Shown piece by piece: positions 1 through 64,000 of a stretch of 64,000 nt of DNA. The translations under genes and the position numbers were made by a program. The DNA is taken from positions 3,410,001 to 3,474,000 of the forward strand of contig NZ_LT576451.1 in the NCBI RefSeq assembly GCF_900086645.1, in the 5' to 3' direction. Origin of the DNA: Curtobacterium sp. 9128. Its GTDB lineage: Bacteria; Actinomycetota; Actinomycetes; Actinomycetales; Microbacteriaceae. Each line of letters opens with the position of its first letter. Position 1 is the stretch's first letter. The notes beneath the pieces were generated by a model that was not told where the DNA came from, did not search any database, and saw nothing but the letters and a program-made list of their open reading frames with translations.

Positions 1-1
1 G

Positions 2-502
2 CTCATGACGGTGTGCGTCTACGCGACGAACATCCTCGTGAACGCCCTGTTCGGCTGGGTCGGCGACAAGATCGGCTGGCAGCGCACCGTCAAATGGTTC
101 GGCATCATGGGCTCCGCGATCGGCCTCGTCGCCTGGTGGTACGTCCCGCAGCTCGTCCCCGCCGGGTCGACCTGGGGCTACGTGCTCTCCGTGATCGCCG
201 GGTGCGTGTTCGGCTGCCTGCTCGCCGGCTTCGTCCCGATGGGCGCGATCATGCCGGCGCTCGCCCCGGAGCACAAGGGCGCAGCGATGGCGATGTACAC
301 GACGGCTGCCGGCGGCGCGGCGTTCCTCGGCACCGGTGTCGTGGCAGCGGTCCTCGCCCTCGGTGGTGGCGGCCAGGCCGTGACGTGGACGTTCGTCGGC
401 CTCTACGCCTGCGCGTTCGTGATGATCCACTTCCTCAAGGTCCCGCAGGGCGAGACGGGCGCGCACGGTCGAACGTCGTCCCAGGCCACGAGCGCACACT
501 GA
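2..502 (+). CDS. MFS transporter, C-terminal part (polyol/sugar permease type)
   Basis: This is the end of a major facilitator permease whose start lies left of the window; the frame is open to the first base. About 165 residues remain, with four to five hydrophobic helices. A cytoplasmic loop with FGWVGDKIGWQRT matches MFS motif A (GxxxDRxGRR type) at the start of the C-terminal half. The gene ends 71 bases before a DhaK-DhaL kinase fusion in the same direction, followed by a sugar-phosphate isomerase. That context suggests uptake of a polyol or tetritol. The substrate is inferred from neighbours only; the family call is secure. Confidence 0.8.
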   Translation, partial: LMTVCVYATNILVNALFGWVGDKIGWQRTVKWFGIMGSAIGLVAWWYVPQLVPAGSTWGYVLSVIAGCVFGCLLAGFVPMGAIMPALAPEHKGAAMAMYTTAAGGAAFLGTGVVAAVLALGGGGQAVTWTFVGLYACAFVMIHFLKVPQGETGAHGRTSSQATSAH

Positions 503-573
503 GTTCCGGGCGACGGCGGCCGTCCCGTCGTCGCCCGGTGCACCATCCACCTCCACACGAAGGACAGCACCAC

Positions 574-2316
574 ATGACCACGATCCACGACGACCCGGAC
601 GAGTTCGCGGAGGACCAGCTCGCCGGCTGGCTCGTGCTGTACGCCGACCGGGTGCGCGGTGTCCACGGCGGCGTCGTCGCCCTGCCGACCGAGGGGGCGG
701 ATCCGCAGGTCGCGGTCGTCGTCGGCGGCGGATCCGGTCACTACCCCGCGTTCTGCGGCGTGGTCGGCCCCGGCTTCGCCACCGGCGCCGTCGTCGGCAA
801 CATCTTCACCTCGCCGTCGACCGCCCAGGTCTACGCGGTCGCCAAGGCCGCCGACCAGGGCAAGGGCGTCGTGCTGTCGTTCGGCAACTACGCCGGCGAC
901 ACGATGAACTTCGGGCTCGCCGCCGAGCGGTTGAACGCCGAGGGCATCGACACGCGGATCGTGATCGTCACCGACGACATCGCGAGCGCGGACGAGGAGT
1001 CGAAGCGCCGCGGGATCGCCGGGGACTTCTCGGTGTTCAAGGCGATGGGCGCGGCCGCCGCCTCCGGCGCCACCCTCGACGAGGTCGAGCGCATCGGGAA
1101 CGCGTCCAACGCGGCGACCCGCACGATCGGCGTCGCGTTCGCCGGCTGCACCATGCCCGGCGCGACCGAGCCGCTGTTCACCGTGCCGGACGGTCACCTC
1201 GGCCTCGGACTCGGCATCCACGGCGAACCCGGCATCGAGGACGTCCCACTCCTCCGCGCGACCGAGCTCGCGTCCCTGCTGGTGTCGCGGCTGCTCGACG
1301 ACCGCCCCGCCGGAGCCGGCACGCGCGTCGCGCCGATCCTGAACGGCCTCGGCGACACGAAGTACGAAGAACTGTTCCTGCTCTGGGGCCGGGTGCTCCC
1401 GCTGCTCCGGGACGCCGGCATCGAGGTCGTCGAACCCGAGGTCGGCGAACTCGTGACGAGCCTCGACATGGGCGGCTGCTCCCTCACGCTGCAGTGGCTC
1501 GACGACGAGCTCGAAGCGCTGTGGCGCGCCGACGCGTACACGCCCGCGTACCGCAAGGTGGCGGCGCCGGTCAGCGCGCTCGTGCCGGCCGAGGCGGTGG
1601 CCGACGCCGAGGAGGCGGCGACCGTCGTGCCGGAGGCGACCGATGCCTCCAGGCAGGCGGCGCAGACGGTCCGCAGCGCGGTCGAGGCGATCGACGCACT
1701 CCTCCGTGAGCACGAGGAGGAACTCGGCCGGATCGACGCGGTCGCCGGTGACGGCGACCACGGTCGCGGCATGGTCAAGGGGATCGGTGCCGCCCGCAAG
1801 GCGGTCGACCGGGTCGGACAGGAGGCAGGGGTCGCCTTCGTCCTCGGACGCGCCGGTGACGCGTGGGCCGAGTTCGCGGGCGGCACCTCCGGGGTCCTGT
1901 GGGGTGCGGCGCTCGAGGCCTTCGGCCGCTCGCTCGGCGACGACCGGGACGCGTACGAGGCGTCGGACGTCGTGGCCGCCGCGCAGGCCTTCGCGGACTC
2001 GATCGTGCACCTCGGCGGGGCGTCGCGAGGGGACAAGACGCTCCTCGACGCACTGTTGCCGTTCGTCGCTGCGCTGGATTCCTCGGTCACGGCCGGCCAG
2101 TCGCTCGCTTCCGCATGGCAAGGCGCCGCGGAAGTGGCTCGTGACGAGGCCGTGAAGACCGCCGACCTCACGCCGAAGGTCGGGCGTGCCCGACCGCTGG
2201 CGGAGAAGAGCCTGGGGACACCCGACGCGGGTGCCACCTCGATGGGGATGATCCTGACGCGTGTCGGCGAGGTCCTCGCCACCCGTGCAGCAGACAAGGA
2301 AGGGACACACGCATGA
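574..2316 (+). CDS. Dihydroxyacetone kinase family protein, DhaK-DhaL fusion (candidate erythrulose kinase)
   Basis: This ATP-dependent kinase of about 580 residues joins a substrate-binding DhaK domain (about residues 1-330) to an ATP-binding DhaL domain (about 375-580). DhaK shows [10 protein letters not shown] near residue 50 and the covalent substrate-binding histidine in GLGIHGEPG (H216). DhaL shows the Mg-binding GDGDHG (D393, D395). ATG at 574 follows an AAGGA-type ribosome site; longer in-frame starts are arginine-rich and implausible. Together with the following RpiB-type isomerase it resembles the erythrulose kinase/isomerase pairs of actinobacterial tetritol catabolism. Plain dihydroxyacetone phosphorylation is the alternative. 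Confidence 0.9.
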
Positions 2317-2795
2317 CGTACCGTCTCGTGATCGGCTCGGACGATGCCGGATTCGACTACAAGGAGGTCATCAAGCAGGACCTGCTGGCCGACGACCGGG
2401 TCTCGGACGTCACCGACGTCGGAGTGGACGCGGACGGGCACACCGCCTACCCGCACGTCGCCGTGGACGCTGCCCGGATGGTGGCGAACGGTGAGGCCGA
2501 CCGTGCCATCCTGATCTGCGGCACCGGGCTCGGCGTCGCGATCAGCGCGAACAAGGTCCCCGGGATCCGGGCCGTCACCGCGCACGACTCGTTCAGCGTC
2601 GAGCGCTCGGTCCTGTCGAACGACGCCCAGGTCCTCTGCATGGGGCAGCGGGTCATCGGCGTGGAGCTCGCACGGCGCCTCGCTCGTGAGTGGCTGGGCT
2701 ACGAGTTCGACCCCGCTTCCGCCAGCGCGTCGAAGGTCGCCGCGATCTGCGAATACGACGGCAGCGCCCCCGCCGGCGTCGACGCGTCCGCGTAG
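2313..2795 (+). CDS. RpiB/LacAB-family sugar-phosphate isomerase (candidate tetrulose-4-phosphate isomerase)
   Basis: The 160-residue protein belongs to the RpiB/LacA/LacB fold, which interconverts ketose and aldose phosphates in the cytoplasm. The family signature [13 protein letters not shown] contains the catalytic cysteine (C69). The start ATG overlaps the kinase stop (ATGA), so the two are translationally coupled and probably act in sequence: phosphorylation, then isomerisation. With a DhaK-type kinase as partner, an erythrulose-4-phosphate isomerase (DerI/LerI-like) is more likely than ribose-5-phosphate isomerase. The exact substrate is inferred. Confidence 0.87.
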
Positions 2796-2818
2796 GGCTC
2801 CCCGGGGTCGCGCCGAGG

Positions 2819-2882
2819 TCGCGCCCCGCTGCGGACATCGCGCCCCGTCCCGACGGGGCGCGATGTTCGTCCGGGGGTGCGA
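2819..2882 (+). terminator. Nested GC-rich hairpin, copy A of a dispersed 64-nt element
   Basis: The sequence folds into an outer 9-bp stem (2819-2827 with 2874-2882), a symmetric 4/4 internal loop, an inner 16-bp stem (2832-2847 with 2854-2869) and a 6-nt loop. It lies between the convergent isomerase and FGGY kinase genes, so a terminator role is natural, although there is no U tract. A homologous element of identical length and architecture lies at 33641-33704. G-U pairs (2823-2878 and 2834-2867) keep the stems intact on the plus strand. Confidence 0.75.
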
Positions 2883-2915
2883 TCGCGCCACCACACAGGG
2901 GCGGTGCCGCGCGCG

Positions 2916-4385
2916 TCAACCGCGCGCGGCCAGGCGGTGCACGACCGACTTCGTCGCCTCGTAGAGCTCGCGGTAGTCCTCGTACCCGGGCCCGTACGCC
3001 GCGTGCGCGTCGGGGTCAGGCTCGATGACCGTCACCGGCGGGTTCCACCGCCGGATGTCGACGTCCGCCACGAGCGCCGCCGCCAGGAACGCCGACCCGT
3101 AGGACGCCCCCACGGTCACCGACGGGATCGTCTGCGGCAGACCCGTCACGTCGCTGACGATCGTCGGCCAGAGCCGCCCGAGCAGTCCCCCGCCCGCCCC
3201 GACCAGCTCGCGCACCGGAACTCCCGCCTCCCGCAGCACCTCGACGTTGTGCCGCACCGCGTACGCCGTCGCCTCGAGCGTCGCCCGGTACAGGTCGCCG
3301 CGGGTGTGCCGCACGGTCAACCCCGCGATCACACCCCGCGCGTCCGGGTCCGCGATCGGCGTCCGCTCCCCCGCGAAGTACGGCAGCATGAGCAACCCGT
3401 TCGCCCCGATCCCGGCAGCGTCGGCCTCGCCCAGCATGGACGGCCAGTCGCCGTCCACGAGCTTGCGGAGCCACTCCGTGATCGCGCCGGAGGTCGCCAT
3501 CCCCCCGGACACCGACGGCTGGCCGGGGTGCGTCCCGACCGTCGTCCACATCCCCGGCACCGACGTGGGCGCGTCGGTCGGGACGATCATGAACATCGTG
3601 GTGCCGTACTGCAGGAACATCCGTCCCGGCCCGGACTCACCGACGCTCACGCCCTCGGCCCACGCGTCGATGGTCCCCGCGGTCACGGGGATCCCCGCCG
3701 GGAGGCCCGTGGCCGCGGCCGCCTCGTCGGTCACCGTCCCGGCGGCGTCACCGGACCAGAGCAGTCGGGGCATGGGCAGGTCGGGTGCGATCCGCGCGCA
3801 CCACTCGGGGATCCACTCGTTCGTGTGGACGTCGTAGAGCGGGGTCGTCTGGCTCGCCGAGTGGTGGTCGAGGACGTACTCCCCCGTGAGCAGTTCGACG
3901 ATCCGGGACGAGGGCATCGTGAAGCGCGCGGACCTCGCCCACACCTCGGGTTCGTTCCGCGCGACCCAGGCGAGCTTCGCGCCGGCCGCCTGGGTGCTGA
4001 GCGCCGATCCGCAGCGTGCACGGACGACGTCCTCGCCGCCGAGCTCCGCCGTCAGGTCGTCGAGCATGCCGGACGTCCGGGTGTCGACGCCGTAGAGGAT
4101 CGCCGGGCGGAGCGGGTCGCCGGCGTCGTCGGTGAGGAGCACGCACGGGCCGATGCCGCTGACCCCGACGGACTCGACGACTGCGTCGGGTGCCAGCGCG
4201 AGGAGCTCCCGCGTCAGCTCGCGGAACTCGTCCCACCAGACGGCGGCGTCCATCTCGACGAGTCCCTGCTCGGGTCGGTCGACGTCGTGGTGGCGGCCGA
4301 CCTCGGCGATCACGGTGCCGTCGACCCGCACGAGCAGTGCCTTCGTGCTCGACGTCCCGATGTCCAGACCGAGCACCGCCCGCAT
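2916..4385 (-). CDS. FGGY-family carbohydrate kinase
   Basis: The 489-residue protein is an FGGY sugar kinase of typical length. The N-terminal phosphate-binding loop LGLDIGTSSTKALLV is at residues 5-19, and the presumed catalytic aspartate is in AGTIDAWAEG (D240). An FGGY_C ATPase half follows, with GAGGGLLGRLWPTIVSDVTG. It transfers phosphate from ATP to a sugar or polyol, resembling the xylulokinase branch most. It is convergent with the tetrulose kinase/isomerase pair and divergent from the LolA-like gene. The substrate (a pentulose or a polyol) cannot be fixed from sequence. Confidence 0.87.
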   Translation of the reverse strand: MRAVLGLDIGTSSTKALLVRVDGTVIAEVGRHHDVDRPEQGLVEMDAAVWWDEFRELTRELLALAPDAVVESVGVSGIGPCVLLTDDAGDPLRPAILYGVDTRTSGMLDDLTAELGGEDVVRARCGSALSTQAAGAKLAWVARNEPEVWARSARFTMPSSRIVELLTGEYVLDHHSASQTTPLYDVHTNEWIPEWCARIAPDLPMPRLLWSGDAAGTVTDEAAAATGLPAGIPVTAGTIDAWAEGVSVGESGPGRMFLQYGTTMFMIVPTDAPTSVPGMWTTVGTHPGQPSVSGGMATSGAITEWLRKLVDGDWPSMLGEADAAGIGANGLLMLPYFAGERTPIADPDARGVIAGLTVRHTRGDLYRATLEATAYAVRHNVEVLREAGVPVRELVGAGGGLLGRLWPTIVSDVTGLPQTIPSVTVGASYGSAFLAAALVADVDIRRWNPPVTVIEPDPDAHAAYGPGYEDYRELYEATKSVVHRLAARG

Positions 4386-4533
4386 GCCGCCTCCTTCGCC
4401 GCCATCGACCGTCGCCCGGTCAGCTCCGAGTCTACGAACGATCCGCGGAGCGTCAGGTGCACAGCGGACTGTCGGTTGCCGGACCTAGTGTGCTGACGTC
4501 TCGAACGCGCCATCCGAGGAGAGGGAACCACCG

Positions 4534-5604
4534 ATGAAGAAGTCCGCCTGGCTGCCAGCCGTCATCGCTCCGGTGGTCGTCGCCGGCGCCATCGCCGCTC
4601 CCGCCCTCGCCAACGCCGCGAGCACCCCGCTCGCCGGATCGAACCCGACCGCCGCCGAGGTGATCGCCAGCGTCGCGAAGTCCTCGGACGCGCAGTACTC
4701 CGGCAAGCTCTCGCAGACGAGCGATCTCGGACTCCCCGAGCTCCCCACCGGCTCCGGCGGATCGTCCCTCGAAGGCAACGCCTCCGACGCGATCAGCATG
4801 CTGACGTCATCGCACACCGCCCGCGTGTACGCCGACGGTGCGACGAAGCAGCGCGTGCAGGTCACGGAGCAGCTCGCCGAGCAGGACCTGATCCGCAACG
4901 GCAGCGACGTGTGGACCTGGGACTCGAAGGAGCGCGAAGCCACCCACGTGACCCTGCCGTCCGACGCGCAGAAGTCGTTCGAGGACGGCACGGCGACCCC
5001 GTCGGACATCGCGACGAAGGCCATCGACGCGATCACCCCGAGCACGAAGGTCGCGAAGCCGACCTCGACGACGGTCGCCGGGCACGACGCCTGGCAGCTC
5101 GTGCTCACCCCGAAGTCGTCCGACAACCTCGTCGGGAGCGTGCAGCTCGCCGTGGACAAGCAGACCGGCCTGCCGCTCCGCGCGACGGTGCAGGCGAAGG
5201 GGCAGTCCGACCCGGCGTTCCAGGTGCGCTTCACGAGCCTGCAGTACGGCGCCCCGGCGGCCCGGCTCTTCGACTTCACCCCGCCGTCGAACGCGAAGGT
5301 CACCACGAAGGACCTCTCCGACGTGCCGACGGACCACGCGGGCACGGGCGAGCACGCGTTCGACCGCGCGGACGCACCGACCTTCGCTGGTTCGGACTGG
5401 GACACCATCGCCGAACTCCCGGCGGGCACTGCGGACACCTCGTCCGCGGGCGCTGACGCGACCGCACTCCTCGACCAGCTGACCAAGGCGGTCGACGGTG
5501 GCCGGGCGATCCAGACCTCGCTCGTGTCGGTCTACCTCACGGATGACGGCCGCGTCCTCGCGGGCGCCGTGCCGGTGTCCTCCCTGGTCGCCGCCGCGAA
5601 GTGA
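4534..5604 (+). CDS. Secreted LolA/RseB-like protein
   Basis: The 356-residue product starts with a Sec-type signal peptide (MKKSAWLPAVIAPVVVAGAIAAPALANA, cleavage near residue 28) with no lipobox cysteine. The body resembles the LolA/RseB-MucB half-barrel that binds lipid or lipoprotein moieties, with repeated strands such as AGHDAWQLVLTPKS and DFTPPSNAKV. Its stop overlaps the start of an ABC ATPase gene (GTGA), and a permease follows. The trio is common in actinobacteria. A role in envelope sensing or lipid handling is inferred; the ligand is unknown. Confidence 0.72.
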   Translation: MKKSAWLPAVIAPVVVAGAIAAPALANAASTPLAGSNPTAAEVIASVAKSSDAQYSGKLSQTSDLGLPELPTGSGGSSLEGNASDAISMLTSSHTARVYADGATKQRVQVTEQLAEQDLIRNGSDVWTWDSKEREATHVTLPSDAQKSFEDGTATPSDIATKAIDAITPSTKVAKPTSTTVAGHDAWQLVLTPKSSDNLVGSVQLAVDKQTGLPLRATVQAKGQSDPAFQVRFTSLQYGAPAARLFDFTPPSNAKVTTKDLSDVPTDHAGTGEHAFDRADAPTFAGSDWDTIAELPAGTADTSSAGADATALLDQLTKAVDGGRAIQTSLVSVYLTDDGRVLAGAVPVSSLVAAAK

Positions 5605-6587
5605 GCACGACCGAGCCCACGGCGGTGGACCCGGTCGACCAGGCGACCGCAGCGGACCTCGCGATCCGCACCACGGGTCTCCAGAAGGTCTTCCGCAAGC
5701 AGCGTGCGGTCGACGGCATCGACCTCGCCGTCCCGCGGGGATCCGTGTTCGGGTTCCTCGGGCCGAACGGATCCGGCAAGACGACCACCATCCGGATGCT
5801 CCTCGGGCTGTCGTCCGCGACCGCGGGGAGCATCGAGGTCCTCGGCGAACCGATGCCCCGTGCGTTGCACAGCGTGCTGCCGCGCGTCGGCGCGCTCGTC
5901 GAGGGACCGGCGTTCTACCCGTACCTGTCGGGCCGGGCCAATCTCAGCCGCTTCGACGCCGCCGACCCGACGTCCGACCCGCGCACCCGCAAGGCCCGCG
6001 TCGCCGGCGCACTCGACCGCGTCGGGTTGTCGCACGCCGCGGACAAGAAGGCGCACGCCTACTCACTCGGCATGAAGCAGCGGCTGGGGCTGGCGAACGC
6101 GCTGCTCTCGCCCCGTGAACTCCTGGTGCTCGACGAACCGACGAACGGCCTCGACCCGCAGGGCACGCGAGAGGTCCGGAACCTCATCCGTTCCCTGGCG
6201 GACGACGGCACGACGGTGTTCGTGTCGAGTCACCTGCTGGCCGAGATCGAGCAGGTCTGCACGCACGCCGGGGTGATGCGCACCGGCAAGCTCGTGGCGC
6301 AGGGCACCCTCGACGACCTCCGCTCCGCCGGCGCCCGCACGGTGACCGTCCGCACGCCGGACCTGGGTCAGGCGGGGGCGGTGCTCACCCGGCTCGGGCT
6401 CACCCCGCGGCACGAGGGCGGAGCAGACGTCCTCGTCGCCGACCTGCCACACGAGGTCCTGCCGGAGACGATCGCGACCGAACTCGTCCGTGCCGATGTC
6501 CGGATCCGCGGCCTCGCGGTCGGTGGCGGCACGCTCGAGGACCTCTTCGTCGCGCTCACCGGGGAGGGCTTCGATGTCGCAGCCTGA
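5601..6587 (+). CDS. ABC transporter ATP-binding protein
   Basis: The 328-residue nucleotide-binding domain shows Walker A GPNGSGKTTT near residue 55, the signature YSLGMKQRLG, and Walker B LLVLDEP followed by a D-loop and switch histidine (SSHLLAE). A C-terminal extension of about 90 residues is typical of ABC-2-type exporters. GTG at 5601 overlaps the stop of the LolA-like gene, which fixes the start and implies coupling. It should energise the permease encoded immediately downstream. Confidence 0.93.
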   Translation: MSTTEPTAVDPVDQATAADLAIRTTGLQKVFRKQRAVDGIDLAVPRGSVFGFLGPNGSGKTTTIRMLLGLSSATAGSIEVLGEPMPRALHSVLPRVGALVEGPAFYPYLSGRANLSRFDAADPTSDPRTRKARVAGALDRVGLSHAADKKAHAYSLGMKQRLGLANALLSPRELLVLDEPTNGLDPQGTREVRNLIRSLADDGTTVFVSSHLLAEIEQVCTHAGVMRTGKLVAQGTLDDLRSAGARTVTVRTPDLGQAGAVLTRLGLTPRHEGGADVLVADLPHEVLPETIATELVRADVRIRGLAVGGGTLEDLFVALTGEGFDVAA

Positions 6588-7428
6588 GACCGTCACGACC
6601 GCACCTGCCCGGACGTCTCGTCCGTTCGCGTTGCTCGGCTCCGAACTGGCACTCGTGTTCCGGCGCCGCCGCACCTGGGCGATGCTCGGCGCACTGGCGC
6701 TGGTCCCGATCCTCATCGCCGTCGCCGTGCGGCTGACGACCGGCGACGACTCCGGCGGTCCGGCGTTCCTCGGCGACATCACGAACAACGGCCTGTTCGT
6801 GTCGTTCACGGCGCTCACGGTGTCGATCCCGCTGTTCCTGCCGCTGACCGTGGGTGTCGTCGCCGGCGACACCGTCGCGGGTGAAGCGAGCCACGGCACG
6901 ATCCGGTACCTGCTCGTCGCCCCGACCGGACGCCTGCGGTTCATCCTCGTGAAGTACGCCGGAGCGGTCGCGTTCTGCCTCGCGGCGACGCTGCTGATCG
7001 TCATCGTCGGCGCGGCGATCGGTGCCGTGCTGTTCCCGATCGGACCGGTGACGCTGCTGTCCGGCACGCAGGTCGACGGATGGTCGTACGCGGGTCGGGC
7101 GCTGCTGCTCGCGCTCTACGTGACGTTGTCGATGCTCGGGCTGTCGGCGATCGGGCTCTTCGCGTCCACGCTGACGAACGTCCCGGTCGGCGCGATGGCC
7201 TCGACCGTCGTCCTCGCCGGCGTCTCCCAGGTCCTCGACCAGCTCCCGCAGCTCGACTGGCTGCACCCCTACCTGTTCTCACACCAGTGGCTCGGGTTCG
7301 GCGATCTGCTCCGCGACCCGATCGCGTTCGACTCGTTCGGCAGCAACGCCCTGCTGCAGCTCGGTTACATCGCGGTGTTCGGCACGCTGGCGTACGGCCG
7401 CTTCGCCACGAAGGACGTCCTCAGCTGA
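6574..7428 (+). CDS. ABC-2 type transporter permease
   Basis: About 284 residues with six predicted membrane helices form an ABC-2 permease, the partner of the preceding ATPase. After a cytoplasmic N-terminus come a first helix (MLGALALVPILIAVAV) and a GEASHGTIRYLLVAPTGR loop, which is characteristic of the family. ATG at 6574 lies 14 bases inside the ATPase gene, and GGAGGG sits 5-10 bases upstream. The stop abuts the stop of the convergent oxidoreductase with no spacer. The exported substrate is unknown. Confidence 0.88.
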   Translation: MSQPETVTTAPARTSRPFALLGSELALVFRRRRTWAMLGALALVPILIAVAVRLTTGDDSGGPAFLGDITNNGLFVSFTALTVSIPLFLPLTVGVVAGDTVAGEASHGTIRYLLVAPTGRLRFILVKYAGAVAFCLAATLLIVIVGAAIGAVLFPIGPVTLLSGTQVDGWSYAGRALLLALYVTLSMLGLSAIGLFASTLTNVPVGAMASTVVLAGVSQVLDQLPQLDWLHPYLFSHQWLGFGDLLRDPIAFDSFGSNALLQLGYIAVFGTLAYGRFATKDVLS

Positions 7429-8448
7429 TCAGCTGGCCTCCGACCGCGGGACGGGGTCCCGCAGGTCGCGGGACTTCTCGGACTTGTACCAGTGCAGCCG
7501 CGACCCGGTCTCCACGGGCTGCATGCCGACGACGACCTTGCCGCGGGAGTGCATCTCGGCGAGGTCCTCGTACGCGTCGACGATGTACTCGAACGGGTAG
7601 TACCCGGAGATGATGAACTGCACCTTGTGTCGTTCGACCAGGTCGCCGAGCGTCGTGAGCATCTCGGCCGCCTCGGAGTCGTCGCCCGGTGCACGGAGGA
7701 ACCGGATCTCGAGGTCTCGCCGGTCCTCGCTGGACACGAACCGGTTCTCCGCGACACCGAGTCGCTCCGAGAGCCCCGCGTTGTCCCCTCCGTCGAGGTT
7801 GTCGATGAAGGCGGTGATCGGCCGCCCCTCGGCGATCTCGGTGATGCGGCCTTCCTCACCGTCGCCGTAGGCCACCGGCAGCACGCCGATCTGCCGCAGG
7901 GCGTCGTGGTTGCGCGGGCTGCCGAGCCCGATGACGGTCGCACCGGCGTCGCGCGCGAGCTGGCACTCGATGTGACCGACGCCACCGGCAGCCGCGCTGA
8001 TCACGACGGTGTCGTCGGGCCCGAGCCGCAGGCCCCGCACGACGGACAGCGCCGTACAGCCGGCGAGGTACAGGCTCCCGGCCACCTCGAACGTCATCGT
8101 CGCGGGCTTCTTGACCACCGCGCCGCGGGGCACGGTGACCCACGTGGCGTGCGCTCCGCCGTGCGGCGCGTGGCCCATCACCTCGTCGCCGACGTGCAGG
8201 TCGCGGACCTCGGTACCGCGGGCTCGGACCACGCCGGCGAAGTCGACGCCCTGGTGTGCCGGGAATTCGAGGTCGATGAACTCCTGCAGGCGGCCCTCAC
8301 GTAGGAACCGCTCGATGTGGTTCAGGCCCGCGACCGAGACCTCGACGACCACGTCGCCGGGGCCCGGCTCCGGACGTTCCTGGTCGACGAGCTCGACGAC
8401 GTCGAAGCCGCCGTAGCGGTCGTACTGCACTGCACTGCCGGTTCGCAT
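7429..8448 (-). CDS. Zinc-independent medium-chain alcohol dehydrogenase / quinone oxidoreductase family
   Basis: The 339-residue protein is an MDR-family NADPH-dependent oxidoreductase of the quinone reductase type. An N-terminal GroES-like domain precedes a Rossmann fold (ISAAAGGVGHIECQLARDAG, residues about 155-175). The zinc-ligand cysteines of classical alcohol dehydrogenases are absent. ATG at 8448 is preferred over an upstream in-frame ATG because AAGGAG lies 6-7 bases upstream. It stands alone between convergent and co-directional neighbours. Reduction of quinones or enones is likely but not shown. Confidence 0.88.
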   Translation of the reverse strand: MRTGSAVQYDRYGGFDVVELVDQERPEPGPGDVVVEVSVAGLNHIERFLREGRLQEFIDLEFPAHQGVDFAGVVRARGTEVRDLHVGDEVMGHAPHGGAHATWVTVPRGAVVKKPATMTFEVAGSLYLAGCTALSVVRGLRLGPDDTVVISAAAGGVGHIECQLARDAGATVIGLGSPRNHDALRQIGVLPVAYGDGEEGRITEIAEGRPITAFIDNLDGGDNAGLSERLGVAENRFVSSEDRRDLEIRFLRAPGDDSEAAEMLTTLGDLVERHKVQFIISGYYPFEYIVDAYEDLAEMHSRGKVVVGMQPVETGSRLHWYKSEKSRDLRDPVPRSEAS

Positions 8449-8547
8449 GACGCGCTCCTTCGGACGTTGTCGCACCGGCATACTCCAGCTGACGCGGAGG
8501 TTCCCGAACGTCCGGGGTACTGCCGCAGTGCTGCGCCCGGTAGCGCG

Positions 8548-9465
8548 TCAGCGCTTGCCGGCGGCGGCCACGATGCGCGCGACCGCGTCGGCGTCGTGGT
8601 GCACCGCGACCTGGTCGGCCCCGGCGACGGGCACGCGCACGGGCGTCGACCACAGCGACCCGTCCTCGGCGATGTCCACGACGAGCGCACCGGTGCCGAC
8701 GTACGCCGACTCCTCGCCGTACGCTCCGATGACGTCGGTGTCGTTCGCGACGCCCGGCGCGACGAGCACCGGCACGCCGCCCACGCTCCCCGCGAAGTGG
8801 TGGTGGTAGTGCCCGGCGAGCACGACGCGCACGTCGGTGCCGCGGATGACGTCCGCGAGCGCCTCGGGGTTCTGCAGCCGGAGTGCCTCGTGCAGCGCGG
8901 TCGGGGCCGGGAGCGGCGGGTGGTGCAGCACGACGACCGCTCCGTGGGGCGCACCGGACTCCTCGGCGAGCGCCGACCGGAGTCGGGTGAGTGACTCCTC
9001 GCTGAGCTCGCCGTACCCGGCACCGGGGACGCTCGTGTCCACCGTGACGATGCGACGGCCGGCCACGAGCGACTGCCCGAACACCGGGACCGTCGGCGGG
9101 TGGTACTCCATCGTGTGCATGAGCGGGCGGCCGCCCTCGCCGAGGACGTGCCCGTTGGCGAGGACCTGCCGGAACCCCTCGCGCTGGTCGTGGTTGCCGG
9201 GCACCGTGACGAGCGCGGCACCGTGACGCTCCGCCCAGCCTCCCGCGCGTTCGAGCAAGGCCGCGTAGGACTCGGGGGTCCCGTCCTCGGAGACGTCTCC
9301 GGAGACGACCACGACGCCGACGCCCTCGACGACGTCGAGCCGTTCGAGCAGGGCGTCGAGCGCGGCCGACGTGTCGACGGTGCCCTGGTGCAGCGATCCG
9401 TCCCCGGTGAGGTGGGTGTCGGACAGGTGCAGGACGCGGAGCGTGCCGGGAACGGGTGTCTGCAT
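8548..9465 (-). CDS. Calcineurin-like metallophosphoesterase (CpdA/class III PDE type)
   Basis: The 305-residue enzyme carries all five metallophosphoesterase blocks: DTHLTGD near residue 16, SGDVSEDG, GNHDQR, LHHPPL and AGHYHHHF. These coordinate a dimetal centre, and the AGHxHH block is typical of CpdA/Icc-like class III cyclic nucleotide phosphodiesterases. No signal peptide is present, so it acts in the cytoplasm. Hydrolysis of 2',3'- or 3',5'-cyclic nucleotides is the family expectation; the real substrate may differ. The gene ends 99 bases from the oxidoreductase start. Confidence 0.9.
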   Translation of the reverse strand: MQTPVPGTLRVLHLSDTHLTGDGSLHQGTVDTSAALDALLERLDVVEGVGVVVVSGDVSEDGTPESYAALLERAGGWAERHGAALVTVPGNHDQREGFRQVLANGHVLGEGGRPLMHTMEYHPPTVPVFGQSLVAGRRIVTVDTSVPGAGYGELSEESLTRLRSALAEESGAPHGAVVVLHHPPLPAPTALHEALRLQNPEALADVIRGTDVRVVLAGHYHHHFAGSVGGVPVLVAPGVANDTDVIGAYGEESAYVGTGALVVDIAEDGSLWSTPVRVPVAGADQVAVHHDADAVARIVAAAGKR

Positions 9466-9495
9466 GCAACCGACCCTATTCGCGCCGCCGGCGCA

Positions 9496-9900
9496 TCACC
9501 CGTCGATTGTGGCGAGGATCGCCGGGCGCTCCTGGGTGTCACCCTGGTCGACCCACGAGAGCACCTGTGCGCTGATCAAGTCGGTCGACGGCGTGGTGTC
9601 GGTCGCGAACGAGAGCGCCGAGCTCCATCGCTCCCCTGCTCCCACGCGCTTCGACACCGTCTGTAGGTCGACGCGCTCGTGGTCGTCCGCGGACCCGTGC
9701 CATGCCGTCGCATCGACGACGACGTCGCGCGGCTCGGAACACGTCAGGTCGAACACGACGAGGCCGTGCACGTGGTCGGCTGTGGCGTCGAGCACCGTGC
9801 AGCCCGGTGCGCCCGGGTCCGCGTGCGCCGGGGCCGCGGTGAGCAGCGCACCCGCGAGCACGGTCAGTACGGCACCGGCGGTCAGGGTCTTCGTGAACAT
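9496..9900 (-). CDS. Small secreted protein of unknown function
   Basis: The 134-residue product has a clear Sec signal peptide (MFTKTLTAGAVLTVLAGALL, ending TAAPAHA, cleavage near residue 27). The mature domain of about 107 residues is probably beta-rich and has two cysteines (in GCTVLD and LTCSEP) that could form a disulfide. ATG at 9900 is preferred because AGGAGG sits upstream at good spacing; a longer start would bury the signal peptide. I recognise no family. It precedes the metallophosphoesterase gene by 30 bases and may be co-transcribed. Confidence 0.75.
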   Translation of the reverse strand: MFTKTLTAGAVLTVLAGALLTAAPAHADPGAPGCTVLDATADHVHGLVVFDLTCSEPRDVVVDATAWHGSADDHERVDLQTVSKRVGAGERWSSALSFATDTTPSTDLISAQVLSWVDQGDTQERPAILATIDG

Positions 9901-10004
9901 CGTCGTCCTCCTCGGATCAGTGATGTTCCACATGTTGCACGTCGGACCAGGAGACTGTCAACGCCTGCACGGGCCGCGTGACCGGAGGCCTCCGTTCAGA
10001 GCGC

Positions 10005-10044
10005 GCTCGTCAGTGCTTGCTCGTCAGTGCTTGCTCGTCAATGC
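10005..10044. repeat. 14-bp tandem repeat at the end of a rhamnosidase gene
   Basis: GCTCGTCAGTGCTT is repeated head to tail at 10005-10018 and 10019-10032, with a partial third copy to 10044. The repeat spans the stop codon of the rhamnosidase gene on the minus strand, and each full unit carries the same TGA, so the stop region is duplicated. This looks like slippage expansion. Confidence 0.85.
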
Positions 10045-12534
10045 GTGCGTCCCCACCCCGAGCACCTCGGTCCGACCATCAGGCAGCCGGACCTCGGCCT
10101 CCGTCCCCGGGGGCACCGTGACCGACAACGACACGGATCCACCGGTCACCGTCCACCGGACAGCAGCCCCGCCGTACGGCGTCCGCACCGAGCACGACGC
10201 CGACCCCACCGGCCCGCACACCGCCGGCGCGACGAGGAACCGCCGCCACCCCGGCTCGAGCGGCCGGATGCCGGCGACGTACCCGGTCAGCCAGTCGTCG
10301 ACCGTCCCGAGGAAGTAGTGCCCGTGCGACCGCGCCGCCAGGTCCCAGTGCTCGAACGTCGACGTCGCGCCTGCCTCCCGCCACGCACCCCACGACGGCA
10401 CGGTCGTCTGTCGCGCCACGGCGAGCGCCAGGGACGCGTACCCGGCGTCGGTGAGCACGGGCAGCAGCCACTTCGTGCCGATCGCCCCGGTGTCGAGGTG
10501 GTCGCCACGCGCGCGGACATCAGCGGCCAGTGCCGCCGCGACCGCCGGACGAGCGGACGAGGGCACCAGGTCGAACGCCAGCGCCAGCACCTGGTGCGAC
10601 TGCCGGAAGCCCTCGTCGCCCGACCCCCGGACGGCACCGTCGACCAAGAACCGGGCAACGAACGCGTCCCGCACACGCGCGGCAGCAGCACGCGCCCACG
10701 ACGCGTCCCGCCCGAGCACCTCGTCCACCCGTGCGACGGTGTCGAGGATCCGGACGAGGAACGCCGTCGCCGGCACCCGGGAGTCCTCCGGTGGATTGCC
10801 GCCACCGGGATCCGTGCCCGGGGCGACCCAGTCACCGAGGATCGTGTCCGCGATGCCGTCCGGCGACCGGTCGACCTCGAAACGCGCGTAGGACTCCATC
10901 GCCTCGACGTGGCGCTCGAGCACCGAGACGTCGCCGGTGTGCCGGTACACGTCCCACGGCACGGTCACCAGCGCCGAGTGCCACACCGGAGCCCGCTCGT
11001 CCACGCCGAACACCCCGGCGTTCGGGGCGATGAGCGCCGGCGGATGTCCGGGCGAGGTCGTCTCCGCGAGGTCGCCGACCCACTTCGTGAGCACGTCGGC
11101 GGCGTCGAGGTTCGTCAGGAACATGTCCGCGCCGACCGCGGCGTCGCCGGTCCAGCCGTTCTTCTCGTACTTGGGGGTGTCGGTCGGGTACCCGTGCAGG
11201 TTGTTCTCCATGGTCCGCAGGGTCGCGTCGTGGATCCACTGCAGCAGGCCGTCGTCGACGGAGAAGGTGCTCGTGACCTCGGCGTCGGTGCGGACCACCC
11301 GCGCGGTGACGTCCGCCACGGTCGGCCCGAGCGGCTCCGGCCATCCGGACAGCTGAACGTACCGGAACCCCTTGTAGGAGAACCGCGGCTCCCACGAGGC
11401 CGCGTCCTCGTCGAGCGTCACCTCGTCGGTCTGGAAGCCGTCGGCGAAGTAGTGCTTCTCGTCGTCGGCGTTCGGCAGGCCGTCCGGACGCAGCCGTTCG
11501 CCGTACCGGATCCGCACCGATGCGCCAGCGGCTCCGGCGGGCAGCCGCAGCTGCACCCAGCCGGCGACGACCCGGGGGAACGTGACGACCCACTCCCCCG
11601 GAGCCACCTGGGTGACGTCGGTCGGCTGGAGCTCCTCGACGACCCGGATCGGTTGCTCGGCTCGTGCCTCGAGCGCGCCAGCCGGACCCGTCACGACGAC
11701 GGCGGGCAACGCCGGTGCGGCGAGCGGTCGGCCGGGGCGTCGGCGCAGGTCGTGCACCTCACCTCCGTACAGGTCGTCCAGGAGGATCGTCCCGCGCCGG
11801 GCGGTCCAGTCCGGACCGGTGCGGATCACGTCCACCGCCCCGTCCTCGCGTTCCAGCCGCAGGACCGCGCGGACGCGCGGCTCCGCGTGCCACGGCGCGC
11901 GCTCCCACGCCCAGACGTTCGCGTTGGTCATCCCGTAGAACCCGCGGCCGAGTTCGAGGCCGAGCAGGTGTTCCGCCCCGTCGGCGAGCTCGGCGGTGAC
12001 GTCGTGCACGACGACCTGCACGCGGCGGTCCCAGTGCGTCGTGGTGGGCGACAGGACCTCGTCCGAGGCCAGGCGTCCGTCGATCCGGACGTCGACGTGC
12101 CCGCCGGCAGCCACCGCCAGGAGCGCACGGCGGACCGGGGCAGCCGCGTGCACCTGGGCCTCGAGCACCGGGGCGGCGAGTGCCCCGTCGTGGCATCGCT
12201 CGCGGGGCGCCGGGCCGGCGTCCTCGACGCCGGGCGCCGTGACCCACTCGGCACCACGCCACGCGTCGTCGTCGACGGGTGTGGGGGTGAACCGGCCGTG
12301 CTCGGTGGTGACCGTCGCGCCCGACTCGATCCGGGCCTCCCAATCGTGTTCCCGCCACGGTGCGAACCGGAGACCGGTCGGCGACGTGACCCACGGTTCG
12401 ACGCTCCGGATGCGGCCGGAGTCCCACACGACCGCGTCGCCGTCCCGGACCACGAGACGGAACGCCGTCTGCGGGCTCGTGACGGGCCAGGTGAACCGGA
12501 CACGTCCGTCGGCCTCGGTCGCCAGGGGCTCCAT
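10024..12534 (-). CDS. Alpha-L-rhamnosidase, GH78 (divergent subgroup)
   Basis: The 836-residue enzyme has GH78 architecture: an N-terminal fibronectin-like domain, a Bac_rhamnosid_N beta domain, an (alpha/alpha)6 barrel and a C-terminal beta domain. No signal peptide is present, so cleavage of terminal rhamnose is cytoplasmic. The catalytic region reads TDTPKYEKNGWTGD (D452, E457) where the other two GH78 enzymes here have TDCPQRDERLGWTGD, so it belongs to another subgroup and may take another substrate. ATG at 12534 follows GGAGGA. A TGAAACGATTCA operator lies 40 bases upstream, placing it in the rhamnose regulon. Confidence 0.92.
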   Translation of the reverse strand: MEPLATEADGRVRFTWPVTSPQTAFRLVVRDGDAVVWDSGRIRSVEPWVTSPTGLRFAPWREHDWEARIESGATVTTEHGRFTPTPVDDDAWRGAEWVTAPGVEDAGPAPRERCHDGALAAPVLEAQVHAAAPVRRALLAVAAGGHVDVRIDGRLASDEVLSPTTTHWDRRVQVVVHDVTAELADGAEHLLGLELGRGFYGMTNANVWAWERAPWHAEPRVRAVLRLEREDGAVDVIRTGPDWTARRGTILLDDLYGGEVHDLRRRPGRPLAAPALPAVVVTGPAGALEARAEQPIRVVEELQPTDVTQVAPGEWVVTFPRVVAGWVQLRLPAGAAGASVRIRYGERLRPDGLPNADDEKHYFADGFQTDEVTLDEDAASWEPRFSYKGFRYVQLSGWPEPLGPTVADVTARVVRTDAEVTSTFSVDDGLLQWIHDATLRTMENNLHGYPTDTPKYEKNGWTGDAAVGADMFLTNLDAADVLTKWVGDLAETTSPGHPPALIAPNAGVFGVDERAPVWHSALVTVPWDVYRHTGDVSVLERHVEAMESYARFEVDRSPDGIADTILGDWVAPGTDPGGGNPPEDSRVPATAFLVRILDTVARVDEVLGRDASWARAAAARVRDAFVARFLVDGAVRGSGDEGFRQSHQVLALAFDLVPSSARPAVAAALAADVRARGDHLDTGAIGTKWLLPVLTDAGYASLALAVARQTTVPSWGAWREAGATSTFEHWDLAARSHGHYFLGTVDDWLTGYVAGIRPLEPGWRRFLVAPAVCGPVGSASCSVRTPYGGAAVRWTVTGGSVSLSVTVPPGTEAEVRLPDGRTEVLGVGTHALTSKH

Positions 12535-12573
12535 CGCTCCTCCATCCGCCGGCGCCGCAGTGCGCTCAGCGCC

Positions 12574-12607
12574 TGAAACGATTCACGGAAGGCGACCGCG
12601 TTGTCAA
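12574..12607 (-). promoter_or_regulatory. Rhamnose-regulon operator and promoter of the first rhamnosidase
   Basis: On the minus strand a TTGACA -35 box (12602-12607) is followed, after 16 bases, by the near-palindrome TGAATCGTTTCA (12574-12585), the reverse complement of TGAAACGATTCA. The operator covers the expected -10 region. The same 12-mer precedes three other rhamnose genes here. A LacI-type repressor is expected because of the CG-centred palindrome. Confidence 0.78.
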
Positions 12608-12610
12608 GCG

Positions 12611-13456
12611 TCACGGACGGATCTGTTCGAGCCCGTACCGGCTGGGCGGTGTTCCGAAGGTGGCACGGAACACCCGCGAGAAGTAGAGCTGGTCCTCGAA
12701 CCCGACGGCACGGGCGACCTCGCCGACCCGGAGTCCGCTCGACCGCAGCATCTCGGCCGCCTCCCGCATCCGTACCGAGCGGACCCAGGCGCTCGCGGAT
12801 GTCCCGAGGTGCGCGGCGAACAGCCGACCCGCGGTGGACACGCTGCACCCGCCGGCCGCCGCGATCTCGGCGACGGGGAGCGGCCGGTCGAGGTTCCGAC
12901 GGACGTGGGCGGTCATCAGCTCGAGCGCTGCCGGCACCGCCGCGTCCCCGGCTGCGTCGAGCCCGTCCTCGGCGACGAAGAGCGCGCCGAGTGCACGTGA
13001 CACCCCCTCGTCGAAGGGACCGTCACCGAACCGCTCGACCGTGTACCCGCCGAGCGAGGCGATCCGTCGTGCCGTGGACGTGGTCGCCGCGGACTGCCGC
13101 GGTCGACCGGGGTCGCCGCGGCGATCGCCGGCGTCGTAGAGCGGGTCACCCGGTTGGTGCGCGACCGCCGGCAGCACCGGGGTCGACCGGTCGTGCCGTG
13201 GGACGACGTGCACGGTCCCCAGGCGGAACGGCGCTCGGTCGTCGGCGAGGTACTCGACGTCGTGGCCCCACGGCAGCCGCAGGACGGATCCCGACGTCAG
13301 CGTGAACCGGTCGCCGCACGAGCGCACCGTGCCCGTCCCGGCGAGCACCCAGAGGAAGCAGACGCTCAGGACGCGCTCGTGCCGGATCCGCTCACCGGCG
13401 CGGAAGCGGTACCAGTTGGCGGCGACCACCGCGGGGCCCTCGGTCGTTGTGTCCAT
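12611..13456 (-). CDS. AraC-family transcriptional regulator
   Basis: About 281 residues comprise an N-terminal cupin-like sensor domain and a C-terminal double helix-turn-helix (VAEIAAAGGCSVSTAGRLFAAHLG and VGEVARAVGFEDQLYFSRVFRATFGTPPSRYG), the AraC/XylS DNA-binding module. The gene is divergent from the ferredoxin/reductase/P450 operon and lies 76 bases upstream of the rhamnosidase gene start, in the same direction. It could control either. The start is uncertain: ATG 13456 and ATG 13498 are both open. The effector is unknown; many relatives respond to sugars such as rhamnose. Confidence 0.88.
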   Translation of the reverse strand: MDTTTEGPAVVAANWYRFRAGERIRHERVLSVCFLWVLAGTGTVRSCGDRFTLTSGSVLRLPWGHDVEYLADDRAPFRLGTVHVVPRHDRSTPVLPAVAHQPGDPLYDAGDRRGDPGRPRQSAATTSTARRIASLGGYTVERFGDGPFDEGVSRALGALFVAEDGLDAAGDAAVPAALELMTAHVRRNLDRPLPVAEIAAAGGCSVSTAGRLFAAHLGTSASAWVRSVRMREAAEMLRSSGLRVGEVARAVGFEDQLYFSRVFRATFGTPPSRYGLEQIRP

Positions 13457-13591
13457 ACGCCGAGCGTATAGCGAGCCATGCCTGACCGAGATGTCCATGT
13501 TCTGGGGATCGCGCCCATGCCGCGCACCACCCGGCGAGCCCTAGCGTCGGGTGCACCGGTCGACGCGGACCGGAGGACGACAGGAGACACG

Positions 13592-13783
13592 ATGCGCATC
13601 ATCGCCGACACCAGTGCATGCGTCGGAGCGGGGCAGTGCGCCCTCGTCGCCGGCGAGCTCTTCGACCAGGACGACGACGGCATCGTCGAGCTCCTCGTCG
13701 ACGTGCCGGACGCCGCGGACGAGCCGGCAGCACGTCGGGCAGCTGCGCTCTGTCCGGCGCGTGCCATCACGATCGAGGAGTGA
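13592..13783 (+). CDS. [3Fe-4S]-type ferredoxin, P450 redox partner
   Basis: The 63-residue ferredoxin has three cluster cysteines, C10 and C16 (CVGAGQC) and C54 in CP, with alanine at the fourth position. This is the pattern of actinobacterial P450-associated [3Fe-4S] ferredoxins. ATG at 13592 follows GGAGACAC; longer in-frame starts contain no ferredoxin sequence. Its stop overlaps the reductase start (GTGA), and the P450 gene follows, so electrons should pass NAD(P)H to reductase to ferredoxin to P450 in the cytoplasm. Confidence 0.93.
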   Translation: MRIIADTSACVGAGQCALVAGELFDQDDDGIVELLVDVPDAADEPAARRAAALCPARAITIEE

Positions 13784-14919
13784 GCGTGCACGTCGTCGTG
13801 GTCGGTGCCGGTGTCGCCGGGGTGACCTGCGCCGAGGCACTCCGTGCGGCGGGACACGACGGCCCGATCACCCTCGTCGGCGCCGAACCGCACGCCCCGT
13901 ACGCCCGGCCGCCGCTCTCGAAGCAGGTCCTCGACGGCTCGTGGCACCCCTCGCGCTCCGTGCTCCGGACGGTCGCGGAACTCGACGGTCTCGACGTCAC
14001 GCTCCTCGCCGGCGCCACCGCGACCGCACTCGACCCGGAGGCGCACGTCGTGACCGTCGACGGAGCCCGACTGCACTACGACGCCCTCGTCATCGCGACC
14101 GGTGTCGAGCCGGTCCGGCCCGAGCTGCCGGGGATCGAGCACGCGTTCGTCCTGCGGACCCTCGACGACGCCGTCGCGCTGCGGTCCGCATGGGCGCGCG
14201 CCGAGCGTGTCGTCGTCATGGGGACGGGCGTGCTCGGGTCCGAGATCACGTCAGCGGCCCGACACCACGGCCACGAGGTCGCCCTCATCGGTCGGAGCGG
14301 CCGGCTGTCCTTCGGCACCGTCGGCACGCTGCTGTCCGAACGGCTCACCGAGCTGCACCGCGACAACGGGGTCGACCTGCGCCCCGATGCCGGCGCGCTG
14401 GGGGTCACGATCGACGGCCTGGTCCTCGGCGACGGTTCCGTCCTCCGAGCGGATCTCGTCGTGGCGGCCACCGGCGGACACCCCAGGACATCATGGCTCG
14501 CCGCATCGGGGCTCACCGTGCGGGACGGGGTGTGCTGCGACGACCACGGCAGGGCCGCACCCGACGTGTACGCGATCGGCGACGTCGCACGCTGGACGGA
14601 CCCCGTGACCGGCCGATCGACGCGCATCGAGCACCAGACGAACGCCATCGAGCAGGCACTGTCGGTCGCCGCGACGATCACCGGGGCCGAACCGCTCGCC
14701 GCGCCGATCCCGTTCTTCTGGTCGGAGGTGCACGGCATCCGCATCCAGGCCGTCGGCACGTTCGACCCCGCACGCCCGCTGGACCCGTGGCAGGAGGACA
14801 GCGACGTGCTCGTCCAACGCGACGGGGCGGCCACGACCGGCGTCGTCGGCTGGGCCGCACCCCGTGCCTTCCGCCGAGCCCGGGCCGAACTCGCCCGAAC
14901 CGTCCCCGCCCACGCCTGA
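13780..14919 (+). CDS. FAD-dependent ferredoxin reductase
   Basis: The 379-residue flavoprotein has two Rossmann motifs, VVVVGAGVAGVTCAEAL at the N-terminus for FAD and VVVMGTGVLGSEITSA near residue 145 for NAD(P)H, plus the second FAD contact VYAIGDVARW. This is the putidaredoxin reductase/rubredoxin reductase family. GTG at 13780 overlaps the ferredoxin stop; an upstream ATG in frame would run through the ferredoxin gene. It lies 15 bases before the P450 gene, completing a class I three-component system. Confidence 0.93.
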   Translation: MSVHVVVVGAGVAGVTCAEALRAAGHDGPITLVGAEPHAPYARPPLSKQVLDGSWHPSRSVLRTVAELDGLDVTLLAGATATALDPEAHVVTVDGARLHYDALVIATGVEPVRPELPGIEHAFVLRTLDDAVALRSAWARAERVVVMGTGVLGSEITSAARHHGHEVALIGRSGRLSFGTVGTLLSERLTELHRDNGVDLRPDAGALGVTIDGLVLGDGSVLRADLVVAATGGHPRTSWLAASGLTVRDGVCCDDHGRAAPDVYAIGDVARWTDPVTGRSTRIEHQTNAIEQALSVAATITGAEPLAAPIPFFWSEVHGIRIQAVGTFDPARPLDPWQEDSDVLVQRDGAATTGVVGWAAPRAFRRARAELARTVPAHA

Positions 14920-14934
14920 CTCCTGGAGACCTCC

Positions 14935-16200
14935 ATGTCCGGATGCCCCTTCCACGCCGTCACCCTCCCCGGCGACAGCACACCGCTCACCCCGTCGCCC
15001 GACTTCGCCGAGTGGCGCGACCAGGCACCAGCCGTGCCGCTCGCGTACGACGACGGGCACGTCGGGCTCATCGTCACCCGCTACGACGCCGCCCGGGCGA
15101 TCCTGGCCGACCCGCGGTTCAGTCAGGTGCCGCACCGGATGCCGCGCGGACCGGCACGCCCGCACGACACAGTCGACGGGGCCGCCGCCGACGCCGCCGG
15201 GGCCGCCGTCCCGGCGCCACGGCCCCAGGATCCGCTCGACGACGCCGCTCGCCGGTCGATCGACGCCGCGAACCTGCTCGCACTCGACGGCGCCGTGCAC
15301 CAGCGCATGCGCCGCGGCGTCACCGCGCGCTTCTCGGTCAAGCAGGTGCGCCAGCGCGGCCCCGAGGTGCGCGATCGCGTGGCGAGGCACCTGCACCGGC
15401 TGCTCGCCCACGACGGGCCCGTCGACCTCTTCTCGGAGTACGCGCAGCCGATCGCCGCCGAGACCCACTGCAGCGTGATCGGCGTGCACGAGGACCGCGT
15501 GCCCGAGTTCGTCGAGCACTTCGTCCGGGGTTCGAGCACGCAGGCCAGGTTCGACTTCATCCGCTCCGTGGTCGACGCCCGCGCGGCGGACCCGGGCGAG
15601 GACGTCATCACCGACCTGCTCGCCTCGGACTTCTCGCGCGTCGAGGTCGAGGGGCTCGTCTTCCAGCTGATGAGCGCCGGGCACGACTCCGTGGCGTACC
15701 TCATCGCCACCGCGACGGTGGCACTGCTGACGAACCCGGAACTGCTCGCGCGGCTCCGAGCCGACCCGGAGCGGGTGGGTCCGGCGATCGAGGAGTTCAT
15801 GCGGACCGGTGCGATGTTCCTCACGCTGTTCCCGCGCACCGCGACCGAGGACGTCGAGATCGAGGGGGTGACCGTCGCCGCCGGGCAGACCGTCTCCGTG
15901 TCACCGGTCGGGGCGAACCGGGATCCACGGCACTTCGAGGACCCCGAGCGCTTCGACGTCGACCGGGACGCTTTCGGGCACCTGGGGTTCGGGTACGGGC
16001 CACACGGCTGCATCGGCCAGCAACTCGCGCGCGCCGAGATCCGGGAGGCGATCACGCAGCTGATCACCGGCGCCCCCGACTTGCGACTCGTCGACGCCGA
16101 ACAACTCCGACCGATGCCGTTCGCCAACCCGGTCGCGACGTACGAGGCCGGCGCAGTGCTCGTGAAAACCGACCGCGCTTCGATTTCTCCATCATTGTGA
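14935..16200 (+). CDS. Cytochrome P450 monooxygenase
   Basis: The 421-residue soluble bacterial P450 shows the heme-binding FGYGPHGCIGQQ with proximal C359, the K-helix ExxR (E287, R290) and an I-helix AGHDS (residues 248-252), where serine replaces the usual threonine of the proton-relay pair. ATG at 14935 follows CTGGAG. Redox partners are encoded just upstream. It lies between two rhamnose-regulon promoters, so oxidation of an aglycone or terpenoid released from a rhamnoside is a reasonable hypothesis. The true substrate is unknown, and assignment to a CYP family needs alignment. Confidence 0.93.
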   Translation: MSGCPFHAVTLPGDSTPLTPSPDFAEWRDQAPAVPLAYDDGHVGLIVTRYDAARAILADPRFSQVPHRMPRGPARPHDTVDGAAADAAGAAVPAPRPQDPLDDAARRSIDAANLLALDGAVHQRMRRGVTARFSVKQVRQRGPEVRDRVARHLHRLLAHDGPVDLFSEYAQPIAAETHCSVIGVHEDRVPEFVEHFVRGSSTQARFDFIRSVVDARAADPGEDVITDLLASDFSRVEVEGLVFQLMSAGHDSVAYLIATATVALLTNPELLARLRADPERVGPAIEEFMRTGAMFLTLFPRTATEDVEIEGVTVAAGQTVSVSPVGANRDPRHFEDPERFDVDRDAFGHLGFGYGPHGCIGQQLARAEIREAITQLITGAPDLRLVDAEQLRPMPFANPVATYEAGAVLVKTDRASISPSL

Positions 16201-16231
16201 GATAACCCTGGCGCTCGCGGCGTCGGGTGCG

Positions 16232-16264
16232 TATATTCATCGCAACCACCGATGAAACGATTCA
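16232..16264 (+). promoter_or_regulatory. Promoter and rhamnose-regulon operator before the first rhamnoside importer
   Basis: A TATATT -10 box (16232-16237) is followed 15 bases later by the operator TGAAACGATTCA (16253-16264), which would sit just downstream of the transcription start and block it. The permease promoter at 25303-25334 has almost the same arrangement. The binding-protein start codon is 48 bases further on. Confidence 0.77.
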
Positions 16265-16311
16265 GTTCCCGGCGGTTCCCGATCCTCAACGACGACGACC
16301 GGAGGTACTCG

Positions 16312-17727
16312 ATGACGAGCCGACCACCACACCCGCCCACCAGGCCCGCGGCACGCGACGTGTCGAGACGGGCGTTCCTCGCAGCCATCGCGGCCGGCAC
16401 CGCGACGATCGGCCTCGCCGGCTGCACCGTGATCTCCGGCGGCGCCGTCGCGGACGACCAGCAGGGCCTCAGGCTCAGCAAGGACCCGGCACCGGGCCGC
16501 GCGCACGTCGTCGAGATGTACAACATCTGGGGCGGCACGCTCGGCAACGCCTGGGTCGAGCTCGCCGACCTCTACGAGCAGTCGCAGTCGCACACCGGCG
16601 TCCGGGTCACCTACGCGCCGCTGTCCGGCAACACGCAGATCCGTCTGCAGACCGCCATCGCCGCGGGCACCCCGCCGGACCTGGCGTTCTGCACCCCAGA
16701 GGAGTACCCGCAATTCGCGGGCTACGGCGTCGTCGAGCCACTCGGTGCCCGGATCGCGGCCGCCGGCCTCGGTGCGGCCAACTTCGCACCGGCGGTGTGG
16801 AAGCAGATGACGGCCACGGACGACATCTACGCGATGCCGGTGCTCGTCGACGTGAACTTCCCGATGTTCTGGAACAAGAAGGTCTTCGCGTCAGCCGGCC
16901 TCGACCCCGAGACCCCGCCGAAGACCATCGACGAGCTCGAGGCGTTCTCGGACAAGATCCTGCAGAAGCGCGGCAACCAGGTCACCCGGATCGGGACCGT
17001 GCCGTGGGACTACTACGGCTTCAGCAACTCGATGTTCACGTTCGGCTTCGCCTTCGGCGGGAAGTTCATGAGCGACGACAACATGGAGGCCACCCCCGAC
17101 GACCCGAACATCGTCCAGGCGCTCCAGTGGATGGTCGACTACGCGAAGAAGGTCGGCGGCGCGAGCCACCTGTCCGTCACCAGCCCGTCGCAGACCCTGC
17201 CGACGATCGCGAGCGGCAACGTCGGCATGGCGCCGATGACGACGACGGACGCGCAGAACGTCTACCGGAGCGGGGACAAGGCGAAGGTCGAACTCGGCGC
17301 GACGCTCTTCCCCTACGCGGAGGGGCTCGGCTCTCCTGGGAGCGCGACCTGGCTCGGCGGCTACGACCTCTTCATCCCGAAGGACTCCAAGGAGCACGAC
17401 TCCGCGTGGGACTTCCTGCAGTTCGCGACCGTCTCGGACGCCGGCACGCAGTCGAACTTCAAGTACGGCACCCTGCTCCCCGGCTGGTCCGACTCCCCCG
17501 TCCTGGCGGAGTTCCAGAAGGACCCGAACATCGCCGTCTACCGCGAGGGCCTCCTCACCGCGAAGAACATCCGCCCGACGATCCCCGTCGCGAGCACCTA
17601 CGCGACCGCGCTCGACATCCAGGTGAGCTCGGCCATCTACGGCCAGATCACCCCGGAGCGCGCCCTGGCCAAGGTCAAGGCCTCGGTCAACGCCGCGTTC
17701 GACGAATTCCGGAAGGAGAACTCGTGA
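16312..17727 (+). CDS. ABC sugar importer, solute-binding lipoprotein (Tat-type signal)
   Basis: The 471-residue CUT1 solute-binding protein has a twin-arginine lipoprotein signal (SRRAFLAAIAAGTATIG, then lipobox LAGC). It should be exported folded and anchored to the outer face of the membrane. ATG at 16312 follows GGAGGTACTCG; an upstream ATG lacks a ribosome site and overlaps the operator. It starts the operon binding protein - two permeases - GH78, and so probably captures a rhamnose-containing oligosaccharide or glycoside. Confidence 0.92.
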   Translation: MTSRPPHPPTRPAARDVSRRAFLAAIAAGTATIGLAGCTVISGGAVADDQQGLRLSKDPAPGRAHVVEMYNIWGGTLGNAWVELADLYEQSQSHTGVRVTYAPLSGNTQIRLQTAIAAGTPPDLAFCTPEEYPQFAGYGVVEPLGARIAAAGLGAANFAPAVWKQMTATDDIYAMPVLVDVNFPMFWNKKVFASAGLDPETPPKTIDELEAFSDKILQKRGNQVTRIGTVPWDYYGFSNSMFTFGFAFGGKFMSDDNMEATPDDPNIVQALQWMVDYAKKVGGASHLSVTSPSQTLPTIASGNVGMAPMTTTDAQNVYRSGDKAKVELGATLFPYAEGLGSPGSATWLGGYDLFIPKDSKEHDSAWDFLQFATVSDAGTQSNFKYGTLLPGWSDSPVLAEFQKDPNIAVYREGLLTAKNIRPTIPVASTYATALDIQVSSAIYGQITPERALAKVKASVNAAFDEFRKENS

Positions 17728-18695
17728 GCGTCACACGGAGCATCACGACACGGGGTCCGAAGCCCCGTGGAACATCATGGCTCACTCACTGGATCCCCCG
17801 GACGAAGCGGCAGCGCGCCACCTTCGGGTGGGGCCTGTTCTTCACCGCACCGGCGATCATCGGCCTCGTCGTCTTCACCGGCGGTCCGATCATCACGAGC
17901 GCCGTCAACAGCTTCACGAACGCGAACCTGCTCGGCGGCACGAAGCAGTGGATCGGGTGGCAGAACTACACGCAGCTCTTCGCCGACGACCAGTGGTGGC
18001 TGTCCCTCGGGAACACCCTGTTCCTCACGGTCATCTCGGTGCCCCTCGGCATCGCGGTCGCCCTCGGCCTCGCGCTGCTGCTCAACCTCCGGGTGAAGGG
18101 CCTCGGCATCTACCGGGTGATCTTCTTCATCCCGTCCATCGTCCCGATCGTCGCCAGCGCGGTCATCTGGGCGTACGTCCTCAACCCGCAGTACGGCGTG
18201 ATCAACAACGTCCTGAGCATCTTCGGCATCCAGGGGCCCGGCTGGCTCTCCGACCCCGCGTGGTCGAAGCCGGCGCTCATCCTGTTCGGCCTGTGGGGCG
18301 TCGGGAACCTCATGGTGATCCTGCTCGCCGGGCTGCAGGGCGTCCCGCAGGACCTCCTCGAACAGGCGTCCCTCGACGGTGCCGGCGCCTGGCAGAAGTT
18401 CCGGAACGTGACCGTGCCGTTCATCAGCCCGCAGCTGCTCTTCGCGACGATCACCGGCCTGATCGCCGGGTTCCAGTACTTCACCCAGGCGTTCGTCATG
18501 ACCGGCGGCTACGGCGACCCGGCGGGCTCCACGCTCGTGTCCGGCGTGTACCTGTACCAGTCGGCGTTCTACCACTACCAACTCGGCTACTCGAGCGCGG
18601 TCGGATGGGTGCTCTTCGTGATCATCGCCATCGTCTCGATCCTGGCGTACCGCATCATGGGCCGCCGCGTGTACTACGGAGGCGAAGCACGATGA
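17724..18695 (+). CDS. ABC sugar importer permease (MalF type)
   Basis: The 323-residue inner-membrane permease has six helices and the EAA loop near its C-terminal half (LEQASLDGAGAWQKFRNVTVPFI), which contacts the ATPase. GTG at 17724 overlaps the binding-protein stop (GTGA) and is preceded by GGAAGGAG; the longer upstream frame is out of register with any gene. It pairs with the next permease. No ATPase gene accompanies the operon. Confidence 0.93.
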   Translation: MSVTRSITTRGPKPRGTSWLTHWIPRTKRQRATFGWGLFFTAPAIIGLVVFTGGPIITSAVNSFTNANLLGGTKQWIGWQNYTQLFADDQWWLSLGNTLFLTVISVPLGIAVALGLALLLNLRVKGLGIYRVIFFIPSIVPIVASAVIWAYVLNPQYGVINNVLSIFGIQGPGWLSDPAWSKPALILFGLWGVGNLMVILLAGLQGVPQDLLEQASLDGAGAWQKFRNVTVPFISPQLLFATITGLIAGFQYFTQAFVMTGGYGDPAGSTLVSGVYLYQSAFYHYQLGYSSAVGWVLFVIIAIVSILAYRIMGRRVYYGGEAR

Positions 18696-19621
18696 CCGCG
18701 ATCGAGAACCCCACGGCGGCCGCTGCCGTCGCCGGCGAACCGCGCGGGTCGGTCAACCCGACCCGCCCCGTCCCGAAGCACCGCAAGCTCACGTGGCCCC
18801 GCATCGCCGAGGCCATCGCGAAGCACGCCGTCCTCATCGTCCTCAGCGTCGTGTTCCTGATGCCGCTGATCTGGATGGTCACCGGGTCGTTCAAGACCCA
18901 GGCGGACATCGGCGCGTTCCCGGTGAAGTGGTTCCCGGACACCATCACGACGGGCAACTACACGTACGGCCTGCAGGCGTTCCCGCTGCTGCAGTACTTC
19001 TGGAACACCCTCGTGATCTGCGTGCCGTCGATGATCGGCGCCGCGCTGTCGAGCGCGATGGTCGGCTACGGCGTCTCCCGCATCCGGTGGCCGTGGCGGA
19101 ACGGGATCTTCACGATCCTCATCGCGACGATGATGGTGCCGTTCTACGTGACGATGGTCCCGCTGTTCGTGGCCTACCGCGACGTCGGCTGGACGGGCAC
19201 GTACCTGCCGCTCATCGTCCCGACGTTCTTCGGCATCCCGTTCTTCATCTTCCTGATGCGGCAGTTCTTCCTCGGCATCCCGGACGCCCTCACCGATGCC
19301 GCAAGGATCGACGGCGCCGGGGAGCTCCGCATCTTCGTCCAGGTCATCCTGCCGCTCTGCAAGCCGGCACTCGCCGCGGTGATGCTCTTCCAGTTCCTCG
19401 CCTCGTGGAGCGACCTGCTCGGGCCGCTGCTGTACCTCACGAAGTCGAGCCAGTACACGCTGTCGCTCGGCCTGACGTTCTTCCAGGGAGCGCAGGGCGA
19501 CACCGCCACCGGCCCGCTGATGGCCGTCTCGACCATCATCCTCATCCCCGTCGTGGTCCTGTTCTTCTTCGCTCAGAAGACGTTCATCCAGGGCATCACG
19601 ATGTCCGGGATCAAGGACTGA
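18692..19621 (+). CDS. ABC sugar importer permease (MalG type)
   Basis: The 309-residue second permease of the importer has six membrane helices and a typical MalG-type EAA loop (LTDAARIDGAGELRIFVQVILPL). The start ATG overlaps the preceding permease stop (ATGA). A disordered, positively charged N-terminal tail of about 45 residues precedes the first helix. It is followed after 16 bases by a GH78 rhamnosidase, linking import with intracellular hydrolysis. Confidence 0.93.
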   Translation: MTAIENPTAAAAVAGEPRGSVNPTRPVPKHRKLTWPRIAEAIAKHAVLIVLSVVFLMPLIWMVTGSFKTQADIGAFPVKWFPDTITTGNYTYGLQAFPLLQYFWNTLVICVPSMIGAALSSAMVGYGVSRIRWPWRNGIFTILIATMMVPFYVTMVPLFVAYRDVGWTGTYLPLIVPTFFGIPFFIFLMRQFFLGIPDALTDAARIDGAGELRIFVQVILPLCKPALAAVMLFQFLASWSDLLGPLLYLTKSSQYTLSLGLTFFQGAQGDTATGPLMAVSTIILIPVVVLFFFAQKTFIQGITMSGIKD

Positions 19622-19637
19622 CCGAAAGGACCCCCGC

Positions 19638-22304
19638 ATGACCGACACGACGACAGCACCAGCCCGCCGCGTGGCTGGTTCCGAGACTGACGGGAGGCTC
19701 GGCTCGGCTCCCACGGGACCGCTCGCCCCGACCGGGCTCCGCGTCGAACACCTCCGCGAACCCCTCGGGATCGGCACGGCCGAGCCGCGGCTCTCGTGGT
19801 ACCTCCCCGAGGCCGGACCCGGTTGGGAACCGGGGCTCGCCGAGGTCGAACTCGTCGAACGCACGGCCGGCACCGACGCCGGCGCCGTCGCGGAGGTGGA
19901 CGCCTCCGGGGTCCTCGTCCCGTGGCCGTTCGCCCCGCTCGCGTCCCGCGAACGCGCCGTGTGGCGGGTCCGCACCACGGCGGTGGACGGCTCCGTGACG
20001 GACTGGAGCGAGCCCCTGGAGGTCGAGGCGGGCCTCCTGTCCGACACCGACTGGACCGCCTCGTTCGTCGCCGCGCCGTGGCGGGAGAACACCCGCGTCG
20101 ACCAGGCGCCGCCGATCCTGCGGCGCGAGGTGACGCTGCGCGGCGACGTCGTCCGCGCCCGGCTCGCGGTGGCGAGCCTCGGCCTCCACGAGGTCACCGT
20201 CGACGGCGTCCGCGTCGGCGACGCGGAGCTCGCACCTGGATGGACCTCCTTCGGACACCGGGTCCGCTACCTGGTGCACGACGCGACCGAGCACCTGGCC
20301 GGCGGTCCGCGGACGGTCGCACTCGGCGCTCGTCTCGCCGACGGCTGGTACCGCGGCCGGATCACCTGGGACGACCGTGTCCGCAACGTGTACGGCGACC
20401 GGTTGGCGCTCATCGCCCAGCTCGAGGTCGAGTACGCCGACGGCTCCACGGAGACCTTCGGCACCGATGACTCCTGGCGCGCCGCGCGCGGCGGGATCCT
20501 GCTCTCCGGACTCTACGACGGAGAGAAGTGGGACGGCAGGGTCGAACCCGACGGTTGGCAGACCGTCGGGTTCGACGACGCCGCATGGGACGCGGTCGAG
20601 GTGCTCGACGCTCCCGCCGCGGCACTCGTCCCCTTCGACGGCCCCGTGGTGCGCGTGGTCGAGGAGATCGAACCGGTGTGGTCGCGCCGCTGGGACGCCG
20701 GGGCGATCCAGCTCGACTTCGGGCAGAACCTCCCCGGTCGGTTGAAGATCCGCAACCACCCCGTCGGGCCGTTCGGCGTCACGCTGCGGCACGCCGAGGT
20801 GATGCAGGACGACGAACTCGCGACCCGCCCACTGCGCACCGCGAAGGCCACCGACGTGTTCTACTCGGGGCCGGGAGACGACGGCGAGGGGTCGTGGGAG
20901 CCGCGCTTCACGGTGCACGGGTTCCGCTACGCCGAGGTCGAGGGCTGGCCCGTGTCCTCCTTCGAGCCCGGGGACGTCGTCGCGCAGGTGGTGCACACCG
21001 ACATGCGGCGCACCGGGTGGTTCCGCTGCTCGGACCCGCGGCTCGAGCAGCTGCACGAGAACGTCGTCTGGTCGATGCGCGGGAACTTCGTCGACGTCCC
21101 GACCGACTGCCCGCAGCGTGACGAGCGGCTCGGGTGGACCGGGGACCTGCAGGTGTTCACGCCGACGGCCGCGTTCCTCTACGACTGCGCCGGGGTGCTC
21201 CGGTCGTGGCTCAGGGACCTGGCGCTCGAGCAGCGCGAGGACGGCGGCGTGCCGTTCTTCGTGCCGACACTCCCCGACTCCGACCCGGCCGGGCACCACG
21301 CGGCGGTCTGGGGCGACGCGGCGACGCTCACCCCGTGGGGACTGTTCCAGGCGTTCGGCGACCGCGGGCTCCTCGAGGACCAGTGGGCATCGGCGAAGGC
21401 CTGGGTCGACGGCGTGCTCGCTTCCGGGGACGAGGACCTCGTCCGGGTCGAAGGCTTCGAGTTCGGCGACTGGCTCGACCCGCTCGCGCCGCCGGAGGAC
21501 GCGGCAGCAGCCAAGGCCGACAAGTACTGCCTGGCGACGGCGTACTCGTACCGGTCGACGTCGGTGCTGGCGGCGTGGGCGGCCGAGCTCGGGAACACCT
21601 CCGATGCCGCGTCGTACGCGGAGACCGCGGCGCGGATCAAGGCGTCGTGGCAGGCGCGGTTCCTGACGCCCTCCGGCACCGTCATCGACGACTCGCAGGC
21701 GTCGTCGGCGATCGCGATCGTGTTCGGGCTCGTCGACGCGGACGGCCCGGTCGGGGCCCGGCTGTCGGAGCTCGTGCGGTCGAACGGGCACCGCATCGGC
21801 ACCGGGTTCGCCGGGACGCCGGTGGTCTGCGACGCGCTGCTCCTCGCCGGGCACCTCGACGACGCGTACGCGATGCTCCTGAAGGACGAGTGCCCGTCGT
21901 GGCTCTACCCGCTCACGCAGGGTGCGACGACGATCTGGGAGCGCTGGGACTCGCTGCTGCCGGACGGACGCGTGAACTCGGGCGGGATGACGTCGTTCAA
22001 CCACTATGCACTCGGGTCCGTCGCGGACTTCATGCACCGGGTCGTCGCCGGCATCGCCCCCGCTGCCCCCGGGTACGCGGCGATCCGCTTCGCGCCGAGG
22101 CCCGGCGGCGGTCTGACGAGCGCCGGGGCGACGCTCGACACCCCACGGGGCCAGGCCGCGATCGACTGGTCGGTGTCCGACGGCACGCTGTCGGTCACCG
22201 TCACGGTGCCGGTCGGTGCGACGGCCGTGCTCGACCTCCCCGGGGCGGAGCCCGTCGAGCTCTCGCACGGCACGTGGGAGTCGGCGGTGCCGTTCGACGC
22301 GTGA
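19638..22304 (+). CDS. Alpha-L-rhamnosidase, GH78
   Basis: The 888-residue GH78 enzyme shows the usual order of N-terminal beta domains, (alpha/alpha)6 catalytic barrel and C-terminal beta domain. The canonical catalytic stretch DVPTDCPQRDERLGWTGD contains D490 and E496. No signal peptide is present. It is the last gene of the first importer operon (16 bases after the permease), so it should remove alpha-L-rhamnose from whatever that system brings in, feeding the RhaI-RhaB pathway. An inverted repeat at 22364-22414 ends the transcript. Confidence 0.94.
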   Translation: MTDTTTAPARRVAGSETDGRLGSAPTGPLAPTGLRVEHLREPLGIGTAEPRLSWYLPEAGPGWEPGLAEVELVERTAGTDAGAVAEVDASGVLVPWPFAPLASRERAVWRVRTTAVDGSVTDWSEPLEVEAGLLSDTDWTASFVAAPWRENTRVDQAPPILRREVTLRGDVVRARLAVASLGLHEVTVDGVRVGDAELAPGWTSFGHRVRYLVHDATEHLAGGPRTVALGARLADGWYRGRITWDDRVRNVYGDRLALIAQLEVEYADGSTETFGTDDSWRAARGGILLSGLYDGEKWDGRVEPDGWQTVGFDDAAWDAVEVLDAPAAALVPFDGPVVRVVEEIEPVWSRRWDAGAIQLDFGQNLPGRLKIRNHPVGPFGVTLRHAEVMQDDELATRPLRTAKATDVFYSGPGDDGEGSWEPRFTVHGFRYAEVEGWPVSSFEPGDVVAQVVHTDMRRTGWFRCSDPRLEQLHENVVWSMRGNFVDVPTDCPQRDERLGWTGDLQVFTPTAAFLYDCAGVLRSWLRDLALEQREDGGVPFFVPTLPDSDPAGHHAAVWGDAATLTPWGLFQAFGDRGLLEDQWASAKAWVDGVLASGDEDLVRVEGFEFGDWLDPLAPPEDAAAAKADKYCLATAYSYRSTSVLAAWAAELGNTSDAASYAETAARIKASWQARFLTPSGTVIDDSQASSAIAIVFGLVDADGPVGARLSELVRSNGHRIGTGFAGTPVVCDALLLAGHLDDAYAMLLKDECPSWLYPLTQGATTIWERWDSLLPDGRVNSGGMTSFNHYALGSVADFMHRVVAGIAPAAPGYAAIRFAPRPGGGLTSAGATLDTPRGQAAIDWSVSDGTLSVTVTVPVGATAVLDLPGAEPVELSHGTWESAVPFDA

Positions 22305-22340
22305 CCCGGCGCGGCGGGCTGGTCCATCGGGCACGTCCCA

Positions 22341-22414
22341 CGAGAGCGCCCGCGAGAGCGCCCGCGAAAGCGACAGTTCACCGCGAGATCCGCGCGGGAA
22401 ACTGTCGCTTTCGC
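22341..22414. terminator. Bidirectional hairpin preceded by 12-bp direct repeats
   Basis: A perfect 15-bp inverted repeat (22364-22378 with 22400-22414, left arm GCGAAAGCGACAGTT) encloses a second 5-bp stem (22381-22385 with 22393-22397), separated by a 2/2 internal loop. It lies between the convergent GH78 gene and the helix-hairpin-helix gene. Two 12-bp direct copies of CGAGAGCGCCCG (22341-22352 and 22353-22364) lead into it. A terminator role is likely. Confidence 0.75.
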
Positions 22415-22446
22415 AGTGCGGTCCGCGTGATGAGCCGCGGACCGCC

Positions 22447-22878
22447 TCAGTCGGGCAGGACCGCGTCGGGGACGTCCCGCAGGAAGATCTCGATCGTCTT
22501 CGGGCCGACCCCGTGCAGTGCTCCGAGCCGGTCACGGAGTTCCGCGCGTGACCCTGCGGTCTTCACGAGGTGGGACACCGACCCCTCGTCGGCGTCGAGC
22601 GTGTGCATCGTCTCGTGCAGCGCGTCGGTCATCTGGTAGTCGAACCGTCCGTAGCCGCCCTCGTCGAGGACCTTGCGGAGCTGCTCCCGTCCGGCCCCGG
22701 CGAACCTCCCGGGGCTCGTGAACCCGTGGTCGATCAGCACGCGGTACGTCTCGGCCGCCTGCTCCTGCCGGATCGGCCTGCCGAACAGCATGCTCGCGAG
22801 GAACCACCGGTACAGCTGCTGGGGTTTGCCGTCCGACAGGTCGATGCCGAGGTCGGAGGCGTGCGTCACGTCGGCCAT
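22447..22878 (-). CDS. Helix-hairpin-helix protein, endonuclease III/DNA glycosylase-like
   Basis: The product of about 143 residues is mostly helical and ends with a helix-hairpin-helix segment (LGALHGVGPKTIEIFLRDVP), the DNA-binding element of the HhH-GPD family. It is much shorter than a full endonuclease III (about 210 residues), and no FeS-cluster cysteines are present, so catalysis is doubtful. ATG 22878 or 22887 could start it. It is monocistronic. A DNA-binding or base-recognition role is inferred from the motif only. Confidence 0.72.
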   Translation of the reverse strand: MADVTHASDLGIDLSDGKPQQLYRWFLASMLFGRPIRQEQAAETYRVLIDHGFTSPGRFAGAGREQLRKVLDEGGYGRFDYQMTDALHETMHTLDADEGSVSHLVKTAGSRAELRDRLGALHGVGPKTIEIFLRDVPDAVLPD

Positions 22879-22995
22879 GCCGGGCACCGTACCCGCCCCG
22901 GCACCACACCCGGTCCAGGTGCGGGGGTTACCCCCACCCCGGATCCGGAGGACCGCCGGATCGTCCCGCCGACCGCGCGGAACGACGATGGATCC

Positions 22996-23484
22996 ATGAA
23001 CACGTCACGCTCCGAACGATCCGCCGTCACCTCCGCCTTCGCCGTCGTCGGCATGGGTCTCGTCGTCGCCACCCTGACCGGCTGCAGCATGATCGAGCAG
23101 TCGCTCCCGCAGCAGCACCGCCACTACGACACCTACCGTGATGCCCCGTCGTCGGCGAACTCGGAGGACATGGCCTGGTTCATGCCGAAGTGGGTGCCGG
23201 AGGACGCGAAGGACATCGACGTGCGCCTGGACACGAGCAACCCCGGGTACGTCATCGCCTTCGACTCCGCGACCGGAGTCGACACGGCGGCGTGTGAGCC
23301 CGTCGACGGCACCCACGGCGGCCCGGCGATGACGGCCGACTTCCTGCCGAAGTCGCTGCCCACGAGCGACCTGATCACGTGCGGCGACGGACGGATCACG
23401 GCCGAGATCGACGGCCGTTGGTACGGCTGGACGTCGAAGGAGCCGGTGTCGTCCGACGCGAACGACACCCTGCGCAGTTCCTGA
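22996..23484 (+). CDS. Small lipoprotein of unknown function
   Basis: The 162-residue product has an N-terminal hydrophobic segment and lipobox (AVVGMGLVVATLTGC, cysteine near residue 32), so it should be lipid-anchored outside the membrane. The mature part contains two further cysteines (in TAACEP and LITCGDG) and tryptophan-rich patches (DMAWFMPKWVP). I do not recognise a family. It is convergent with the mutarotase gene, the stops being 6 bases apart, and not obviously part of the rhamnose pathway. Confidence 0.7.
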   Translation: MNTSRSERSAVTSAFAVVGMGLVVATLTGCSMIEQSLPQQHRHYDTYRDAPSSANSEDMAWFMPKWVPEDAKDIDVRLDTSNPGYVIAFDSATGVDTAACEPVDGTHGGPAMTADFLPKSLPTSDLITCGDGRITAEIDGRWYGWTSKEPVSSDANDTLRSS

Positions 23485-23490
23485 CCGGAC

Positions 23491-23904
23491 CTACTCCCCC
23501 GCCGCGGCGAGCTGGTCCTCGAGGTTGAACACCTCCGGCAGGATCCGCGCCGTCTGGTCTGCCCGACCGGTGGTCCCGTCGAAGAGGTCCTGCATGTGGG
23601 CCTCCCACGCGGACGCGACCTCGCTGGCCGCGAGGGCCGCGTCCGCATCGGCGACCGAGTCGGTCTCGTAGTAGCCGATCAGCAGGCCGTCGTCGTCGAG
23701 GAACAGGGAGTAGTTCCGTCGACCGGCCCCCGCGATGGCCCGGAGCATCGCCGGCCAGACCGCGGCGTGCCGCTCGCGGTACGCGTCCATGTGCTCCGCA
23801 GCCACCTGCAGTCGGAAGCAGACGCGCGTGACGCGATCCGAGCCTCCAGTCCGGTGCGGCGGGACGGACGGGAGGTCCGGTGCCGGTCCGGTGGGCCCGC
23901 TCAC
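23491..23904 (-). CDS. rhaM: L-rhamnose mutarotase
   Basis: The protein matches RhaM, which interconverts alpha and beta anomers of L-rhamnose so that the isomerase receives its preferred form. The core begins VTRVCFRLQVAAEHMDAYRERHAAVWPAM and contains ETDSVADADAALAASEVASAW, both characteristic. The only credible start in frame is GTG 23904, overlapping the sugar-porter stop (GTGA). It gives 137 residues and a proline-rich tail of about 30 residues not seen in typical RhaM (about 105). Transport and anomerisation of rhamnose are therefore translationally coupled. Confidence 0.9.
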   Translation of the reverse strand: MSGPTGPAPDLPSVPPHRTGGSDRVTRVCFRLQVAAEHMDAYRERHAAVWPAMLRAIAGAGRRNYSLFLDDDGLLIGYYETDSVADADAALAASEVASAWEAHMQDLFDGTTGRADQTARILPEVFNLEDQLAAAGE

Positions 23905-25274
23905 CTGGGTGTCCGCTCGCCTCGCGAGCGGCGCGCCGGTTCGCGCGCCGCTCGCGCTCGTTCCTCGTGCTCGTCGACCGTTCGGACGGTGCCGGTGACG
24001 CTCGTCACCGTGCCGTACCGCTCGGCCTCGATCTCCTCGAGGGACTTCCCACGGGTCTCCGGCGCCCAGATCGTGCCGACCAGGAACGAGACGGCGAGGA
24101 GCCCGATGATGAGCCCGCCGAGGGGGCGGAGGCCGATGTCGGTGAGGAGCACGGGGAACCACATGCTGAGGAGTCCGACCGTGACGCGGGCGGCGAGGAA
24201 CAGCACGCCCTGCGCGCTGGCACGGTACCTGGTCGCGAAGAGCTCGCTCGTCCAGAGGCCGTAGAACGCCTGCGCGCCGATGCCGGACGAGATGCCCCAG
24301 CCGATCGCGAAGAACAGCAGTGTGCCGGTGTTCGCCGGGCCGTAGATGAGCACGGCCCAGACGACGATCGCCAGCGCGGCACCGATCGCGAAGAGCAGAC
24401 GCCTGCTGATCCGGTCCCCGTACCGCATGAACACGAAGTACGTCGTGAGCACGGTGCAGAACCAGACGAGGACCTGCAGGGCGTCCTGCTCGATGACGCT
24501 CGTCACCCCGGTCGCGGCGTAGATGCGCGGTTGGAAGATGCCGGCCTGTCCGGCGACGGTGTTCCACATCGCGTAGACGCCGAACAGGAACAGCATCGCG
24601 ACGAGGTTGATCTTCTTCGAGAACAGCTGGCCGACGCCGTGGAAGAAGCTGACCGTGCCGGTTGCCGCGCGCTCGTCCTTCCAGATGTTCGACTCCGGCA
24701 GCCCACGGCGGAGCCACCACACCACCGCGGCGACGACGAACAGGTGCGCGAAGATGAGCCGGCTGCCGAGGAGTCCGAGCGGGGCAGCGGCGATCGCCAG
24801 CGCGAAGCCGACCATCGGGCCGATCGACCACGCGAGCTGCGCGGTGCCGACGTGTGCGGCACGCTTGCCAGCCGGTGCCTGTTCGGCGATGTAGGTCCAG
24901 CTGGCGGGGACACCGGCACCGACCGCGATGCCGCACAGGATGAAGCCCGTGAGGAGCATGCCGTAGTTGCCGGCGAACACCGCGAGGACGACCCCGAGCA
25001 TGTACAGCAGCAGGTCGTACGTGTAGATGAACTTCCGGCCGTAGCGGTCGCACAAGGGGCCACCGATCGCGGCGCCGACGGCAGCGCCGAACGCGTTCGA
25101 GGAGAGGCTCGCGAGCAGGCCGACGCCGAGGTCGCCGATGTGGAACTGGGCCTGCCAGAACGCCAGGCTCGTCGCGATCGCGATGATCGAGCCCGACTCG
25201 ATGTAGTTCGACATGGCCACCGAGATGGTGGCCTTCCAGCCGGTCGTGTTGCTGGCTCCGATACGGACCGCCAT
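23901..25274 (-). CDS. Sugar-porter MFS permease, probable L-rhamnose transporter
   Basis: The 457-residue permease has twelve helices, the motif A loop GGPLCDRYGRKFIY between helices 2 and 3, and the sugar-porter signature PETRGKS after helix 12, followed by a charged tail. ATG 25274 is preceded by GGAGG; upstream in-frame extension has no ribosome site. Its promoter carries the TGAAACGATTCA operator, and the rhamnose mutarotase gene is coupled to it. Proton-linked uptake of L-rhamnose is therefore the likely function. Confidence 0.9.
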   Translation of the reverse strand: MAVRIGASNTTGWKATISVAMSNYIESGSIIAIATSLAFWQAQFHIGDLGVGLLASLSSNAFGAAVGAAIGGPLCDRYGRKFIYTYDLLLYMLGVVLAVFAGNYGMLLTGFILCGIAVGAGVPASWTYIAEQAPAGKRAAHVGTAQLAWSIGPMVGFALAIAAAPLGLLGSRLIFAHLFVVAAVVWWLRRGLPESNIWKDERAATGTVSFFHGVGQLFSKKINLVAMLFLFGVYAMWNTVAGQAGIFQPRIYAATGVTSVIEQDALQVLVWFCTVLTTYFVFMRYGDRISRRLLFAIGAALAIVVWAVLIYGPANTGTLLFFAIGWGISSGIGAQAFYGLWTSELFATRYRASAQGVLFLAARVTVGLLSMWFPVLLTDIGLRPLGGLIIGLLAVSFLVGTIWAPETRGKSLEEIEAERYGTVTSVTGTVRTVDEHEERARAAREPARRSRGERTPR

Positions 25275-25302
25275 TGGTCCTCCGTTCGTGCGTGTTCGTC
25301 GA

Positions 25303-25334
25303 TGAATCGTTTCAACGGTGCAGCGAAGAAGATA
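25303..25334 (-). promoter_or_regulatory. Promoter and rhamnose-regulon operator of the sugar porter
   Basis: On the minus strand a TATCTT -10 box (25329-25334) is followed 14 bases later by TGAAACGATTCA (25303-25314), nearly the same geometry as at 16232-16264. The operator lies 28 bases before the start codon. A LacI gene lies divergently on the other side of the gap. Confidence 0.77.
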
Positions 25335-25389
25335 CGCCCGGTGGTCGGGGTCCTGCAAGTGGGGCGATTCGCGCGTCGGGGGCCGCTTC

Positions 25390-25483
25390 GCGTTGGGTGT
25401 CGTAGCGCGCGTTGGGTGTCGTTTCGCGCGTAGGAGGTCGAATCGCGCGTAGGAGGCCGTTCGTTCCGGCCTCCTACGCGCGA
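25390..25483. repeat. Direct and inverted repeats between divergent genes
   Basis: Two direct copies of GCGTTGGGTGTCGT (25390-25403 and 25409-25422) are followed by two direct copies of TCGCGCGTAGGAGG (25424-25437 and 25443-25456). The second begins a perfect 17-bp inverted repeat (25443-25459 with 25467-25483). The genes on either side diverge, so this is not an ordinary terminator. The rest of the gap 25275-25588 holds the sugar-porter promoter and presumably that of the LacI gene. Confidence 0.8.
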
Positions 25484-25588
25484 ACCCGCTTCCCATCGCG
25501 GGCGTTTTGGGTACTTTCACGCGGCGCGCGACCGCGACACCACGCCCCACACGACCGCGAACGACGATCGGGATGCCAGGATGACCGC

Positions 25589-26599
25589 ATGACGGTGAGC
25601 GTTCGGGAGGTCGCGGCTCTCGCGGGCGTGTCCCTCGGCACGGTCTCGAACGTGTTGAACCGACCCGAGAAGGTGGCCCCCTCGACGGTCGAGCGCGTGC
25701 AGAGCGCCATCGCCGAGCTCGGGTTCGTGCGGAACGACTCGGCACGCCAGCTCCGTGCCGGTCGCAGCTCCACCGTCGGGCTCGTCGTGCTGGACGGCGG
25801 CAACCCGTTCTTCACCGACGTCGCCCGAGGTGCGGAGGACGCCGCGATGTCGAAGGGTCTCGCGGTCCTCATCGGCAACTCGGACGAGTCGACCGAGCGC
25901 GAGCGCACCTACATCGACCTGTTCGAGGAGCGCCGCGTCGCCGGCCTGCTCATCTCCCCCGCCGGCGACGACCTCGAGCGGCTGGTCAGACTGCGCGACC
26001 AGGGCACCGCCGTCGTGCTCGTGGACCGTCGCGCGGACGACGAGCACTTCGCATCCGTGTCCGTCGACGACGTGGCAGGCGGCCGGATCGCCGTCGAACA
26101 CCTCGTGGACATCGGCCGACGGCGCATCGCCTTCGTCGGCGGCCCGTTCGGCATCCGGCAGGTCGCCGATCGACACGCGGGAGCACTCGGTGCCGCCACG
26201 GCCGCCGGCGCCTCGCTCGAGGTCCTGCAGACGTCGTCACTGTCCGTGCTCGAGGGCCGGCGCATCGGCGAGGAGATCCAGCGTCGCCCGGCGTCCGAGC
26301 GGCCGGACGCGGTGTTCGCGGCGAACGACCTCATCGCTGTCGGGCTCGAGCAGGCGTTCATCATGCGCGGCTCGGTGTCCGTCCCCGACGAGATCGCGAT
26401 CGTGGGCTACGACGACATCGCGTTCGCCGAGGCCGCCGTCGTGCCGCTCACGAGTGTCCGGCAGCCGGCGCAGGACCTCGGGCGGCAGGCGATCGAGCTC
26501 CTGGTGCACCAGGTCGAGCACGGCCAGGACGTCGAGCTCGAACGGGTCGAGTTCACCCCGGAGCTGGTCGTCCGCCAGTCCACCGTCCGCGATCGGTGA
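25589..26599 (+). CDS. LacI-family transcriptional regulator (candidate rhamnose-regulon repressor)
   Basis: The 336-residue repressor has an N-terminal LacI helix-turn-helix (VREVAALAGVSLGTVSNVLNRPEKVAPSTVERV, residues 4-36), a hinge helix (ARQLRAGRS) and a periplasmic-binding-like effector domain. It is divergent from the rhamnose porter, whose promoter bears the 12-bp operator, so it is the leading candidate to bind TGAAACGATTCA and release it when rhamnose or a derivative is present. A second LacI gene follows 25 bases downstream. Which repressor reads which operator cannot be decided from sequence. Confidence 0.93.
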   Translation: MTVSVREVAALAGVSLGTVSNVLNRPEKVAPSTVERVQSAIAELGFVRNDSARQLRAGRSSTVGLVVLDGGNPFFTDVARGAEDAAMSKGLAVLIGNSDESTERERTYIDLFEERRVAGLLISPAGDDLERLVRLRDQGTAVVLVDRRADDEHFASVSVDDVAGGRIAVEHLVDIGRRRIAFVGGPFGIRQVADRHAGALGAATAAGASLEVLQTSSLSVLEGRRIGEEIQRRPASERPDAVFAANDLIAVGLEQAFIMRGSVSVPDEIAIVGYDDIAFAEAAVVPLTSVRQPAQDLGRQAIELLVHQVEHGQDVELERVEFTPELVVRQSTVRDR

Positions 26600-26624
26600 C
26601 GCATCGCCGGTCTACGATCGAGGG

Positions 26625-27716
26625 ATGGTGCAGCCCCCTCGACGCGACGGGCCGCCGAGCGTGCACCACGTCGCCGCGCGGGCGGGTGTGTCACTCGCGA
26701 CCGTGTCGAACGTCCTGAACCACCCGGAGCGCGTCCGAGCGGCAACAGCGGCCCGAGTCCACGCCGCCATCGCGGACCTCGGGTACACGCCGAACCGGAA
26801 CGCCCGTGCACTCGCGTCCGGCAGGAGCCGGTCGATCGGGCTCGTCGTGTCGTCGCTGCAGAACTCCCTGTTCAGCGACATGCTCAACGGCGCCCAGCTC
26901 GCCGCCCGGGAACGGGAATTCGCCCTGCTCATCGCCAGCAGCGAGAACGACCCGCGCGCGCAGGCCGACCACTTGGCCTTCCTCGAGAGCACCCGGGTGT
27001 CCGGCATCCTCCTCGCGACGATGGAGGAGTCCCGTGACCAGGTCGAGCTCACCCGCCGGCACGGTCACCCGGTCGTCTACGTGAACTACGAGCCGACCGA
27101 GGTCGACGCCTGCTCGGTCGTGGTGGACAACGAGCGGGCCGGCTACATCGCGACGACGCACCTCATCGAACGGGGGTGCCGACGCATCGGTTTCGTGAGT
27201 GCACGACAGGAACTCCAGCCCGTGCACCGCCGTCGTGCCGGCGTGCTCCGCGCGATCGCCGAACACCCAGGGGTGCACCTCGTCGACGTGGACGCCGGCG
27301 ACATCGACCCGCCAGGGGGCACCGACGCCGGGGTCCGCATCGCCGGCATGCCCGTGTCCGAGCGACCAGACGGGGTCCTCGGCGTGACGGACCTGCTCGC
27401 GATGGCCGTCGTCACCGAGCTGCGCGCCGCCGGGATCCGCGTGCCGGAGGACATCCCCGTCTCGGGCTGCGACCACAACTCGGTCGCGTGGGGCGGTGCC
27501 GTCCCCCTGACTTCGGTGACCATGCACGGCGCGGAGATGGGTGCGCGGGCGGTCGACCTGCTGCTCGCGGAGCTGCTGGACCCGCCGGACGAGCACGTGC
27601 ACCGGACGGTCGTGCTCGACACCGAGCTCGTGCCGCGTGAGAGCACGCTCGGCCGCGAGGGTGCGGCCGCCGCGCGACGTGGCACCCCCGAGGACCCCCG
27701 CCGCACCGAGGCCTGA
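26625..27716 (+). CDS. LacI-family transcriptional regulator (second)
   Basis: The 363-residue LacI protein has its helix-turn-helix at residues 12-40 (VHHVAARAGVSLATVSNVLNHPERV), a hinge (ARALASGRSRS) and an effector domain ending with an alanine/arginine-rich tail. It sits 25 bases after the first LacI gene and upstream of the second importer/rhamnosidase operon, whose promoter carries a different pair of CG-centred palindromes (27926-27973). It may be that operon's specific repressor. The pair shares the SLGTVSNVLN/SLATVSNVLN recognition region, so cross-binding is possible. Confidence 0.93.
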   Translation: MVQPPRRDGPPSVHHVAARAGVSLATVSNVLNHPERVRAATAARVHAAIADLGYTPNRNARALASGRSRSIGLVVSSLQNSLFSDMLNGAQLAAREREFALLIASSENDPRAQADHLAFLESTRVSGILLATMEESRDQVELTRRHGHPVVYVNYEPTEVDACSVVVDNERAGYIATTHLIERGCRRIGFVSARQELQPVHRRRAGVLRAIAEHPGVHLVDVDAGDIDPPGGTDAGVRIAGMPVSERPDGVLGVTDLLAMAVVTELRAAGIRVPEDIPVSGCDHNSVAWGGAVPLTSVTMHGAEMGARAVDLLLAELLDPPDEHVHRTVVLDTELVPRESTLGREGAAAARRGTPEDPRRTEA

Positions 27717-27925
27717 CCCGGCGGTCGCAACCCGCCGAAGCACCCCCAGAAGCCCGAGACACCGCCGGAATCCGGGGCGCTTCGACGACATCGTGGTGCC
27801 TCGACGAGTCGCCGGCGCGTCGCACGCGCGACGCAGGCGCGGCACGGGCGCGGCACGGGCGCACCGCCGAACCGCACCCGACGGAACTTGGAGCGCGCCA
27901 GCACGTAACGAATCAGAATCGGTGA

Positions 27926-27973
27926 TTGACACGCTTCAATCCGCATGGTTCCATTCCGATTGAAACGTTCTAA
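27926..27973 (+). promoter_or_regulatory. Promoter with two LacI-type operators before the second importer
   Basis: Two CG-centred near-palindromes, TTGACACGCTTCAA (27926-27939) and TTGAAACGTTCTAA (27960-27973), lie 34 bases apart centre to centre. The first contains a TTGACA -35 box (27926-27931), and a weak -10 (TCCATT, 27950-27955) falls between them, so the pair brackets the promoter. The rest of the 344-base gap after the LacI gene shows only short GC-rich repeats, for example a duplicated GGCGCGGCACGG near 27837-27859. Confidence 0.68.
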
Positions 27974-28060
27974 ACAGCACGACCGGCCACCACGACGACG
28001 CGGTGTCCGGGTCCGTTTCACCCGGGTCTCCCCCAACCCGGGCCTTACGAGGAGGTAAGG

Positions 28061-29386
28061 ATGTCAGCACGTTCCCTGACCACCCGGCTGCTCGCCATCG
28101 GCGGTGCCACGGTCCTCATCGGCGGCCTCGCCGCCTGTTCGTCCGGCGGCTCCGCCGACACGGGCAGCAGCGGCAGCAAGGTCCAGATCAGCTACCTGGT
28201 CGACAACTCCACGGCGACCGCCGTCACGACGAAGGCACTCGTCGCGGCGTTCGAGAAGGCCAACCCCGACATCACGGTGAAGGTCGACACGAAGCCGCAG
28301 GGCACCGACGGCGACAACCTGGTCAAGACGCGGTTGTCCACCGGTGAGATGGACGACGTCTTCAACTACAACTCCGGGTCGCTCATGCAGGCGCTCAACC
28401 CGGACAACACGCTCGTCGACCTGTCCGACCAGAGCTGGGCGAAGGACGTCGACAAGCAGTTCACGAAGGTCGTCAGCACCGACAAGGGCATGTACGGCGC
28501 ACCCTTCGGCACGAGCTTCGGCGGCGGCGTCATGTACAACAAGAAGGTCTACGCCGACCTCGGCCTGAAGGTCCCCACCACCTGGGACGAGTTCATCAGC
28601 AACAGCGAGAAGATCAAGGACGCCGGCAAGGTCGCGCCGATCATCCAGACCTACGGCGACACCTGGACCAGCCAGCTCTTCGTGCTCGGCGACTTCGCCA
28701 ACATCACGGCGCAGCAGGCCGACTGGGCGACGAAGTACACCGCGCACAAGGAGTCCTACGCGAAGGACCCGGCGTTCGCCGGCTTCGAGCACCTCGCCGA
28801 GGTGAAGGACAAGGGCCTCCTGAACGAGGACTTCGCATCGGCGACGCAGGCGAACGGCCTGAAGATGCTCGCCGACGGCACCGGAGCCCAGTACCCGATG
28901 CTCACGAACGCGATCTCGACCCTGCAGCAGGACAGCCCGGACGCGGTGAACGACATCGGTGCATTCGCCCTGCCGGCACAGAACGCGGACGACACGAACC
29001 TGACGATCTGGGAGCCGAACGGCCTCTACATCCCGAAGACGACCACGGGCGACAAGCTCGCGGCGGCGAAGAAGTTCATCGCGTTCGCCAACTCGTCCGA
29101 CGGCTGCAAGGTGCAGAACGACACCGGGACACCCGGCGGCCCGTACGTCATCTCGACGTGCAAGCTCCCGGACTCCGTGCCGACGATGCTCGGCGACCTG
29201 CAGAAGTACATCGACGACGGCAAGGCGACGCCGGCGCTCGAGTTCCTCTCCCCCATCAAGGGCCCGAACCTCGAGAAGATCTGCGTGCAGGTCGGCTCCG
29301 GGATCTCCACCGCAGCGGTCGGCGCCAAGCAGTACGACCAGGACGTCGTGCAGCAGGCCCAGCAGCTCGGCCTGAAGGGCTGGTGA
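28061..29386 (+). CDS. ABC sugar importer, solute-binding lipoprotein (Sec-type)
   Basis: The 441-residue CUT1 binding protein has a Sec lipoprotein signal (LLAIGGATVLIGGLAACSSGG, lipid cysteine near residue 27). It contains the usual family segments such as YGAPFGTSFGGGVMYNKKVY and ADGTGAQYPMLTNAI. ATG 28061 follows GAGGAGGTAAGG, a strong ribosome site. It opens the operon binding protein - two permeases - GH78. Its low similarity to the first importer's binding protein suggests a different rhamnoside. Confidence 0.93.
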   Translation: MSARSLTTRLLAIGGATVLIGGLAACSSGGSADTGSSGSKVQISYLVDNSTATAVTTKALVAAFEKANPDITVKVDTKPQGTDGDNLVKTRLSTGEMDDVFNYNSGSLMQALNPDNTLVDLSDQSWAKDVDKQFTKVVSTDKGMYGAPFGTSFGGGVMYNKKVYADLGLKVPTTWDEFISNSEKIKDAGKVAPIIQTYGDTWTSQLFVLGDFANITAQQADWATKYTAHKESYAKDPAFAGFEHLAEVKDKGLLNEDFASATQANGLKMLADGTGAQYPMLTNAISTLQQDSPDAVNDIGAFALPAQNADDTNLTIWEPNGLYIPKTTTGDKLAAAKKFIAFANSSDGCKVQNDTGTPGGPYVISTCKLPDSVPTMLGDLQKYIDDGKATPALEFLSPIKGPNLEKICVQVGSGISTAAVGAKQYDQDVVQQAQQLGLKGW

Positions 29387-29390
29387 GTCG

Positions 29391-30320
29391 GTGACCGCGA
29401 CGCTCACGACGGCGGTCGCCCCGCCGCAGACCACGAAGGCCGGACCGGGTCCTGCCCGCAAGCGGATGCGTTCGTTCTACCCCGCGTGGTTCTTCATCCC
29501 CGCGATCGCGCTCTACGTCGTGTTCTTCGCGGTCCCGACCTTCGCCGGGTTCTACTTCTCGCTCACCCGCTGGACGCTGTTCGACCAGACCTTCATCGGC
29601 TTCGACAACTTCGTCCGGTTCTTCCAGGACCCGCAGCTCGTCTCGGGCTTCATCCACACGTTCGAGTACGGGTTCGTGACGAGCGCGGCGAAGGTGGTCC
29701 TCGGACTCGCCCTCGCCCTGCTCCTCACGTCCCCCGTGCTCGGGCGCGGGTACCTCCGGGCGGTCGTGTTCTTCCCGGTGCTCGTGTCGACGATCGGCAT
29801 CGGCATCACGTTCAAGGCGCTGATGGACCCCTTCCACGGGATCATCAACTCCGTGTTGGGAGGACTCGGCCTCCCGACACCGGGGTGGCTGACCGACCCG
29901 GCCCTCGCGCTCTGGAGCGTGGCGGCTGTGGACATCTGGAAGGGCGTCGGCATCGCGACGCTCATCTTCATCGCCGGCATCGTGGCGATCCCGCCGGAGT
30001 ACTTCGAGGCCGCCCGCGTCGACGGCGCGAGCGCCTGGACGATCTTCCGGAACATCACGCTGCCGCTGTCCCGCCCCGCGATGGGCACGGTCATCATCCT
30101 GTCGCTCATCGGCGGTCTGCGGTCGTTCGACCTGATCTGGGCGATGACCGGCGGTGGGCCGGGGTTCACCAGCGACGTCATCGCGAGCGTGATCTACAAG
30201 CAGTACCAGGCGGGCTTCTACGGCCTGTCGACGGCCGGCAACGTCGTGCTGTTCGTCGTCGTCACGGCGATCATGGTCCCGGTCTCCTGGCTCATCAACC
30301 GGAAGGAGCCGGAACTGTGA
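29391..30320 (+). CDS. ABC sugar importer permease (MalF type)
   Basis: The 309-residue permease has six membrane helices after a short charged N-terminus and an EAA loop at YFEAARVDGASAWTIFRNITLPL. The GTG start at 29391 lies 4 bases after the binding-protein stop. It forms the channel with the next permease, whose start overlaps its stop. No ATPase gene is present, so a shared MsiK-type ATPase encoded elsewhere is expected. Confidence 0.93.
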   Translation: MTATLTTAVAPPQTTKAGPGPARKRMRSFYPAWFFIPAIALYVVFFAVPTFAGFYFSLTRWTLFDQTFIGFDNFVRFFQDPQLVSGFIHTFEYGFVTSAAKVVLGLALALLLTSPVLGRGYLRAVVFFPVLVSTIGIGITFKALMDPFHGIINSVLGGLGLPTPGWLTDPALALWSVAAVDIWKGVGIATLIFIAGIVAIPPEYFEAARVDGASAWTIFRNITLPLSRPAMGTVIILSLIGGLRSFDLIWAMTGGGPGFTSDVIASVIYKQYQAGFYGLSTAGNVVLFVVVTAIMVPVSWLINRKEPEL

Positions 30321-31180
30321 CCGCCATCAGCACGACCCCGCGCCGCCGCCGCCCGGGCACCACCCGCAAATGGATCATCGGCGTCGTCGCCATCGTGGTG
30401 TCGTTCGTGGTCTTCCTCGTGCCGTTCGTCTTCGTCCTGCTCCAGGCAGCGAAGTCGCCGGCCGAGGCGAACCAGCTCGGCTTCACCCTGCCGACCCAGT
30501 GGCAGCTGTGGCAGAACCTGCAGGCGGTGTTCCAGACCGGCGAGTCCGGCATCGTCCGGGCATTCGTCAACAGCGCCGTGCTGACGGTGGGCAGCGTGGT
30601 CATCATGGTCGTGTTCTCCGCCATGGTCGGCTACGTCCTGCAGCGTCGACCCGGCCGGTGGAACGGGGTCATCAACTTCTTCGTCCTCGCCGGCCTGATC
30701 GTCCCGCCGGCGATCGTCCCGACGATCTGGGTGCTGCAGGGCCTCAACCTGTTCAAGACCATGGGCGGGATGATCCTCATCGAGGCCACCTTCGGCCTGT
30801 CGTTCTGCATCCTGCTGTTCCGGGCGTTCGTCGCGACGATCCCCAAGGAGCTGGACGAAGCCGCCGTGCTCGACGGTGCCGGGCCGATCCGCCTGTTCTT
30901 CGGGGTCGTCCTGCCGCTGCTGAAGCCGGTCATCATCACCGTCGTGCTCGTCCAGTCGGTCGCCGTGTTCAACGACTTCGCGAACCCGCTGTACTTCCTC
31001 CCCGGGTCCGAGAACGCCACCGTGCAACAGACGCTGTACGCGTTCCAGAGCCAGTCGGTCAGCCAGCTGAACCTGCTGTTCACGGACGTCCTGCTCATCA
31101 CGATCCCCCCGCTCATCCTCTACATCTTCTTCAACCGTCAGATCGTCGCCGGCATGACCAGCGGCGCCGTCAAGGGCTGA
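30317..31180 (+). CDS. ABC sugar importer permease (MalG type)
   Basis: The 287-residue permease has six helices and the EAA loop LDEAAVLDGAGPIRLFFGVVLPL. GTG 30317 overlaps the previous stop (GTGA). It is followed by a 111-base gap containing two hairpins and then the third rhamnosidase gene, which is probably in the same transcript. Confidence 0.93.
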   Translation: MTAISTTPRRRRPGTTRKWIIGVVAIVVSFVVFLVPFVFVLLQAAKSPAEANQLGFTLPTQWQLWQNLQAVFQTGESGIVRAFVNSAVLTVGSVVIMVVFSAMVGYVLQRRPGRWNGVINFFVLAGLIVPPAIVPTIWVLQGLNLFKTMGGMILIEATFGLSFCILLFRAFVATIPKELDEAAVLDGAGPIRLFFGVVLPLLKPVIITVVLVQSVAVFNDFANPLYFLPGSENATVQQTLYAFQSQSVSQLNLLFTDVLLITIPPLILYIFFNRQIVAGMTSGAVKG

Positions 31181-31195
31181 CGCCCGACCCGGACT

Positions 31196-31279
31196 GGAGG
31201 CCCGACCCGCCACCGGCAGGTCGGCCTCCGCCCGGCAGTCCCACCGACCAACGACGCGGCCGTCGACGACGACGGCCGC
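31196..31279 (+). promoter_or_regulatory. Two intra-operonic hairpins between permease and rhamnosidase
   Basis: A bulged 11-bp stem (31196-31207 with 31219-31229) is followed by a perfect 10-bp stem (GCGGCCGTCG, 31256-31265, with 31270-31279), ending just before the GGAAGGA ribosome site of the rhamnosidase gene. Such structures can set differential mRNA stability or attenuate readthrough between transporter and hydrolase genes. Function is inferred. Confidence 0.5.
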
Positions 31280-31291
31280 CGGAAGGACACC

Positions 31292-33601
31292 ATGACCACC
31301 TGGACCGCATCGTTCATCGCGAGCGACACCGACCTGGGCAGCGCGCCGATCCTGCGCCGGGAGTTCACCATCGACGGCGGCCACGGTGCCGTCCGCCGGG
31401 CCACCCTCGACGTCAGCGCCCTCGGGGTGGTCGAGGCGTGGCTCGGAGGCTCTCGTGTCTCGGACCACCTGCTCGAACCGGGGTGGACGAGCTACGAGTG
31501 GCGCATCCGCGTCGCGTCGCACGACGTCCTGTCGCACCTGAGCTCGACCGTTCCCGGGGATGCCGCCGTGCTCGCCCTGGTCATCGGCAACGGCTGGGCG
31601 GCCGGACGCCTGGCGTGGGGCGGAGGCGGCGGCTGGTACACGGACGAACGTGCCGGGTTCGCCGAGCTCCGCATCGAGTTCGAGGACGGCCACGTCCAGA
31701 CCGTCGCCACCGACTCCGACTGGCAGGCGTTGTCCAGTGCGATCACCGCCGACCAGCTCTACGACGGTGAGGACATCGACGCCCGGCTCCGCGACGGGTC
31801 GTTCCTGCAGCCGGGCACGCCGACGATCCCGAGTACCGACGGACACCCCGGTCGGTCGGTCGGCGTCCACACCGTCGACCTCGGCGACCGCGAGCTCGTC
31901 GCCGACACCGTCCCGCCGGTCCGGCCCCTCGCCGAGATCGCCGCGGTCGACGTCTGGACGAGCCCGTCCGGCGCGACACTGGTCGACTTCGGCGTGAACC
32001 TGGTCGGCTGGCTCCGCGTCGTCGCCTCCGGCCCGGCCGGTACGGTCCTGACGATCCGGCACGCCGAGGTCCTCGAGCACGACGAGCTCGGCACCCGTCC
32101 ACTCCGGACCGCGAAGGCGACGGACCACTTCACCTTGAGCGGCGACGGCGCGGACGCGTTCGAGCCGCGCTTCACCTTCCACGGCTTCCGGTACGCGGCC
32201 GTCGAGGGGTGGCCCGGCACGCTCGACGAACTCCGGGCGGCGCTCACCGCGGTGCAGGTCGGCAGCGACCTGACCCGTACGGGCACGTTCGAGTCGAGCC
32301 ACGAGCTGCTCAACACCTTCCACGACAACGTGATCCGGGGCATGCAGGGCAACTTCCTCAGCGTCCCGACGGACTGCCCGCAGCGCGACGAGCGGCTCGG
32401 GTGGACGGGCGACATCGCGGCGTTCGCCCCGACGGCCTCGTACCTGTTCGACACCAGGGCGTTCCTCGGCGACTGGCTCCGCGACGTGTGGCTCGAGCAG
32501 CAGCACGCCGACGGGGTGATCCCGTTCGTGGTGCCCGACGTGCTGAAGTACTCCCCCGCCGAGGACTTCGGGAAGCCCGACGCCACCGCGATCTGGTCGG
32601 ACGCCGGGGTCTGGGTGCCGTGGACGCTGTACCAGGCCTACGGCGACAGCGCGGTGCTCGAGGAACAACTGCCGTCGATGGTCGCGCACCTCCGTCGGAT
32701 CCGCGACCACCTGTCGCCCCAGGGCCTCTGGGACACGGTGTTCCAGTTCGGCGACTGGCTCGACCCCGATGCCCCGCCGGAGGACGCCGCGAAGGCGAAG
32801 GCCGACCCGGGCGTCGTCGCCACGGCGTGCGCGTACCGGTCGGCGACGCTCGTCGCCGAGGCGGCGCACTTGACCGGCCATGCGGCGGAGGCGAGCGAGG
32901 CCGAGGAACTGGCCACGAGCCTCCAGGCCGCGTTCCGGGAGCACTACGTGACGGACGGACGGATCCTCAGCGACTGCACCACCGTCTACGCGCTCGCCAT
33001 CGTGTTCGGGATCCTGTCCGACGAGGACAGCGCGAAGGCCGGCGACCGGCTCGCCGAGCTGGCCGCGGAGTCCGGGTACCGGATCTCGACGGGCTTCGCC
33101 GGCACGCCCTTCATCACGGACGCGCTGACGCAGACGGGCCACCTCGACGACGCGTACCGGCTGCTGCTGCAGACGGAGTGCCCGTCGTGGCTGTACCCGG
33201 TGACGATGGGGGCGACGACGGTCTGGGAGCGCTGGGACTCGATGCTGCCGGACGGCACCATCAACCCGGGCGAGATGACCTCGTTCAACCACTACGCGCT
33301 CGGTGCCGTGGCGGACTGGATGCACCGGGTCGTGGGTGGCCTCGCGCCGCTGACGCCCGGGTACGAGTCCGTGCTCATCGCGCCGCAGCCCGGCGGGGGC
33401 CTGACGTGGGCGTCCACCTCGCTCGACACCGTGCACGGGCACGTCGCCGTGCGGTGGGAGCTCGTCGACGGGGAGCTGCTCGTGCGGGCGACCGTGCCGG
33501 ACGGGGTCACTGCGGTGGTGCGCCTCCCCGGGCTCGAGGAGCAGCGCGTCGGCGCCGGAACGCACGAGCTGCGCGCGCCGGCCGCGGTCCCGACGGCCTA
33601 G
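31292..33601 (+). CDS. Alpha-L-rhamnosidase, GH78 (short form)
   Basis: The 769-residue GH78 enzyme lacks the N-terminal fibronectin-like domain of the other two and starts directly at the first beta domain (TTWTASFIASDTDLGSAPILRREF). The catalytic stretch TDCPQRDERLGWTGD gives D361 and E367. No signal peptide is present, so it acts in the cytoplasm on material imported by the preceding ABC system. The active-site region closely resembles that of the enzyme at 19638-22304, suggesting paralogues with different import partners. Confidence 0.94.
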   Translation: MTTWTASFIASDTDLGSAPILRREFTIDGGHGAVRRATLDVSALGVVEAWLGGSRVSDHLLEPGWTSYEWRIRVASHDVLSHLSSTVPGDAAVLALVIGNGWAAGRLAWGGGGGWYTDERAGFAELRIEFEDGHVQTVATDSDWQALSSAITADQLYDGEDIDARLRDGSFLQPGTPTIPSTDGHPGRSVGVHTVDLGDRELVADTVPPVRPLAEIAAVDVWTSPSGATLVDFGVNLVGWLRVVASGPAGTVLTIRHAEVLEHDELGTRPLRTAKATDHFTLSGDGADAFEPRFTFHGFRYAAVEGWPGTLDELRAALTAVQVGSDLTRTGTFESSHELLNTFHDNVIRGMQGNFLSVPTDCPQRDERLGWTGDIAAFAPTASYLFDTRAFLGDWLRDVWLEQQHADGVIPFVVPDVLKYSPAEDFGKPDATAIWSDAGVWVPWTLYQAYGDSAVLEEQLPSMVAHLRRIRDHLSPQGLWDTVFQFGDWLDPDAPPEDAAKAKADPGVVATACAYRSATLVAEAAHLTGHAAEASEAEELATSLQAAFREHYVTDGRILSDCTTVYALAIVFGILSDEDSAKAGDRLAELAAESGYRISTGFAGTPFITDALTQTGHLDDAYRLLLQTECPSWLYPVTMGATTVWERWDSMLPDGTINPGEMTSFNHYALGAVADWMHRVVGGLAPLTPGYESVLIAPQPGGGLTWASTSLDTVHGHVAVRWELVDGELLVRATVPDGVTAVVRLPGLEEQRVGAGTHELRAPAAVPTA

Positions 33602-33640
33602 CCGGGCCGCGGGCTGTCGCGGCCGGGAACGGCGTCGGGT

Positions 33641-33704
33641 TCGCGCCCCCGCACGGACATCGCGCCCCGACGCACCGGGGCGCGATGTCCGCAACGGGGC
33701 GCGA
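33641..33704 (+). terminator. Nested GC-rich hairpin, copy B of the dispersed 64-nt element
   Basis: An outer 9-bp stem (33641-33649 with 33696-33704) encloses a 4/4 internal loop, an inner 16-bp stem (33654-33669 with 33676-33691) and a 6-nt loop. It follows the third rhamnosidase gene by 39 bases and precedes the rhaI promoter, so it probably ends the importer transcript. It is homologous to 2819-2882 at the same length; nearly all differences are in unpaired positions. Confidence 0.78.
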
Positions 33705-33727
33705 ACCAACCGGCGGCGCGCCGCCGC

Positions 33728-33769
33728 TTGCGCGGTCCGGCGCCGCGGGCTAGCCTATGAAACGATTCA
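33728..33769 (+). promoter_or_regulatory. Promoter and rhamnose-regulon operator of the rhaI operon
   Basis: TTGCGC (33728-33733) and TAGCCT (33751-33756) are separated by 17 bases and form a plausible sigma-A-type promoter. The operator TGAAACGATTCA (33758-33769) begins one base later, over the transcription start. Repressor binding would directly block initiation. The rhaI start codon is 24 bases downstream. Confidence 0.82.
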
Positions 33770-33792
33770 ATCGACCACGAGGAAGTGACACG

Positions 33793-34962
33793 ATGACATC
33801 AGCAAGCTTCAGTTCGATCGGCGACCAGCTGGCACGGCAGGCGATCGAGCTCCCGTCCTGGGCGTTCGGCAACTCCGGCACGCGTTTCAAGGTGTTCAGC
33901 ACGCCAGGAACGCCCCGAGACCCGTACGAGAAGATCGCCGACGCGGCCCAGGTCAACAAGTACACGGGGCTGGCCCCCACGGTGGCGCTCCACATCCCGT
34001 GGGACCTCGTCGACGACTTCGCCGACCTCCGCCGCCACGCCGAGGAGCACGGCGTCCGCCTGGGCACCGTGAACTCGAACACGTTCCAGGACGACGACTA
34101 CAAGTTCGGCGCCCTGACCCACGTCGACGAGACGATCCGGCAGAAGGCGATCGACCACCACCTGCGCTGCATCGACGTCATGGACGCCACGGGCAGCCGC
34201 GACCTGAAGATCTGGCTCGCCGAGGGTTCGAACTACCCGGGGCAGGAGGACATGCGCTCCCGCCAGGACCGCCTCCACGACAGCCTGTCGACGATCTACG
34301 ACCGGCTCGGGGACGACCAGCGCCTGGTCCTGGAGTACAAGTTCTTCGAGCCGTCGTTCTACCACACGGACGTCCCCGACTGGGGCACCAGCTACGTGCA
34401 GACGAGCGCCCTCGGCGACAAGGCGATGGTCTGCCTCGACACCGGCCACCACGCACCTGGTACGAACATCGAGTTCATCGTCATGCAGCTGCTGCGCCTC
34501 GGCAAACTGGGGAGCTTCGACTTCAACTCGCGCTTCTACGCCGACGACGACCTCATCGTGGGCGCAGCCGACCCGTTCCAGCTGTTCCGCATCCTGGTCG
34601 AGGTCATCCGCGGCGGCGGCTACGACAACCCCGACGTCGCGTTCATGCTCGACCAGTGCCACAACATCGAGGACAAGATCCCCGGGCAGATCCGCTCGGT
34701 GCTGAACGTCCAGGAGATGACGGCCCGCGCGCTGCTCCTGGACCGCGTGGCGCTGACGGCGGCGCAGGAAGCGCACGACGTCCTGGGCGCGAACGAGATC
34801 TTCATGGACGCGTACCAGACCGACGTCCGGAAGGACCTCGCGGCCTGGCGCGAATCGCGCGGCCTCCCGGCCGACCCGATGCGCGCGTACCTGGACTCCG
34901 GGTACCAGCGCTCGATCGCCGAGGACCGCGTGGGCGGCGTCCAAGCCGGCTGGGGCGCGTAG
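33793..34962 (+). CDS. rhaI: L-rhamnose isomerase
   Basis: The 389-residue enzyme converts L-rhamnose to L-rhamnulose. It belongs to the Pseudomonas stutzeri RhaI type (TIM barrel), not the E. coli RhaA type. Metal and catalytic residues align by exact spacing: E181, K183, D216, H219, D251 and D253 correspond to E219, K221, D254, H257, D289 and D291 of the P. stutzeri enzyme. The position of its metal ligand H281 is D243 here (SFDFNSR). ATG 33793 follows GAGGAAG. It heads the operon with aldolase/dehydrogenase, kinase and lactate dehydrogenase genes. Confidence 0.93.
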   Translation: MTSASFSSIGDQLARQAIELPSWAFGNSGTRFKVFSTPGTPRDPYEKIADAAQVNKYTGLAPTVALHIPWDLVDDFADLRRHAEEHGVRLGTVNSNTFQDDDYKFGALTHVDETIRQKAIDHHLRCIDVMDATGSRDLKIWLAEGSNYPGQEDMRSRQDRLHDSLSTIYDRLGDDQRLVLEYKFFEPSFYHTDVPDWGTSYVQTSALGDKAMVCLDTGHHAPGTNIEFIVMQLLRLGKLGSFDFNSRFYADDDLIVGAADPFQLFRILVEVIRGGGYDNPDVAFMLDQCHNIEDKIPGQIRSVLNVQEMTARALLLDRVALTAAQEAHDVLGANEIFMDAYQTDVRKDLAAWRESRGLPADPMRAYLDSGYQRSIAEDRVGGVQAGWGA

Positions 34963-34966
34963 ACAG

Positions 34967-37051
34967 ATGACGATCAACGACCTGGAGGACCGGGTGGACC
35001 CCGCAACGCAGACGACCGCTGGACAGGTGGTCGCCGACCTCATCGCACGTTCCAACGCGCTCGGCTCGGACCCGCGGATCACGAACTACGCCGGGGGGAA
35101 CACCTCGGCGAAGGGCGCCGCGACCGATCCGGTGACCGGCGAACCCGTGGAACTGCTCTGGGTGAAGGGATCCGGGGGCGACCTCGGCACCCTGACACCG
35201 GCCGGGCTCGCCGTGCTGCGGGTCGACCGGGTCCGGGCGTTGGCGCAGGTCTACCCGGGCGTCGATCGCGAGGACGAGGTGGTCGCCGCGTTCGACTACT
35301 GCCTGCACGGCAAGGGCGGAGCAGCTCCGAGCATCGACACGGCCATGCACGCCCTCGTCGACGCCCCGCACGTGGACCACCTGCACCCGGACGCCGGCAT
35401 CGCCATCGCGACGGCGGCGGACGGCCCGGCCCTGACGGAGCGGGTCTTCGGCGGGAAGGTCGTGTGGGTGCCGTGGCGCCGACCCGGGTTCCAGCTCGGC
35501 CTCGACATCGCCGCGATCAAGCGGGACCACCCCGAGGCGATCGGCACGATCCTCGGCGGGCACGGCATCACCGCCTGGGGGACCACCAGCGACGAGGCCG
35601 AGGCGAACTCCCGCTGGATCATCGACACCGCCGAGCAGTACATCGCTGCGAACGGCAAGCCCGACCCGTTCGGCCCCGTCCGCGCGGGCTTCGAGGCGCT
35701 CCCCTCCGACGAACGACGAGCCCGCGCCGCCGCCCTCGCCCCGACGATCCGTGGGATCGCGGGGCACGACAAGCCGGTCGTGGGGCACGTCACCGACAGC
35801 GACGTGGTGCTCGACTTCCTCGCGAGCGAGAAGGCGCCGGGACTCGCGGCGCTCGGCACCAGCTGCCCGGACCACTTCCTCCGCACCAAGGTGCAGCCGC
35901 TCGTCCTCGACCTGCCGGCGACGGCCACCGTCGAGGAGCAGATCGCACGCCTGCACGAGCTGCACACGTCCTACCGCGAGGACTACCAGGCGTACTACGA
36001 CCGGCACGCGACGCCCGAGTCCCCCGCGATCCGCGGCGCCGACCCGCTCATCGTGCTCGTCCCCGGTGTCGGCATGTTCTCGTACGGCAAGGACGCCCAG
36101 ACCGCCCGCGTCGCCGGGGAGTTCTACGTCAACGCGATCAACGTCATGCGCGGGGCCGAAGCACTCTCCACCTACGCCCCGATCGACGAGGCCGAGAAGT
36201 TCCGCATCGAGTACTGGGCCCTCGAAGAAGCCAAGCTCCAGCGGATGCCGGCGCCGAAGAAGCTCGCGACCCGCATCGCCCTCGTCACCGGGGCCGCGTC
36301 CGGCATCGGCAAGGCGATCGCGAAGCGCTTGGCATCGGAGGGCGCCGCGGTCGTCATCGCCGACCTCGACGAGACGAAGGCGCAGGAGGCCGCCGCCGAG
36401 ATCGGGGACACCGACCGGGCGATCGGCGTCGCGGCGAACGTGACCTCCGCCGAGGACATCGCGCGCGCCGTCCAGGAGACCCTCCTGCACTTCGGCGGCC
36501 TCGACCTCGTCGTCAACAACGCGGGGCTGAGCCTGAGCAAGTCGCTGCTCGAGACCACCGAGCAGGACTGGGACCTGCAGCACGACGTCATGGCGAAGGG
36601 CTCGTTCCTGGTGTCGAAGGCCGCGGCGAAGGTCCTCATCGAGCAGGGCCTCGGCGGCGACATCGTGTACATCTCGAGCAAGAACTCGGTGTTCGCCGGC
36701 CCGAACAACATCGCCTACTCCGCCACGAAGGCCGACCAGGCCCACCAGGTGCGACTGCTGGCGGCCGAGCTCGGCGAACACGGTGTCCGGGTGAACGGCA
36801 TCAACCCGGACGGCGTCGTCCGCGGCTCGGGCATCTTCGCGTCCGGCTGGGGTGCGAACCGCGCGAAGACGTACGGCATCGAGGAGCAGGACCTCGGGAA
36901 GTTCTACGCCCAGCGCACGATCTTGAAGCGCGAGGTCGTGCCGGAGAACGTGGCGAACGCCGTCTACGCCATCTGCACCGACGACTTCTCGCACACCACG
37001 GGCCTGCACGTGCCGGTGGACGCGGGCGTCGCCGCGGCCTTCCTGAGGTAG
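34967..37051 (+). CDS. Bifunctional rhamnulose-1-phosphate aldolase / lactaldehyde dehydrogenase (RhaE-RhaW type)
   Basis: The 694-residue fusion has an N-terminal class II aldolase/adducin domain (about 1-425; zinc-binding histidines in HVDHLHPDAG, H138 and H140, and HGITAWG) and a C-terminal short-chain dehydrogenase (about 435-694; TGAASGIGKA from G442, catalytic Y584 and K588 in YSATK). It splits rhamnulose-1-phosphate into DHAP and L-lactaldehyde and oxidises the latter to L-lactate with NAD+. It starts 4 bases after rhaI. The domain order is that of the well-known bacterial fusion. Confidence 0.95.
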   Translation: MTINDLEDRVDPATQTTAGQVVADLIARSNALGSDPRITNYAGGNTSAKGAATDPVTGEPVELLWVKGSGGDLGTLTPAGLAVLRVDRVRALAQVYPGVDREDEVVAAFDYCLHGKGGAAPSIDTAMHALVDAPHVDHLHPDAGIAIATAADGPALTERVFGGKVVWVPWRRPGFQLGLDIAAIKRDHPEAIGTILGGHGITAWGTTSDEAEANSRWIIDTAEQYIAANGKPDPFGPVRAGFEALPSDERRARAAALAPTIRGIAGHDKPVVGHVTDSDVVLDFLASEKAPGLAALGTSCPDHFLRTKVQPLVLDLPATATVEEQIARLHELHTSYREDYQAYYDRHATPESPAIRGADPLIVLVPGVGMFSYGKDAQTARVAGEFYVNAINVMRGAEALSTYAPIDEAEKFRIEYWALEEAKLQRMPAPKKLATRIALVTGAASGIGKAIAKRLASEGAAVVIADLDETKAQEAAAEIGDTDRAIGVAANVTSAEDIARAVQETLLHFGGLDLVVNNAGLSLSKSLLETTEQDWDLQHDVMAKGSFLVSKAAAKVLIEQGLGGDIVYISSKNSVFAGPNNIAYSATKADQAHQVRLLAAELGEHGVRVNGINPDGVVRGSGIFASGWGANRAKTYGIEEQDLGKFYAQRTILKREVVPENVANAVYAICTDDFSHTTGLHVPVDAGVAAAFLR

Positions 37052-37057
37052 CGGGAC

Positions 37058-38554
37058 ATGCGCAGCAGCGGCGGCCCGAGCATTGCCGGCGGCAGCGTGG
37101 CCGCGGTCGACCTCGGCGCCACGAGCGGCCGGGTGATCGTCGGGCACGTCGACACGGACGGCGTGCGGACGGAGCACGTCGCCCGGTTCCCGAACGGCCC
37201 CGTCACGCTCCACGAGCACGACCGCGAGGCCCTGCACTGGGACGTGGTCGAGCTGTACCAGCAGGTCACCGCCGGCCTCCGCGACGCGTTCGGCAGGAAT
37301 CCGGACATCGCGAGCATCGGGATCGACTCGTGGGCGGTCGACTACGGACTCCTCCGCGACGGACGCCTGCTCGGCCTGCCGTCCCACTACCGGGACGACC
37401 GGCACGAGCACGGCGTCGCCCCGGTGCACGCAGCGGTCGACTCCGCCGAGCTGTACAGCCGCAACGGGCTGCAGCACCTCCCCTTCAACACGCTGTTCCA
37501 GTGGGCGGCGGACCCGACGCTGCACCTCGCCGACCGTGCCCTGCTCGTCCCCGACCTGCTCGGGTACTGGCTCACCGGTGTCGAGGCGGCCGAGCGGACC
37601 AACGCATCGACTACCGGGGCGCTCAACGCGACCACCCGTGGGTGGGACCCGGCGTTGCGGGCTGCTGCGGGCCTCCCGTCCGGACTCCTGCCCACGCTCC
37701 GCGACCCGGGAGACCGGCTCGGTCCCCTGCTGCCGGCCGTCGCCGACCTGGTCGGCGGCAGCGCACCGGTCACGCTGGTCGGGTCGCACGACACGGCCTC
37801 GGCCGTCGTCGCGGTCCCCGCGACGACCGGCGACTTCGCCTACATCTCGAGCGGCACGTGGTCGCTCGTCGGGGTCGAGCTCGAGGCCCCCGTCCTGTCG
37901 GACGCGGCCCGCGACGCGAACTGCACCAACGAGGGCGGTGTGGACGGCCGGGTCCGGTTCCTCAAGAACGTGTCAGGACTGTGGTTGCTCTCGGAGAGCG
38001 TCCGGACCTGGGAACGTGGCGGCGAGCGCATCGATCTGGAGGCTCTGCTCGCCTCCGCCGCGGCCGTCACCGCCCCGGTCCCCGTCTTCGACGTCGCGGA
38101 CGAGTCGTTCACGCCCCCCGGCGACATGCCTGCCCGGATCGCCTCCTGGTGCTCCGAGCACGGCCTCTCGGCACCCGCGACGCGGGCGGAGTTCGTCCGG
38201 TCGATCCTGGAGTCGTTGGCCGTCGCCTACGCCGCGACGCTGGCGACGATCGCCACGATCACCGGCAAGGACATCCGACAGGTCCACATCGTCGGCGGCG
38301 GTTCCCAGAACCGGCTGCTGTGCCAGCTGACGGCCGATCGCACCGGACTGCCGGTTCTGGCGGGTCCGGTCGAGGCGACCGCACTCGGCAACATCCTGGT
38401 GCAGGCGCGGGCTGCTGGGCTTGCCGGCCTCGGCGGCGCGTCCCTCGAGGCGCTGCGCACCGTGGTCGCGCGCACGGTCGAGCCCGTTCGATACACCCCG
38501 ACGACGGAACGAACCACCACCCGATCCACCCCGAGACGTAGGATGTCTGTATGA
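37058..38554 (+). CDS. rhaB: Rhamnulokinase
   Basis: The 498-residue FGGY kinase phosphorylates L-rhamnulose at O1. The phosphate-binding loop [17 protein letters not shown] is near residue 15, and the catalytic aspartate is D245 in [10 protein letters not shown]. The RhaB-typical [14 protein letters not shown] and [17 protein letters not shown] follow. Operon position after the aldolase fusion supports rhamnulose over other ketoses. The start ATG lies 6 bases after the aldolase stop, without a strong ribosome site, so translation may be coupled. Its stop overlaps the next start (ATGA). Confidence 0.95.
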
Positions 38555-39876
38555 CCTCGACCGATGACCAGCGACGTGTCGACCCAGCGACGGGCGCACC
38601 GGCACCGACCGCGGGAGCCGCGTCGACGGCGCGGACCAAGATGCGGCGGCAGCTGCCGACCGTGCACGACCTGGCGCCCCTGATGCAGTTCAAGAAGCCC
38701 GACCTCAACGCGCGGCGGCGTCGGCTGGAGCAGGCGCTGACGATCTGGGACCTCCGGGACATCGCCGCGCGCCGGACCCCTCGTGCCGCGTTCGACTACA
38801 CCGAGGGTGCCGCCGAGGCCGAGATCTCGCTGGCGCGGGCACGGCAGGCCTTCGAGGACATCGAGTTCACACCGTCGATCCTCCGGGACGTCTCCACCGT
38901 GTCGACTTCGCGCGAGGTACTGGGCGCCCCGGTGTCGTACCCGTTCGGCATCGCACCGACGGGGTTCACCCGGATGATGCAGACCGAGGGCGAGCGCGCG
39001 GGGGCCAGGGCCGCCGGACGCGCCGGGATCCCGTTCTCGCTGTCCACGATGGGCACCACCGCGATCGAGGACGTCCGCGACGCCAACCCCCACGGGCGCA
39101 ACTGGTTCCAGCTGTACATGTGGAAGGACCGCGAGAAGTCGATGGCGCTGGTGTCCCGCGCCGAGAAGGCCGGGTTCGACACGCTGCTCGTCACCGTGGA
39201 CGTCCCCGTCGCGGGTGCGCGGCTCCGGGACAAGCGCAACGGGTTCTCGATCCCGCCGCAGCTGAGCGCTCGCACGGTGGTCAACGCGATCCCGCGCCCG
39301 TGGTGGTGGTTCGACTTCCTCACCACCGAGCCCCTGGCGTTCGCGTCCCTCGATCGCTGGTCCGGCACCGTCGGGGAGCTCCTCGACCACATGTTCGACC
39401 CGACCGTCACCTACGAGGACCTGGCGTGGATCCGCGACCAGTGGAAGGGCAAGGTCGTCGTCAAGGGCGTGCAGTCCCTGGCGGACGCGAAGCGCCTGGC
39501 GTCCATGGGCGTCGACGGGATCACGCTGTCGAACCACGGCGGACGCCAGCTCGACCGTGCCCCGATCCCGTTCCACCTGCTGCCCTCGGTGGTCAAGGAG
39601 GTCGGGAACGACACCGAGGTGCACCTCGACACGGGCATCATGTCCGGCGCGGACATCGTCGCGGCCGTCGCGCTCGGGGCGAAGTTCACGATGGTCGGTC
39701 GGGCGTACCTCTACGGGCTGATGGCCGGGGGCGAGGCCGGGGTCGATCGGATGATCCAGATCCTGTCGGAGCAGATCGAGCGCACCATGCGGCTGCTCGG
39801 GGTCACGTCGCTCGACGAGCTCGAGCCAGGTCACGTCACGCAGCTCGCCCGCCTGGTGCCGGTCGCTCGTCCCTAG
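38551..39876 (+). CDS. lldD: FMN-dependent alpha-hydroxyacid dehydrogenase, probable L-lactate dehydrogenase
   Basis: The 441-residue protein is an FMN alpha-hydroxyacid oxidase/dehydrogenase. It has an [19 protein letters not shown]-terminal flavin-site segment and the catalytic histidine in SNHGGRQLD (H329), followed by the FMN phosphate site. It is coupled to rhaB by an ATGA overlap. As the last gene of the operon it would oxidise the L-lactate made from lactaldehyde to pyruvate and pass electrons to the respiratory chain. Its stop shares the CTAG tetranucleotide with the stop of the convergent gene. Confidence 0.92.
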
Positions 39877-40445
39877 CCGGGGGCGTCCGGCAGCGTCCAC
39901 GTCGCGCCGGGCGCCGGGCCGCCCGCCGTCCGCTGTGGCCGCTGCCGGAGGTCCTCGAGCATCGGCGTGAGCCTGCGCAGGCTCCGTTGGGTGTCGACGA
40001 GGCTCACGGCCAGGAACCCCACGAACAGGGCGACGAACACCCACCAGACCGGCCCGTCCGTCACTGCGAGCCAGACTCCGAGCGCGGTGGCGAGCACGAC
40101 GACCACCGGCCCGAACCACCGGTTGCGGCGGTACTGACGTCGGGCCCGCTCGAGCTCGGCTGTCCAGATCGCCGGGTCGACGTCGGGGGGCACCACGCCG
40201 GTCTTGACCGCGCGACGGATCCGGTTCACCTCGTCCGCTCCGCCGGCACGACGTCGCGTCCGCGCGATGCCGATCCCGAAGAAGGCGGTCATGAGGCCCG
40301 CGTACACGACGGACCCGATCACGAGCGCACCGACGTCTTGGCGCGCGGGCCGCGTGACGAACTGGATGCCGAACCACAGCACCGCGAGCAGGACGAACAG
40401 GACGGGCAGCAGCACCGGTAGCGACAACCTCCGGAAGCGTTCCAT
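39873..40445 (-). CDS. Membrane protein of unknown function
   Basis: The 190-residue protein has four predicted helices in two pairs: [22 protein letters not shown] and [22 protein letters not shown], then [18 protein letters not shown] and [18 protein letters not shown] charged cytoplasmic stretch of about 55 residues lies between the pairs. ATG 40445 follows GGGAG; longer frames have no ribosome site. It is divergent from the ABC exporter genes and convergent with lldD with overlapping stops. No family recognised. Confidence 0.75.
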
Positions 40446-40551
40446 GGGTCTCCCTCGATCCAGTCCAAGATGCCCGCACCGGGCAGCGTGCTGCTGTGAG
40501 GTCGGGGCACATCGCCTCCCGGTAGGGTCGGCGGCACGAGAAGGGGGCTGC

Positions 40552-41487
40552 ATGGCCGGGGCGAGCATCAGCGTGCAGGACTTCGTCATGCGCTTCGGGG
40601 ACCGTACCGTCGTGGACGGGTTGTCGTTCGACGTCGCGCCCGGGGAGACGTTCGGGCTCCTCGGCAGCAACGGGTCCGGCAAGACGACGACGATCCGGGC
40701 GCTCCTTGGCATCACGTCGCCGTCGGCCGGCACGCTGACGATCGACGGACGGCAGTACCGGCCGGCGACCGGCGGCATCGGGTACCTGCCCGAGGAGCGT
40801 GGGCTGTACCGGAAGGAGTCCGTCATCGACGTGATGACGTACTTCGCGGCACTCCGTGGCATGGCGCGCTCGGCGTCCACCGCGTGGTCGATGGAGTACC
40901 TGGCGCGGGTCGGGCTCGCGGACAAGGCGAAGCTCCGGATCGACAAGCTCTCGGGCGGCCAGCAGCAGAAGGTCCAGCTCGGGATCACGATCATGGACCG
41001 GCCGCGGCTGCTCATCCTCGACGAGCCGACCAAGGGCCTCGACCCGGTGAACCGCAGGCTCCTGCTCGACCTGGTCGACGAGCGGAAGGCCGACGGCGCC
41101 ACCGTGATCCTGGTCACGCACCACATGGACGAGGTCGAACGGCTCTGCGACCGGATCCTGCTCCTGAAGGACGGCACCGCGGCCGCGTACGGCACGATCC
41201 CCGAGGTGCAGGACGCCTTCGGGGGTGCCGTCGCGAAGGTGTCGCTCGACGGAGCGGTGCCGACGTCGCCGCTCTACAAGCTCGCACGGCACGAGGGCCA
41301 CGTCGCGTACCTGGTGCCGTCGTCCTCGGCAGCCACGGACGGGTCGGACATCCTGTCGTCGCTCGTCGGAGCCGGGGTGCACGTCACGGGCTTCGAGATG
41401 CGGAGGATCCCGCTCGACGAGATCTTCGTGCAGGTGTACGGCCACGACGCCGGCGCGGACGAGCGCGCCGCAGGGGGAATGCGATGA
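40552..41487 (+). CDS. ABC transporter ATP-binding protein (NatA-like)
   Basis: The 311-residue nucleotide-binding protein has Walker A GSNGSGKTTT near residue 38, the signature LSGGQQQKVQLG and Walker B LLILDEPTKGLDP, with a C-terminal DUF4162-type domain common in NatA-like exporters. ATG 40552 follows AAGGGGG. Its stop overlaps the permease start (ATGA). The pair resembles sodium or drug ABC-2 exporters; the substrate is unknown. Confidence 0.92.
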   Translation: MAGASISVQDFVMRFGDRTVVDGLSFDVAPGETFGLLGSNGSGKTTTIRALLGITSPSAGTLTIDGRQYRPATGGIGYLPEERGLYRKESVIDVMTYFAALRGMARSASTAWSMEYLARVGLADKAKLRIDKLSGGQQQKVQLGITIMDRPRLLILDEPTKGLDPVNRRLLLDLVDERKADGATVILVTHHMDEVERLCDRILLLKDGTAAAYGTIPEVQDAFGGAVAKVSLDGAVPTSPLYKLARHEGHVAYLVPSSSAATDGSDILSSLVGAGVHVTGFEMRRIPLDEIFVQVYGHDAGADERAAGGMR

Positions 41488-42698
41488 GCCGTCTGGGAAC
41501 CGTCATCCGGTTCGAGTTCGTCCGCGCGGTGAAGAAGCCCGCGTTCTGGATCGGCACCCTCGCGCTGCCCTTCGTCATCGTGGTGGTGTCCCTGCTCGTC
41601 GGGGTCGGGCAGGCGGCGGGGACGAACTCGGTCGTGTCGAGCTCGTCCGCCGAGAAGACGCCGTTCCACTACGTCGACCGCTCCGGGCTCGTCTCCGAGT
41701 CCGTGGCGGCGCGCTGGGGCGGGACGCCATCCACGGACGAGGCCGCCGACCGTGCCGACGTCGTCGCCGGACGGCTCGACGCGCTCGTCGTGTTCCCGGA
41801 GTCCCCGTCCGAGGACCCGATCGAGGTCACCGCGAAGGACAAGGGGCTCTTCGAGAACGGCGGGTACTCGTCGCTCGCCGAGCGGGTGCTCGAGCAGAGC
41901 GTCGCCGCGAACGTGGACGACGCGGAGGCGGTGCACATCCTGCGGTCGCCGCCTGCCGCCGACGTCACGGCCTACGCCGACGGGAAGGTCGCGCCGGGGT
42001 GGCTGTCGATCCTGCCGCCGATGGTCTACCTGGCGGCGTTCTTCGGGCTCGTGCTGCTGCTCGCCGCGCGCATGGTCACCGTGGTCGTCGAGGAGAAGGA
42101 GAACCGGATCTCCGAGATGATCCTGACGACGGTGACGGCCGGGGACCTGATCCGCGGCAAGGTCATCGCGATGCTGCTCGTCGGCCTCGTGCAGATCGGG
42201 GTGTTCCTGGTGCCGGGGCTGCTGTCGCTCGTCGTCGTCATCCCGCTGGTCGCCAGCCGGGTCGGGCACGTGGTCGTCGATCCGTGGCGGATGGTGGTCG
42301 GCGCCCTGCTGCTCGTCGGCGGGGTCCTGCTCGCGTCAGCGCTGTTCGTCGCCGTCGGTGCCGCCGTCCCGACGATCAAGGACGCCTCGGCGCTGCAGTC
42401 CGCGGCGATCTTCTCGCTGATCATCCCCATCTACGCGGCGTTCTTCGTGATGACGAGCCCCTCGTCGCCCGTCGTCGCGGTCTTCACGTACTTCCCGACG
42501 TTCACCCCGATCACCGCGATGGTCCGGAACGCCGTCGGGTCGCTGTCGCCGCTCGAGTCGGTCGTCTGCATCGTCGAGGTGTTCGTCGTCGCAGGGCTGC
42601 TGCTGTGGTTCGCGCAGTACCTCTTCCGGCACTCGGTCGCGCAGTACGGGTCGAAGGTGACGGTCCGGCAGATCCTCTCCTGGCGCCGGTCCCGGTGA
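41484..42698 (+). CDS. ABC-2 type permease (NatB-like)
   Basis: The 404-residue permease has one N-terminal helix (FWIGTLALPFVIVVVSLLVGV), a large extracytoplasmic domain of about 150 residues, and five C-terminal helices. This is the ABC-2/NatB arrangement. A VVEEKENRISEMILTTVTAGDLIRGK loop after the second helix matches family members. It is coupled to the ATPase gene by overlapping ATGA. Confidence 0.9.
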   Translation: MSRLGTVIRFEFVRAVKKPAFWIGTLALPFVIVVVSLLVGVGQAAGTNSVVSSSSAEKTPFHYVDRSGLVSESVAARWGGTPSTDEAADRADVVAGRLDALVVFPESPSEDPIEVTAKDKGLFENGGYSSLAERVLEQSVAANVDDAEAVHILRSPPAADVTAYADGKVAPGWLSILPPMVYLAAFFGLVLLLAARMVTVVVEEKENRISEMILTTVTAGDLIRGKVIAMLLVGLVQIGVFLVPGLLSLVVVIPLVASRVGHVVVDPWRMVVGALLLVGGVLLASALFVAVGAAVPTIKDASALQSAAIFSLIIPIYAAFFVMTSPSSPVVAVFTYFPTFTPITAMVRNAVGSLSPLESVVCIVEVFVVAGLLLWFAQYLFRHSVAQYGSKVTVRQILSWRRSR

Positions 42699-42750
42699 TC
42701 TCACGGCACTCGCGATTCCCACATCGTCCGTCGAGCGCTAACGTGCGGTC

Positions 42751-43182
42751 ATGATCGACACGGGCATCCGAGAACGGCAGGACGTCGGCGCGGGCACCCT
42801 GGTCGCACTCGCCGTCGCCCGGACGGTCACGGTGTTGTTCGCGGTGCTCGTGATCGGGTTCGGCATCCTGCGGTCAACGGTCGACGACATCGCGTTCTCC
42901 GAGTCCCCCGGACCGATCAACTCGCTGATGATCGTGGCGATCGCCCTGAGCTCGCGGGACACGCGTTGGGCGATCGGACACCCTGCTCGCGGCTGGGCCG
43001 CGCTCACGTGGATCGCCGTCATGGCCGTGACCCCACTCGTGTTCCACGGTGCGTTCGTCTTGTGGGCGAGCTCGCTGGCGGCGCTGAGCCTGCCGTTGCT
43101 CGTGGTCACCCTGCTCGCCCGTCGGGCTGGGGAACGGATCTTCCCGGGGTGGCCGACGGCCGCCGAGGTCAGGACGCGCTGA
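42751..43182 (+). CDS. Small membrane protein of unknown function
   Basis: The 143-residue protein has three or four hydrophobic helices (LVALAVARTVTVLFAVLVIGFGIL, SLMIVAIALSS, AALTWIAVMAVTPLVFHGAFVLW, ASSLAALSLPLLVVTLLA). It starts 52 bases after the exporter permease. Its end overlaps the end of the convergent ROK regulator by 14 bases. No recognised domain. Confidence 0.65.
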   Translation: MIDTGIRERQDVGAGTLVALAVARTVTVLFAVLVIGFGILRSTVDDIAFSESPGPINSLMIVAIALSSRDTRWAIGHPARGWAALTWIAVMAVTPLVFHGAFVLWASSLAALSLPLLVVTLLARRAGERIFPGWPTAAEVRTR

Positions 43183-44380
43183 CCGACCGCCCCGTCAGGG
43201 ACAACGCCAGCGGGTTCGCCCGGACGAGGTCGAGCCCACGCTGCGCAGCGCCGATCAGTACGACGTCGGGCCCGAGCTCGGACGCGACGACCTCCGGCAC
43301 CGGACGGAACGCACCGCTGCCGAGGACGGCGTTCGCGCGCGCGATGACCGCGGCCGCCGGCTGCGCGATCGCCCCGGCGACGTAGACGCGCTCGATGTCG
43401 AGCAGGCTCGCGAGCACGATGGTCGCCTTCGCCAGCCGTTCACCGAGCTGGTCGACGATCTGCAGGGCGACCCGGTCCCCGTCGCGAGCAGCCGCGAACA
43501 CCGCCTGGGCGTCGAGCGCACTCCGTGCCGCGATCTCGGCGAGGACCGAACCCGGCGCGATCCGCCCGGCGGCGAGCGCCTCGGCCGCGAGCGTCCGGCA
43601 CGCAGCGCCGATGCCCTCCGGTGTCCCGACGCCCTCGACGAGGGCGAGGACGCGCATCTCGCCGGCACCGCCGTGTGCGCCGCGGAGCAGGACCCCGTCG
43701 ACGATGAGGCCGGTGCCGAAGCGCTCCCCGGACAGCAGAGCGGCGAACGAGTCACCAGCGCCCCTGGCACGCTCCGCGATCGCGGCGAGGTTCGCGTCGT
43801 TCTCGACGACGATCGCCCCGTGACCGGCGAGGACGTCCTCGAAGCCGGGGTTCATGCGGTGCCAGAACCCGTCGTCCTCATTCGGGGACCGCCCGTGCGC
43901 GTCGACCGGCGCCGCGACGCCGATCGTCGTGACGAGCACGTCCGAGGCGGCGTGCCCGGCGTCCGCGAGTGCGCGCGTGACGCACCGGAGGACCGCGGCG
44001 CGACGATCACGGGCGTCCCGGTCGGCATCGTCGAAGTCGGGTCGGACGGGCTCCTCCGCGTGGGCGAGGACGGTTCCCCGCAGGTCAGCGACGACCGCCT
44101 CGACGCGTGACTGCCCGACGTCGGCCCCGACGACCACGCCAGCGGTCCTCCGCAGTTCGTAGCGCTTCGCCGGGCGACCCATCCGGTACTCCCCCGCGGC
44201 CCTGGCGTCGTCGAGCTCCGCGATCCACCCGAGCCGGACGAGCTCGTCGCACGCCGTCAGCACGGTCGACCGTGTGTGCCCGGTCCGTGCCATCACCGTG
44301 CTCGCGGTGAACGCCTGCTCGGCGAAGGCCACGTCGAGCACCGTCTCGAGGCTCGAGCGCCGCAGCAGGTCGGGGAGCAT
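43169..44380 (-). CDS. ROK-family transcriptional regulator
   Basis: About 403 residues: an N-terminal winged helix (STVMARTGHTRSTVLTACDELVRLGWI) followed by a ROK sugar-kinase-like domain (VVGADVGQSRVEAVVADLRG). The domain seems to serve as a sugar sensor, because the canonical GHxxxxxxGxxCxCGxxGCxE zinc motif is replaced by a stretch with few cysteines (HGGAGEMRVLALVEGVGTPEGIGAACRTL). It is divergent from a CUT1 importer/alpha-glucosidase operon and probably represses it. ATG 44380 is preferred; ATG 44407 is also open. Confidence 0.9.
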   Translation of the reverse strand: MLPDLLRRSSLETVLDVAFAEQAFTASTVMARTGHTRSTVLTACDELVRLGWIAELDDARAAGEYRMGRPAKRYELRRTAGVVVGADVGQSRVEAVVADLRGTVLAHAEEPVRPDFDDADRDARDRRAAVLRCVTRALADAGHAASDVLVTTIGVAAPVDAHGRSPNEDDGFWHRMNPGFEDVLAGHGAIVVENDANLAAIAERARGAGDSFAALLSGERFGTGLIVDGVLLRGAHGGAGEMRVLALVEGVGTPEGIGAACRTLAAEALAAGRIAPGSVLAEIAARSALDAQAVFAAARDGDRVALQIVDQLGERLAKATIVLASLLDIERVYVAGAIAQPAAAVIARANAVLGSGAFRPVPEVVASELGPDVVLIGAAQRGLDLVRANPLALSLTGRSVSAS

Positions 44381-44407
44381 GGTCACTGGCCGAAGATACC
44401 GCGTCAC

Positions 44408-44517
44408 GAGTTCCTTGCTTTCCTAAATATTCTCGCTAGATTATGTGCACCGACCGCATCGGAGCAGTCGGGGGGACGGGACGGCAAGGGCGCCGAGACC
44501 CGTCGGACGGAGTTCAC
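44408..44517 (+). promoter_or_regulatory. AT-rich divergent promoter region, ROK/importer operon
   Basis: An unusually AT-rich patch (44421-44445: CCTAAATATTCTCGC followed by TAGATTATG) stands out in this GC-rich window between the ROK regulator and the importer operon. It contains a TAGATT -10-like hexamer and imperfect A/T dyads of the sort bound by ROK repressors. The exact operator cannot be defined by eye. Confidence 0.55.
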
Positions 44518-45813
44518 GTGCACGCACGAACCGCTTCACCGCTGAGCCGATCGGCGCTCAGTCGTCGGTCCTTCCTCCTCGGCACCGGCGCAGTCGGCGC
44601 GAGCCTGGCCCTCGCCGGGTGCGCGCCCGCGTCGTCGGGCTCCGGTCGGGAGACGATCACGTTCTACGTCTCGAAGCCCGAGGTCATCGGGTACTTCGAC
44701 GACGTCATCGCGAAGTTCCACGACAGCCAGTCGAAGATCCGGGTCATCCGTGACTCGACGTCGTCGCTGCCGGCGGACTTCGTGCGGAGCTCGCCGCCGG
44801 ACCTCGGCTGCCTGAACTACAACTACGCGATGGTGTCCTTCGTCGAGCACGGCGCATTGACCGACCTGTCCGACATGGACGAGGCCAAGGCCATCAACCC
44901 GGACCTCTGGACGCTCATGGAGCAGACGGCGTCCTACCCGGGTGAGCGGAACGCGCTGCCGTACTCGGTCACCGCCGCGTCGGTGATCTACAACAAGGAG
45001 ATCTTCGCCCAGCAGGGCATCGAGATCCCGACCACCTGGTCCGAGCTGGAGGCGGTCTGCGAGAAGCTCCTCGCCGCCGACGTCACGCCGTTCTACAACA
45101 CCTACAAGGACACGTGGACGCTCGCCCAGGGGATGTTCGACTACTCGATCGGCGGCATGCTCGACGTCGGGAAGACCTTCTCGGCGCTCGAGAAGGAGGG
45201 CACGTCGCTCACGCCGTCCTCCCCCGTGTCGTTCTCGAAGGACTTCGCACCGCCGATGGACCGGATGGCGCAGCTCGCGAAGTGGTCGAACAAGAACGCC
45301 GCGAGCCGTGCGTACGGCGACGGCAACCTCGCGTTCGCGAAGGGCGAGTCGGCGATGTACCTGCAGGGTCCGTGGGCGCTCATCGAGATCGCGAAGACGA
45401 ACCCGGACATGGACCTCGGCACGTTCCCGATGCCCGCGACCGACGACCCCGCCGACCTGAAGGTCCGGGTCAACGTCGACCTGGCGCTCTGGATCCCGAA
45501 GGCGTCGAAGAAGCAGGAGGCAGCGCGCGAGTTCCTCCGCTTCCTGATGTCCCCCGACGTCGCGGACAAGTACAACGCGGACAACAACGGGTTCGGCACC
45601 CGCAAGGACTCGCCCCCGGTCGCCAACCCGACGCTGCAGGGCATGCAGCAGTACTACGACGACGCGGCCTTCTACCTCGGCCCGTCGCAGCTCGTGCCGG
45701 CCGAGATCCCCGTGGCCAACTACGCGCAGTCCATCGCCCTCGGCGGCGACCCGGCTCCGCAGCTCCGCACACTCGATGCCGACTGGGCGCGCGTGGCGCG
45801 CCGGAAGGCCTGA
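44518..45813 (+). CDS. ABC sugar importer, solute-binding lipoprotein (Tat-type signal)
   Basis: The 431-residue CUT1 binding protein has a twin-arginine lipoprotein signal (LSRRSFLLGTGAVGASLALAGC, lipid cysteine about residue 40). GTG 44518 is chosen because CGGACGGAG lies just upstream; an upstream ATG would prefix about 25 residues without a ribosome site. It heads an operon with two permeases and a GH13 alpha-glucosidase, pointing to import of an alpha-glucoside such as a malto- or isomalto-oligosaccharide, sucrose or trehalose. Confidence 0.92.
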   Translation: MHARTASPLSRSALSRRSFLLGTGAVGASLALAGCAPASSGSGRETITFYVSKPEVIGYFDDVIAKFHDSQSKIRVIRDSTSSLPADFVRSSPPDLGCLNYNYAMVSFVEHGALTDLSDMDEAKAINPDLWTLMEQTASYPGERNALPYSVTAASVIYNKEIFAQQGIEIPTTWSELEAVCEKLLAADVTPFYNTYKDTWTLAQGMFDYSIGGMLDVGKTFSALEKEGTSLTPSSPVSFSKDFAPPMDRMAQLAKWSNKNAASRAYGDGNLAFAKGESAMYLQGPWALIEIAKTNPDMDLGTFPMPATDDPADLKVRVNVDLALWIPKASKKQEAAREFLRFLMSPDVADKYNADNNGFGTRKDSPPVANPTLQGMQQYYDDAAFYLGPSQLVPAEIPVANYAQSIALGGDPAPQLRTLDADWARVARRKA

Positions 45814-45842
45814 CCCGGTCTCGGACCGAGGAGACGATCACC

Positions 45843-46826
45843 ATGGCAATCGCCACGACGTCCTCCGGCGGCAGCCGCCGGAACAGCCCCACCGACAGCC
45901 CCGATCCCGACCGGGGCGGCTCCCCCACCGCGAGCGGCCGAGCGCCACGAACCGCACGGTCCCGGGTGCACCGCATCCAGCCGGTGTTCCTCGCCTTCCT
46001 CCTGCCCACGCTCGTCGTCTTCACACTGGCGATCACGGTGCCTGCCGTGATGGGCATCGTCCTCAGCTTCACCGACTCGGTCGGGTTCGGGGAGTTCGGG
46101 TTCACCGGCCTGACGAACTACCTCGCGATCTTCTCTGACCCGGCGATCCTGCACGCCTACCTGTTCACGATGGGCTTCTCGCTGGTCACCGTGCTCGTCG
46201 TGAACGCGCTGGCGCTCCTGCTGGCGATCGCCCTGACGAGCCGCATCCGTGCCAAGGTCGCCCTCCGCGCGGTGTTCGTGCTGCCGATGGTCATCTCGGG
46301 CATCGTCATCGCGTACGTGTTCTCGTTCCTCTTCTCGAACAGCCTGCCCGAGCTCGCGACGACGCTCGGGATCGCGCCGCTCGAGACGAGCATCCTCGCC
46401 AACCCCGACCTCGCCTGGATCGCGATCGTCGTGGTCACGACGTGGCAGGCGATCCCCGGCACGCTGCTCATCTACATCGCGGGGGTCCTCGCGATCCCCG
46501 GCGAGGTGTACGAGGCCGCGGCCATCGACGGCGCGTCGTCGTGGCGGCAGCTCGTCTCGATCACGATGCCGCTCACCGCCGGCTACATCGTCATCAACCT
46601 GATCCTCGGCTTCAAGAACTTCCTCAACGCCTACGACGTGATCGTCGGTCTCACCGCCGGAGGCCCGGGGACCGCGACCACGAGTGTCGCGATGTCGATC
46701 TTCAACGGGTTCAACAGCGGCGACTACTCCTACCAGATGGCGAACGCGACGATCTTCTTCGTCATCACCGTCATCCTCGCGCTCGTCCAGCTGCGGCTCA
46801 GCCGCGGGAAGGCCCTCTTCTCATGA
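45843..46826 (+). CDS. ABC sugar importer permease (MalF type)
   Basis: The 327-residue permease starts with a hydrophilic Ser/Pro-rich tail of about 45 residues, then six helices and the EAA loop VYEAAAIDGASSWRQLVSITMPL. ATG 45843 follows GAGGAG. Its stop overlaps the next permease start (ATGA). It is the partner of the binding protein encoded 29 bases upstream. Confidence 0.93.
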   Translation: MAIATTSSGGSRRNSPTDSPDPDRGGSPTASGRAPRTARSRVHRIQPVFLAFLLPTLVVFTLAITVPAVMGIVLSFTDSVGFGEFGFTGLTNYLAIFSDPAILHAYLFTMGFSLVTVLVVNALALLLAIALTSRIRAKVALRAVFVLPMVISGIVIAYVFSFLFSNSLPELATTLGIAPLETSILANPDLAWIAIVVVTTWQAIPGTLLIYIAGVLAIPGEVYEAAAIDGASSWRQLVSITMPLTAGYIVINLILGFKNFLNAYDVIVGLTAGGPGTATTSVAMSIFNGFNSGDYSYQMANATIFFVITVILALVQLRLSRGKALFS

Positions 46827-47731
46827 CGCTCCCTGCACCGCTCCAGCCGTCCACCACCCGCACCGGCAGCATGCGGTCGATCGACGCGGACTCCGCCCGC
46901 GGCCGTCGATCGAAGAGCGGCTGGAACTGGCCGCTGACGATCATCCTGGCGATCTGCTCGCTGACGGTCTTCGTCCCGCTGTACGTCACGGTCGTGATGG
47001 CGTTCAAGACCACGAGCCAGGCGCTCGACGGCAACGCGTTCTCGCTGCCGGCACCGTTCAGCATGGACGGGTTCGTCCGGGCCTGGGAGCTGACCGACTT
47101 CCCGCGGGCGTTCGGCGTCTCCGTGCTCGTCGCCGCGATCTCCGTCACCGGGACGATCCTCCTTGCGTCGTTCGCCGCCTACGCGATCTCGCACAACTGG
47201 CAGCACCGGCTGTTCCGCTGGTCGTTCTTCTACCTGCTCGCCGCGATGTTCCTGCCGTTCCCGGTCCTGGCGCTGTCGCAGGTCAAGCTCACCGGCATGG
47301 TCGGTCTCGACAACCCGATCGGCGTCGCGATCCTGCACATCATGTTCCAGCTGTCCTTCAGCGTGCTGCTCTTCACCGCGTTCCTCCGCTCGATCCCCGG
47401 CGAGCTCGAGGAGAGCGCCCGCATCGACGGCGCGAGCGTCGGCCAGGTGTTCTGGCGGCTGCTGTTCCCGCTCCTGGCACCGATGAGCGCGACCGTCGGG
47501 ATCTTCGCGTTCCTGGCGTCGTGGAACGACTACATGATGCCGGCGCTCATCACGGCCGATCCGGCGCTGCAGACGCTCCCCGTGCTGCAGCAGATCTTCC
47601 AGAGCCAGTTCAGCAACAACTACAACGTCTCGTTCGCCTCGTACCTCATGGCGATGGCGCCGTCCATCATCGTGTACGTCCTCACCCAGCGATGGGTGAT
47701 GTCCGGTGTGACGCAGGGCGCCATCAAGTGA
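46823..47731 (+). CDS. ABC sugar importer permease (MalG type)
   Basis: The 302-residue permease has six helices and the EAA loop LEESARIDGASVGQVFWRLLFPL. The start ATG overlaps the preceding stop. The operon lacks an ATPase gene like the other two sugar importers in the window. The alpha-glucosidase gene begins 35 bases downstream. Confidence 0.93.
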   Translation: MTLPAPLQPSTTRTGSMRSIDADSARGRRSKSGWNWPLTIILAICSLTVFVPLYVTVVMAFKTTSQALDGNAFSLPAPFSMDGFVRAWELTDFPRAFGVSVLVAAISVTGTILLASFAAYAISHNWQHRLFRWSFFYLLAAMFLPFPVLALSQVKLTGMVGLDNPIGVAILHIMFQLSFSVLLFTAFLRSIPGELEESARIDGASVGQVFWRLLFPLLAPMSATVGIFAFLASWNDYMMPALITADPALQTLPVLQQIFQSQFSNNYNVSFASYLMAMAPSIIVYVLTQRWVMSGVTQGAIK

Positions 47732-47766
47732 CCGACACGAGCACCACCGAAAGGACACCACCCCTC

Positions 47767-49425
47767 ATGACCGATGTGCTGACCGCACAGGACCCGACGG
47801 CCACCGACGAGACCTGGTGGCGCCAGGCGAGCGTCTACCAGATCTACCCGCGGTCCTTCGCGGACGCGAACGGCGACGGGATCGGCGACCTCGCCGGCAT
47901 CACCGAGCGCGTGCCCTACCTGGCGTCACTCGGCGTCGAGGCCGTCTGGCTCAGCCCCTTCTACCCGTCGGCACTCGCCGACGGCGGCTACGACGTCGAC
48001 GACTACCGCGACGTCGACCCGAAGCTCGGCACGCTCGAGGACTTCGACGCGATGGTCGCCGCCCTGCACGGCGCCGGGATCCGGGTGATCGTCGACATCG
48101 TCCCGAACCACACGAGCGACCGGCACGAGTGGTTCCGCGAGGCCCTCGCCGCGCCCGCCGGCAGCCCGGCCCGCGACCGCTACGTGTTCCGCGACGGCAC
48201 CGGCCCCGCCGCCGAGAACCCACCGGCCGACTGGGTCTCGATCTTCGGCGGCCCGGCCTGGACCGCAGCGGGCGACGGCCAGTGGTACCTGCACAGCTTC
48301 GCGAAGGAGCAGCCCGACCTGAACTGGGCGAACCGGGAGGTCCGGGACGACTTCCTGCACACCCTGCGCTTCTGGTCCGACCGCGGGGTCGACGGCTTCC
48401 GCATCGACGTGGCACACGGGCTCTCGAAGGACCTCGGCGAGGTCCTGCCGACCTGGGCCGAACTCTCCGCCATGCCGAAGGACGGCACGCACCCACTCTG
48501 GGACCGTGACGACGTCCACGAGATCTATGCGGAGTGGCGGAAGGTCTTCGACGAGTACACCCCGGCCCGCACCGCGGTCGCCGAGGCGTGGGTCGCCGCC
48601 GACCGCCGTGCCCGCTACGCGAGCGCCGACGGGCTGGGGCAGGCGTTCAACTTCGACCTGCTCGAAGCCGACTTCGACGCGCCGTCGTTCCGGTCGATCA
48701 TCGAGTTCAACCTCGGTCTCGCCGAGCAGTCCGGCTCCTCGACAACGTGGGTCTTCTCGAACCACGACGTCGTCCGGCACGCCACCCGCTACGCACTGCC
48801 GCCGCAGAACGGTGCGGCCGAGAAGCAGGGCGGCGCATGGCTGCTCGCCGGCGGCTCGCCGGATGCACTCGACCAGGAGCTCGGGCTCCGGCGCGCGCAG
48901 GCGGCGACGCTGCTGGAGCTCGCGCTGCCGGGCTCGGCGTACATGTACCAGGGTGAGGAGCTCGGCCTGCAGGAGGTCGGCGACATCCCCGCCGCCGACC
49001 GTCAGGACCCGGCGTTCTTCCGGAACCCGGGCGTCGACGTCGGCCGTGACGGCTGCCGTGTCCCGATCCCGTGGACCAGGGACGGGTCGTCGTTCGGCTT
49101 CGGCTCAGGTGGCTCGCACCTGCCGCAGCCGGCGTGGTTCGGCGGGTTCTCGGTCGAGGCGGAGGACGACGACCCCGACTCCACGCTGAACCTCTACCGG
49201 AAGGCGCTCGGCCTCCGTGGACAGCTGCAGTCCGAGGAGCGCCTCGAGTGGCTCGACACCGGTCGCGACGACGTGCTCGCGTTCCGCCGGCCGAACGGCT
49301 GGACCAACGTCACGGTGTTCGGAGACGAGCCGTACGAACTCCCCGCGGGTGCGCTGCTGCTCGCCTCGGCGCCGGTGGCAGACGGCGCCCTGACGGGCGT
49401 GGGGACCGCCTGGTTGCGCGCCTAG
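47767..49425 (+). CDS. Alpha-glucosidase, GH13
   Basis: The 552-residue cytoplasmic enzyme has the four GH13 regions: DIVPNHT (D110, N114, H115), FRIDVAHG with nucleophile D214, EAW with acid/base E273, and SNHDVVRH with transition-state stabiliser D334. A C-terminal beta domain follows. It should hydrolyse alpha-glucosides imported by the preceding ABC system. Val after the nucleophile is associated with alpha-1,6 preference in some subfamilies, but that rule is not general, so linkage is left open. ATG 47767 is chosen; GTG 47728 overlapping the permease stop is possible. Confidence 0.92.
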   Translation: MTDVLTAQDPTATDETWWRQASVYQIYPRSFADANGDGIGDLAGITERVPYLASLGVEAVWLSPFYPSALADGGYDVDDYRDVDPKLGTLEDFDAMVAALHGAGIRVIVDIVPNHTSDRHEWFREALAAPAGSPARDRYVFRDGTGPAAENPPADWVSIFGGPAWTAAGDGQWYLHSFAKEQPDLNWANREVRDDFLHTLRFWSDRGVDGFRIDVAHGLSKDLGEVLPTWAELSAMPKDGTHPLWDRDDVHEIYAEWRKVFDEYTPARTAVAEAWVAADRRARYASADGLGQAFNFDLLEADFDAPSFRSIIEFNLGLAEQSGSSTTWVFSNHDVVRHATRYALPPQNGAAEKQGGAWLLAGGSPDALDQELGLRRAQAATLLELALPGSAYMYQGEELGLQEVGDIPAADRQDPAFFRNPGVDVGRDGCRVPIPWTRDGSSFGFGSGGSHLPQPAWFGGFSVEAEDDDPDSTLNLYRKALGLRGQLQSEERLEWLDTGRDDVLAFRRPNGWTNVTVFGDEPYELPAGALLLASAPVADGALTGVGTAWLRA

Positions 49426-49440
49426 CGCGAGCAGGCGACA

Positions 49441-49480
49441 GACGGGAGGCACGGTGCGGGCAGGCACCGTGCCTCCCGTC
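49441..49480. terminator. Bidirectional terminator hairpin
   Basis: A perfect 17-bp inverted repeat (49441-49457, beginning GACGGGAGGCACGG, with 49464-49480) with a 6-nt loop lies between the convergent alpha-glucosidase and TetR genes, 15 bases after the former's stop. No T-tract follows, as is common in GC-rich actinobacteria. Confidence 0.85.
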
Positions 49481-49503
49481 CGTCACGGGGTGCGTGCAGG
49501 ACG

Positions 49504-50169
49504 TCAGCCGGCAGGCAGGACGGGTGACGTCGGGACACCGTCGAGGTCCCACGCCGGGACGTGACGGTGCCGCCAGCCCGCGCGGAGCGCGCGGACCGCG
49601 TGGTCGTACTCGGCGAGCGCGTCGAGGCCCGGTCGCACGAGGAGCTGGATCTGGAGTCCCTGGTACAGGGCGAGCAGCTGCGTGGCCGCGTGCTCGGCGG
49701 AGACCACCGCGTCCTCCGTGCCCGCGTCGAAGTCGCGCTGGAACCCCGCCGTCAGCGCACCGACGTACTCGGCGTACCGCTTCCGGAACAGCTCCGCGAA
49801 GGTGGTGTCGGCGCCCGCGATGTTGATCACGCCGGCGAGGACCCGGACGAGACCCGGGTCGGCGACGTCCTCGGCGAGGGTCATCCGGACGTAGTCGATC
49901 GTCGTCGCCGGCTTCTGGCGTCTGGTCGATCCGCGGAGGTCGGTCCACGCGTCGTAGGTGACCAGCAGCAGGGCGTCCCACGTCGGGAACGCCCGGGCGA
50001 CGGCGTCGAGCGGCACACCGGCGATGTCCGCGACGACCGCCGCGTCGACCTCGGTGAACGGGTGCAGGCGGTAGGCGCGGATGGCCGCCCGGATGAGGCG
50101 CTCCGCGATCGTCTGTTCGTCGACGATCGTGTCGTCAGTCAGTGTCTCCACCCGGACATCCCATCGCAT
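49504..50169 (-). CDS. TetR-family transcriptional regulator
   Basis: The 221-residue protein has an N-terminal TetR-type three-helix DNA-binding domain (AERLIRAAIRAYRLHPFTEVDAAVVADIAGVPLDAVARAFPTWDALL, residues about 22-68) and a C-terminal helical ligand domain with a TetR_C-like YQGLQIQLLVRPG segment. The recognition helix is less canonical than usual (VPLDAVARAFPTW). It is followed by the alpha-glucosidase operon terminator and preceded by an unrelated membrane protein gene; targets are unknown. Confidence 0.87.
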   Translation of the reverse strand: MRWDVRVETLTDDTIVDEQTIAERLIRAAIRAYRLHPFTEVDAAVVADIAGVPLDAVARAFPTWDALLLVTYDAWTDLRGSTRRQKPATTIDYVRMTLAEDVADPGLVRVLAGVINIAGADTTFAELFRKRYAEYVGALTAGFQRDFDAGTEDAVVSAEHAATQLLALYQGLQIQLLVRPGLDALAEYDHAVRALRAGWRHRHVPAWDLDGVPTSPVLPAG

Positions 50170-50209
50170 CGACGAGGACCTGTCGCGTCCCAGACCGGGG
50201 GCCGTGCGC

Positions 50210-50899
50210 TCAGTCGCCTGGCAACCCGAGCTTCGACCCGCGAGGGTCGGCGCCTCGCGCCGCTGATCCCGCTGGTGGCGTCCAGGGCGGGGTCGCCTCG
50301 ACCCGCCGCCGGGTCAGCTCCGCCCGCCCGAGCCACACGACCGTCGCGACGACGCTCCCACCCTGCAGGAGCAGGAACACCGGTGGCATGAGCAGGACGA
50401 CGAGGCTCTGCGTGGACGCCAGCCCGCTGGCGAGCGCGCCGATCCATGTCGCGAGCCACCCGAACGGGATCCAGCGCAACCGATCCGTGCTCGCGACCGC
50501 GGGCTCGACCATCCTCGACGCCTGGGCGAGGACCTCGTCGCGGTCCTCGGGGAGGAGCTCCGGCGGTCGGGCCGCGAACTGCTGCCCGATGCGCTCGTGC
50601 CGTCGCCACCCGCCGGGGAACGGCTGCCACCGCTGGGGCTGGAGCTTCCGTGCGGTCCGGAAGAACACCGCGGCGAAGCACCCGATCGCCGCCGCGAAGG
50701 CGACCGCCGAGACGATCGTCTGCGGAAGGGGCGTCCCCAGCCATCCGGTCATCCCGTCCGACACGATCGTCGCCGCACCGACGATGACGGCGACGGAACC
50801 GCAGACGATCGTCCGACGTCGGGTGCGCCTCGGCTCGAGGAACTCGTGCCGCCTGGCACGGAACACCCGCAGGCCGGTCAGGAACGCGCCATCGCTCAT
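50210..50899 (-). CDS. Membrane protein of unknown function
   Basis: The 229-residue protein has a charged N-terminus (RARRHEFLEPRRTRRR), two helices (IVCGSVAVIVGAATIVSDGM and IVSAVAFAAAIGCFAAVFF), a cytoplasmic stretch of about 70 residues rich in Arg/Pro/Glu, and two more helices (LATWIGALASGLASTQSLVVLL and FLLLQGGSVVATVVWL). It lies 33 bases downstream of pnuC in the same direction and may be co-transcribed. No family recognised. Confidence 0.75.
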   Translation of the reverse strand: MSDGAFLTGLRVFRARRHEFLEPRRTRRRTIVCGSVAVIVGAATIVSDGMTGWLGTPLPQTIVSAVAFAAAIGCFAAVFFRTARKLQPQRWQPFPGGWRRHERIGQQFAARPPELLPEDRDEVLAQASRMVEPAVASTDRLRWIPFGWLATWIGALASGLASTQSLVVLLMPPVFLLLQGGSVVATVVWLGRAELTRRRVEATPPWTPPAGSAARGADPRGSKLGLPGD

Positions 50900-50932
50900 G
50901 CTCCCACCATGCCGTCCGGTTCCCGGTGGCGC

Positions 50933-51598
50933 TCAGCCGACGGTGACGGGAGCCGCAGGTGGCTTCGTGCGCTGCCGCATCCAGACGAAGAAGCCGGTCA
51001 GGGTGAAGACGCCGTAGAAGACGTACATCAGCCCGGACGCGTAGTACCCGGCGGAGAACAGCAGCGGGACGCCCACCAGGTCCACGGCGACCCAGATGAG
51101 CCAGAACTCGACCCAGCCCTTCGCCATGCCGTAGGTCGCGAGCAGGGACCCGACGAAGATCCAGGCATCGCTCCACACCGGCTCGTACGACCCCAGGGCG
51201 CGGAAGACCGGCGTCAGCACGAGCGTCCCGCCGACCATGCCGACGACGAGCAGTCCACGGGTCCGCCACGACGCCCACTTCGGGTCGATGACGGTCGTCG
51301 ACTCGGCGGGGCGATGGGTCCAGCGGTACCAGCCGTAGACGCTGACGATGATGAACATCACCTGGCGTCCGGCCTGGCCGAGCAGGTTGACCGGGTTCGG
51401 GGTGTCGAAGAGCGCACCCATGAAGACCGTGAAGAGCAGGACGTTGCCGACGATGCCGACGGGCCACGCCCACACCTTGCGGCGCATGCCGCCGAGGGCG
51501 CTGAGCAGCCCGAAGACGTTGCCGATCACCTCGCGCCAGAGCACGGTCTGGTCTCCGACGACGATCTGCGCGTCGAACAGCCAGCGCACGATGCCCAT
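50933..51598 (-). CDS. pnuC: Nicotinamide riboside transporter PnuC
   Basis: The 221-residue PnuC-type membrane facilitator has seven predicted helices. Family features include a WREVIGNVFGLLSALGGMRRKVWAWPVGIVGN first repeat and YGWYRWTH in the middle. It admits nicotinamide riboside or a related vitamin precursor, trapped by phosphorylation inside. ATG 51598 follows GAGGAGGGCCC; upstream starts lack a ribosome site. PnuC paralogues can carry thiamine or riboflavin instead, and no riboswitch or biosynthetic neighbour settles the substrate. Confidence 0.88.
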   Translation of the reverse strand: MGIVRWLFDAQIVVGDQTVLWREVIGNVFGLLSALGGMRRKVWAWPVGIVGNVLLFTVFMGALFDTPNPVNLLGQAGRQVMFIIVSVYGWYRWTHRPAESTTVIDPKWASWRTRGLLVVGMVGGTLVLTPVFRALGSYEPVWSDAWIFVGSLLATYGMAKGWVEFWLIWVAVDLVGVPLLFSAGYYASGLMYVFYGVFTLTGFFVWMRQRTKPPAAPVTVG

Positions 51599-51971
51599 GG
51601 GCCCTCCTCGTTTCCGGTCCGTGCAACCGTATTGGGGCCGGGCGCATTCCTGTGCTTGTCGTCCGTGATCGGGGTACAAACAGTGTCCGCTGTCTCGGGG
51701 ACAAAAATGGCCCCCGGATTGGGTGCATTCAGACGCATGATTCCTCTTGTCCGCACTTTGGGGGACGGGTAGTTTCGATACCGGAACGAATCCTGCCCGC
51801 CCAGGTCGTCAGCAGTCGCTCACGACCCCGGAGCCCGGCGATCCGCTCTCGGCACAGGTCAGCCGCGGCCCCCGACCCCCGGGGCCGATGACACCGTCCT
51901 GCCGGCGCGCCAACCCGAACCCGCGTGCCGGTGGCCTTCCGCGCCCCTGTGTGCGCAGAAACGGACTCCTC
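51599..51971 (+). promoter_or_regulatory. 373-base intergenic region with paired 19-bp repeats before the SipW-type cluster
   Basis: The gap between pnuC and the secreted-protein cluster is less GC-rich than its surroundings and contains two similar 19-mers, TGTCCGCTGTCTCGGGGAC (51684-51702) and TGTCCGCACTTTGGGGGAC (51748-51766). They are 15/19 identical, 64 bases apart, and each ends in a GTCC/GGAC dyad. A weaker third copy may lie at 51669-51687. They are placed as regulator-binding sites would be. The last 150 bases before the first start codon look like a long leader with no structure I can name. Confidence 0.6.
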
Positions 51972-52526
51972 ATGCACAAGATCGTCACCGGTGCCATCGC
52001 CGGCGCCGCCGGCGTCGCGCTCCTCCTCGGCGGAGCGGGCACCTTCGCCCTCTGGAACGCCAGCGCCTCCACCGCCGCCAGCGCTGTCAGCTCGGGCACG
52101 CTCACGCTCAGCGCGGCGAACGACGGCGTCTGGACCGACATCACCAACGGACGCTCGACGACCATCAACCCCGCGAACGTCCTCATGGTGCCCGGCAACA
52201 AGTACCAGTTCACGCAGACGCTGAACATCGGCGCGACCGGCCAGGACCTCAAGGCCAACCTGACCTACGCGAGCCAGAGCATCACGGGCGACTCGGCCCT
52301 GGTCGCCGCGACCACGAAGACGCTCGCCGTGACCTCGACGAGCGCGTCGGTCGTGCAGTCGACCTCGAATGCGAACACCTTCGTGGTGTCGCCGTCGAGC
52401 ACCACCTCCCCCGTCAAGGTCGTCTTCACGATCGAGCTGCCGTCCTCGGCGACGACGGGCCAGAACGGCACCGTGAACGTCGGTGCGCTCGCCTTCACGC
52501 TGACGCAGACCGCGATCGGCTCCTGA
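51972..52526 (+). CDS. SipW-dependent-type secreted protein (TasA/camelysin-like signal)
   Basis: The 184-residue product starts with the alternate signal peptide of SipW substrates (VTGAIAGAAGVALLLGGAGTFALWNASAS). The hydrophobic core ends in GTFALWNAS, which resembles the GTFAYFSD-type end of TasA-family signals. The mature part of about 150 residues is Thr/Ser/Ala-rich and beta-prone with no cysteine or enzyme motif. A signal peptidase of matching type is encoded three genes downstream. An extracellular fibre or surface-layer component is inferred. Confidence 0.82.
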   Translation: MHKIVTGAIAGAAGVALLLGGAGTFALWNASASTAASAVSSGTLTLSAANDGVWTDITNGRSTTINPANVLMVPGNKYQFTQTLNIGATGQDLKANLTYASQSITGDSALVAATTKTLAVTSTSASVVQSTSNANTFVVSPSSTTSPVKVVFTIELPSSATTGQNGTVNVGALAFTLTQTAIGS

Positions 52527-52594
52527 TCCGCGGCGTGGTCGGCCCCTGATCCGCCGACCACGCCGCTCCCTCCACGACCAGCGGGGAGACGCGC

Positions 52595-53194
52595 ATGACG
52601 AACGCACCGACGGGACGCCACCGTGCCCCGCGCGCTCGCCTGCGCTTCCACGCCTGGGCATGGCTCGCCTCCCTCGTCGTGGCGGTCGCCGTGGCGACGA
52701 CGCTGCTCGGCACCGGCGGCACCTACGCCCTCTGGAACGCCTCGGCGAGCACGAACGCATCGAGCGTCAAGTCCGGCACCGCCACCGTCACGGTCGGTGC
52801 GCTCAGCCCGATGAACACCTCGGTGCTCGCGCCCGGTCGCAGCACGACCGGCACGTTCACCGTGAAGAACACCGGATCGGTGCCGCTCTCGATCCGCGTC
52901 GCGACGACCGCCACCAAGGTCTCGTACGCGAGCGCGTCCGACGCCACGGTCCTCGGCGCGCAGACGCTCCGGCTGGCCTCGGTGAACACCACAGCCGACT
53001 GCCGCGGCGGTCTGTCCGGCGCGAGCGGCCCGATCGCCACCTTCGACACCGGGAGCGGCTACTACACCCTGCCCGTCGGAGCGACCGGCATCGCCTGCAT
53101 CCAGCTCGGCCTCGGCTCCGACGCACCGCAGTCTGTCGCCGGAGCGGTGACGGACTTCACGCTCACCGTCACGGGAACGCAGGTGGCACCGTGA
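52595..53194 (+). CDS. SipW-dependent-type secreted protein
   Basis: The 199-residue protein has an Arg-rich N-terminus (GRHRAPRARLRF) followed by the alternate signal LASLVVAVAVATTLLGTGG and TYALWNASAS, closely matching the preceding gene's signal end. The mature domain is beta-rich (TGTFTVKNTGSVPLSIRVATT, a NEAT/TasA-like strand pattern). It has two cysteines (TTADCRGG and GIACIQL) that may form a disulfide. Its stop overlaps the next start (GTGA), so the cluster is translated together. Confidence 0.82.
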   Translation: MTNAPTGRHRAPRARLRFHAWAWLASLVVAVAVATTLLGTGGTYALWNASASTNASSVKSGTATVTVGALSPMNTSVLAPGRSTTGTFTVKNTGSVPLSIRVATTATKVSYASASDATVLGAQTLRLASVNTTADCRGGLSGASGPIATFDTGSGYYTLPVGATGIACIQLGLGSDAPQSVAGAVTDFTLTVTGTQVAP

Positions 53195-54084
53195 GCCGCC
53201 GGCTCCGCGTGGTGCTCGCTGCGCTGCTCGCCGTCGTGTTCGTCGTCGGTGGCTCGACCGCCGCCTGGGCACTCTGGACCACCAGCGGGACCACGTCGTC
53301 GAGCACGACGATCGGCAAGATGTCCGCGTCGATCAGCGGCACGAGCGACATGACCACGACGTTCTCGTCGACGGTCACCTCGGTGACCAAGCCGGTCACG
53401 CTCACGAACTCGGGATCGATCGCCGGGACGACCTCCACGACGGTGTCCGTCGTCGCCGGGAGCTCGACCGCGCTGGCGCAGGCGATCTCCGTCGTCGCGT
53501 GGCCGGTCGCGTCGACGACGGCGTGCACCGCGTCCACCGCGGTGGGCACGGGATCGGTGAGCGGCACGTGGGCGTCCCTGCCGAGCATGACCTCGGACCT
53601 CGCCGCCGGCGCCGCAGCCGTGTGGTGCGTCCGGAGCACACCGACGTCGTCCGCTCCCGCATCGACCACGACGAACGTGAACATCGCGCTGACGGTCGTC
53701 GCGGGGACGTGGACGTCCGCCCCGGTCCAGGGCGGCTTCTACATGAACACCTCGGCCGCTTCGACGGCCTCCCCCGCCCTCACCTGCACGGACCACAGCG
53801 GGAACTACGTCGACGTCCGGTGGCCGGCGTCGTCGCGTCCGACGGACACCTCCTACGCAGCCTTCGTGAAGGACACCCAGGTCGGACAGAAGGCACAGGA
53901 CTACTCGGGGTTCATCACGATCGCGCCGTCGGACGTCCCGTCGAGTGTCGCCACGAGCGGCACGCAGACCGTCGTCGTCAAGGTGCTCGACAGCGCGGGG
54001 AAGCCGACGAGCACCGTCGCCGGGAGCGGCTCCGTGACGCTCTTCACCCAGAACGACGGGCCGGCGATCCGATGCGGCGCCTGA
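53191..54084 (+). CDS. SipW-dependent-type secreted protein, long form
   Basis: The 297-residue protein starts at GTG 53191, overlapping the previous stop. The signal (LRVVLAALLAVVFVVGGSTAAWALWTTSG) has the same ALW end as the two upstream proteins. The mature part has a first beta domain with TVTSVTKPVTLTNSGSIAGTTSTTVSV strands. A second begins near residue 190 (FYMNTSAASTASPALTCTDHSGNYVDVRW) and resembles an Ig/fibronectin-like module. Four cysteines are present. It overlaps the signal peptidase gene by 13 bases. A surface or fibre subunit is inferred. Confidence 0.8.
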   Translation: MSRRLRVVLAALLAVVFVVGGSTAAWALWTTSGTTSSSTTIGKMSASISGTSDMTTTFSSTVTSVTKPVTLTNSGSIAGTTSTTVSVVAGSSTALAQAISVVAWPVASTTACTASTAVGTGSVSGTWASLPSMTSDLAAGAAAVWCVRSTPTSSAPASTTTNVNIALTVVAGTWTSAPVQGGFYMNTSAASTASPALTCTDHSGNYVDVRWPASSRPTDTSYAAFVKDTQVGQKAQDYSGFITIAPSDVPSSVATSGTQTVVVKVLDSAGKPTSTVAGSGSVTLFTQNDGPAIRCGA

Positions 54085-54662
54085 ACACGGCGCGGGAGCG
54101 CACCGGATGGCGAGCGGTCCTGCACGCCGTCGCGCTCGGCCTCAGCACCGGGATGCTCGTCATCGTGGCGGGACTCGCCGTCGTCCTCATCGTCATCCCG
54201 AAGGCGACGGGCTCGACCCCGCTCACGGTCCTGACCCAGTCGATGGAACCGACGCTGCCGCCCGGGACGCTCCTCGTCGTCGAGCCCACCCCGCTCGAGG
54301 ACATCCGGATCGGCGACGTCGTCACGTACCAGATCGTCTCCGGGCAGCCGGCCGTGATCAGCCACCGCGTGGTCGCCGTCGAGTCGTCCTCCGACGGTGC
54401 CCGCACGTTCGTGCTCAAGGGCGACAACAACGCGGAGCCGGACCCCTCGCCGGTGACCGCCGCCCAGGTCCGCGGTGTCGTCTGGTACAGCATCCCCGAG
54501 GTCGGGTACGTCAACCAGTTGGTCAACGGGTCCCGTGGCTGGCTGATCCCCGTCGTCGCTGGCATCCTGCTGGCCTACAGCGCGGCCATGATCACCATCG
54601 GGGTGACGTCATCGGTCCGCCGCCGACGTCGATCGCGCGGAGGTCGTGGGCGCCACGTCTAG
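54072..54662 (+). CDS. Signal peptidase I, SipW/ER type
   Basis: The 196-residue protease has an N-terminal helix (ALGLSTGMLVIVAGLAVVLIVIP), the catalytic serine in LTQSMEPTLPPGTLLVV (S57), and histidine in VISHRVVAVE (H98) in place of the lysine of ordinary bacterial type I signal peptidases. A C-terminal helix with a basic tail follows. This Ser/His ER-type (SipW) enzyme removes the alternate signals of TasA-like proteins. The gene overlaps its presumed substrate genes, so it is a dedicated processing enzyme. Confidence 0.92.
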   Translation: MRRLNTARERTGWRAVLHAVALGLSTGMLVIVAGLAVVLIVIPKATGSTPLTVLTQSMEPTLPPGTLLVVEPTPLEDIRIGDVVTYQIVSGQPAVISHRVVAVESSSDGARTFVLKGDNNAEPDPSPVTAAQVRGVVWYSIPEVGYVNQLVNGSRGWLIPVVAGILLAYSAAMITIGVTSSVRRRRRSRGGRGRHV

Positions 54663-54673
54663 GCTCGGGTGAC

Positions 54674-55201
54674 GTGACGGACGGAGTGATGCGCGCACGC
54701 GAACTGCTCGACGAGGCCGCACGACGCCTCCGCGACGCGGACGTGCCGGACGAGGCGCTCGGCGAGTACGTCGAGCCGAAGGCGGTGCTCGGGATCCGCC
54801 GTGAACCGACGATGCGTCCGCTCGGACGGGTGTGGCGAGTGGGGGCGCTGCTCATCGGGTCGTCGCTCGAGACCGGTGGCCGGGTGTGGGCGACGGGGAC
54901 GATCACCCGGGTCACCGAGCCCGGCCGGTCCCAGTTCCAGTCGGTGTCGGCCGAGGTCCGCCGGGCGTACCGGGCTGCGGCCGCGCGCGGGCACTTCCAC
55001 GCGGGCGACACCGTCAACCACGGCGCGGAGCCGATCCCGCTCGACGAGCACCTGATCGGTGCCGACGGCGCGTTGTTCGTGCAGGACGACGAGCCCCTCG
55101 TCCGCTGGTCGCCGGCAGCCGACACGGCCGTGCCACTCGCCGAGTACCTCGCCGACCGGGTCGGGCTGCTCGTCGATCCGCCAGCAGGCGCGACGGACTG
55201 A
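54674..55201 (+). CDS. Conserved hypothetical protein
   Basis: The product of about 175 residues is soluble, without signal or membrane segments. A helical N-terminus (MRARELLDEAARRLRDADVPDEALGEYV) precedes a mixed domain containing RVWRVGALLIGSSLETGGRVWATGTITRV and ending with LAEYLADRVGLLVDPP. GTG 54674 or ATG 54689 could start it. It follows the signal peptidase gene by 11 bases but seems unrelated to secretion. I do not recognise it. Confidence 0.7.
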   Translation: MTDGVMRARELLDEAARRLRDADVPDEALGEYVEPKAVLGIRREPTMRPLGRVWRVGALLIGSSLETGGRVWATGTITRVTEPGRSQFQSVSAEVRRAYRAAAARGHFHAGDTVNHGAEPIPLDEHLIGADGALFVQDDEPLVRWSPAADTAVPLAEYLADRVGLLVDPPAGATD

Positions 55202-55237
55202 CCCCGGGCGGTCACCGGGCACCGATAGGGTCGGCTC

Positions 55238-56554
55238 GTGCCGATCAACGACGAATTCGACGCCCGCTTCGACCTGCGGGAGTTCACCCCTGCCACCGAC
55301 GACTCCGGCGCGCCCGACGAGCGCACCGCGGACTGGATGCGCTCCGTGGGCATGGGCTTCCACGAGGCGGACCCGTCGCCGGAGACCGCCGCGCGCATGG
55401 CGTCCCACTTCATCGCCGACGAGGAGACGTTCCTCGGCGTGTACGTCCGGGAGCCCTTCCCCGGGTCCGTGGACGAGACCTGGCCGGCCGGCACCTTCAC
55501 GTGGTTCCGGAAGGCGCTCTCGTGGGGCGACGGCAGCACCGTCGACACGCAGGCGATCTCCGCGGTGACCGTGCGGCCCACCGAACGCCGACGCGGGATC
55601 CTCCGCGCGATGATGACCCACGCCCTCCGCCGCGGAGTCGAGGAGGGCTACGCGATGGCGTCGCTCACCGCCTCTGAGGGGACGATCTACCGGCGCTTCG
55701 GCTTCGGCTGCGCCATCCGTGAGCGCGCCGTCAGCGTCCGACGCAACCGGGCGCTCCCGTTCCTCGTGCCGACCACGGGGACCGTGTCCGTCGTGCCGCT
55801 CTCGTGGCTCGCGGACGGTGTCGGTCAGGACGTCTTCGCGCGCTTCGACGCCCGGACGCCCGGCTCGATGGTGCGCAACACGGGGACCTGGCCGGTCGTC
55901 TTCGGCGAGCTGACCGGGGACGGCGAGAAGGCGAAGGACGTCAGGGCTGCCGTGCACCGGGCGGACGGGTCCGACGACGTCGACGGGTACGTCACCTGGC
56001 GCGTGAAGGAATCCGGTAAGGACACCGCGGTCGAGATCGTCGACCTGGTGTACGCGACCGACGAGGCCTACCTGTCGCTCTGGGAGTTCCTGCTCTCGAT
56101 CGACCTCAACGACGTCGTGAAGTACAACCGGTCGCGGCTCGACGACCCGATCGTCGCAGCACTCGGGGACAACCGGGCGTACGACGTCGACCACGAGGAA
56201 GACCACGTCTGGCTCCGTGTCCTCGACGTCGCCGCGTCCCTGACGACCCGGCCGTACGCTGCCGACGGCTCGGTCACGCTCGCGGTCACCGACTCGCTCG
56301 GGTTCGCGGCGGGGACGTACCGGCTCGACGTGTCCGGTGGGGTCGGGACCGTGACGCGGCTTTCCGCCACCGCTGAGCCCGACGTCGACGTCGCGCTCGA
56401 CGTGGCCGACCTCGGGGCGCTGCTCATCGGGTCGGTGGACCCGGTGACGCTCGCAGCCGCCGGGCTCCTGCGCGCGTCGGACCCGGCGGTGCCGGTGCGG
56501 CTCCGTGCGATGCTCCTGCCGCCGCGCACCCCCCACGGCATCACGTACTTCTGA
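55238..56554 (+). CDS. Eis-like GNAT N-acetyltransferase
   Basis: The 438-residue protein has the three-part Eis architecture: two GNAT domains and a C-terminal SCP2-like domain. The acetyl-CoA loop is RPTERRRGILRAMMTHALRRG near residue 110. The tyrosine in GTIYRRFGFG matches the Eis catalytic tyrosine region, and the chain ends in phenylalanine (ITYF) as Eis proteins do. Eis enzymes acetylate amines of peptides or aminoglycosides in the cytoplasm; the native substrate here is unknown. GTG 55238 is the start. Confidence 0.9.
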   Translation: MPINDEFDARFDLREFTPATDDSGAPDERTADWMRSVGMGFHEADPSPETAARMASHFIADEETFLGVYVREPFPGSVDETWPAGTFTWFRKALSWGDGSTVDTQAISAVTVRPTERRRGILRAMMTHALRRGVEEGYAMASLTASEGTIYRRFGFGCAIRERAVSVRRNRALPFLVPTTGTVSVVPLSWLADGVGQDVFARFDARTPGSMVRNTGTWPVVFGELTGDGEKAKDVRAAVHRADGSDDVDGYVTWRVKESGKDTAVEIVDLVYATDEAYLSLWEFLLSIDLNDVVKYNRSRLDDPIVAALGDNRAYDVDHEEDHVWLRVLDVAASLTTRPYAADGSVTLAVTDSLGFAAGTYRLDVSGGVGTVTRLSATAEPDVDVALDVADLGALLIGSVDPVTLAAAGLLRASDPAVPVRLRAMLLPPRTPHGITYF

Positions 56555-56583
56555 CGCGGGGCGCCGCGGCGCGTTCCGCTCCT

Positions 56584-56643
56584 GCACAACCGAAAGCAGT
56601 CCGCACCACGCGAACACGTGGTGCGGACTGCTTTCGGTTGTGC
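56584..56643. terminator. Perfect 27-bp inverted repeat, bidirectional terminator
   Basis: Positions 56584-56610 and 56617-56643 are perfect inverted repeats separated by 6 bases; the left arm contains ACCGAAAGCAGTCCGC. The element sits between the convergent acetyltransferase and NlpC/P60 genes. Its length and perfection exceed what termination needs. Confidence 0.88.
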
Positions 56644-56686
56644 GAGGACCTGTCGTGCGACAGGCCCCCGCGTCAGCCGAGCAACC

Positions 56687-58234
56687 TCACTGGGCGAGGA
56701 TGGCCGGGCTCGTCCCCGCCTTCATGCCCACGGGGAACGCCGTCGCGGCGTTGTCGTTGGTGACCGTCCACAGGGCATCCGTGTTCGTCTCGACGGCCAC
56801 GACGTACCCACTGCCGACCGCGGCGATCGACGGGCTGGTGCCCGCCTCCATGCCGATGTCGAACGCGGTCGCCGCCTTCCCGTTCGTGATCGTCCAGAGC
56901 TTCCCGGTGTTCGTCTGCACCGCGATGACGTAGCCGCCACTGGAGATCGGCAGGATCGCCGGGCTCGTGCCCGTCTTCATGCCGACGCCGAACGACGTCG
57001 CCGCCTTGGTGTTCGTCACGCTCCACAGATCACCGGTGTTGGTCTGTGCTGCGATGACGTAGCCGCCGTTGCTGGTCGCCGTGATCGCCGGGCTGGTGCC
57101 CGCCATCATGCCGATGCCGAACGACGTCGCCGCGTTCGTGTTCGTCACGCTCCACAGGTCACCCGTGGTGGTCTGCACCGCCACCACGTAGCCGCTCCCG
57201 ACCGCGGCGATGGACGGGCTCGTCCCGGCCTTCATGCCGATGTCGAACGCGGTCGCTGCCTTGGTGTTCGTGATCGTCCAGAGCTTGCCCGTGTTCGTCT
57301 GGACCGCGACGACGTACCCGCCACCAGCGGTCGAGATGATCGACGGGCTCGTCCCGGCCTTCATCCCGACGGGGAACGAGGTCGCTGCGCCGTCCGAGGT
57401 GATCGTCCACAGACTGCCGCCCTGGGCCTGGAACGCACTGACGTACTTGCCACCGGGTAGCGCCGCGATCGCCGGGCTCGTGCCGGCTGCGACGCCGACG
57501 TCGTAGGCGGTCGCGGCCTTCTTCGCCGTGATGCTCCACAGCTTGCCCGTGTTGACCTGGGCCGCGGTCACGTAGGACGAGTTCGTCACCGTCCCGCCGC
57601 CTGACCCCACGCCGGTCAGCGAACCGGTCGGGCGCCCGACGACGTCGAGGAGCTCCTCACCGGGCTCCGACCAGAGCGTCTGTTCCTTCACGCCTTCACC
57701 GGGGGCGGCCGCCGCCACCATGTACCCGCCACCGAGGTAGATCCCGTCGTGGAGGAAGTTCCCGCTCGTCGAGCCGTTGCTCGTCCAGAACAGGATGTCT
57801 CCGGGCTGCGCGTTCGACCGCGACACCATGTGACTCTTCAGCGCGTTGTACTCGTCACCGACGACGGGCCGCGACGCGCCGCCCGACAGGTCGATGCCGG
57901 CCTGCAGGTACGCCTTCCAGACGAGTCCTGAGCAGTCCCACGCGTCCGGCCCGTTGCCGCCGAGCGCGTAGTACGTGTTCGGGTTCTTTCCGCCGTTGCT
58001 CGTGCTCCACATGCTCTCGGCGTAGGCGATGGCGCTGTTCGCCTGTGCGGACGGGCCTCCGCCGGTGTTGAGCCCTGGCTGCCCGGCGAGCGCGGGAGCT
58101 GCGGTCCCGATCGTGGCGACCACGGCGATCGCGGCGACCGCGACCGTGATGAACGTGTTCCTGGTCCGGGTACGGACCGGCCGCGACGTGGCGTCGCGGC
58201 CCCCCTGTGTGATGTTCACGATCGAACTGTTCAC
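56687..58234 (-). CDS. Secreted NlpC/P60 cell-wall hydrolase with seven propeller-like repeats
   Basis: About 510 residues. After a signal peptide (TFITVAVAAIAVVATIGTAAPALA) comes an NlpC/P60 domain with catalytic cysteine in AWDCSGLVWKAYL near residue 100 and histidine in FLHDGIYLGGGYMVAAA. These enzymes cut peptide bonds in peptidoglycan stems. The C-terminal 300 residues are seven repeats of about 42 residues (GYVVAVQTNTGKLWTIT / KAATAFDIGMKAGTSPSI), a number expected for one closed seven-bladed beta-propeller, possibly binding wall glycans. The start is uncertain (GTG 58234 or 58219; neither has an ideal ribosome site). Confidence 0.87.
   Translation of the reverse strand: MNSSIVNITQGGRDATSRPVRTRTRNTFITVAVAAIAVVATIGTAAPALAGQPGLNTGGGPSAQANSAIAYAESMWSTSNGGKNPNTYYALGGNGPDAWDCSGLVWKAYLQAGIDLSGGASRPVVGDEYNALKSHMVSRSNAQPGDILFWTSNGSTSGNFLHDGIYLGGGYMVAAAAPGEGVKEQTLWSEPGEELLDVVGRPTGSLTGVGSGGGTVTNSSYVTAAQVNTGKLWSITAKKAATAYDVGVAAGTSPAIAALPGGKYVSAFQAQGGSLWTITSDGAATSFPVGMKAGTSPSIISTAGGGYVVAVQTNTGKLWTITNTKAATAFDIGMKAGTSPSIAAVGSGYVVAVQTTTGDLWSVTNTNAATSFGIGMMAGTSPAITATSNGGYVIAAQTNTGDLWSVTNTKAATSFGVGMKTGTSPAILPISSGGYVIAVQTNTGKLWTITNGKAATAFDIGMEAGTSPSIAAVGSGYVVAVETNTDALWTVTNDNAATAFPVGMKAGTSPAILAQ
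56690..57580 (-). repeat. Seven tandem 127-bp coding repeats
   Basis: The 3' part of the NlpC/P60 gene consists of seven in-frame units of about 126-129 bases, each encoding one GYVxAxQTNTGxLW ... AATxFxxGMxAGTSPxI module. Several neighbouring units are near-identical in DNA as well as protein, which suggests recent duplication or gene conversion and could allow copy-number change by slippage or recombination. Confidence 0.88.
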
Positions 58235-58362
58235 CCGCCTCGAAACGGGCGACAAGTCCTCCGTTCGGCGGACTCCGACGACGATCGTGATGCTGGTGCG
58301 GCGCGGCCGTGCGAACGTGTACGGAGTCTCAGCGAGGACGCCACGAACGGCGCCGCCCGTGA

Positions 58363-59361
58363 CTACGCCCGGCGCCGCACCCGCGGGTCCACGAACGCGT
58401 AGACCACGTCGACGATGACGTTCGCCGTCACCACGAGGAACGCCGAGAACAGCGTGAACCCGACGACCACCTGCAGGTCGAGCGTGTGCACCGCGTCGAT
58501 GAGCAGCGCACCGAGCCCCTGCATCGAGAAGACCTTCTCGGTGATGACCGCACCGCCGAGCAGCGAGCCGAGGTCGAGACCGAACAGTGTCACCACGGGC
58601 AGGATCGCGGTGCGCAGCCCGTGCCGCACGACGACCTGACGTTCCCGGATGCCCTTCGCGCGGGCCGTCCGGACGAAGTCCTGCGACATCGACTCGAGCA
58701 TCTCGCCCCGCGTGAGCCTGGCGTAGATCGCCGCGCTGATGAACGCGAGCACGCACCACGGCAGTACCAGGTGCGTGAACCACCCCACCGGATCGTCGGT
58801 GAACGCCACGTAGCCGCTCGTCGGCAGGACCCCGAGGACGAACCCGAACAGCAGGATCGCCAGCAGGCCGACCAGGTACGACGGTGCGGACACCCCCGCG
58901 ACGGCGATCCCCATGACCGTGCGGTCCAGGGCGGATCCGCGGCGGAGCGCCGAGACCGCTCCCCCGGCGACCCCCGCGACGAGCCACAGCACCGCGGCAC
59001 CGACGGCGATCGACGCGGTGACGGGCAGGCGCGTCACGATGAGCGACGTCACGCTGTCGTGGAGCTGGAACGAGTACCCGAAGCAGGGTGCCGCACAGTG
59101 GATCACCGAGGCACCGGTGCCGAACGTGCGCCCGGTGAAGATGCCGCCGAGGTACGCCAGGAACTGTGCGATCCACGGCTTGTCGGTCCCGAGGAACGCC
59201 TGCACCTCGCGCAGACGGTCGGGCGTGCAGGGCTTGTCGCAGATCGCGCGTGCCGGGTTCGTCGGCAGCAGCATGAACAGCGCGTAGGTCACCGCGGCGA
59301 CGACGAGCAGCACCACGACGGCGCCGAGCACCCGGAAGAGGACGAAGCGGAAGGTGGTCAT
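58363..59361 (-). CDS. Peptide ABC transporter permease (DppB type)
   Basis: The 332-residue permease has six helices. The N-terminal LLPTNPARAICDKPCTPDRLREVQAFLG segment is typical of DppB/OppB, and the EAA-like loop FVRTARAKGIRERQVVVRHGLRTAILPV fits. ATG 59361 overlaps the DppC stop by four bases. It is the last gene of a four-gene peptide importer operon read leftwards. Confidence 0.93.
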   Translation of the reverse strand: MTTFRFVLFRVLGAVVVLLVVAAVTYALFMLLPTNPARAICDKPCTPDRLREVQAFLGTDKPWIAQFLAYLGGIFTGRTFGTGASVIHCAAPCFGYSFQLHDSVTSLIVTRLPVTASIAVGAAVLWLVAGVAGGAVSALRRGSALDRTVMGIAVAGVSAPSYLVGLLAILLFGFVLGVLPTSGYVAFTDDPVGWFTHLVLPWCVLAFISAAIYARLTRGEMLESMSQDFVRTARAKGIRERQVVVRHGLRTAILPVVTLFGLDLGSLLGGAVITEKVFSMQGLGALLIDAVHTLDLQVVVGFTLFSAFLVVTANVIVDVVYAFVDPRVRRRA

Positions 59362-60296
59362 CGCGTGCCTCCCCGCGGGTCGAGGGCGTCACGGAGCGCG
59401 TCGCCGAGGACGTTGAACGCCAGGGTGATGAGGAACAGTGCGGCACCGGGGAACACGAGGTACATCGGGTCGGTCTGCACCCATCCGATCGCGTCGCCGA
59501 TGCTGCGCCCCCACGACGGCGTCGGCGGGGTGACCCCGACGGCGAGGAAGGACAGCGCTGCCTCCGCACCGATCATCGAGGGGATCGAGATCGTCGCGTA
59601 GACCGTGATCGTCGCGGCGAGGTTCGGCAGGAGCTGCGTCCGGATCACGTGCCAGCGGCCGGCCCCGAGCGCGGTGGACGCGACGACGTAGTTGCGGGTG
59701 CGGAGCGACATCGTCTGACCGCGGATCACACGCGCGACGGACGGCCAGCCGAAGAACCCGATGACGAGCACGACGAGCACTGGTTTCGGGAACGAGGTCG
59801 GCACGATCGCGGTGAGGGCGATCATGAAGACCAGGGACGGGAACCCGAACATGACGTCGACCACGCGGGAGAGCACCCGGTCGTACCAGCCGCCGAAGAA
59901 CCCGGTCGTGACCCCGACGAGCACCCCGATGACCAGCGACATGGCCGTCGCTGCGAGCCCGATCCCGAGCGAGGTCCGCGCACCGTACGTCACGATCGCG
60001 AACAGGTCCCGCCCGGTCAACGGCTCGACGCCGAACCAGTGCGTGCCGCTCACGCCGCCGAGCGCCCCGCGGGGCGCACCGAACGAGTTGAGCGCATTGA
60101 TGTCGTACGAGTACGGGTCCTGCCCGCTGATCGCGGCGATCACCGGAGCGAACACGGCGACGAGGAGGAACACCACGATGACGATCGCCGATGCGACGGC
60201 CCAGCGGTCCCGGCGGACACGACGGACCACCGCACGGAACCCGGTCGAACGGGCGCCGGACGCGGCGACGGGCCGGTCGACGACGTTCGCGCTCAT
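59358..60296 (-). CDS. Peptide ABC transporter permease (DppC type)
   Basis: The 312-residue permease has a cytoplasmic N-terminus, six helices, the DppC extracytoplasmic segment (THWFGVEPLTGRDLFAIVTYGARTSL) and the loop YVVASTALGAGRWHVIRTQLLPNL. ATG 60296 overlaps the ATPase stop; longer frames have no domain. It forms the channel with the DppB-type partner encoded next. Confidence 0.93.
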   Translation of the reverse strand: MSANVVDRPVAASGARSTGFRAVVRRVRRDRWAVASAIVIVVFLLVAVFAPVIAAISGQDPYSYDINALNSFGAPRGALGGVSGTHWFGVEPLTGRDLFAIVTYGARTSLGIGLAATAMSLVIGVLVGVTTGFFGGWYDRVLSRVVDVMFGFPSLVFMIALTAIVPTSFPKPVLVVLVIGFFGWPSVARVIRGQTMSLRTRNYVVASTALGAGRWHVIRTQLLPNLAATITVYATISIPSMIGAEAALSFLAVGVTPPTPSWGRSIGDAIGWVQTDPMYLVFPGAALFLITLAFNVLGDALRDALDPRGGTR

Positions 60297-62023
60297 GCGA
60301 CACCTCCGGTCAGCGCACGCCACGCATCGCGCCGGGCGGCCTGACGTGCGGGGTCGGCCACGGGCGCGGCGGCGAGCAGCATGCGGGTGTAGTCCTCCTG
60401 TGGGTCGTCCAGCACGGTCGACGTGTCGCCGCGTTCGACGATGCGGCCGTCGTGGAGCACGACGACCTCGTCCGCGAGCTGCCGCACCACCGCGAGGTCG
60501 TGGCTGACGAGCAGCATCCCGAAGCCGAACTCGTCCTGCAGCGACGAGAGCAGCTCGAGCACGGCGGCCTGCACGGTCACGTCGAGGGCCGAGGTCGGCT
60601 CGTCGGCGATCACGAGCGCCGGACGCAGCGCGAGTGCTCGGGCGACGGCGACACGCTGCCGCTGACCCCCGGAGAGTTCGTGCGGGAAGCGCTCCGCCCA
60701 CGACGGGTCGAGCTGCACCGCGACGAGGAGGTCGTGGACGCGGCTCGTCCGGTCCGCCGCGGAGACGCCGTGCACGAGCAGCGGCTCGGCGATGCTCCAG
60801 CCGATGGTCTGCCGCGGATTGAGCGACGATGCCGGGTCCTGGAACACGATCCCGACACGGCTCCGGATCTCGCGCAGCCGACGGCCACGTGCCGTGCGGA
60901 GGTCGCTGCCGTCCACCTCGACGGCGCCGGCGACGACGGGCACGAGCCCGGCGAGAGCTCGCCCGATGGTCGACTTGCCGGAACCGGACTCCCCGACGAG
61001 GCCCAGCGTCCCGCCCGCGCGCAGTTCGAGGTCGATCCCGCTGACCGTCGGCGCACCGCGGCGGTCGTACCGGACCGCCACGTCGCGCATCCGCGCGACA
61101 ACCGGACGGGAGGCTCGGCTCGCCTCCGCCCCATCGGTCCCGTCCGCAGGTGGCGGGGCGGACGCGGGACGCCCCTCTCCCCGCGAGCTCGGCCGTCCCG
61201 CCGCTCCGCAGGCTCCGCGGCGCGCCGGAACCGGCTCGACGGGGCCCAGGCTGGGGACCGCTGCCAAGAGGGCGCGCGTGTACGCGGCCTGCGGCGCTCG
61301 GAACAGTGCGGCCACCGCGCCGTGCTCGACGGGCTCGCCGCGTCGCATCACGAGGACCTCGTCGGCGACGTCCGCGACCACGCCCATGTCGTGCGTGATC
61401 AGCAGCACGGCCAGCTCGCGCTCGCGGCAGAGCGTCCGGAGCAGGTCGAGGATGCCCGCCTGCACCGTGACGTCGAGCGCCGTCGTCGGTTCGTCCGCGA
61501 TCAGCGCCACCGGGTCACCCGCGAGCGCCATCGCGATCATCGCGCGCTGCAGCTGCCCACCGGAGAGCTCGTGCGGGTACGCCCTCCTGATCCGCTCCGG
61601 GTCGGCGAGCCCGGCGGACCGGAGCAGCTCGTCGATGCGTCCCGAGACCGCGGCGCGGTCGAGCCCACGTGGGTGCGCCCTGACCGCCTCGGCGATCTGC
61701 GTGCCGATCGACAGGACCGGGGTGAAGGAGTTCATCGGCTCCTGGAACACCACGCCGATGCCGGCGCCGCGAACAGCACGGAGCTCGTCGACGGATGCGC
61801 CGACGAGCTCGGCACCGCGGAAGCGGATGCTGCCGGACACCCGTGCCTGCGGCGGCAGGAGGCCGAGCACGCTCATGGCGCTGACGGACTTGCCCGAACC
61901 GGACTCGCCCACGAGGGCGAGCACACGACCGGGTGTCAGGTCGAAGGAGACGTCACGGACGACGGGCTCCGCGTCGCCGAACGCGACGTGGAGCCCCTCG
62001 ACCTGCAGGATCGGATCGGTCAC
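60293..62023 (-). CDS. Peptide ABC transporter ATPase, fused DppD-DppF type
   Basis: The 576-residue protein carries two complete nucleotide-binding domains in one chain. Each has Walker A GESGSGKS (near residues 36 and 355), an LSGGQ signature and a Walker B ending in ADEPT. A proline/alanine-rich linker (about residues 258-300) joins them. It combines the DppD and DppF roles, as in YejF-type fusions. The start overlaps the binding-protein stop, and its own stop overlaps the permease start (ATGA). Confidence 0.94.
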   Translation of the reverse strand: MTDPILQVEGLHVAFGDAEPVVRDVSFDLTPGRVLALVGESGSGKSVSAMSVLGLLPPQARVSGSIRFRGAELVGASVDELRAVRGAGIGVVFQEPMNSFTPVLSIGTQIAEAVRAHPRGLDRAAVSGRIDELLRSAGLADPERIRRAYPHELSGGQLQRAMIAMALAGDPVALIADEPTTALDVTVQAGILDLLRTLCRERELAVLLITHDMGVVADVADEVLVMRRGEPVEHGAVAALFRAPQAAYTRALLAAVPSLGPVEPVPARRGACGAAGRPSSRGEGRPASAPPPADGTDGAEASRASRPVVARMRDVAVRYDRRGAPTVSGIDLELRAGGTLGLVGESGSGKSTIGRALAGLVPVVAGAVEVDGSDLRTARGRRLREIRSRVGIVFQDPASSLNPRQTIGWSIAEPLLVHGVSAADRTSRVHDLLVAVQLDPSWAERFPHELSGGQRQRVAVARALALRPALVIADEPTSALDVTVQAAVLELLSSLQDEFGFGMLLVSHDLAVVRQLADEVVVLHDGRIVERGDTSTVLDDPQEDYTRMLLAAAPVADPARQAARRDAWRALTGGVA

Positions 62024-63687
62024 TTGCCGAGCGAGACCTTGAGGTAGTTCGGGTACGCCGGGAAGTCCGCGATCTGGAAGTTCTGCACGTTCGATCCGGC
62101 GAGGAACGACTGCTTCGCGTAGGTCAGCGGGACGACCGGGGCGTCGGCCATGATCTTCCGGTCCGCCTCGGCCCAGAGCTTCTGCGCCGCCTTCTGGTCG
62201 ATCGTGCCCGTGGCCTTCTCGATGAGGGCGTCGACCTCGGGGTTGCTGTACTTCGACACGTTGTAGCCGCCGTCGCCGATCTCCGACGATGCGTAGAGCG
62301 GCTGGATGTTGGCGTTCGCGCTCGGGAAGTCGGGCTGCCAGCTGAACAGCGCGAGGTCGAAGTCGCTGCCGTCGGTCGTCGCCGTGTAGAACGAGTCGAT
62401 GTCGAGCGGCTTGAGCGTCACGGTGATGCCTGCCCGCTTGAGACCGGCCTGCAGCGCCTGCGCCTCGGCGAGGTTCGACGAGTCGTTCTGCGTCACGAGC
62501 GTGAGCTTCAGGTCCGTGACACCGGCGTCGGCGAGGAGCTTCTTCGCCTTGGCGACGTCACCCGTCGGACCCGGCTTGTACAGGTCGTAGTCCTGCCGCC
62601 CGGCGATGCCCGGCGTGATGAGGGTCGACGCGTAGGTACCGGCGAGCGCGCCACCCGCCGCGATCCGGTACGACTTCTTGTCCACCGCGTACTGCAGCGC
62701 CTTGCGCACCTGGAGGTCCTTGAGGGAGTCCTTCTGCGTGTTGATCGCCATGTAGTTGATCGGGCCGGCCTTCGACGTCGCCAGGCGGTCCTGTGCAGCA
62801 GGGTTCGACCGGACCTGGTTCAGCTCGGCCGCACCGAGGTAGGTCGCACCGAAGGAGTCCTTCGCGTCGCCGTTGTCGGCGATGAGCGTCTGGGTGACCG
62901 TCGACGGGTCCTGGCTCTCCTTGAACACGACCTTCGACGGACCCGCGGTGCGGACGTCGTCGGTCTTCGCGCTCCAGGACTTGTTCCGGACCAGCGTGAT
63001 CTGCGAGCCCTGCTGGTTCGACTCGACCTGGTACGGGCCGGACGCGACCGGCTTGGCGTCGTACGCACCGGTGTCGGTGCCGTCACCCTCGGGGACCGGG
63101 GCGAACGCGGGCATCGACACGAGCCACGGCCAGTCGCCGTACGCCGCGTTCAGCTTGAACACGATCGTGGAGTCGTCGGGCGTCTCGATGCTGTCGAGGC
63201 TCTTGCCGTCGAACGGGCCCTTGTAGTCCGCCCCGCCGACCAGCAGCGACTTGTGGTAGCTCAGACCGCCGGTGAGCGTCGGCGCGAAGGAACGCTCGAT
63301 GCCCCACTTGATGTCCTTCGTGGTGATCGGCGTCCCGTCCTGGAACTCCAGCCCCTTCTTGAGGTGGTACGTCCAGGTCTTGCCGCCGTCGCTCGAGTCG
63401 CCGGTGTTCGTCGCGAGGTCCGGGACCACCTTGGCGGTCTTGCCGGGCTGCACGTCCCACGCCGTCAGGCGACGGAGCACCAGGCCGAGCGTGGTGATGT
63501 TGAGGTTCTGGCTCGTCGCGGGGTCGAGGTGCACCGCGGTCGCCGTCGTGAGGATGTTGAGCGTGCCGCCCTTGCTGGTGCCGGCCGTCGCGTCGTCCGA
63601 GGCACCCCCGCCCGAGCAGCCGGTGAGGACCAGGGCTGCGGTTGCGGCCACGGCCGCGGTGATGGTCAGGCGCTTCGGGCGTCTCAT
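62020..63687 (-). CDS. Peptide ABC transporter substrate-binding lipoprotein (family 5)
   Basis: The 555-residue family 5 extracellular binding protein has a Sec lipoprotein signal (LTITAAVAATAALVLTGC, lipid cysteine near residue 24). The family signature region is GKTWTYHLKKGLEFQDGTPITTKDIKWGIER. ATG 63687 follows GAGGAG; the upstream in-frame ATG would give an N-terminus unlike a signal. It heads the importer operon and is expected to bind oligopeptides, although relatives also bind nickel, glutathione or plant opines. Confidence 0.93.
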   Translation of the reverse strand: MRRPKRLTITAAVAATAALVLTGCSGGGASDDATAGTSKGGTLNILTTATAVHLDPATSQNLNITTLGLVLRRLTAWDVQPGKTAKVVPDLATNTGDSSDGGKTWTYHLKKGLEFQDGTPITTKDIKWGIERSFAPTLTGGLSYHKSLLVGGADYKGPFDGKSLDSIETPDDSTIVFKLNAAYGDWPWLVSMPAFAPVPEGDGTDTGAYDAKPVASGPYQVESNQQGSQITLVRNKSWSAKTDDVRTAGPSKVVFKESQDPSTVTQTLIADNGDAKDSFGATYLGAAELNQVRSNPAAQDRLATSKAGPINYMAINTQKDSLKDLQVRKALQYAVDKKSYRIAAGGALAGTYASTLITPGIAGRQDYDLYKPGPTGDVAKAKKLLADAGVTDLKLTLVTQNDSSNLAEAQALQAGLKRAGITVTLKPLDIDSFYTATTDGSDFDLALFSWQPDFPSANANIQPLYASSEIGDGGYNVSKYSNPEVDALIEKATGTIDQKAAQKLWAEADRKIMADAPVVPLTYAKQSFLAGSNVQNFQIADFPAYPNYLKVSLGK

Positions 63688-63950
63688 GACGGTGGTGCTC
63701 CTCGTGGGGGTTGATGCTGCGGTGCTGCCGTGCTGCTGCGGCGGCGTCCATCCTGGCACCGGGCAGGGGCACCGGCACACGAGCACGACGCGCGACGAAA
63801 CAATCCAAGTCGTCTGTTACGGCCGGCCATTCCCGATCCACCGCAGCCGAGCTGATACTCCAGTTTCGGTAGGCTGCTCGACGGACCCGTGACACCGCCG
63901 GATCGTGGGCCCCGGGGCGAATGCGTGAAGCCCGGGCCGCTCCACGTCGA
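63688..63950 (-). promoter_or_regulatory. Presumed promoter region of the peptide importer
   Basis: No gene is evident here. The stretch 63799-63830 (GAAACAATCCAAGTCGTCTG and neighbours) is less GC-rich than the rest and is the likely promoter area of the leftward operon. No clear operator, riboswitch or repeat was found. Confidence 0.4.
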
Positions 63951-64000
63951 TCAGGCCGGTGCGCGGACGGCACGCCGGGCGATCGCGGCGGTCCCGAGTG
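63951..64000 (-). CDS. Possible C-terminus of a clipped gene
   Basis: A minus-strand frame open at the window edge ends with ...LGTAAIARRAVRAPA and stop TGA at 63951-63953. Sixteen codons are too few to identify a protein or be sure that it is a gene. Confidence 0.25.
   Translation of the reverse strand, partial: LGTAAIARRAVRAPA

Follow-up and report, generated by a model that had tools for sequence, protein, structure and literature searches.

The window, by which we mean the whole 64,000-nucleotide stretch of DNA analysed here from Curtobacterium, a plant-associated type of bacterium, carries a three-gene cassette encoding a ferredoxin (Fdx), a ferredoxin reductase (FdR) and a cytochrome P450, all transcribed in the same direction and separated by gaps of 2 bp (Fdx-FdR) and 15 bp (FdR-P450). 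A preliminary description of this DNA had proposed a tight ferredoxin-reductase-P450 operon lying opposite an AraC regulator, and both the gene content and the divergent arrangement agree with it. The features of the locus are collected in Table 1.

Table 1. Features of the cassette and of the surrounding module (positions are those of the window; a dot marks features listed without strand).
Feature	Position	Strand	Basis or remark
Present/absent module, approximate extent	9496..23490	.	between phosphodiesterase (8548-9465) and RhaM; empty sites
GH78 alpha-L-rhamnosidase a (GH78a)	10024..12534	-	Pfam rhamnosidase domains; no signal peptide seen
LacI-type rhamnose operator (predicted), upstream of GH78a	12574..12585	.	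TGAAACGATTCA
AraC-family regulator	12611..13498 (start probably 13456)	-	HTH_18; divergent from cassette
AraC-type operator (predicted)	13483..13522	+	TGACCGAGATGTCCATGTTCTG-N10-CCATG; CCAT repeats about 21 bp apart
Ferredoxin, 3-Cys [3Fe-4S] type (predicted), 63 aa	13592..13783	+	ORF, Cys pattern, Pfam Fer4_15/Fer4_13
Ferredoxin reductase, 377 aa	13786..14919	+	GTG start; Pyr_redox_2 E=3.7e-57
Cytochrome P450, 421 aa	14935..16200	+	PF00067 E=3.2e-25
LacI-type rhamnose operator (predicted), between P450 and SBP gene	16253..16264	.	TGAAACGATTCA
ABC sugar-binding lipoprotein SBP1	16312..17727	+	SBP_bac_1
ABC permease 1	17724..18695	+	ORF, conserved along with SBP1
ABC permease 2	18692..19621	+	BPD_transp_1
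GH78 alpha-L-rhamnosidase b (GH78b)	19638..22304	+	Pfam; no signal peptide seen

A P450, a small ferredoxin and an FAD reductase in one contiguous operon are the gene content of a bacterial class I P450 system, and we assign the cassette to that class, with electron transfer predicted from the gene content. The cysteines of Fdx follow the pattern C10-x5-C16...C54-P, and a [3Fe-4S] cluster is expected from this three-cysteine pattern because alanine stands where the fourth cysteine would be; the best PDB match of Fdx is the ferredoxin-like C-terminal part of a CYP51 chain. FdR belongs to the family of the biphenyl/toluene dioxygenase ferredoxin reductases and putidaredoxin reductase (PDB matches: biphenyl dioxygenase ferredoxin reductase, TodA and putidaredoxin reductase).

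The P450 carries the heme motif FGYGPHGCIG, the EFMR signature and the I-helix sequence AGHDS, which correspond to the superfamily features FxxGxxxCxG (with C359), ExxR (E287-R290) and the I-helix acid-alcohol pair (D251-S252); C359, E287, R290 and D251 are invariant across 28 relatives. Its top phmmer match was StvP2 (7e-56), and an AlphaFold2 model (pLDDT 88) had a fold nearest to CYP105/CYP107, with a Z of 43 to CYP105A1. Compared with the PDB members of CYP105 and CYP107, the protein gave a Z of about 43 at 30-36% identity, the family threshold being >40% to a named member. Its F-G region is approximately 15 residues shorter than that of StvP2. In the copies from Curtobacterium and Brachybacterium, the B-C region is occupied by an Ala/Pro-rich, low-confidence insertion (residues 76-95), which is absent or short in relatives outside these genera. 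This was the only P450 found in the source genome (G000) with this query at an E cut-off of 0.001.

The cassette is embedded in a rhamnoside-utilisation locus, in which GH78 rhamnosidases, a sugar ABC importer and rhamnose catabolic genes stand together. GH78b scored 705 bits against the solved rhamnosidase 6gsz. Past GH78b follow RhaM, an MFS transporter, a LacI regulator, a second importer, a third GH78, RhaI, RhaD, RhaB and an LldD-like gene; the names from RhaM to the LldD-like gene were assigned by reading the sequences, with only some run against a library. Import of intact rhamnoside followed by hydrolysis in the cytosol is likely, since a hydrophobic leader is missing from GH78a, GH78b and GH78c and SBP1 carries a lipoprotein-like one.

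Two kinds of predicted operator were found. The LacI-type palindrome TGAAACGATTCA occurs at positions 12574, 16253, 25303 and 33758, and a search with it gave 9 matches against 0.95 expected. The sites at 12574, 16253 and 25303 have counterparts in four other Curtobacterium loci, this conservation check spanning the fetched stretches, beyond which the site at 33758 falls. In Actinomycetales, the genes for rhamnose and for rhamno-oligosaccharides have been described as jointly controlled by a LacI-type regulator, RhaR (PMC3870299), and for this reason the TGAAACGATTCA sites very likely mark a RhaR rhamnose regulon. The cassette had been placed between two rhamnose-regulon promoters; the palindromes at 12574 and 16253 do flank it, but neither lies inside its own promoter region (13457-13591), and the palindrome is absent upstream of Fdx in the five Curtobacterium loci checked, which leaves the cassette promoter outside the predicted RhaR regulon.

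Upstream of Fdx, an AraC-type site of the form TGAYCGRAWNRTCCATRTTYTG-N10-CCATG is instead kept in about 15 loci. The window's copy scored 40 bits against ≤13 in five shuffles with a matrix that includes this very site; with a matrix built from other genera only (without Curtobacterium) it was still the top site, at 24.9 against 17.3 for the next. It is also the sole match with 0 mismatches in the genome, the next having 3. Among 398 Microbacteriaceae genomes, AraC proteins of at least 50% identity occurred only in those that bear the P450, with weaker relatives (38-43%) in genomes G377, G293 and G105. By this pattern, the cassette has a private, conserved AraC operator, newly described here, and lacks the LacI operator seen at the promoters of the rhamnosidase and the importer. 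In Microbacterium murale a second operator of the AraC type (L041:14330-14369) precedes a GH92 gene that is divergent from a second AraC copy, and the AraC regulon of this species therefore seems to include a glycosidase.

Within Curtobacterium, the P450 (≥68% identity), SBP1 and GH78a were each detected in the same six of 66 genomes (G000, G011, G024, G038, G047 and G049), all of which have Fdx, FdR and AraC in the same order. Strains that bear the cassette include Curtobacterium sp. Leaf261, PhB115 and ZW137. RhaI was present in 39 of the 66 genomes, including all six. Four genomes with RhaI and without the P450 (G009, G018, G029 and G063) preserve an empty site, where the phosphodiesterase is followed directly by RhaM and the intervening module is missing as one block. 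From these comparisons, GH78a, AraC, Fdx, FdR, P450, the ABC importer and GH78b appear as a single block that is gained or lost beside the core rhamnose locus. Genomes of one genus being related, the six-for-six co-presence stands for one or a few events, and the wider survey below serves as the independent test. Brachybacterium copies have the order AraC-Fdx-FdR-P450-SBP1-perm1-perm2, in one case with GH78b, and their P450s branch inside those of Curtobacterium, which points to transfer of the module between the two lineages. No close relative was found in any plasmid record searched. GH78a of strain PS02333 (L031:4990-7589) is split over two frames, possibly a broken gene or a sequencing error.

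Relatives of the P450 (45-65% identity) were sought blind to their neighbours in 398 Microbacteriaceae, 396 Micrococcales and 394 Actinomycetes genomes. Of 21 P450 loci, with Curtobacterium counted once, 11 had a GH78 gene no more than 10 kb away, whereas the GH78 gene counts of the genomes predict 0.32 such loci (p about 1e-15); some of the 21 are close sisters and not independent (G640/G565 and the G720 copies), the excess being far beyond that effect. Gene order and importer type vary among the loci, and in two genomes (G151 and G146) the only GH78 detected is the one near the P450. A 22nd locus (L113, G912:C1:1283600-1303599) comes from a 1.3-Mb genome (47% GC in the stretch read), in which the P450 is adjoined by relatives of GH78, perm4, perm3, SBP2 and LldD (tblastn), the importer being of the rhamnoside type. 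At seven loci (L063, L066, L073, L075, L076, L077 and L113) neither Fdx nor FdR was found next to the P450.

In a tree of the P450s, a single large clade of weak support contains the rhamnosidase-linked members together with others that lack a GH78; G377, G139/G424 and the G987 group lie outside this clade. The preliminary description had looked to neighbourhood conservation among relatives for support, and had held that cassettes in relatives without rhamnose genes would count against the link. The Curtobacterium block and the 11 of 21 loci lend the link strong support, but several relatives stand without GH78 nearby (L037, L063, L066, L072, L075, L077 and L112). A tie in all relatives is thus contradicted by a good part of the loci, mainly on basal branches and in one Micrococcales subclade, and the rhamnose tie accordingly characterises much of the large clade but does not extend to the P450 family as a whole.

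These same relatives would fit a cassette that is a mere passenger, a general xenobiotic or biosynthetic P450 travelling with rhamnoside genes. We consider this improbable in view of the statistical excess of GH78 neighbours in differing gene orders, together with the conserved co-presence and the empty site in Curtobacterium. On the genomic evidence, the cassette is not a chance neighbour of the rhamnoside genes, and we are highly confident that the P450 has its function in the use of rhamnosides. The claim of a dedicated class I P450 tied to such use draws strong support from the all-or-none module, the proximity to GH78 and the recurrence in distant genomes. Since distant actinobacteria show this pairing as well, it is very probable that the oxidase acts on some portion of rhamnose-bearing compounds that lies beyond the reach of rhamnosidases alone.

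For the substrate, we tentatively favour the aglycone of an imported, cytosolically hydrolysed rhamnoside, a reading to which we give somewhat less than even weight. The cassette would then supply the oxidative step in an accessory module for rhamnoside use: an intact alpha-L-rhamnoside would be imported, the GH78 enzymes would free rhamnose in the cytosol for the RhaI/RhaB/RhaD route, the freed non-sugar part would induce AraC, and an NAD(P)H-FdR-Fdx-P450 chain would hydroxylate that part, making it less toxic or opening it to further breakdown. This reading is favoured because a basal relative in G377 (46% identity) with the same operator type heads an operon P450-NHL-ADH-ALDH-CaiB-enoyl-CoA hydratase, plus a thiolase-like gene, with AraC and FdR relatives 20 kb away under the same operator type. 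Judged by its gene content, this operon is a CoA-type catabolic route for a carbon skeleton, not a sugar. At 46% identity the G377 enzyme may differ in substrate, and a single basal relative is too little to settle what the window's enzyme acts on.

The preliminary description had suggested that the P450 oxidises or activates an aglycone, which is plausible, but the window's module yielded neither a gene for aglycone catabolism nor one for a beta-glucosidase, and GH78 is not near all relatives. The neighbours common to related loci are sugar importers and exo-glycosidases, and among the 25 commonest of 64 Pfam families in 46 other neighbours, none typically serves the breakdown of aromatics or terpenoids.

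An AraC relative in G293 (43%) is divergent from a gene of the linalool dehydratase/isomerase (Ldi) Pfam family, which is also present in the G377 cluster; the two proteins (L068:5792-7339 and L136:7739-9295) share 44% identity and both lie near this AraC type. We set Ldi aside as direct evidence of linalool use and keep it as a lead only, since the G377 protein scored just 26 bits to the solved Ldi and the family is absent from 24 of 25 cassette genomes. In G706 a P450 relative (L054/L072, C3:64681-65853) has an in-frame TGA in a cassette without GH78 nearby and is possibly decaying.

The main rival, which we regard as rather unlikely, is that the P450 oxidatively O-demethylates a methylated sugar (e.g. 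methyl-rhamnose) released or carried by the rhamnoside, yielding rhamnose and formaldehyde. The window's module holds only sugar genes and this reaction would need no further enzyme; related cassettes accompany importers and the exo-glycosidases GH78, GH92, GH127 and GH89, of which the last three, being sugar-directed, weigh against the aglycone; the operator before the M. murale GH92 gene fits as well, as does the retention of the P450 beside GH78 and an importer in the streamlined 1.3-Mb genome. The same three-component architecture also occurs in a glycan locus for marine 6-O-methyl-galactose, as far as PMC10033563 recounts it. Against demethylation stand the G377 relative in its CoA-type operon, the absence of any formaldehyde-handling gene seen in the window's module and, as weak evidence, the nearest solved P450s, which act on large hydrophobic molecules. 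Were it correct, and we put this no higher than a minority chance, actinobacteria on land and in water would strip O-methyl or similar caps from rhamnose-bearing glycosides through a dedicated AraC-switched P450, an independent counterpart of the marine porphyran demethylase.

Still less likely, in our estimate, is that the P450 acts ahead of hydrolysis and oxidises the whole rhamnoside, either activating it or cleaving it oxidatively, with an adjoining NHL-propeller protein processing the product in some relatives. One NHL beta-propeller family, which has no curated function, recurs beside the P450 in seven loci (L064:10647-11657, L065, L067, L068, L112, L114 and L115), and at L137:1973-2902, where there is no P450, it lies beside GH78, L-rhamnonate dehydratase and an AraC relative. 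The window's module showed no NHL gene, however, and GH78 alone would not need such activation.

A P450 family lacking an assigned substrate is now tied to a class of nutrient. The module is small, its regulator and predicted operator are identified, and a single genus offers strains that have it, strains that lack it and a clean empty site, which makes the substrate directly testable. The favoured aglycone reading, if true, would describe how bacteria disarm or use the non-sugar portion of plant rhamnosides; demethylation, if true, would be the second natural example of sugar use that relies on demethylation by a P450.

The preliminary description knew of no rhamnoside locus with a dedicated class I P450, and in the open-access literature searched (most subscription journals fall outside it) we likewise found nothing on point for a bacterial P450 paired with a rhamnosidase. 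The recurring pairing with its own regulator is new relative to that literature, but the surprise is moderate, since a P450 in a glycan locus has one precedent in porphyran use. Control of an ABC importer, rhamnosidases and rhamnose catabolic genes by a LacI-type regulator resembles the RhaR regulon (PMC3870299), whose survey has no P450 or monooxygenase in its main text, whereas the cassette here has its own AraC operator. CYP105 and CYP107 are the nearest folds and sequences to the window's P450, yet identity to their solved members is below 40%. The operon of the G377 relative resembles the terpene class I systems, P450cam and linalool 8-monooxygenase, in which a catabolic P450 works with a ferredoxin and an FAD reductase (PMC4097962); the window's cluster differs from these in encoding rhamnosidases and the import of sugars, and in having no genes that degrade rings or chains. 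Closest in architecture are the marine porphyran loci with their 6-O-methyl-D-galactose P450 demethylase (Reisky 2018, as described in PMC10033563), in which, going by that account, a P450 with its own ferredoxin and ferredoxin reductase likewise sits inside a carbohydrate-utilisation locus. The likeness noted is one of gene architecture: those loci belong to Flavobacteria and combine porphyran genes with a Zn-ADH, whereas the cassette described here belongs to actinobacteria and is joined to GH78 rhamnosidases, an ABC importer and an AraC switch.

Follow-up and report, generated by a model that had tools for sequence, protein, structure and literature searches.

The locus described here lies in a 64,000-nucleotide stretch of DNA (the window), which corresponds to positions 3410001-3474000 of the one-contig, 3.94 Mb genome of Curtobacterium sp. 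9128. It consists of four open reading frames, A, B, C and D, all encoded on the plus strand within window positions 51972-54662. Its features, in window coordinates, are as follows:

51972..52526, plus strand: gene A (184 aa), a SipW-type signal and a beta-sandwich, likely the main fibre subunit (TIGR04089, structure model, hhalign alignment to TasA)
52050..52109, plus strand: A residues 27-46, predicted mature N-terminal donor segment, LWNASASTAASAVSSGTLTL (alignment to the TasA N-terminus)
52191..52196, plus strand: A P74-G75, counterpart of the TasA proline box P62-G63 (invariant in 45 of 45; aligned to TasA P62)
52530..52566, plus strand: RNA hairpin between A and B, with a 14-bp stem, the loop CCCTGATCC and no T tract (fold z -4.25; covariation; model search)
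52595..53194, plus strand: gene B (199 aa), camelysin/TasA family, with one conserved Cys pair (PF12389, TIGR04088)
52730..52789, plus strand: B residues 46-65, predicted donor segment (aligned to the TasA N-terminus)
52832..52837, plus strand: B P80-G81, proline-box counterpart (invariant in 46 of 46; aligned to TasA P62-G63)
53191..54084, plus strand: gene C (297 aa), two predicted Ig-like domains, likely the terminal (TapA-like) subunit (structure model, homology to B, matches to lectin-bearing C proteins)
53272..53331, plus strand: C residues 28-47, predicted donor segment (W29 in 30 of 31; aligned with the B N-terminus)
54072..54662, plus strand: gene D (196 aa), SipW-like ER-type signal peptidase (TIGR02228)
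54240..54242, plus strand: D catalytic Ser57 (36 of 36)
54363..54365, plus strand: D catalytic His98 (36 of 36)

Genes B and C overlap by 4 nt and genes C and D by 13 nt, with C beginning at a GTG (53191) and D at an ATG (54072), and A ends 68 nt ahead of B. Among neighbouring gene pairs in related operons, the 4-nt B-C overlap recurs in 46 of 64, a C-D overlap of 4 or 13 nt in 34 of 64 and an A-B gap of 38-186 nt in 60 of 67, and the order A-B-C-D is kept in all 20 regions examined from the genus Curtobacterium. An initial, sequence-only reading of this DNA had proposed that the cluster is co-translated. This suits the overlapping genes B, C and D, but A, held apart by 68 nt and a 14-bp hairpin, is evidently not translationally coupled. 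An Rfam scan of 51400-55300 returned no credible riboswitch or known RNA, with two chance matches below gathering, and no sigma-70 promoter consensus was found, a consensus that is uninformative in a high-GC actinobacterium. In two genus regions (L057 in G007 and L060 in G019) the complete A-B-C-D cluster is tandemly duplicated, with proteins 51-87% identical to those of the window. In several other genera (L120-L134 and others) an extra gene of about 230-370 aa stands between C and D, its product bearing what looks like a conventional signal as well as a VPG...TFWVKN-like stretch; operons of the Curtobacterium type leave no space for such a gene. Farther along the window, on the minus strand at 56687-59569, lies a frame that we read as a secreted protein with an NlpC/P60-like domain (AWDCSGLVWKAY), after which come numerous similar repeats, each about 30-40 residues long (TNTGKLWTITNTKAATAFDIGMKAGTSPSI).

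Conservation was assessed in protein sets dereplicated at 85% identity, each comprising the window protein plus homologues: 44 of 45 for A (set A5; L147:10651 left out), 45 of 49 for B (A6; L099, L140 and two L145 rows left out), 30 of 54 for C (A7; long, remote or truncated proteins left out) and 35 of 55 for D (A8). Thirteen long C proteins were aligned separately (A10). The N-termini of A, B and C each contain a hydrophobic stretch that runs into TFALWNAS (A), TYALWNAS (B) or AWALWTTS (C). The corresponding pattern [AGST][FYW]A[LF][WF] has four matches in the 397 open frames of at least 80 aa in the window, three of which are A, B and C, which bears out the initial proposal of three secreted proteins with matching alternate signals. 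That proposal had placed the end of the signals at LWNAS. The motif is real, but in the alignment with TasA, whose solved mature chain begins at residue 28, cleavage is expected before LWN or LWT (after A26, A45 and A27 in A, B and C, respectively), and LWNAS would accordingly open the mature protein instead of closing the signal. By the curated SipW-dependent signal model TIGR04088 (cut-off 19), B scores above threshold at 20.2, A scores 18.4 in the protein scan, just below it, and 21.8 in the genome scan, and C gives no match. A further match to the SipW-signal model at 2523807 of the same genome was set aside, as we read it as a QcrC-like cytochrome c protein.

The enzyme presumed to process these signals is D, which passes the archaeal/ER-type signal peptidase family TIGR02228 (NCBIfam) with 84.7 bits against a cut-off of 51.85, and in which S57, H98 and D118 are all invariant in 36 of 36 homologues; its assignment as an ER-type Ser/His peptidase (S57, H98) thus holds. 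It falls short of the Bacillus SipW equivalog NF046067, scoring 73 against a cut-off of 190. The same genome encodes other SipW-like peptidases. In one region (L003, 2825764-2829216) the frame at 1486-2901 runs from a second such peptidase in-frame into a Laminin_G_3 domain (PF13385, 70.9 bits), and between the two we read a second hydrophobic stretch and a SipW-like site; this peptidase looks as if it were fused to its own substrate, and upstream of it lies a 207-aa secreted protein of the SYAAFSAT type. A third pair (L002, 1261071-1264568; frames 719-1318 and 1441-2631) consists of a 199-aa SYSAFSAT protein and a peptidase with a second hydrophobic stretch and a secreted-looking tail at its C-terminus.

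Regarding the substrates, A is a full-length member of TIGR04089 (exp_by_SipW_III), matching positions 1-179 of 179 with 144.2 bits against a cut-off of 60 (NCBIfam). B belongs to the camelysin/TasA family PF12389 (Pfam), with 30.2 bits against a cut-off of 22.5, and so contradicts the earlier view that TasA cannot be recognised in the mature proteins; it remains far from the curated TasA equivalog NF046066 (17.5 against a cut-off of 450). PF12389 scores 14.3 on A, below its cut-off, and at E 0.01 or better it is matched by 34 of 46 proteins in the B set and by 8 of 45 in the A set. Profile comparison with TasA (a query identical to 8aur over 28-261) aligns both A (E 6.5e-6, probability 85%) and B (E 1.7e-5, probability 79%) across the signal, the mature N-terminus with its donor segment and the Pro-Gly box, that is, over the N-terminal third alone and including a signal peptide that may carry much of the score. 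A and B are homologous to each other (96%, E 1e-8). Searched against 177635 PDB sequences, the B profile places TasA (5of1, 8aur) and the archaeal AbpX (9rhp, 9sj2) as its top four matches, each weak (E 0.06-0.3), and A finds one weak, unrelated match.

The kinship extends to the residues through which TasA protomers meet, namely F29, P62 and Q232 (PMC10151520). Their counterparts are W28, P74 and Q179 in A and W47, P80 and Q196 in B, where the equivalence of the glutamines rests on their position in the last strand, outside the part aligned by hhalign. W28, P74 and Q179 are each present in 45 of 45 A proteins, as are L27, W28, N29 and G42 of the donor segment, and mature A is free of cysteine in all 45. 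In B, W47 is found in 31 of 46, P80-G81 in 46 of 46 and Q196 in 44 of 46, together with one invariant Cys pair.

Structure prediction, which the initial reading had suggested as a check of the fold, gave for A (from 45 sequences) a beta-sandwich with an unordered N-terminus, with block-mean pLDDT of 88-96 over residues 41-180 and below 50 for residues 1-30, but no Foldseek match to this model reaches E 0.001. The matches are beta-sandwiches, among them the TasA fibre and two donor-strand pilins, FimG and CfaB, at E 0.04-0.17. By VIA-align the TasA fibre superposes with Z 5.6 and rmsd 3.9 over 135 residues, on a level with many unrelated Ig-like proteins, and the same holds for archaeal cannula proteins; the best Z of any match is 6.8.

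C finds no family in NCBIfam or Pfam, TapA families included, at E 1 or better, none of the 31 C proteins in the set matches anything, a sequence search of the PDB gave no credible match, and hhalign yields no significant alignment of C with TasA (E 0.086) or with A. Domain 1 of C is nevertheless homologous to B (98%, E 1.2e-13, over 147 columns), and hence C joins the family through B rather than directly. In its donor segment W29 is kept in 30 of 31 sequences; 2 of the 31 have Pro-Gly in the box region, and 3 have a Gln in the final strand of domain 1. Two Cys pairs are invariant. The predicted structure (mean pLDDT 86) comprises two Ig-like domains, with matches that are significant but unspecific: the Vpr fibril form (E 3.2e-6), pilus chaperones and integrins. 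The structural matches listed for C do not include TapA, an absence that excludes nothing. In TapA itself the Ig fold is complete and contains a disulfide, and the N-terminus serves as donor (PMC10151520). With a donor segment, two predicted Ig-like domains and no Pro-Gly/Gln acceptor, C likewise looks like a donor-only end piece that may work as TapA does. From the interface residues and the Cys pattern of the three proteins we propose that A and B both donate and accept a strand and that C only donates.

Longer C proteins occupy the same place in the operon in other Microbacteriaceae, where C-type domains are followed by fibronectin type III (PF00041) and ricin-type lectin domains; PF14200, PF00652 and PF00041 are each matched at E 0.001 by 11 of the 13 members of A10. 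When ten long C proteins were scanned singly, eight (L151, L153, L131, L125, L150, L138, L121 and L139) passed the ricin cut-off, L144 scored below it and L137 gave no match. Both long C proteins from Naasia, L125 and L121, additionally carry LamG and PKD domains. The window C aligns with A10 over both of its domains (99.9%, E 3.8e-33, columns 1-269 to 1-265), which makes it the same protein minus the lectin part. Residues 591-638 of the L121 C protein also score above the cut-off for PF03498 (CDtoxinA); we rejected a toxin reading, as this match overlaps the ricin-type region (PF14200, 102.8 bits) and to our reading reflects a shared beta-trefoil fold.

The hairpin between A and B is conserved by compensatory change. 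In 20 aligned gaps, 10 of the 14 pairs change on both sides, giving 54 cells, compared with 18.9 after shuffling and no more than 8 in slid controls; the rows were picked by their loop motif, so that the invariance of the loop is partly selection, and the stem was not selected for. The alignment holds 20 of the 23 loop matches: L092 is identical to L090, L096 was left out and L111 has a mismatch and no stem. In 40 genomes of the genus, a search with the hairpin model found 17 matches of at least 49.8 bits in 17 genomes, all between A and B, a result that speaks to specificity only, since the training sequences came from these same organisms or close relatives; the other 23 genomes have weaker matches or none. 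Across the 60 A-B gaps, 8 are too short (38-49 nt) for such a hairpin with its flanks, and 25 of the 52 longer ones fold with z below -2. A conserved, covarying hairpin thus sets A off from the closely spaced genes B, C and D, an arrangement that suggests a larger output of A than of the other three, as expected of a main subunit. Codon bias points the same way, with A above B in 50 of 63 operons, a bias so weak that we rejected it as proof of high A expression. From the hairpin, the gap and this weak bias, A is likely the main subunit.

The operon itself, the families of A, B and D, the residues of the interface and the hairpin can all be read from the sequence. On them we build the explanation that we consider probable: that the operon makes an extracellular donor-strand-exchange fibre of the TasA/camelysin class from SipW-processed subunits, built at the cell surface much as Bacillus builds its TasA biofilm fibres. 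A, B and C would be exported by Sec and cut by the SipW-like D just before LWN/LWT, which would free an N-terminal strand. A, as the main subunit, and B, as the second, would both lend this strand to the following subunit and receive another in their own Pro-Gly groove, and a chain would grow by donor-strand exchange. C would donate its strand, and with a complete fold and no acceptor box it would sit at one end of the fibre, as its start, its cap or the carrier of a sticking domain. The hairpin behind A would keep A in excess over the other three products. The initial reading had likened the cluster to an amyloid operon. We dropped this framing: the fibres of TasA are donor-strand-exchanged and not cross-beta (PMC9674648), which makes the amyloid label out of date even for TasA, and the fibre proposed here is probably not a cross-beta amyloid either.

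Of the alternatives, a variant in which the same fibre has B as its main subunit and A as an accessory seems somewhat unlikely: B is the better match to the TasA family, but A comes first, is set apart by the hairpin and is the most conserved of A, B and C, and solitary copies of A exist in some genomes. Such copies were seen in L117, L118 and L119 (about 6001-6546), where no B, C or D was found within about 6 kb and where, in L118, the neighbours judged by eye are PrfC-like and glycosyltransferase-like frames; unpaired A matches also occur in genomes of the genus, for example at G013:C3:60940. We think it distinctly unlikely that A, B and C are SipW-processed but stay monomeric, as a loose coat or soluble matrix of Ig-like surface proteins. 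Ig-like folds are indeed common in secreted monomers and the structural matches of A and C are unspecific, but the donor-segment and proline-box residues, which in TasA form the contacts between protomers, are fully conserved in A and almost fully in B, and two TasA-type subunits are encoded together with an acceptor-less partner in 20 of 20 regions. That the three proteins are camelysin-type (M73) metalloendopeptidases, as the name that Pfam gives to PF12389 would imply, is very improbable, the name being inherited from camelysin and TasA of the same family being a structural fibre subunit (PMC9674648). Least credible is the S-layer system that had been raised at the outset, to which three secreted beta-rich proteins might belong: no S-layer family scores above its cut-off in Pfam or NCBIfam, and the match of B to the PACE-CTERM putative S-layer model is sub-threshold (10.5 against 110 bits).

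In the 40 genus genomes TIGR04089 scores above its cut-off in 29, B is found in 29 (one weakly, E 4.4e-4) and C in 28; across the phylum TIGR04089 is above its cut-off in 9 of 398 genomes. Named relatives include Clavibacter, Frigoribacterium, Frondihabitans, Naasia, Cryobacterium, Leifsonia and Arachnia. The bearer of the window is an actinobacterium of a soil and plant type, and the host genera Curtobacterium, Clavibacter and Frigoribacterium are plant-associated. TasA-like systems are phylogenetically widespread according to a review (PMC10903470), and TasA-class fibres have been characterised in Bacillus and in archaea. The open-licence PMC literature yielded no description of an actinobacterial SipW-TasA fibre. 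The label "uncharacterised" given to this system is apt in that sense, but NCBI curates families for A (TIGR04089) and for the signal (TIGR04088). The kind is known, a well-conserved, probable fibre operon of the TasA class, and its actinobacterial variant is apparently undescribed. Two points seem new: a putative end piece that only donates and that in relatives extends into lectin domains, and a covarying hairpin behind the probable main subunit. The locus offers a compact, conserved actinobacterial version with predictions at the level of single residues; it would show how TasA-class fibres begin or acquire a tip when no TapA homologue is present, and its lectin-bearing C proteins give a direct route to the question of what such fibres bind. 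As a tentative generalisation, possible although we would not bet on it, TasA-class donor-strand fibres of Microbacteriaceae may end in a donate-only TasA-like domain fused to Ig/FnIII domains (and in many genera to ricin-type lectin, LamG and PKD domains), which would act as a sugar-binding tip or wall anchor in monoderms and be a FimH-type counterpart of separate origin, with the subunit ratio set by the conserved RNA hairpin after the main subunit gene.

The parallel to Bacillus subtilis tapA-sipW-tasA that had been drawn initially proves closer than claimed, since A and B are detectably related to TasA and camelysin and C has TapA-like features. Both systems have SipW-type signals and a dedicated Ser/His signal peptidase, a TasA-family subunit with a donor segment and proline box, and an end piece with an Ig fold and a conserved Cys pair. 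The Curtobacterium operon differs in having two TasA-like subunits, much diverged, and a two-domain end piece, in its A-B-C-D order with the peptidase last and a hairpin after the first gene, and in that C is not TapA by any model used. The Bacillus cereus cluster sipW-calY1-bc_1280-calY2 (PMC10151520) likewise combines two camelysin-family genes with one SipW peptidase, but in a different order, and no C-like gene is named for it. The archaeal bundling pili AbpA/AbpX are touched by the weak matches of the B profile to AbpX (9rhp, 9sj2), although their host is archaeal, and TIGR04089, of which A is a full-length member, is a family defined by sequence only. Finally, chaperone-usher pili with a lectin tip (FimH) share with the proposed fibre its mode of working, through a donor-strand fibre, a multi-domain end subunit and, in relatives of C, a lectin, whereas the Curtobacterium cluster has neither a chaperone nor an usher gene and no sequence relation to them.
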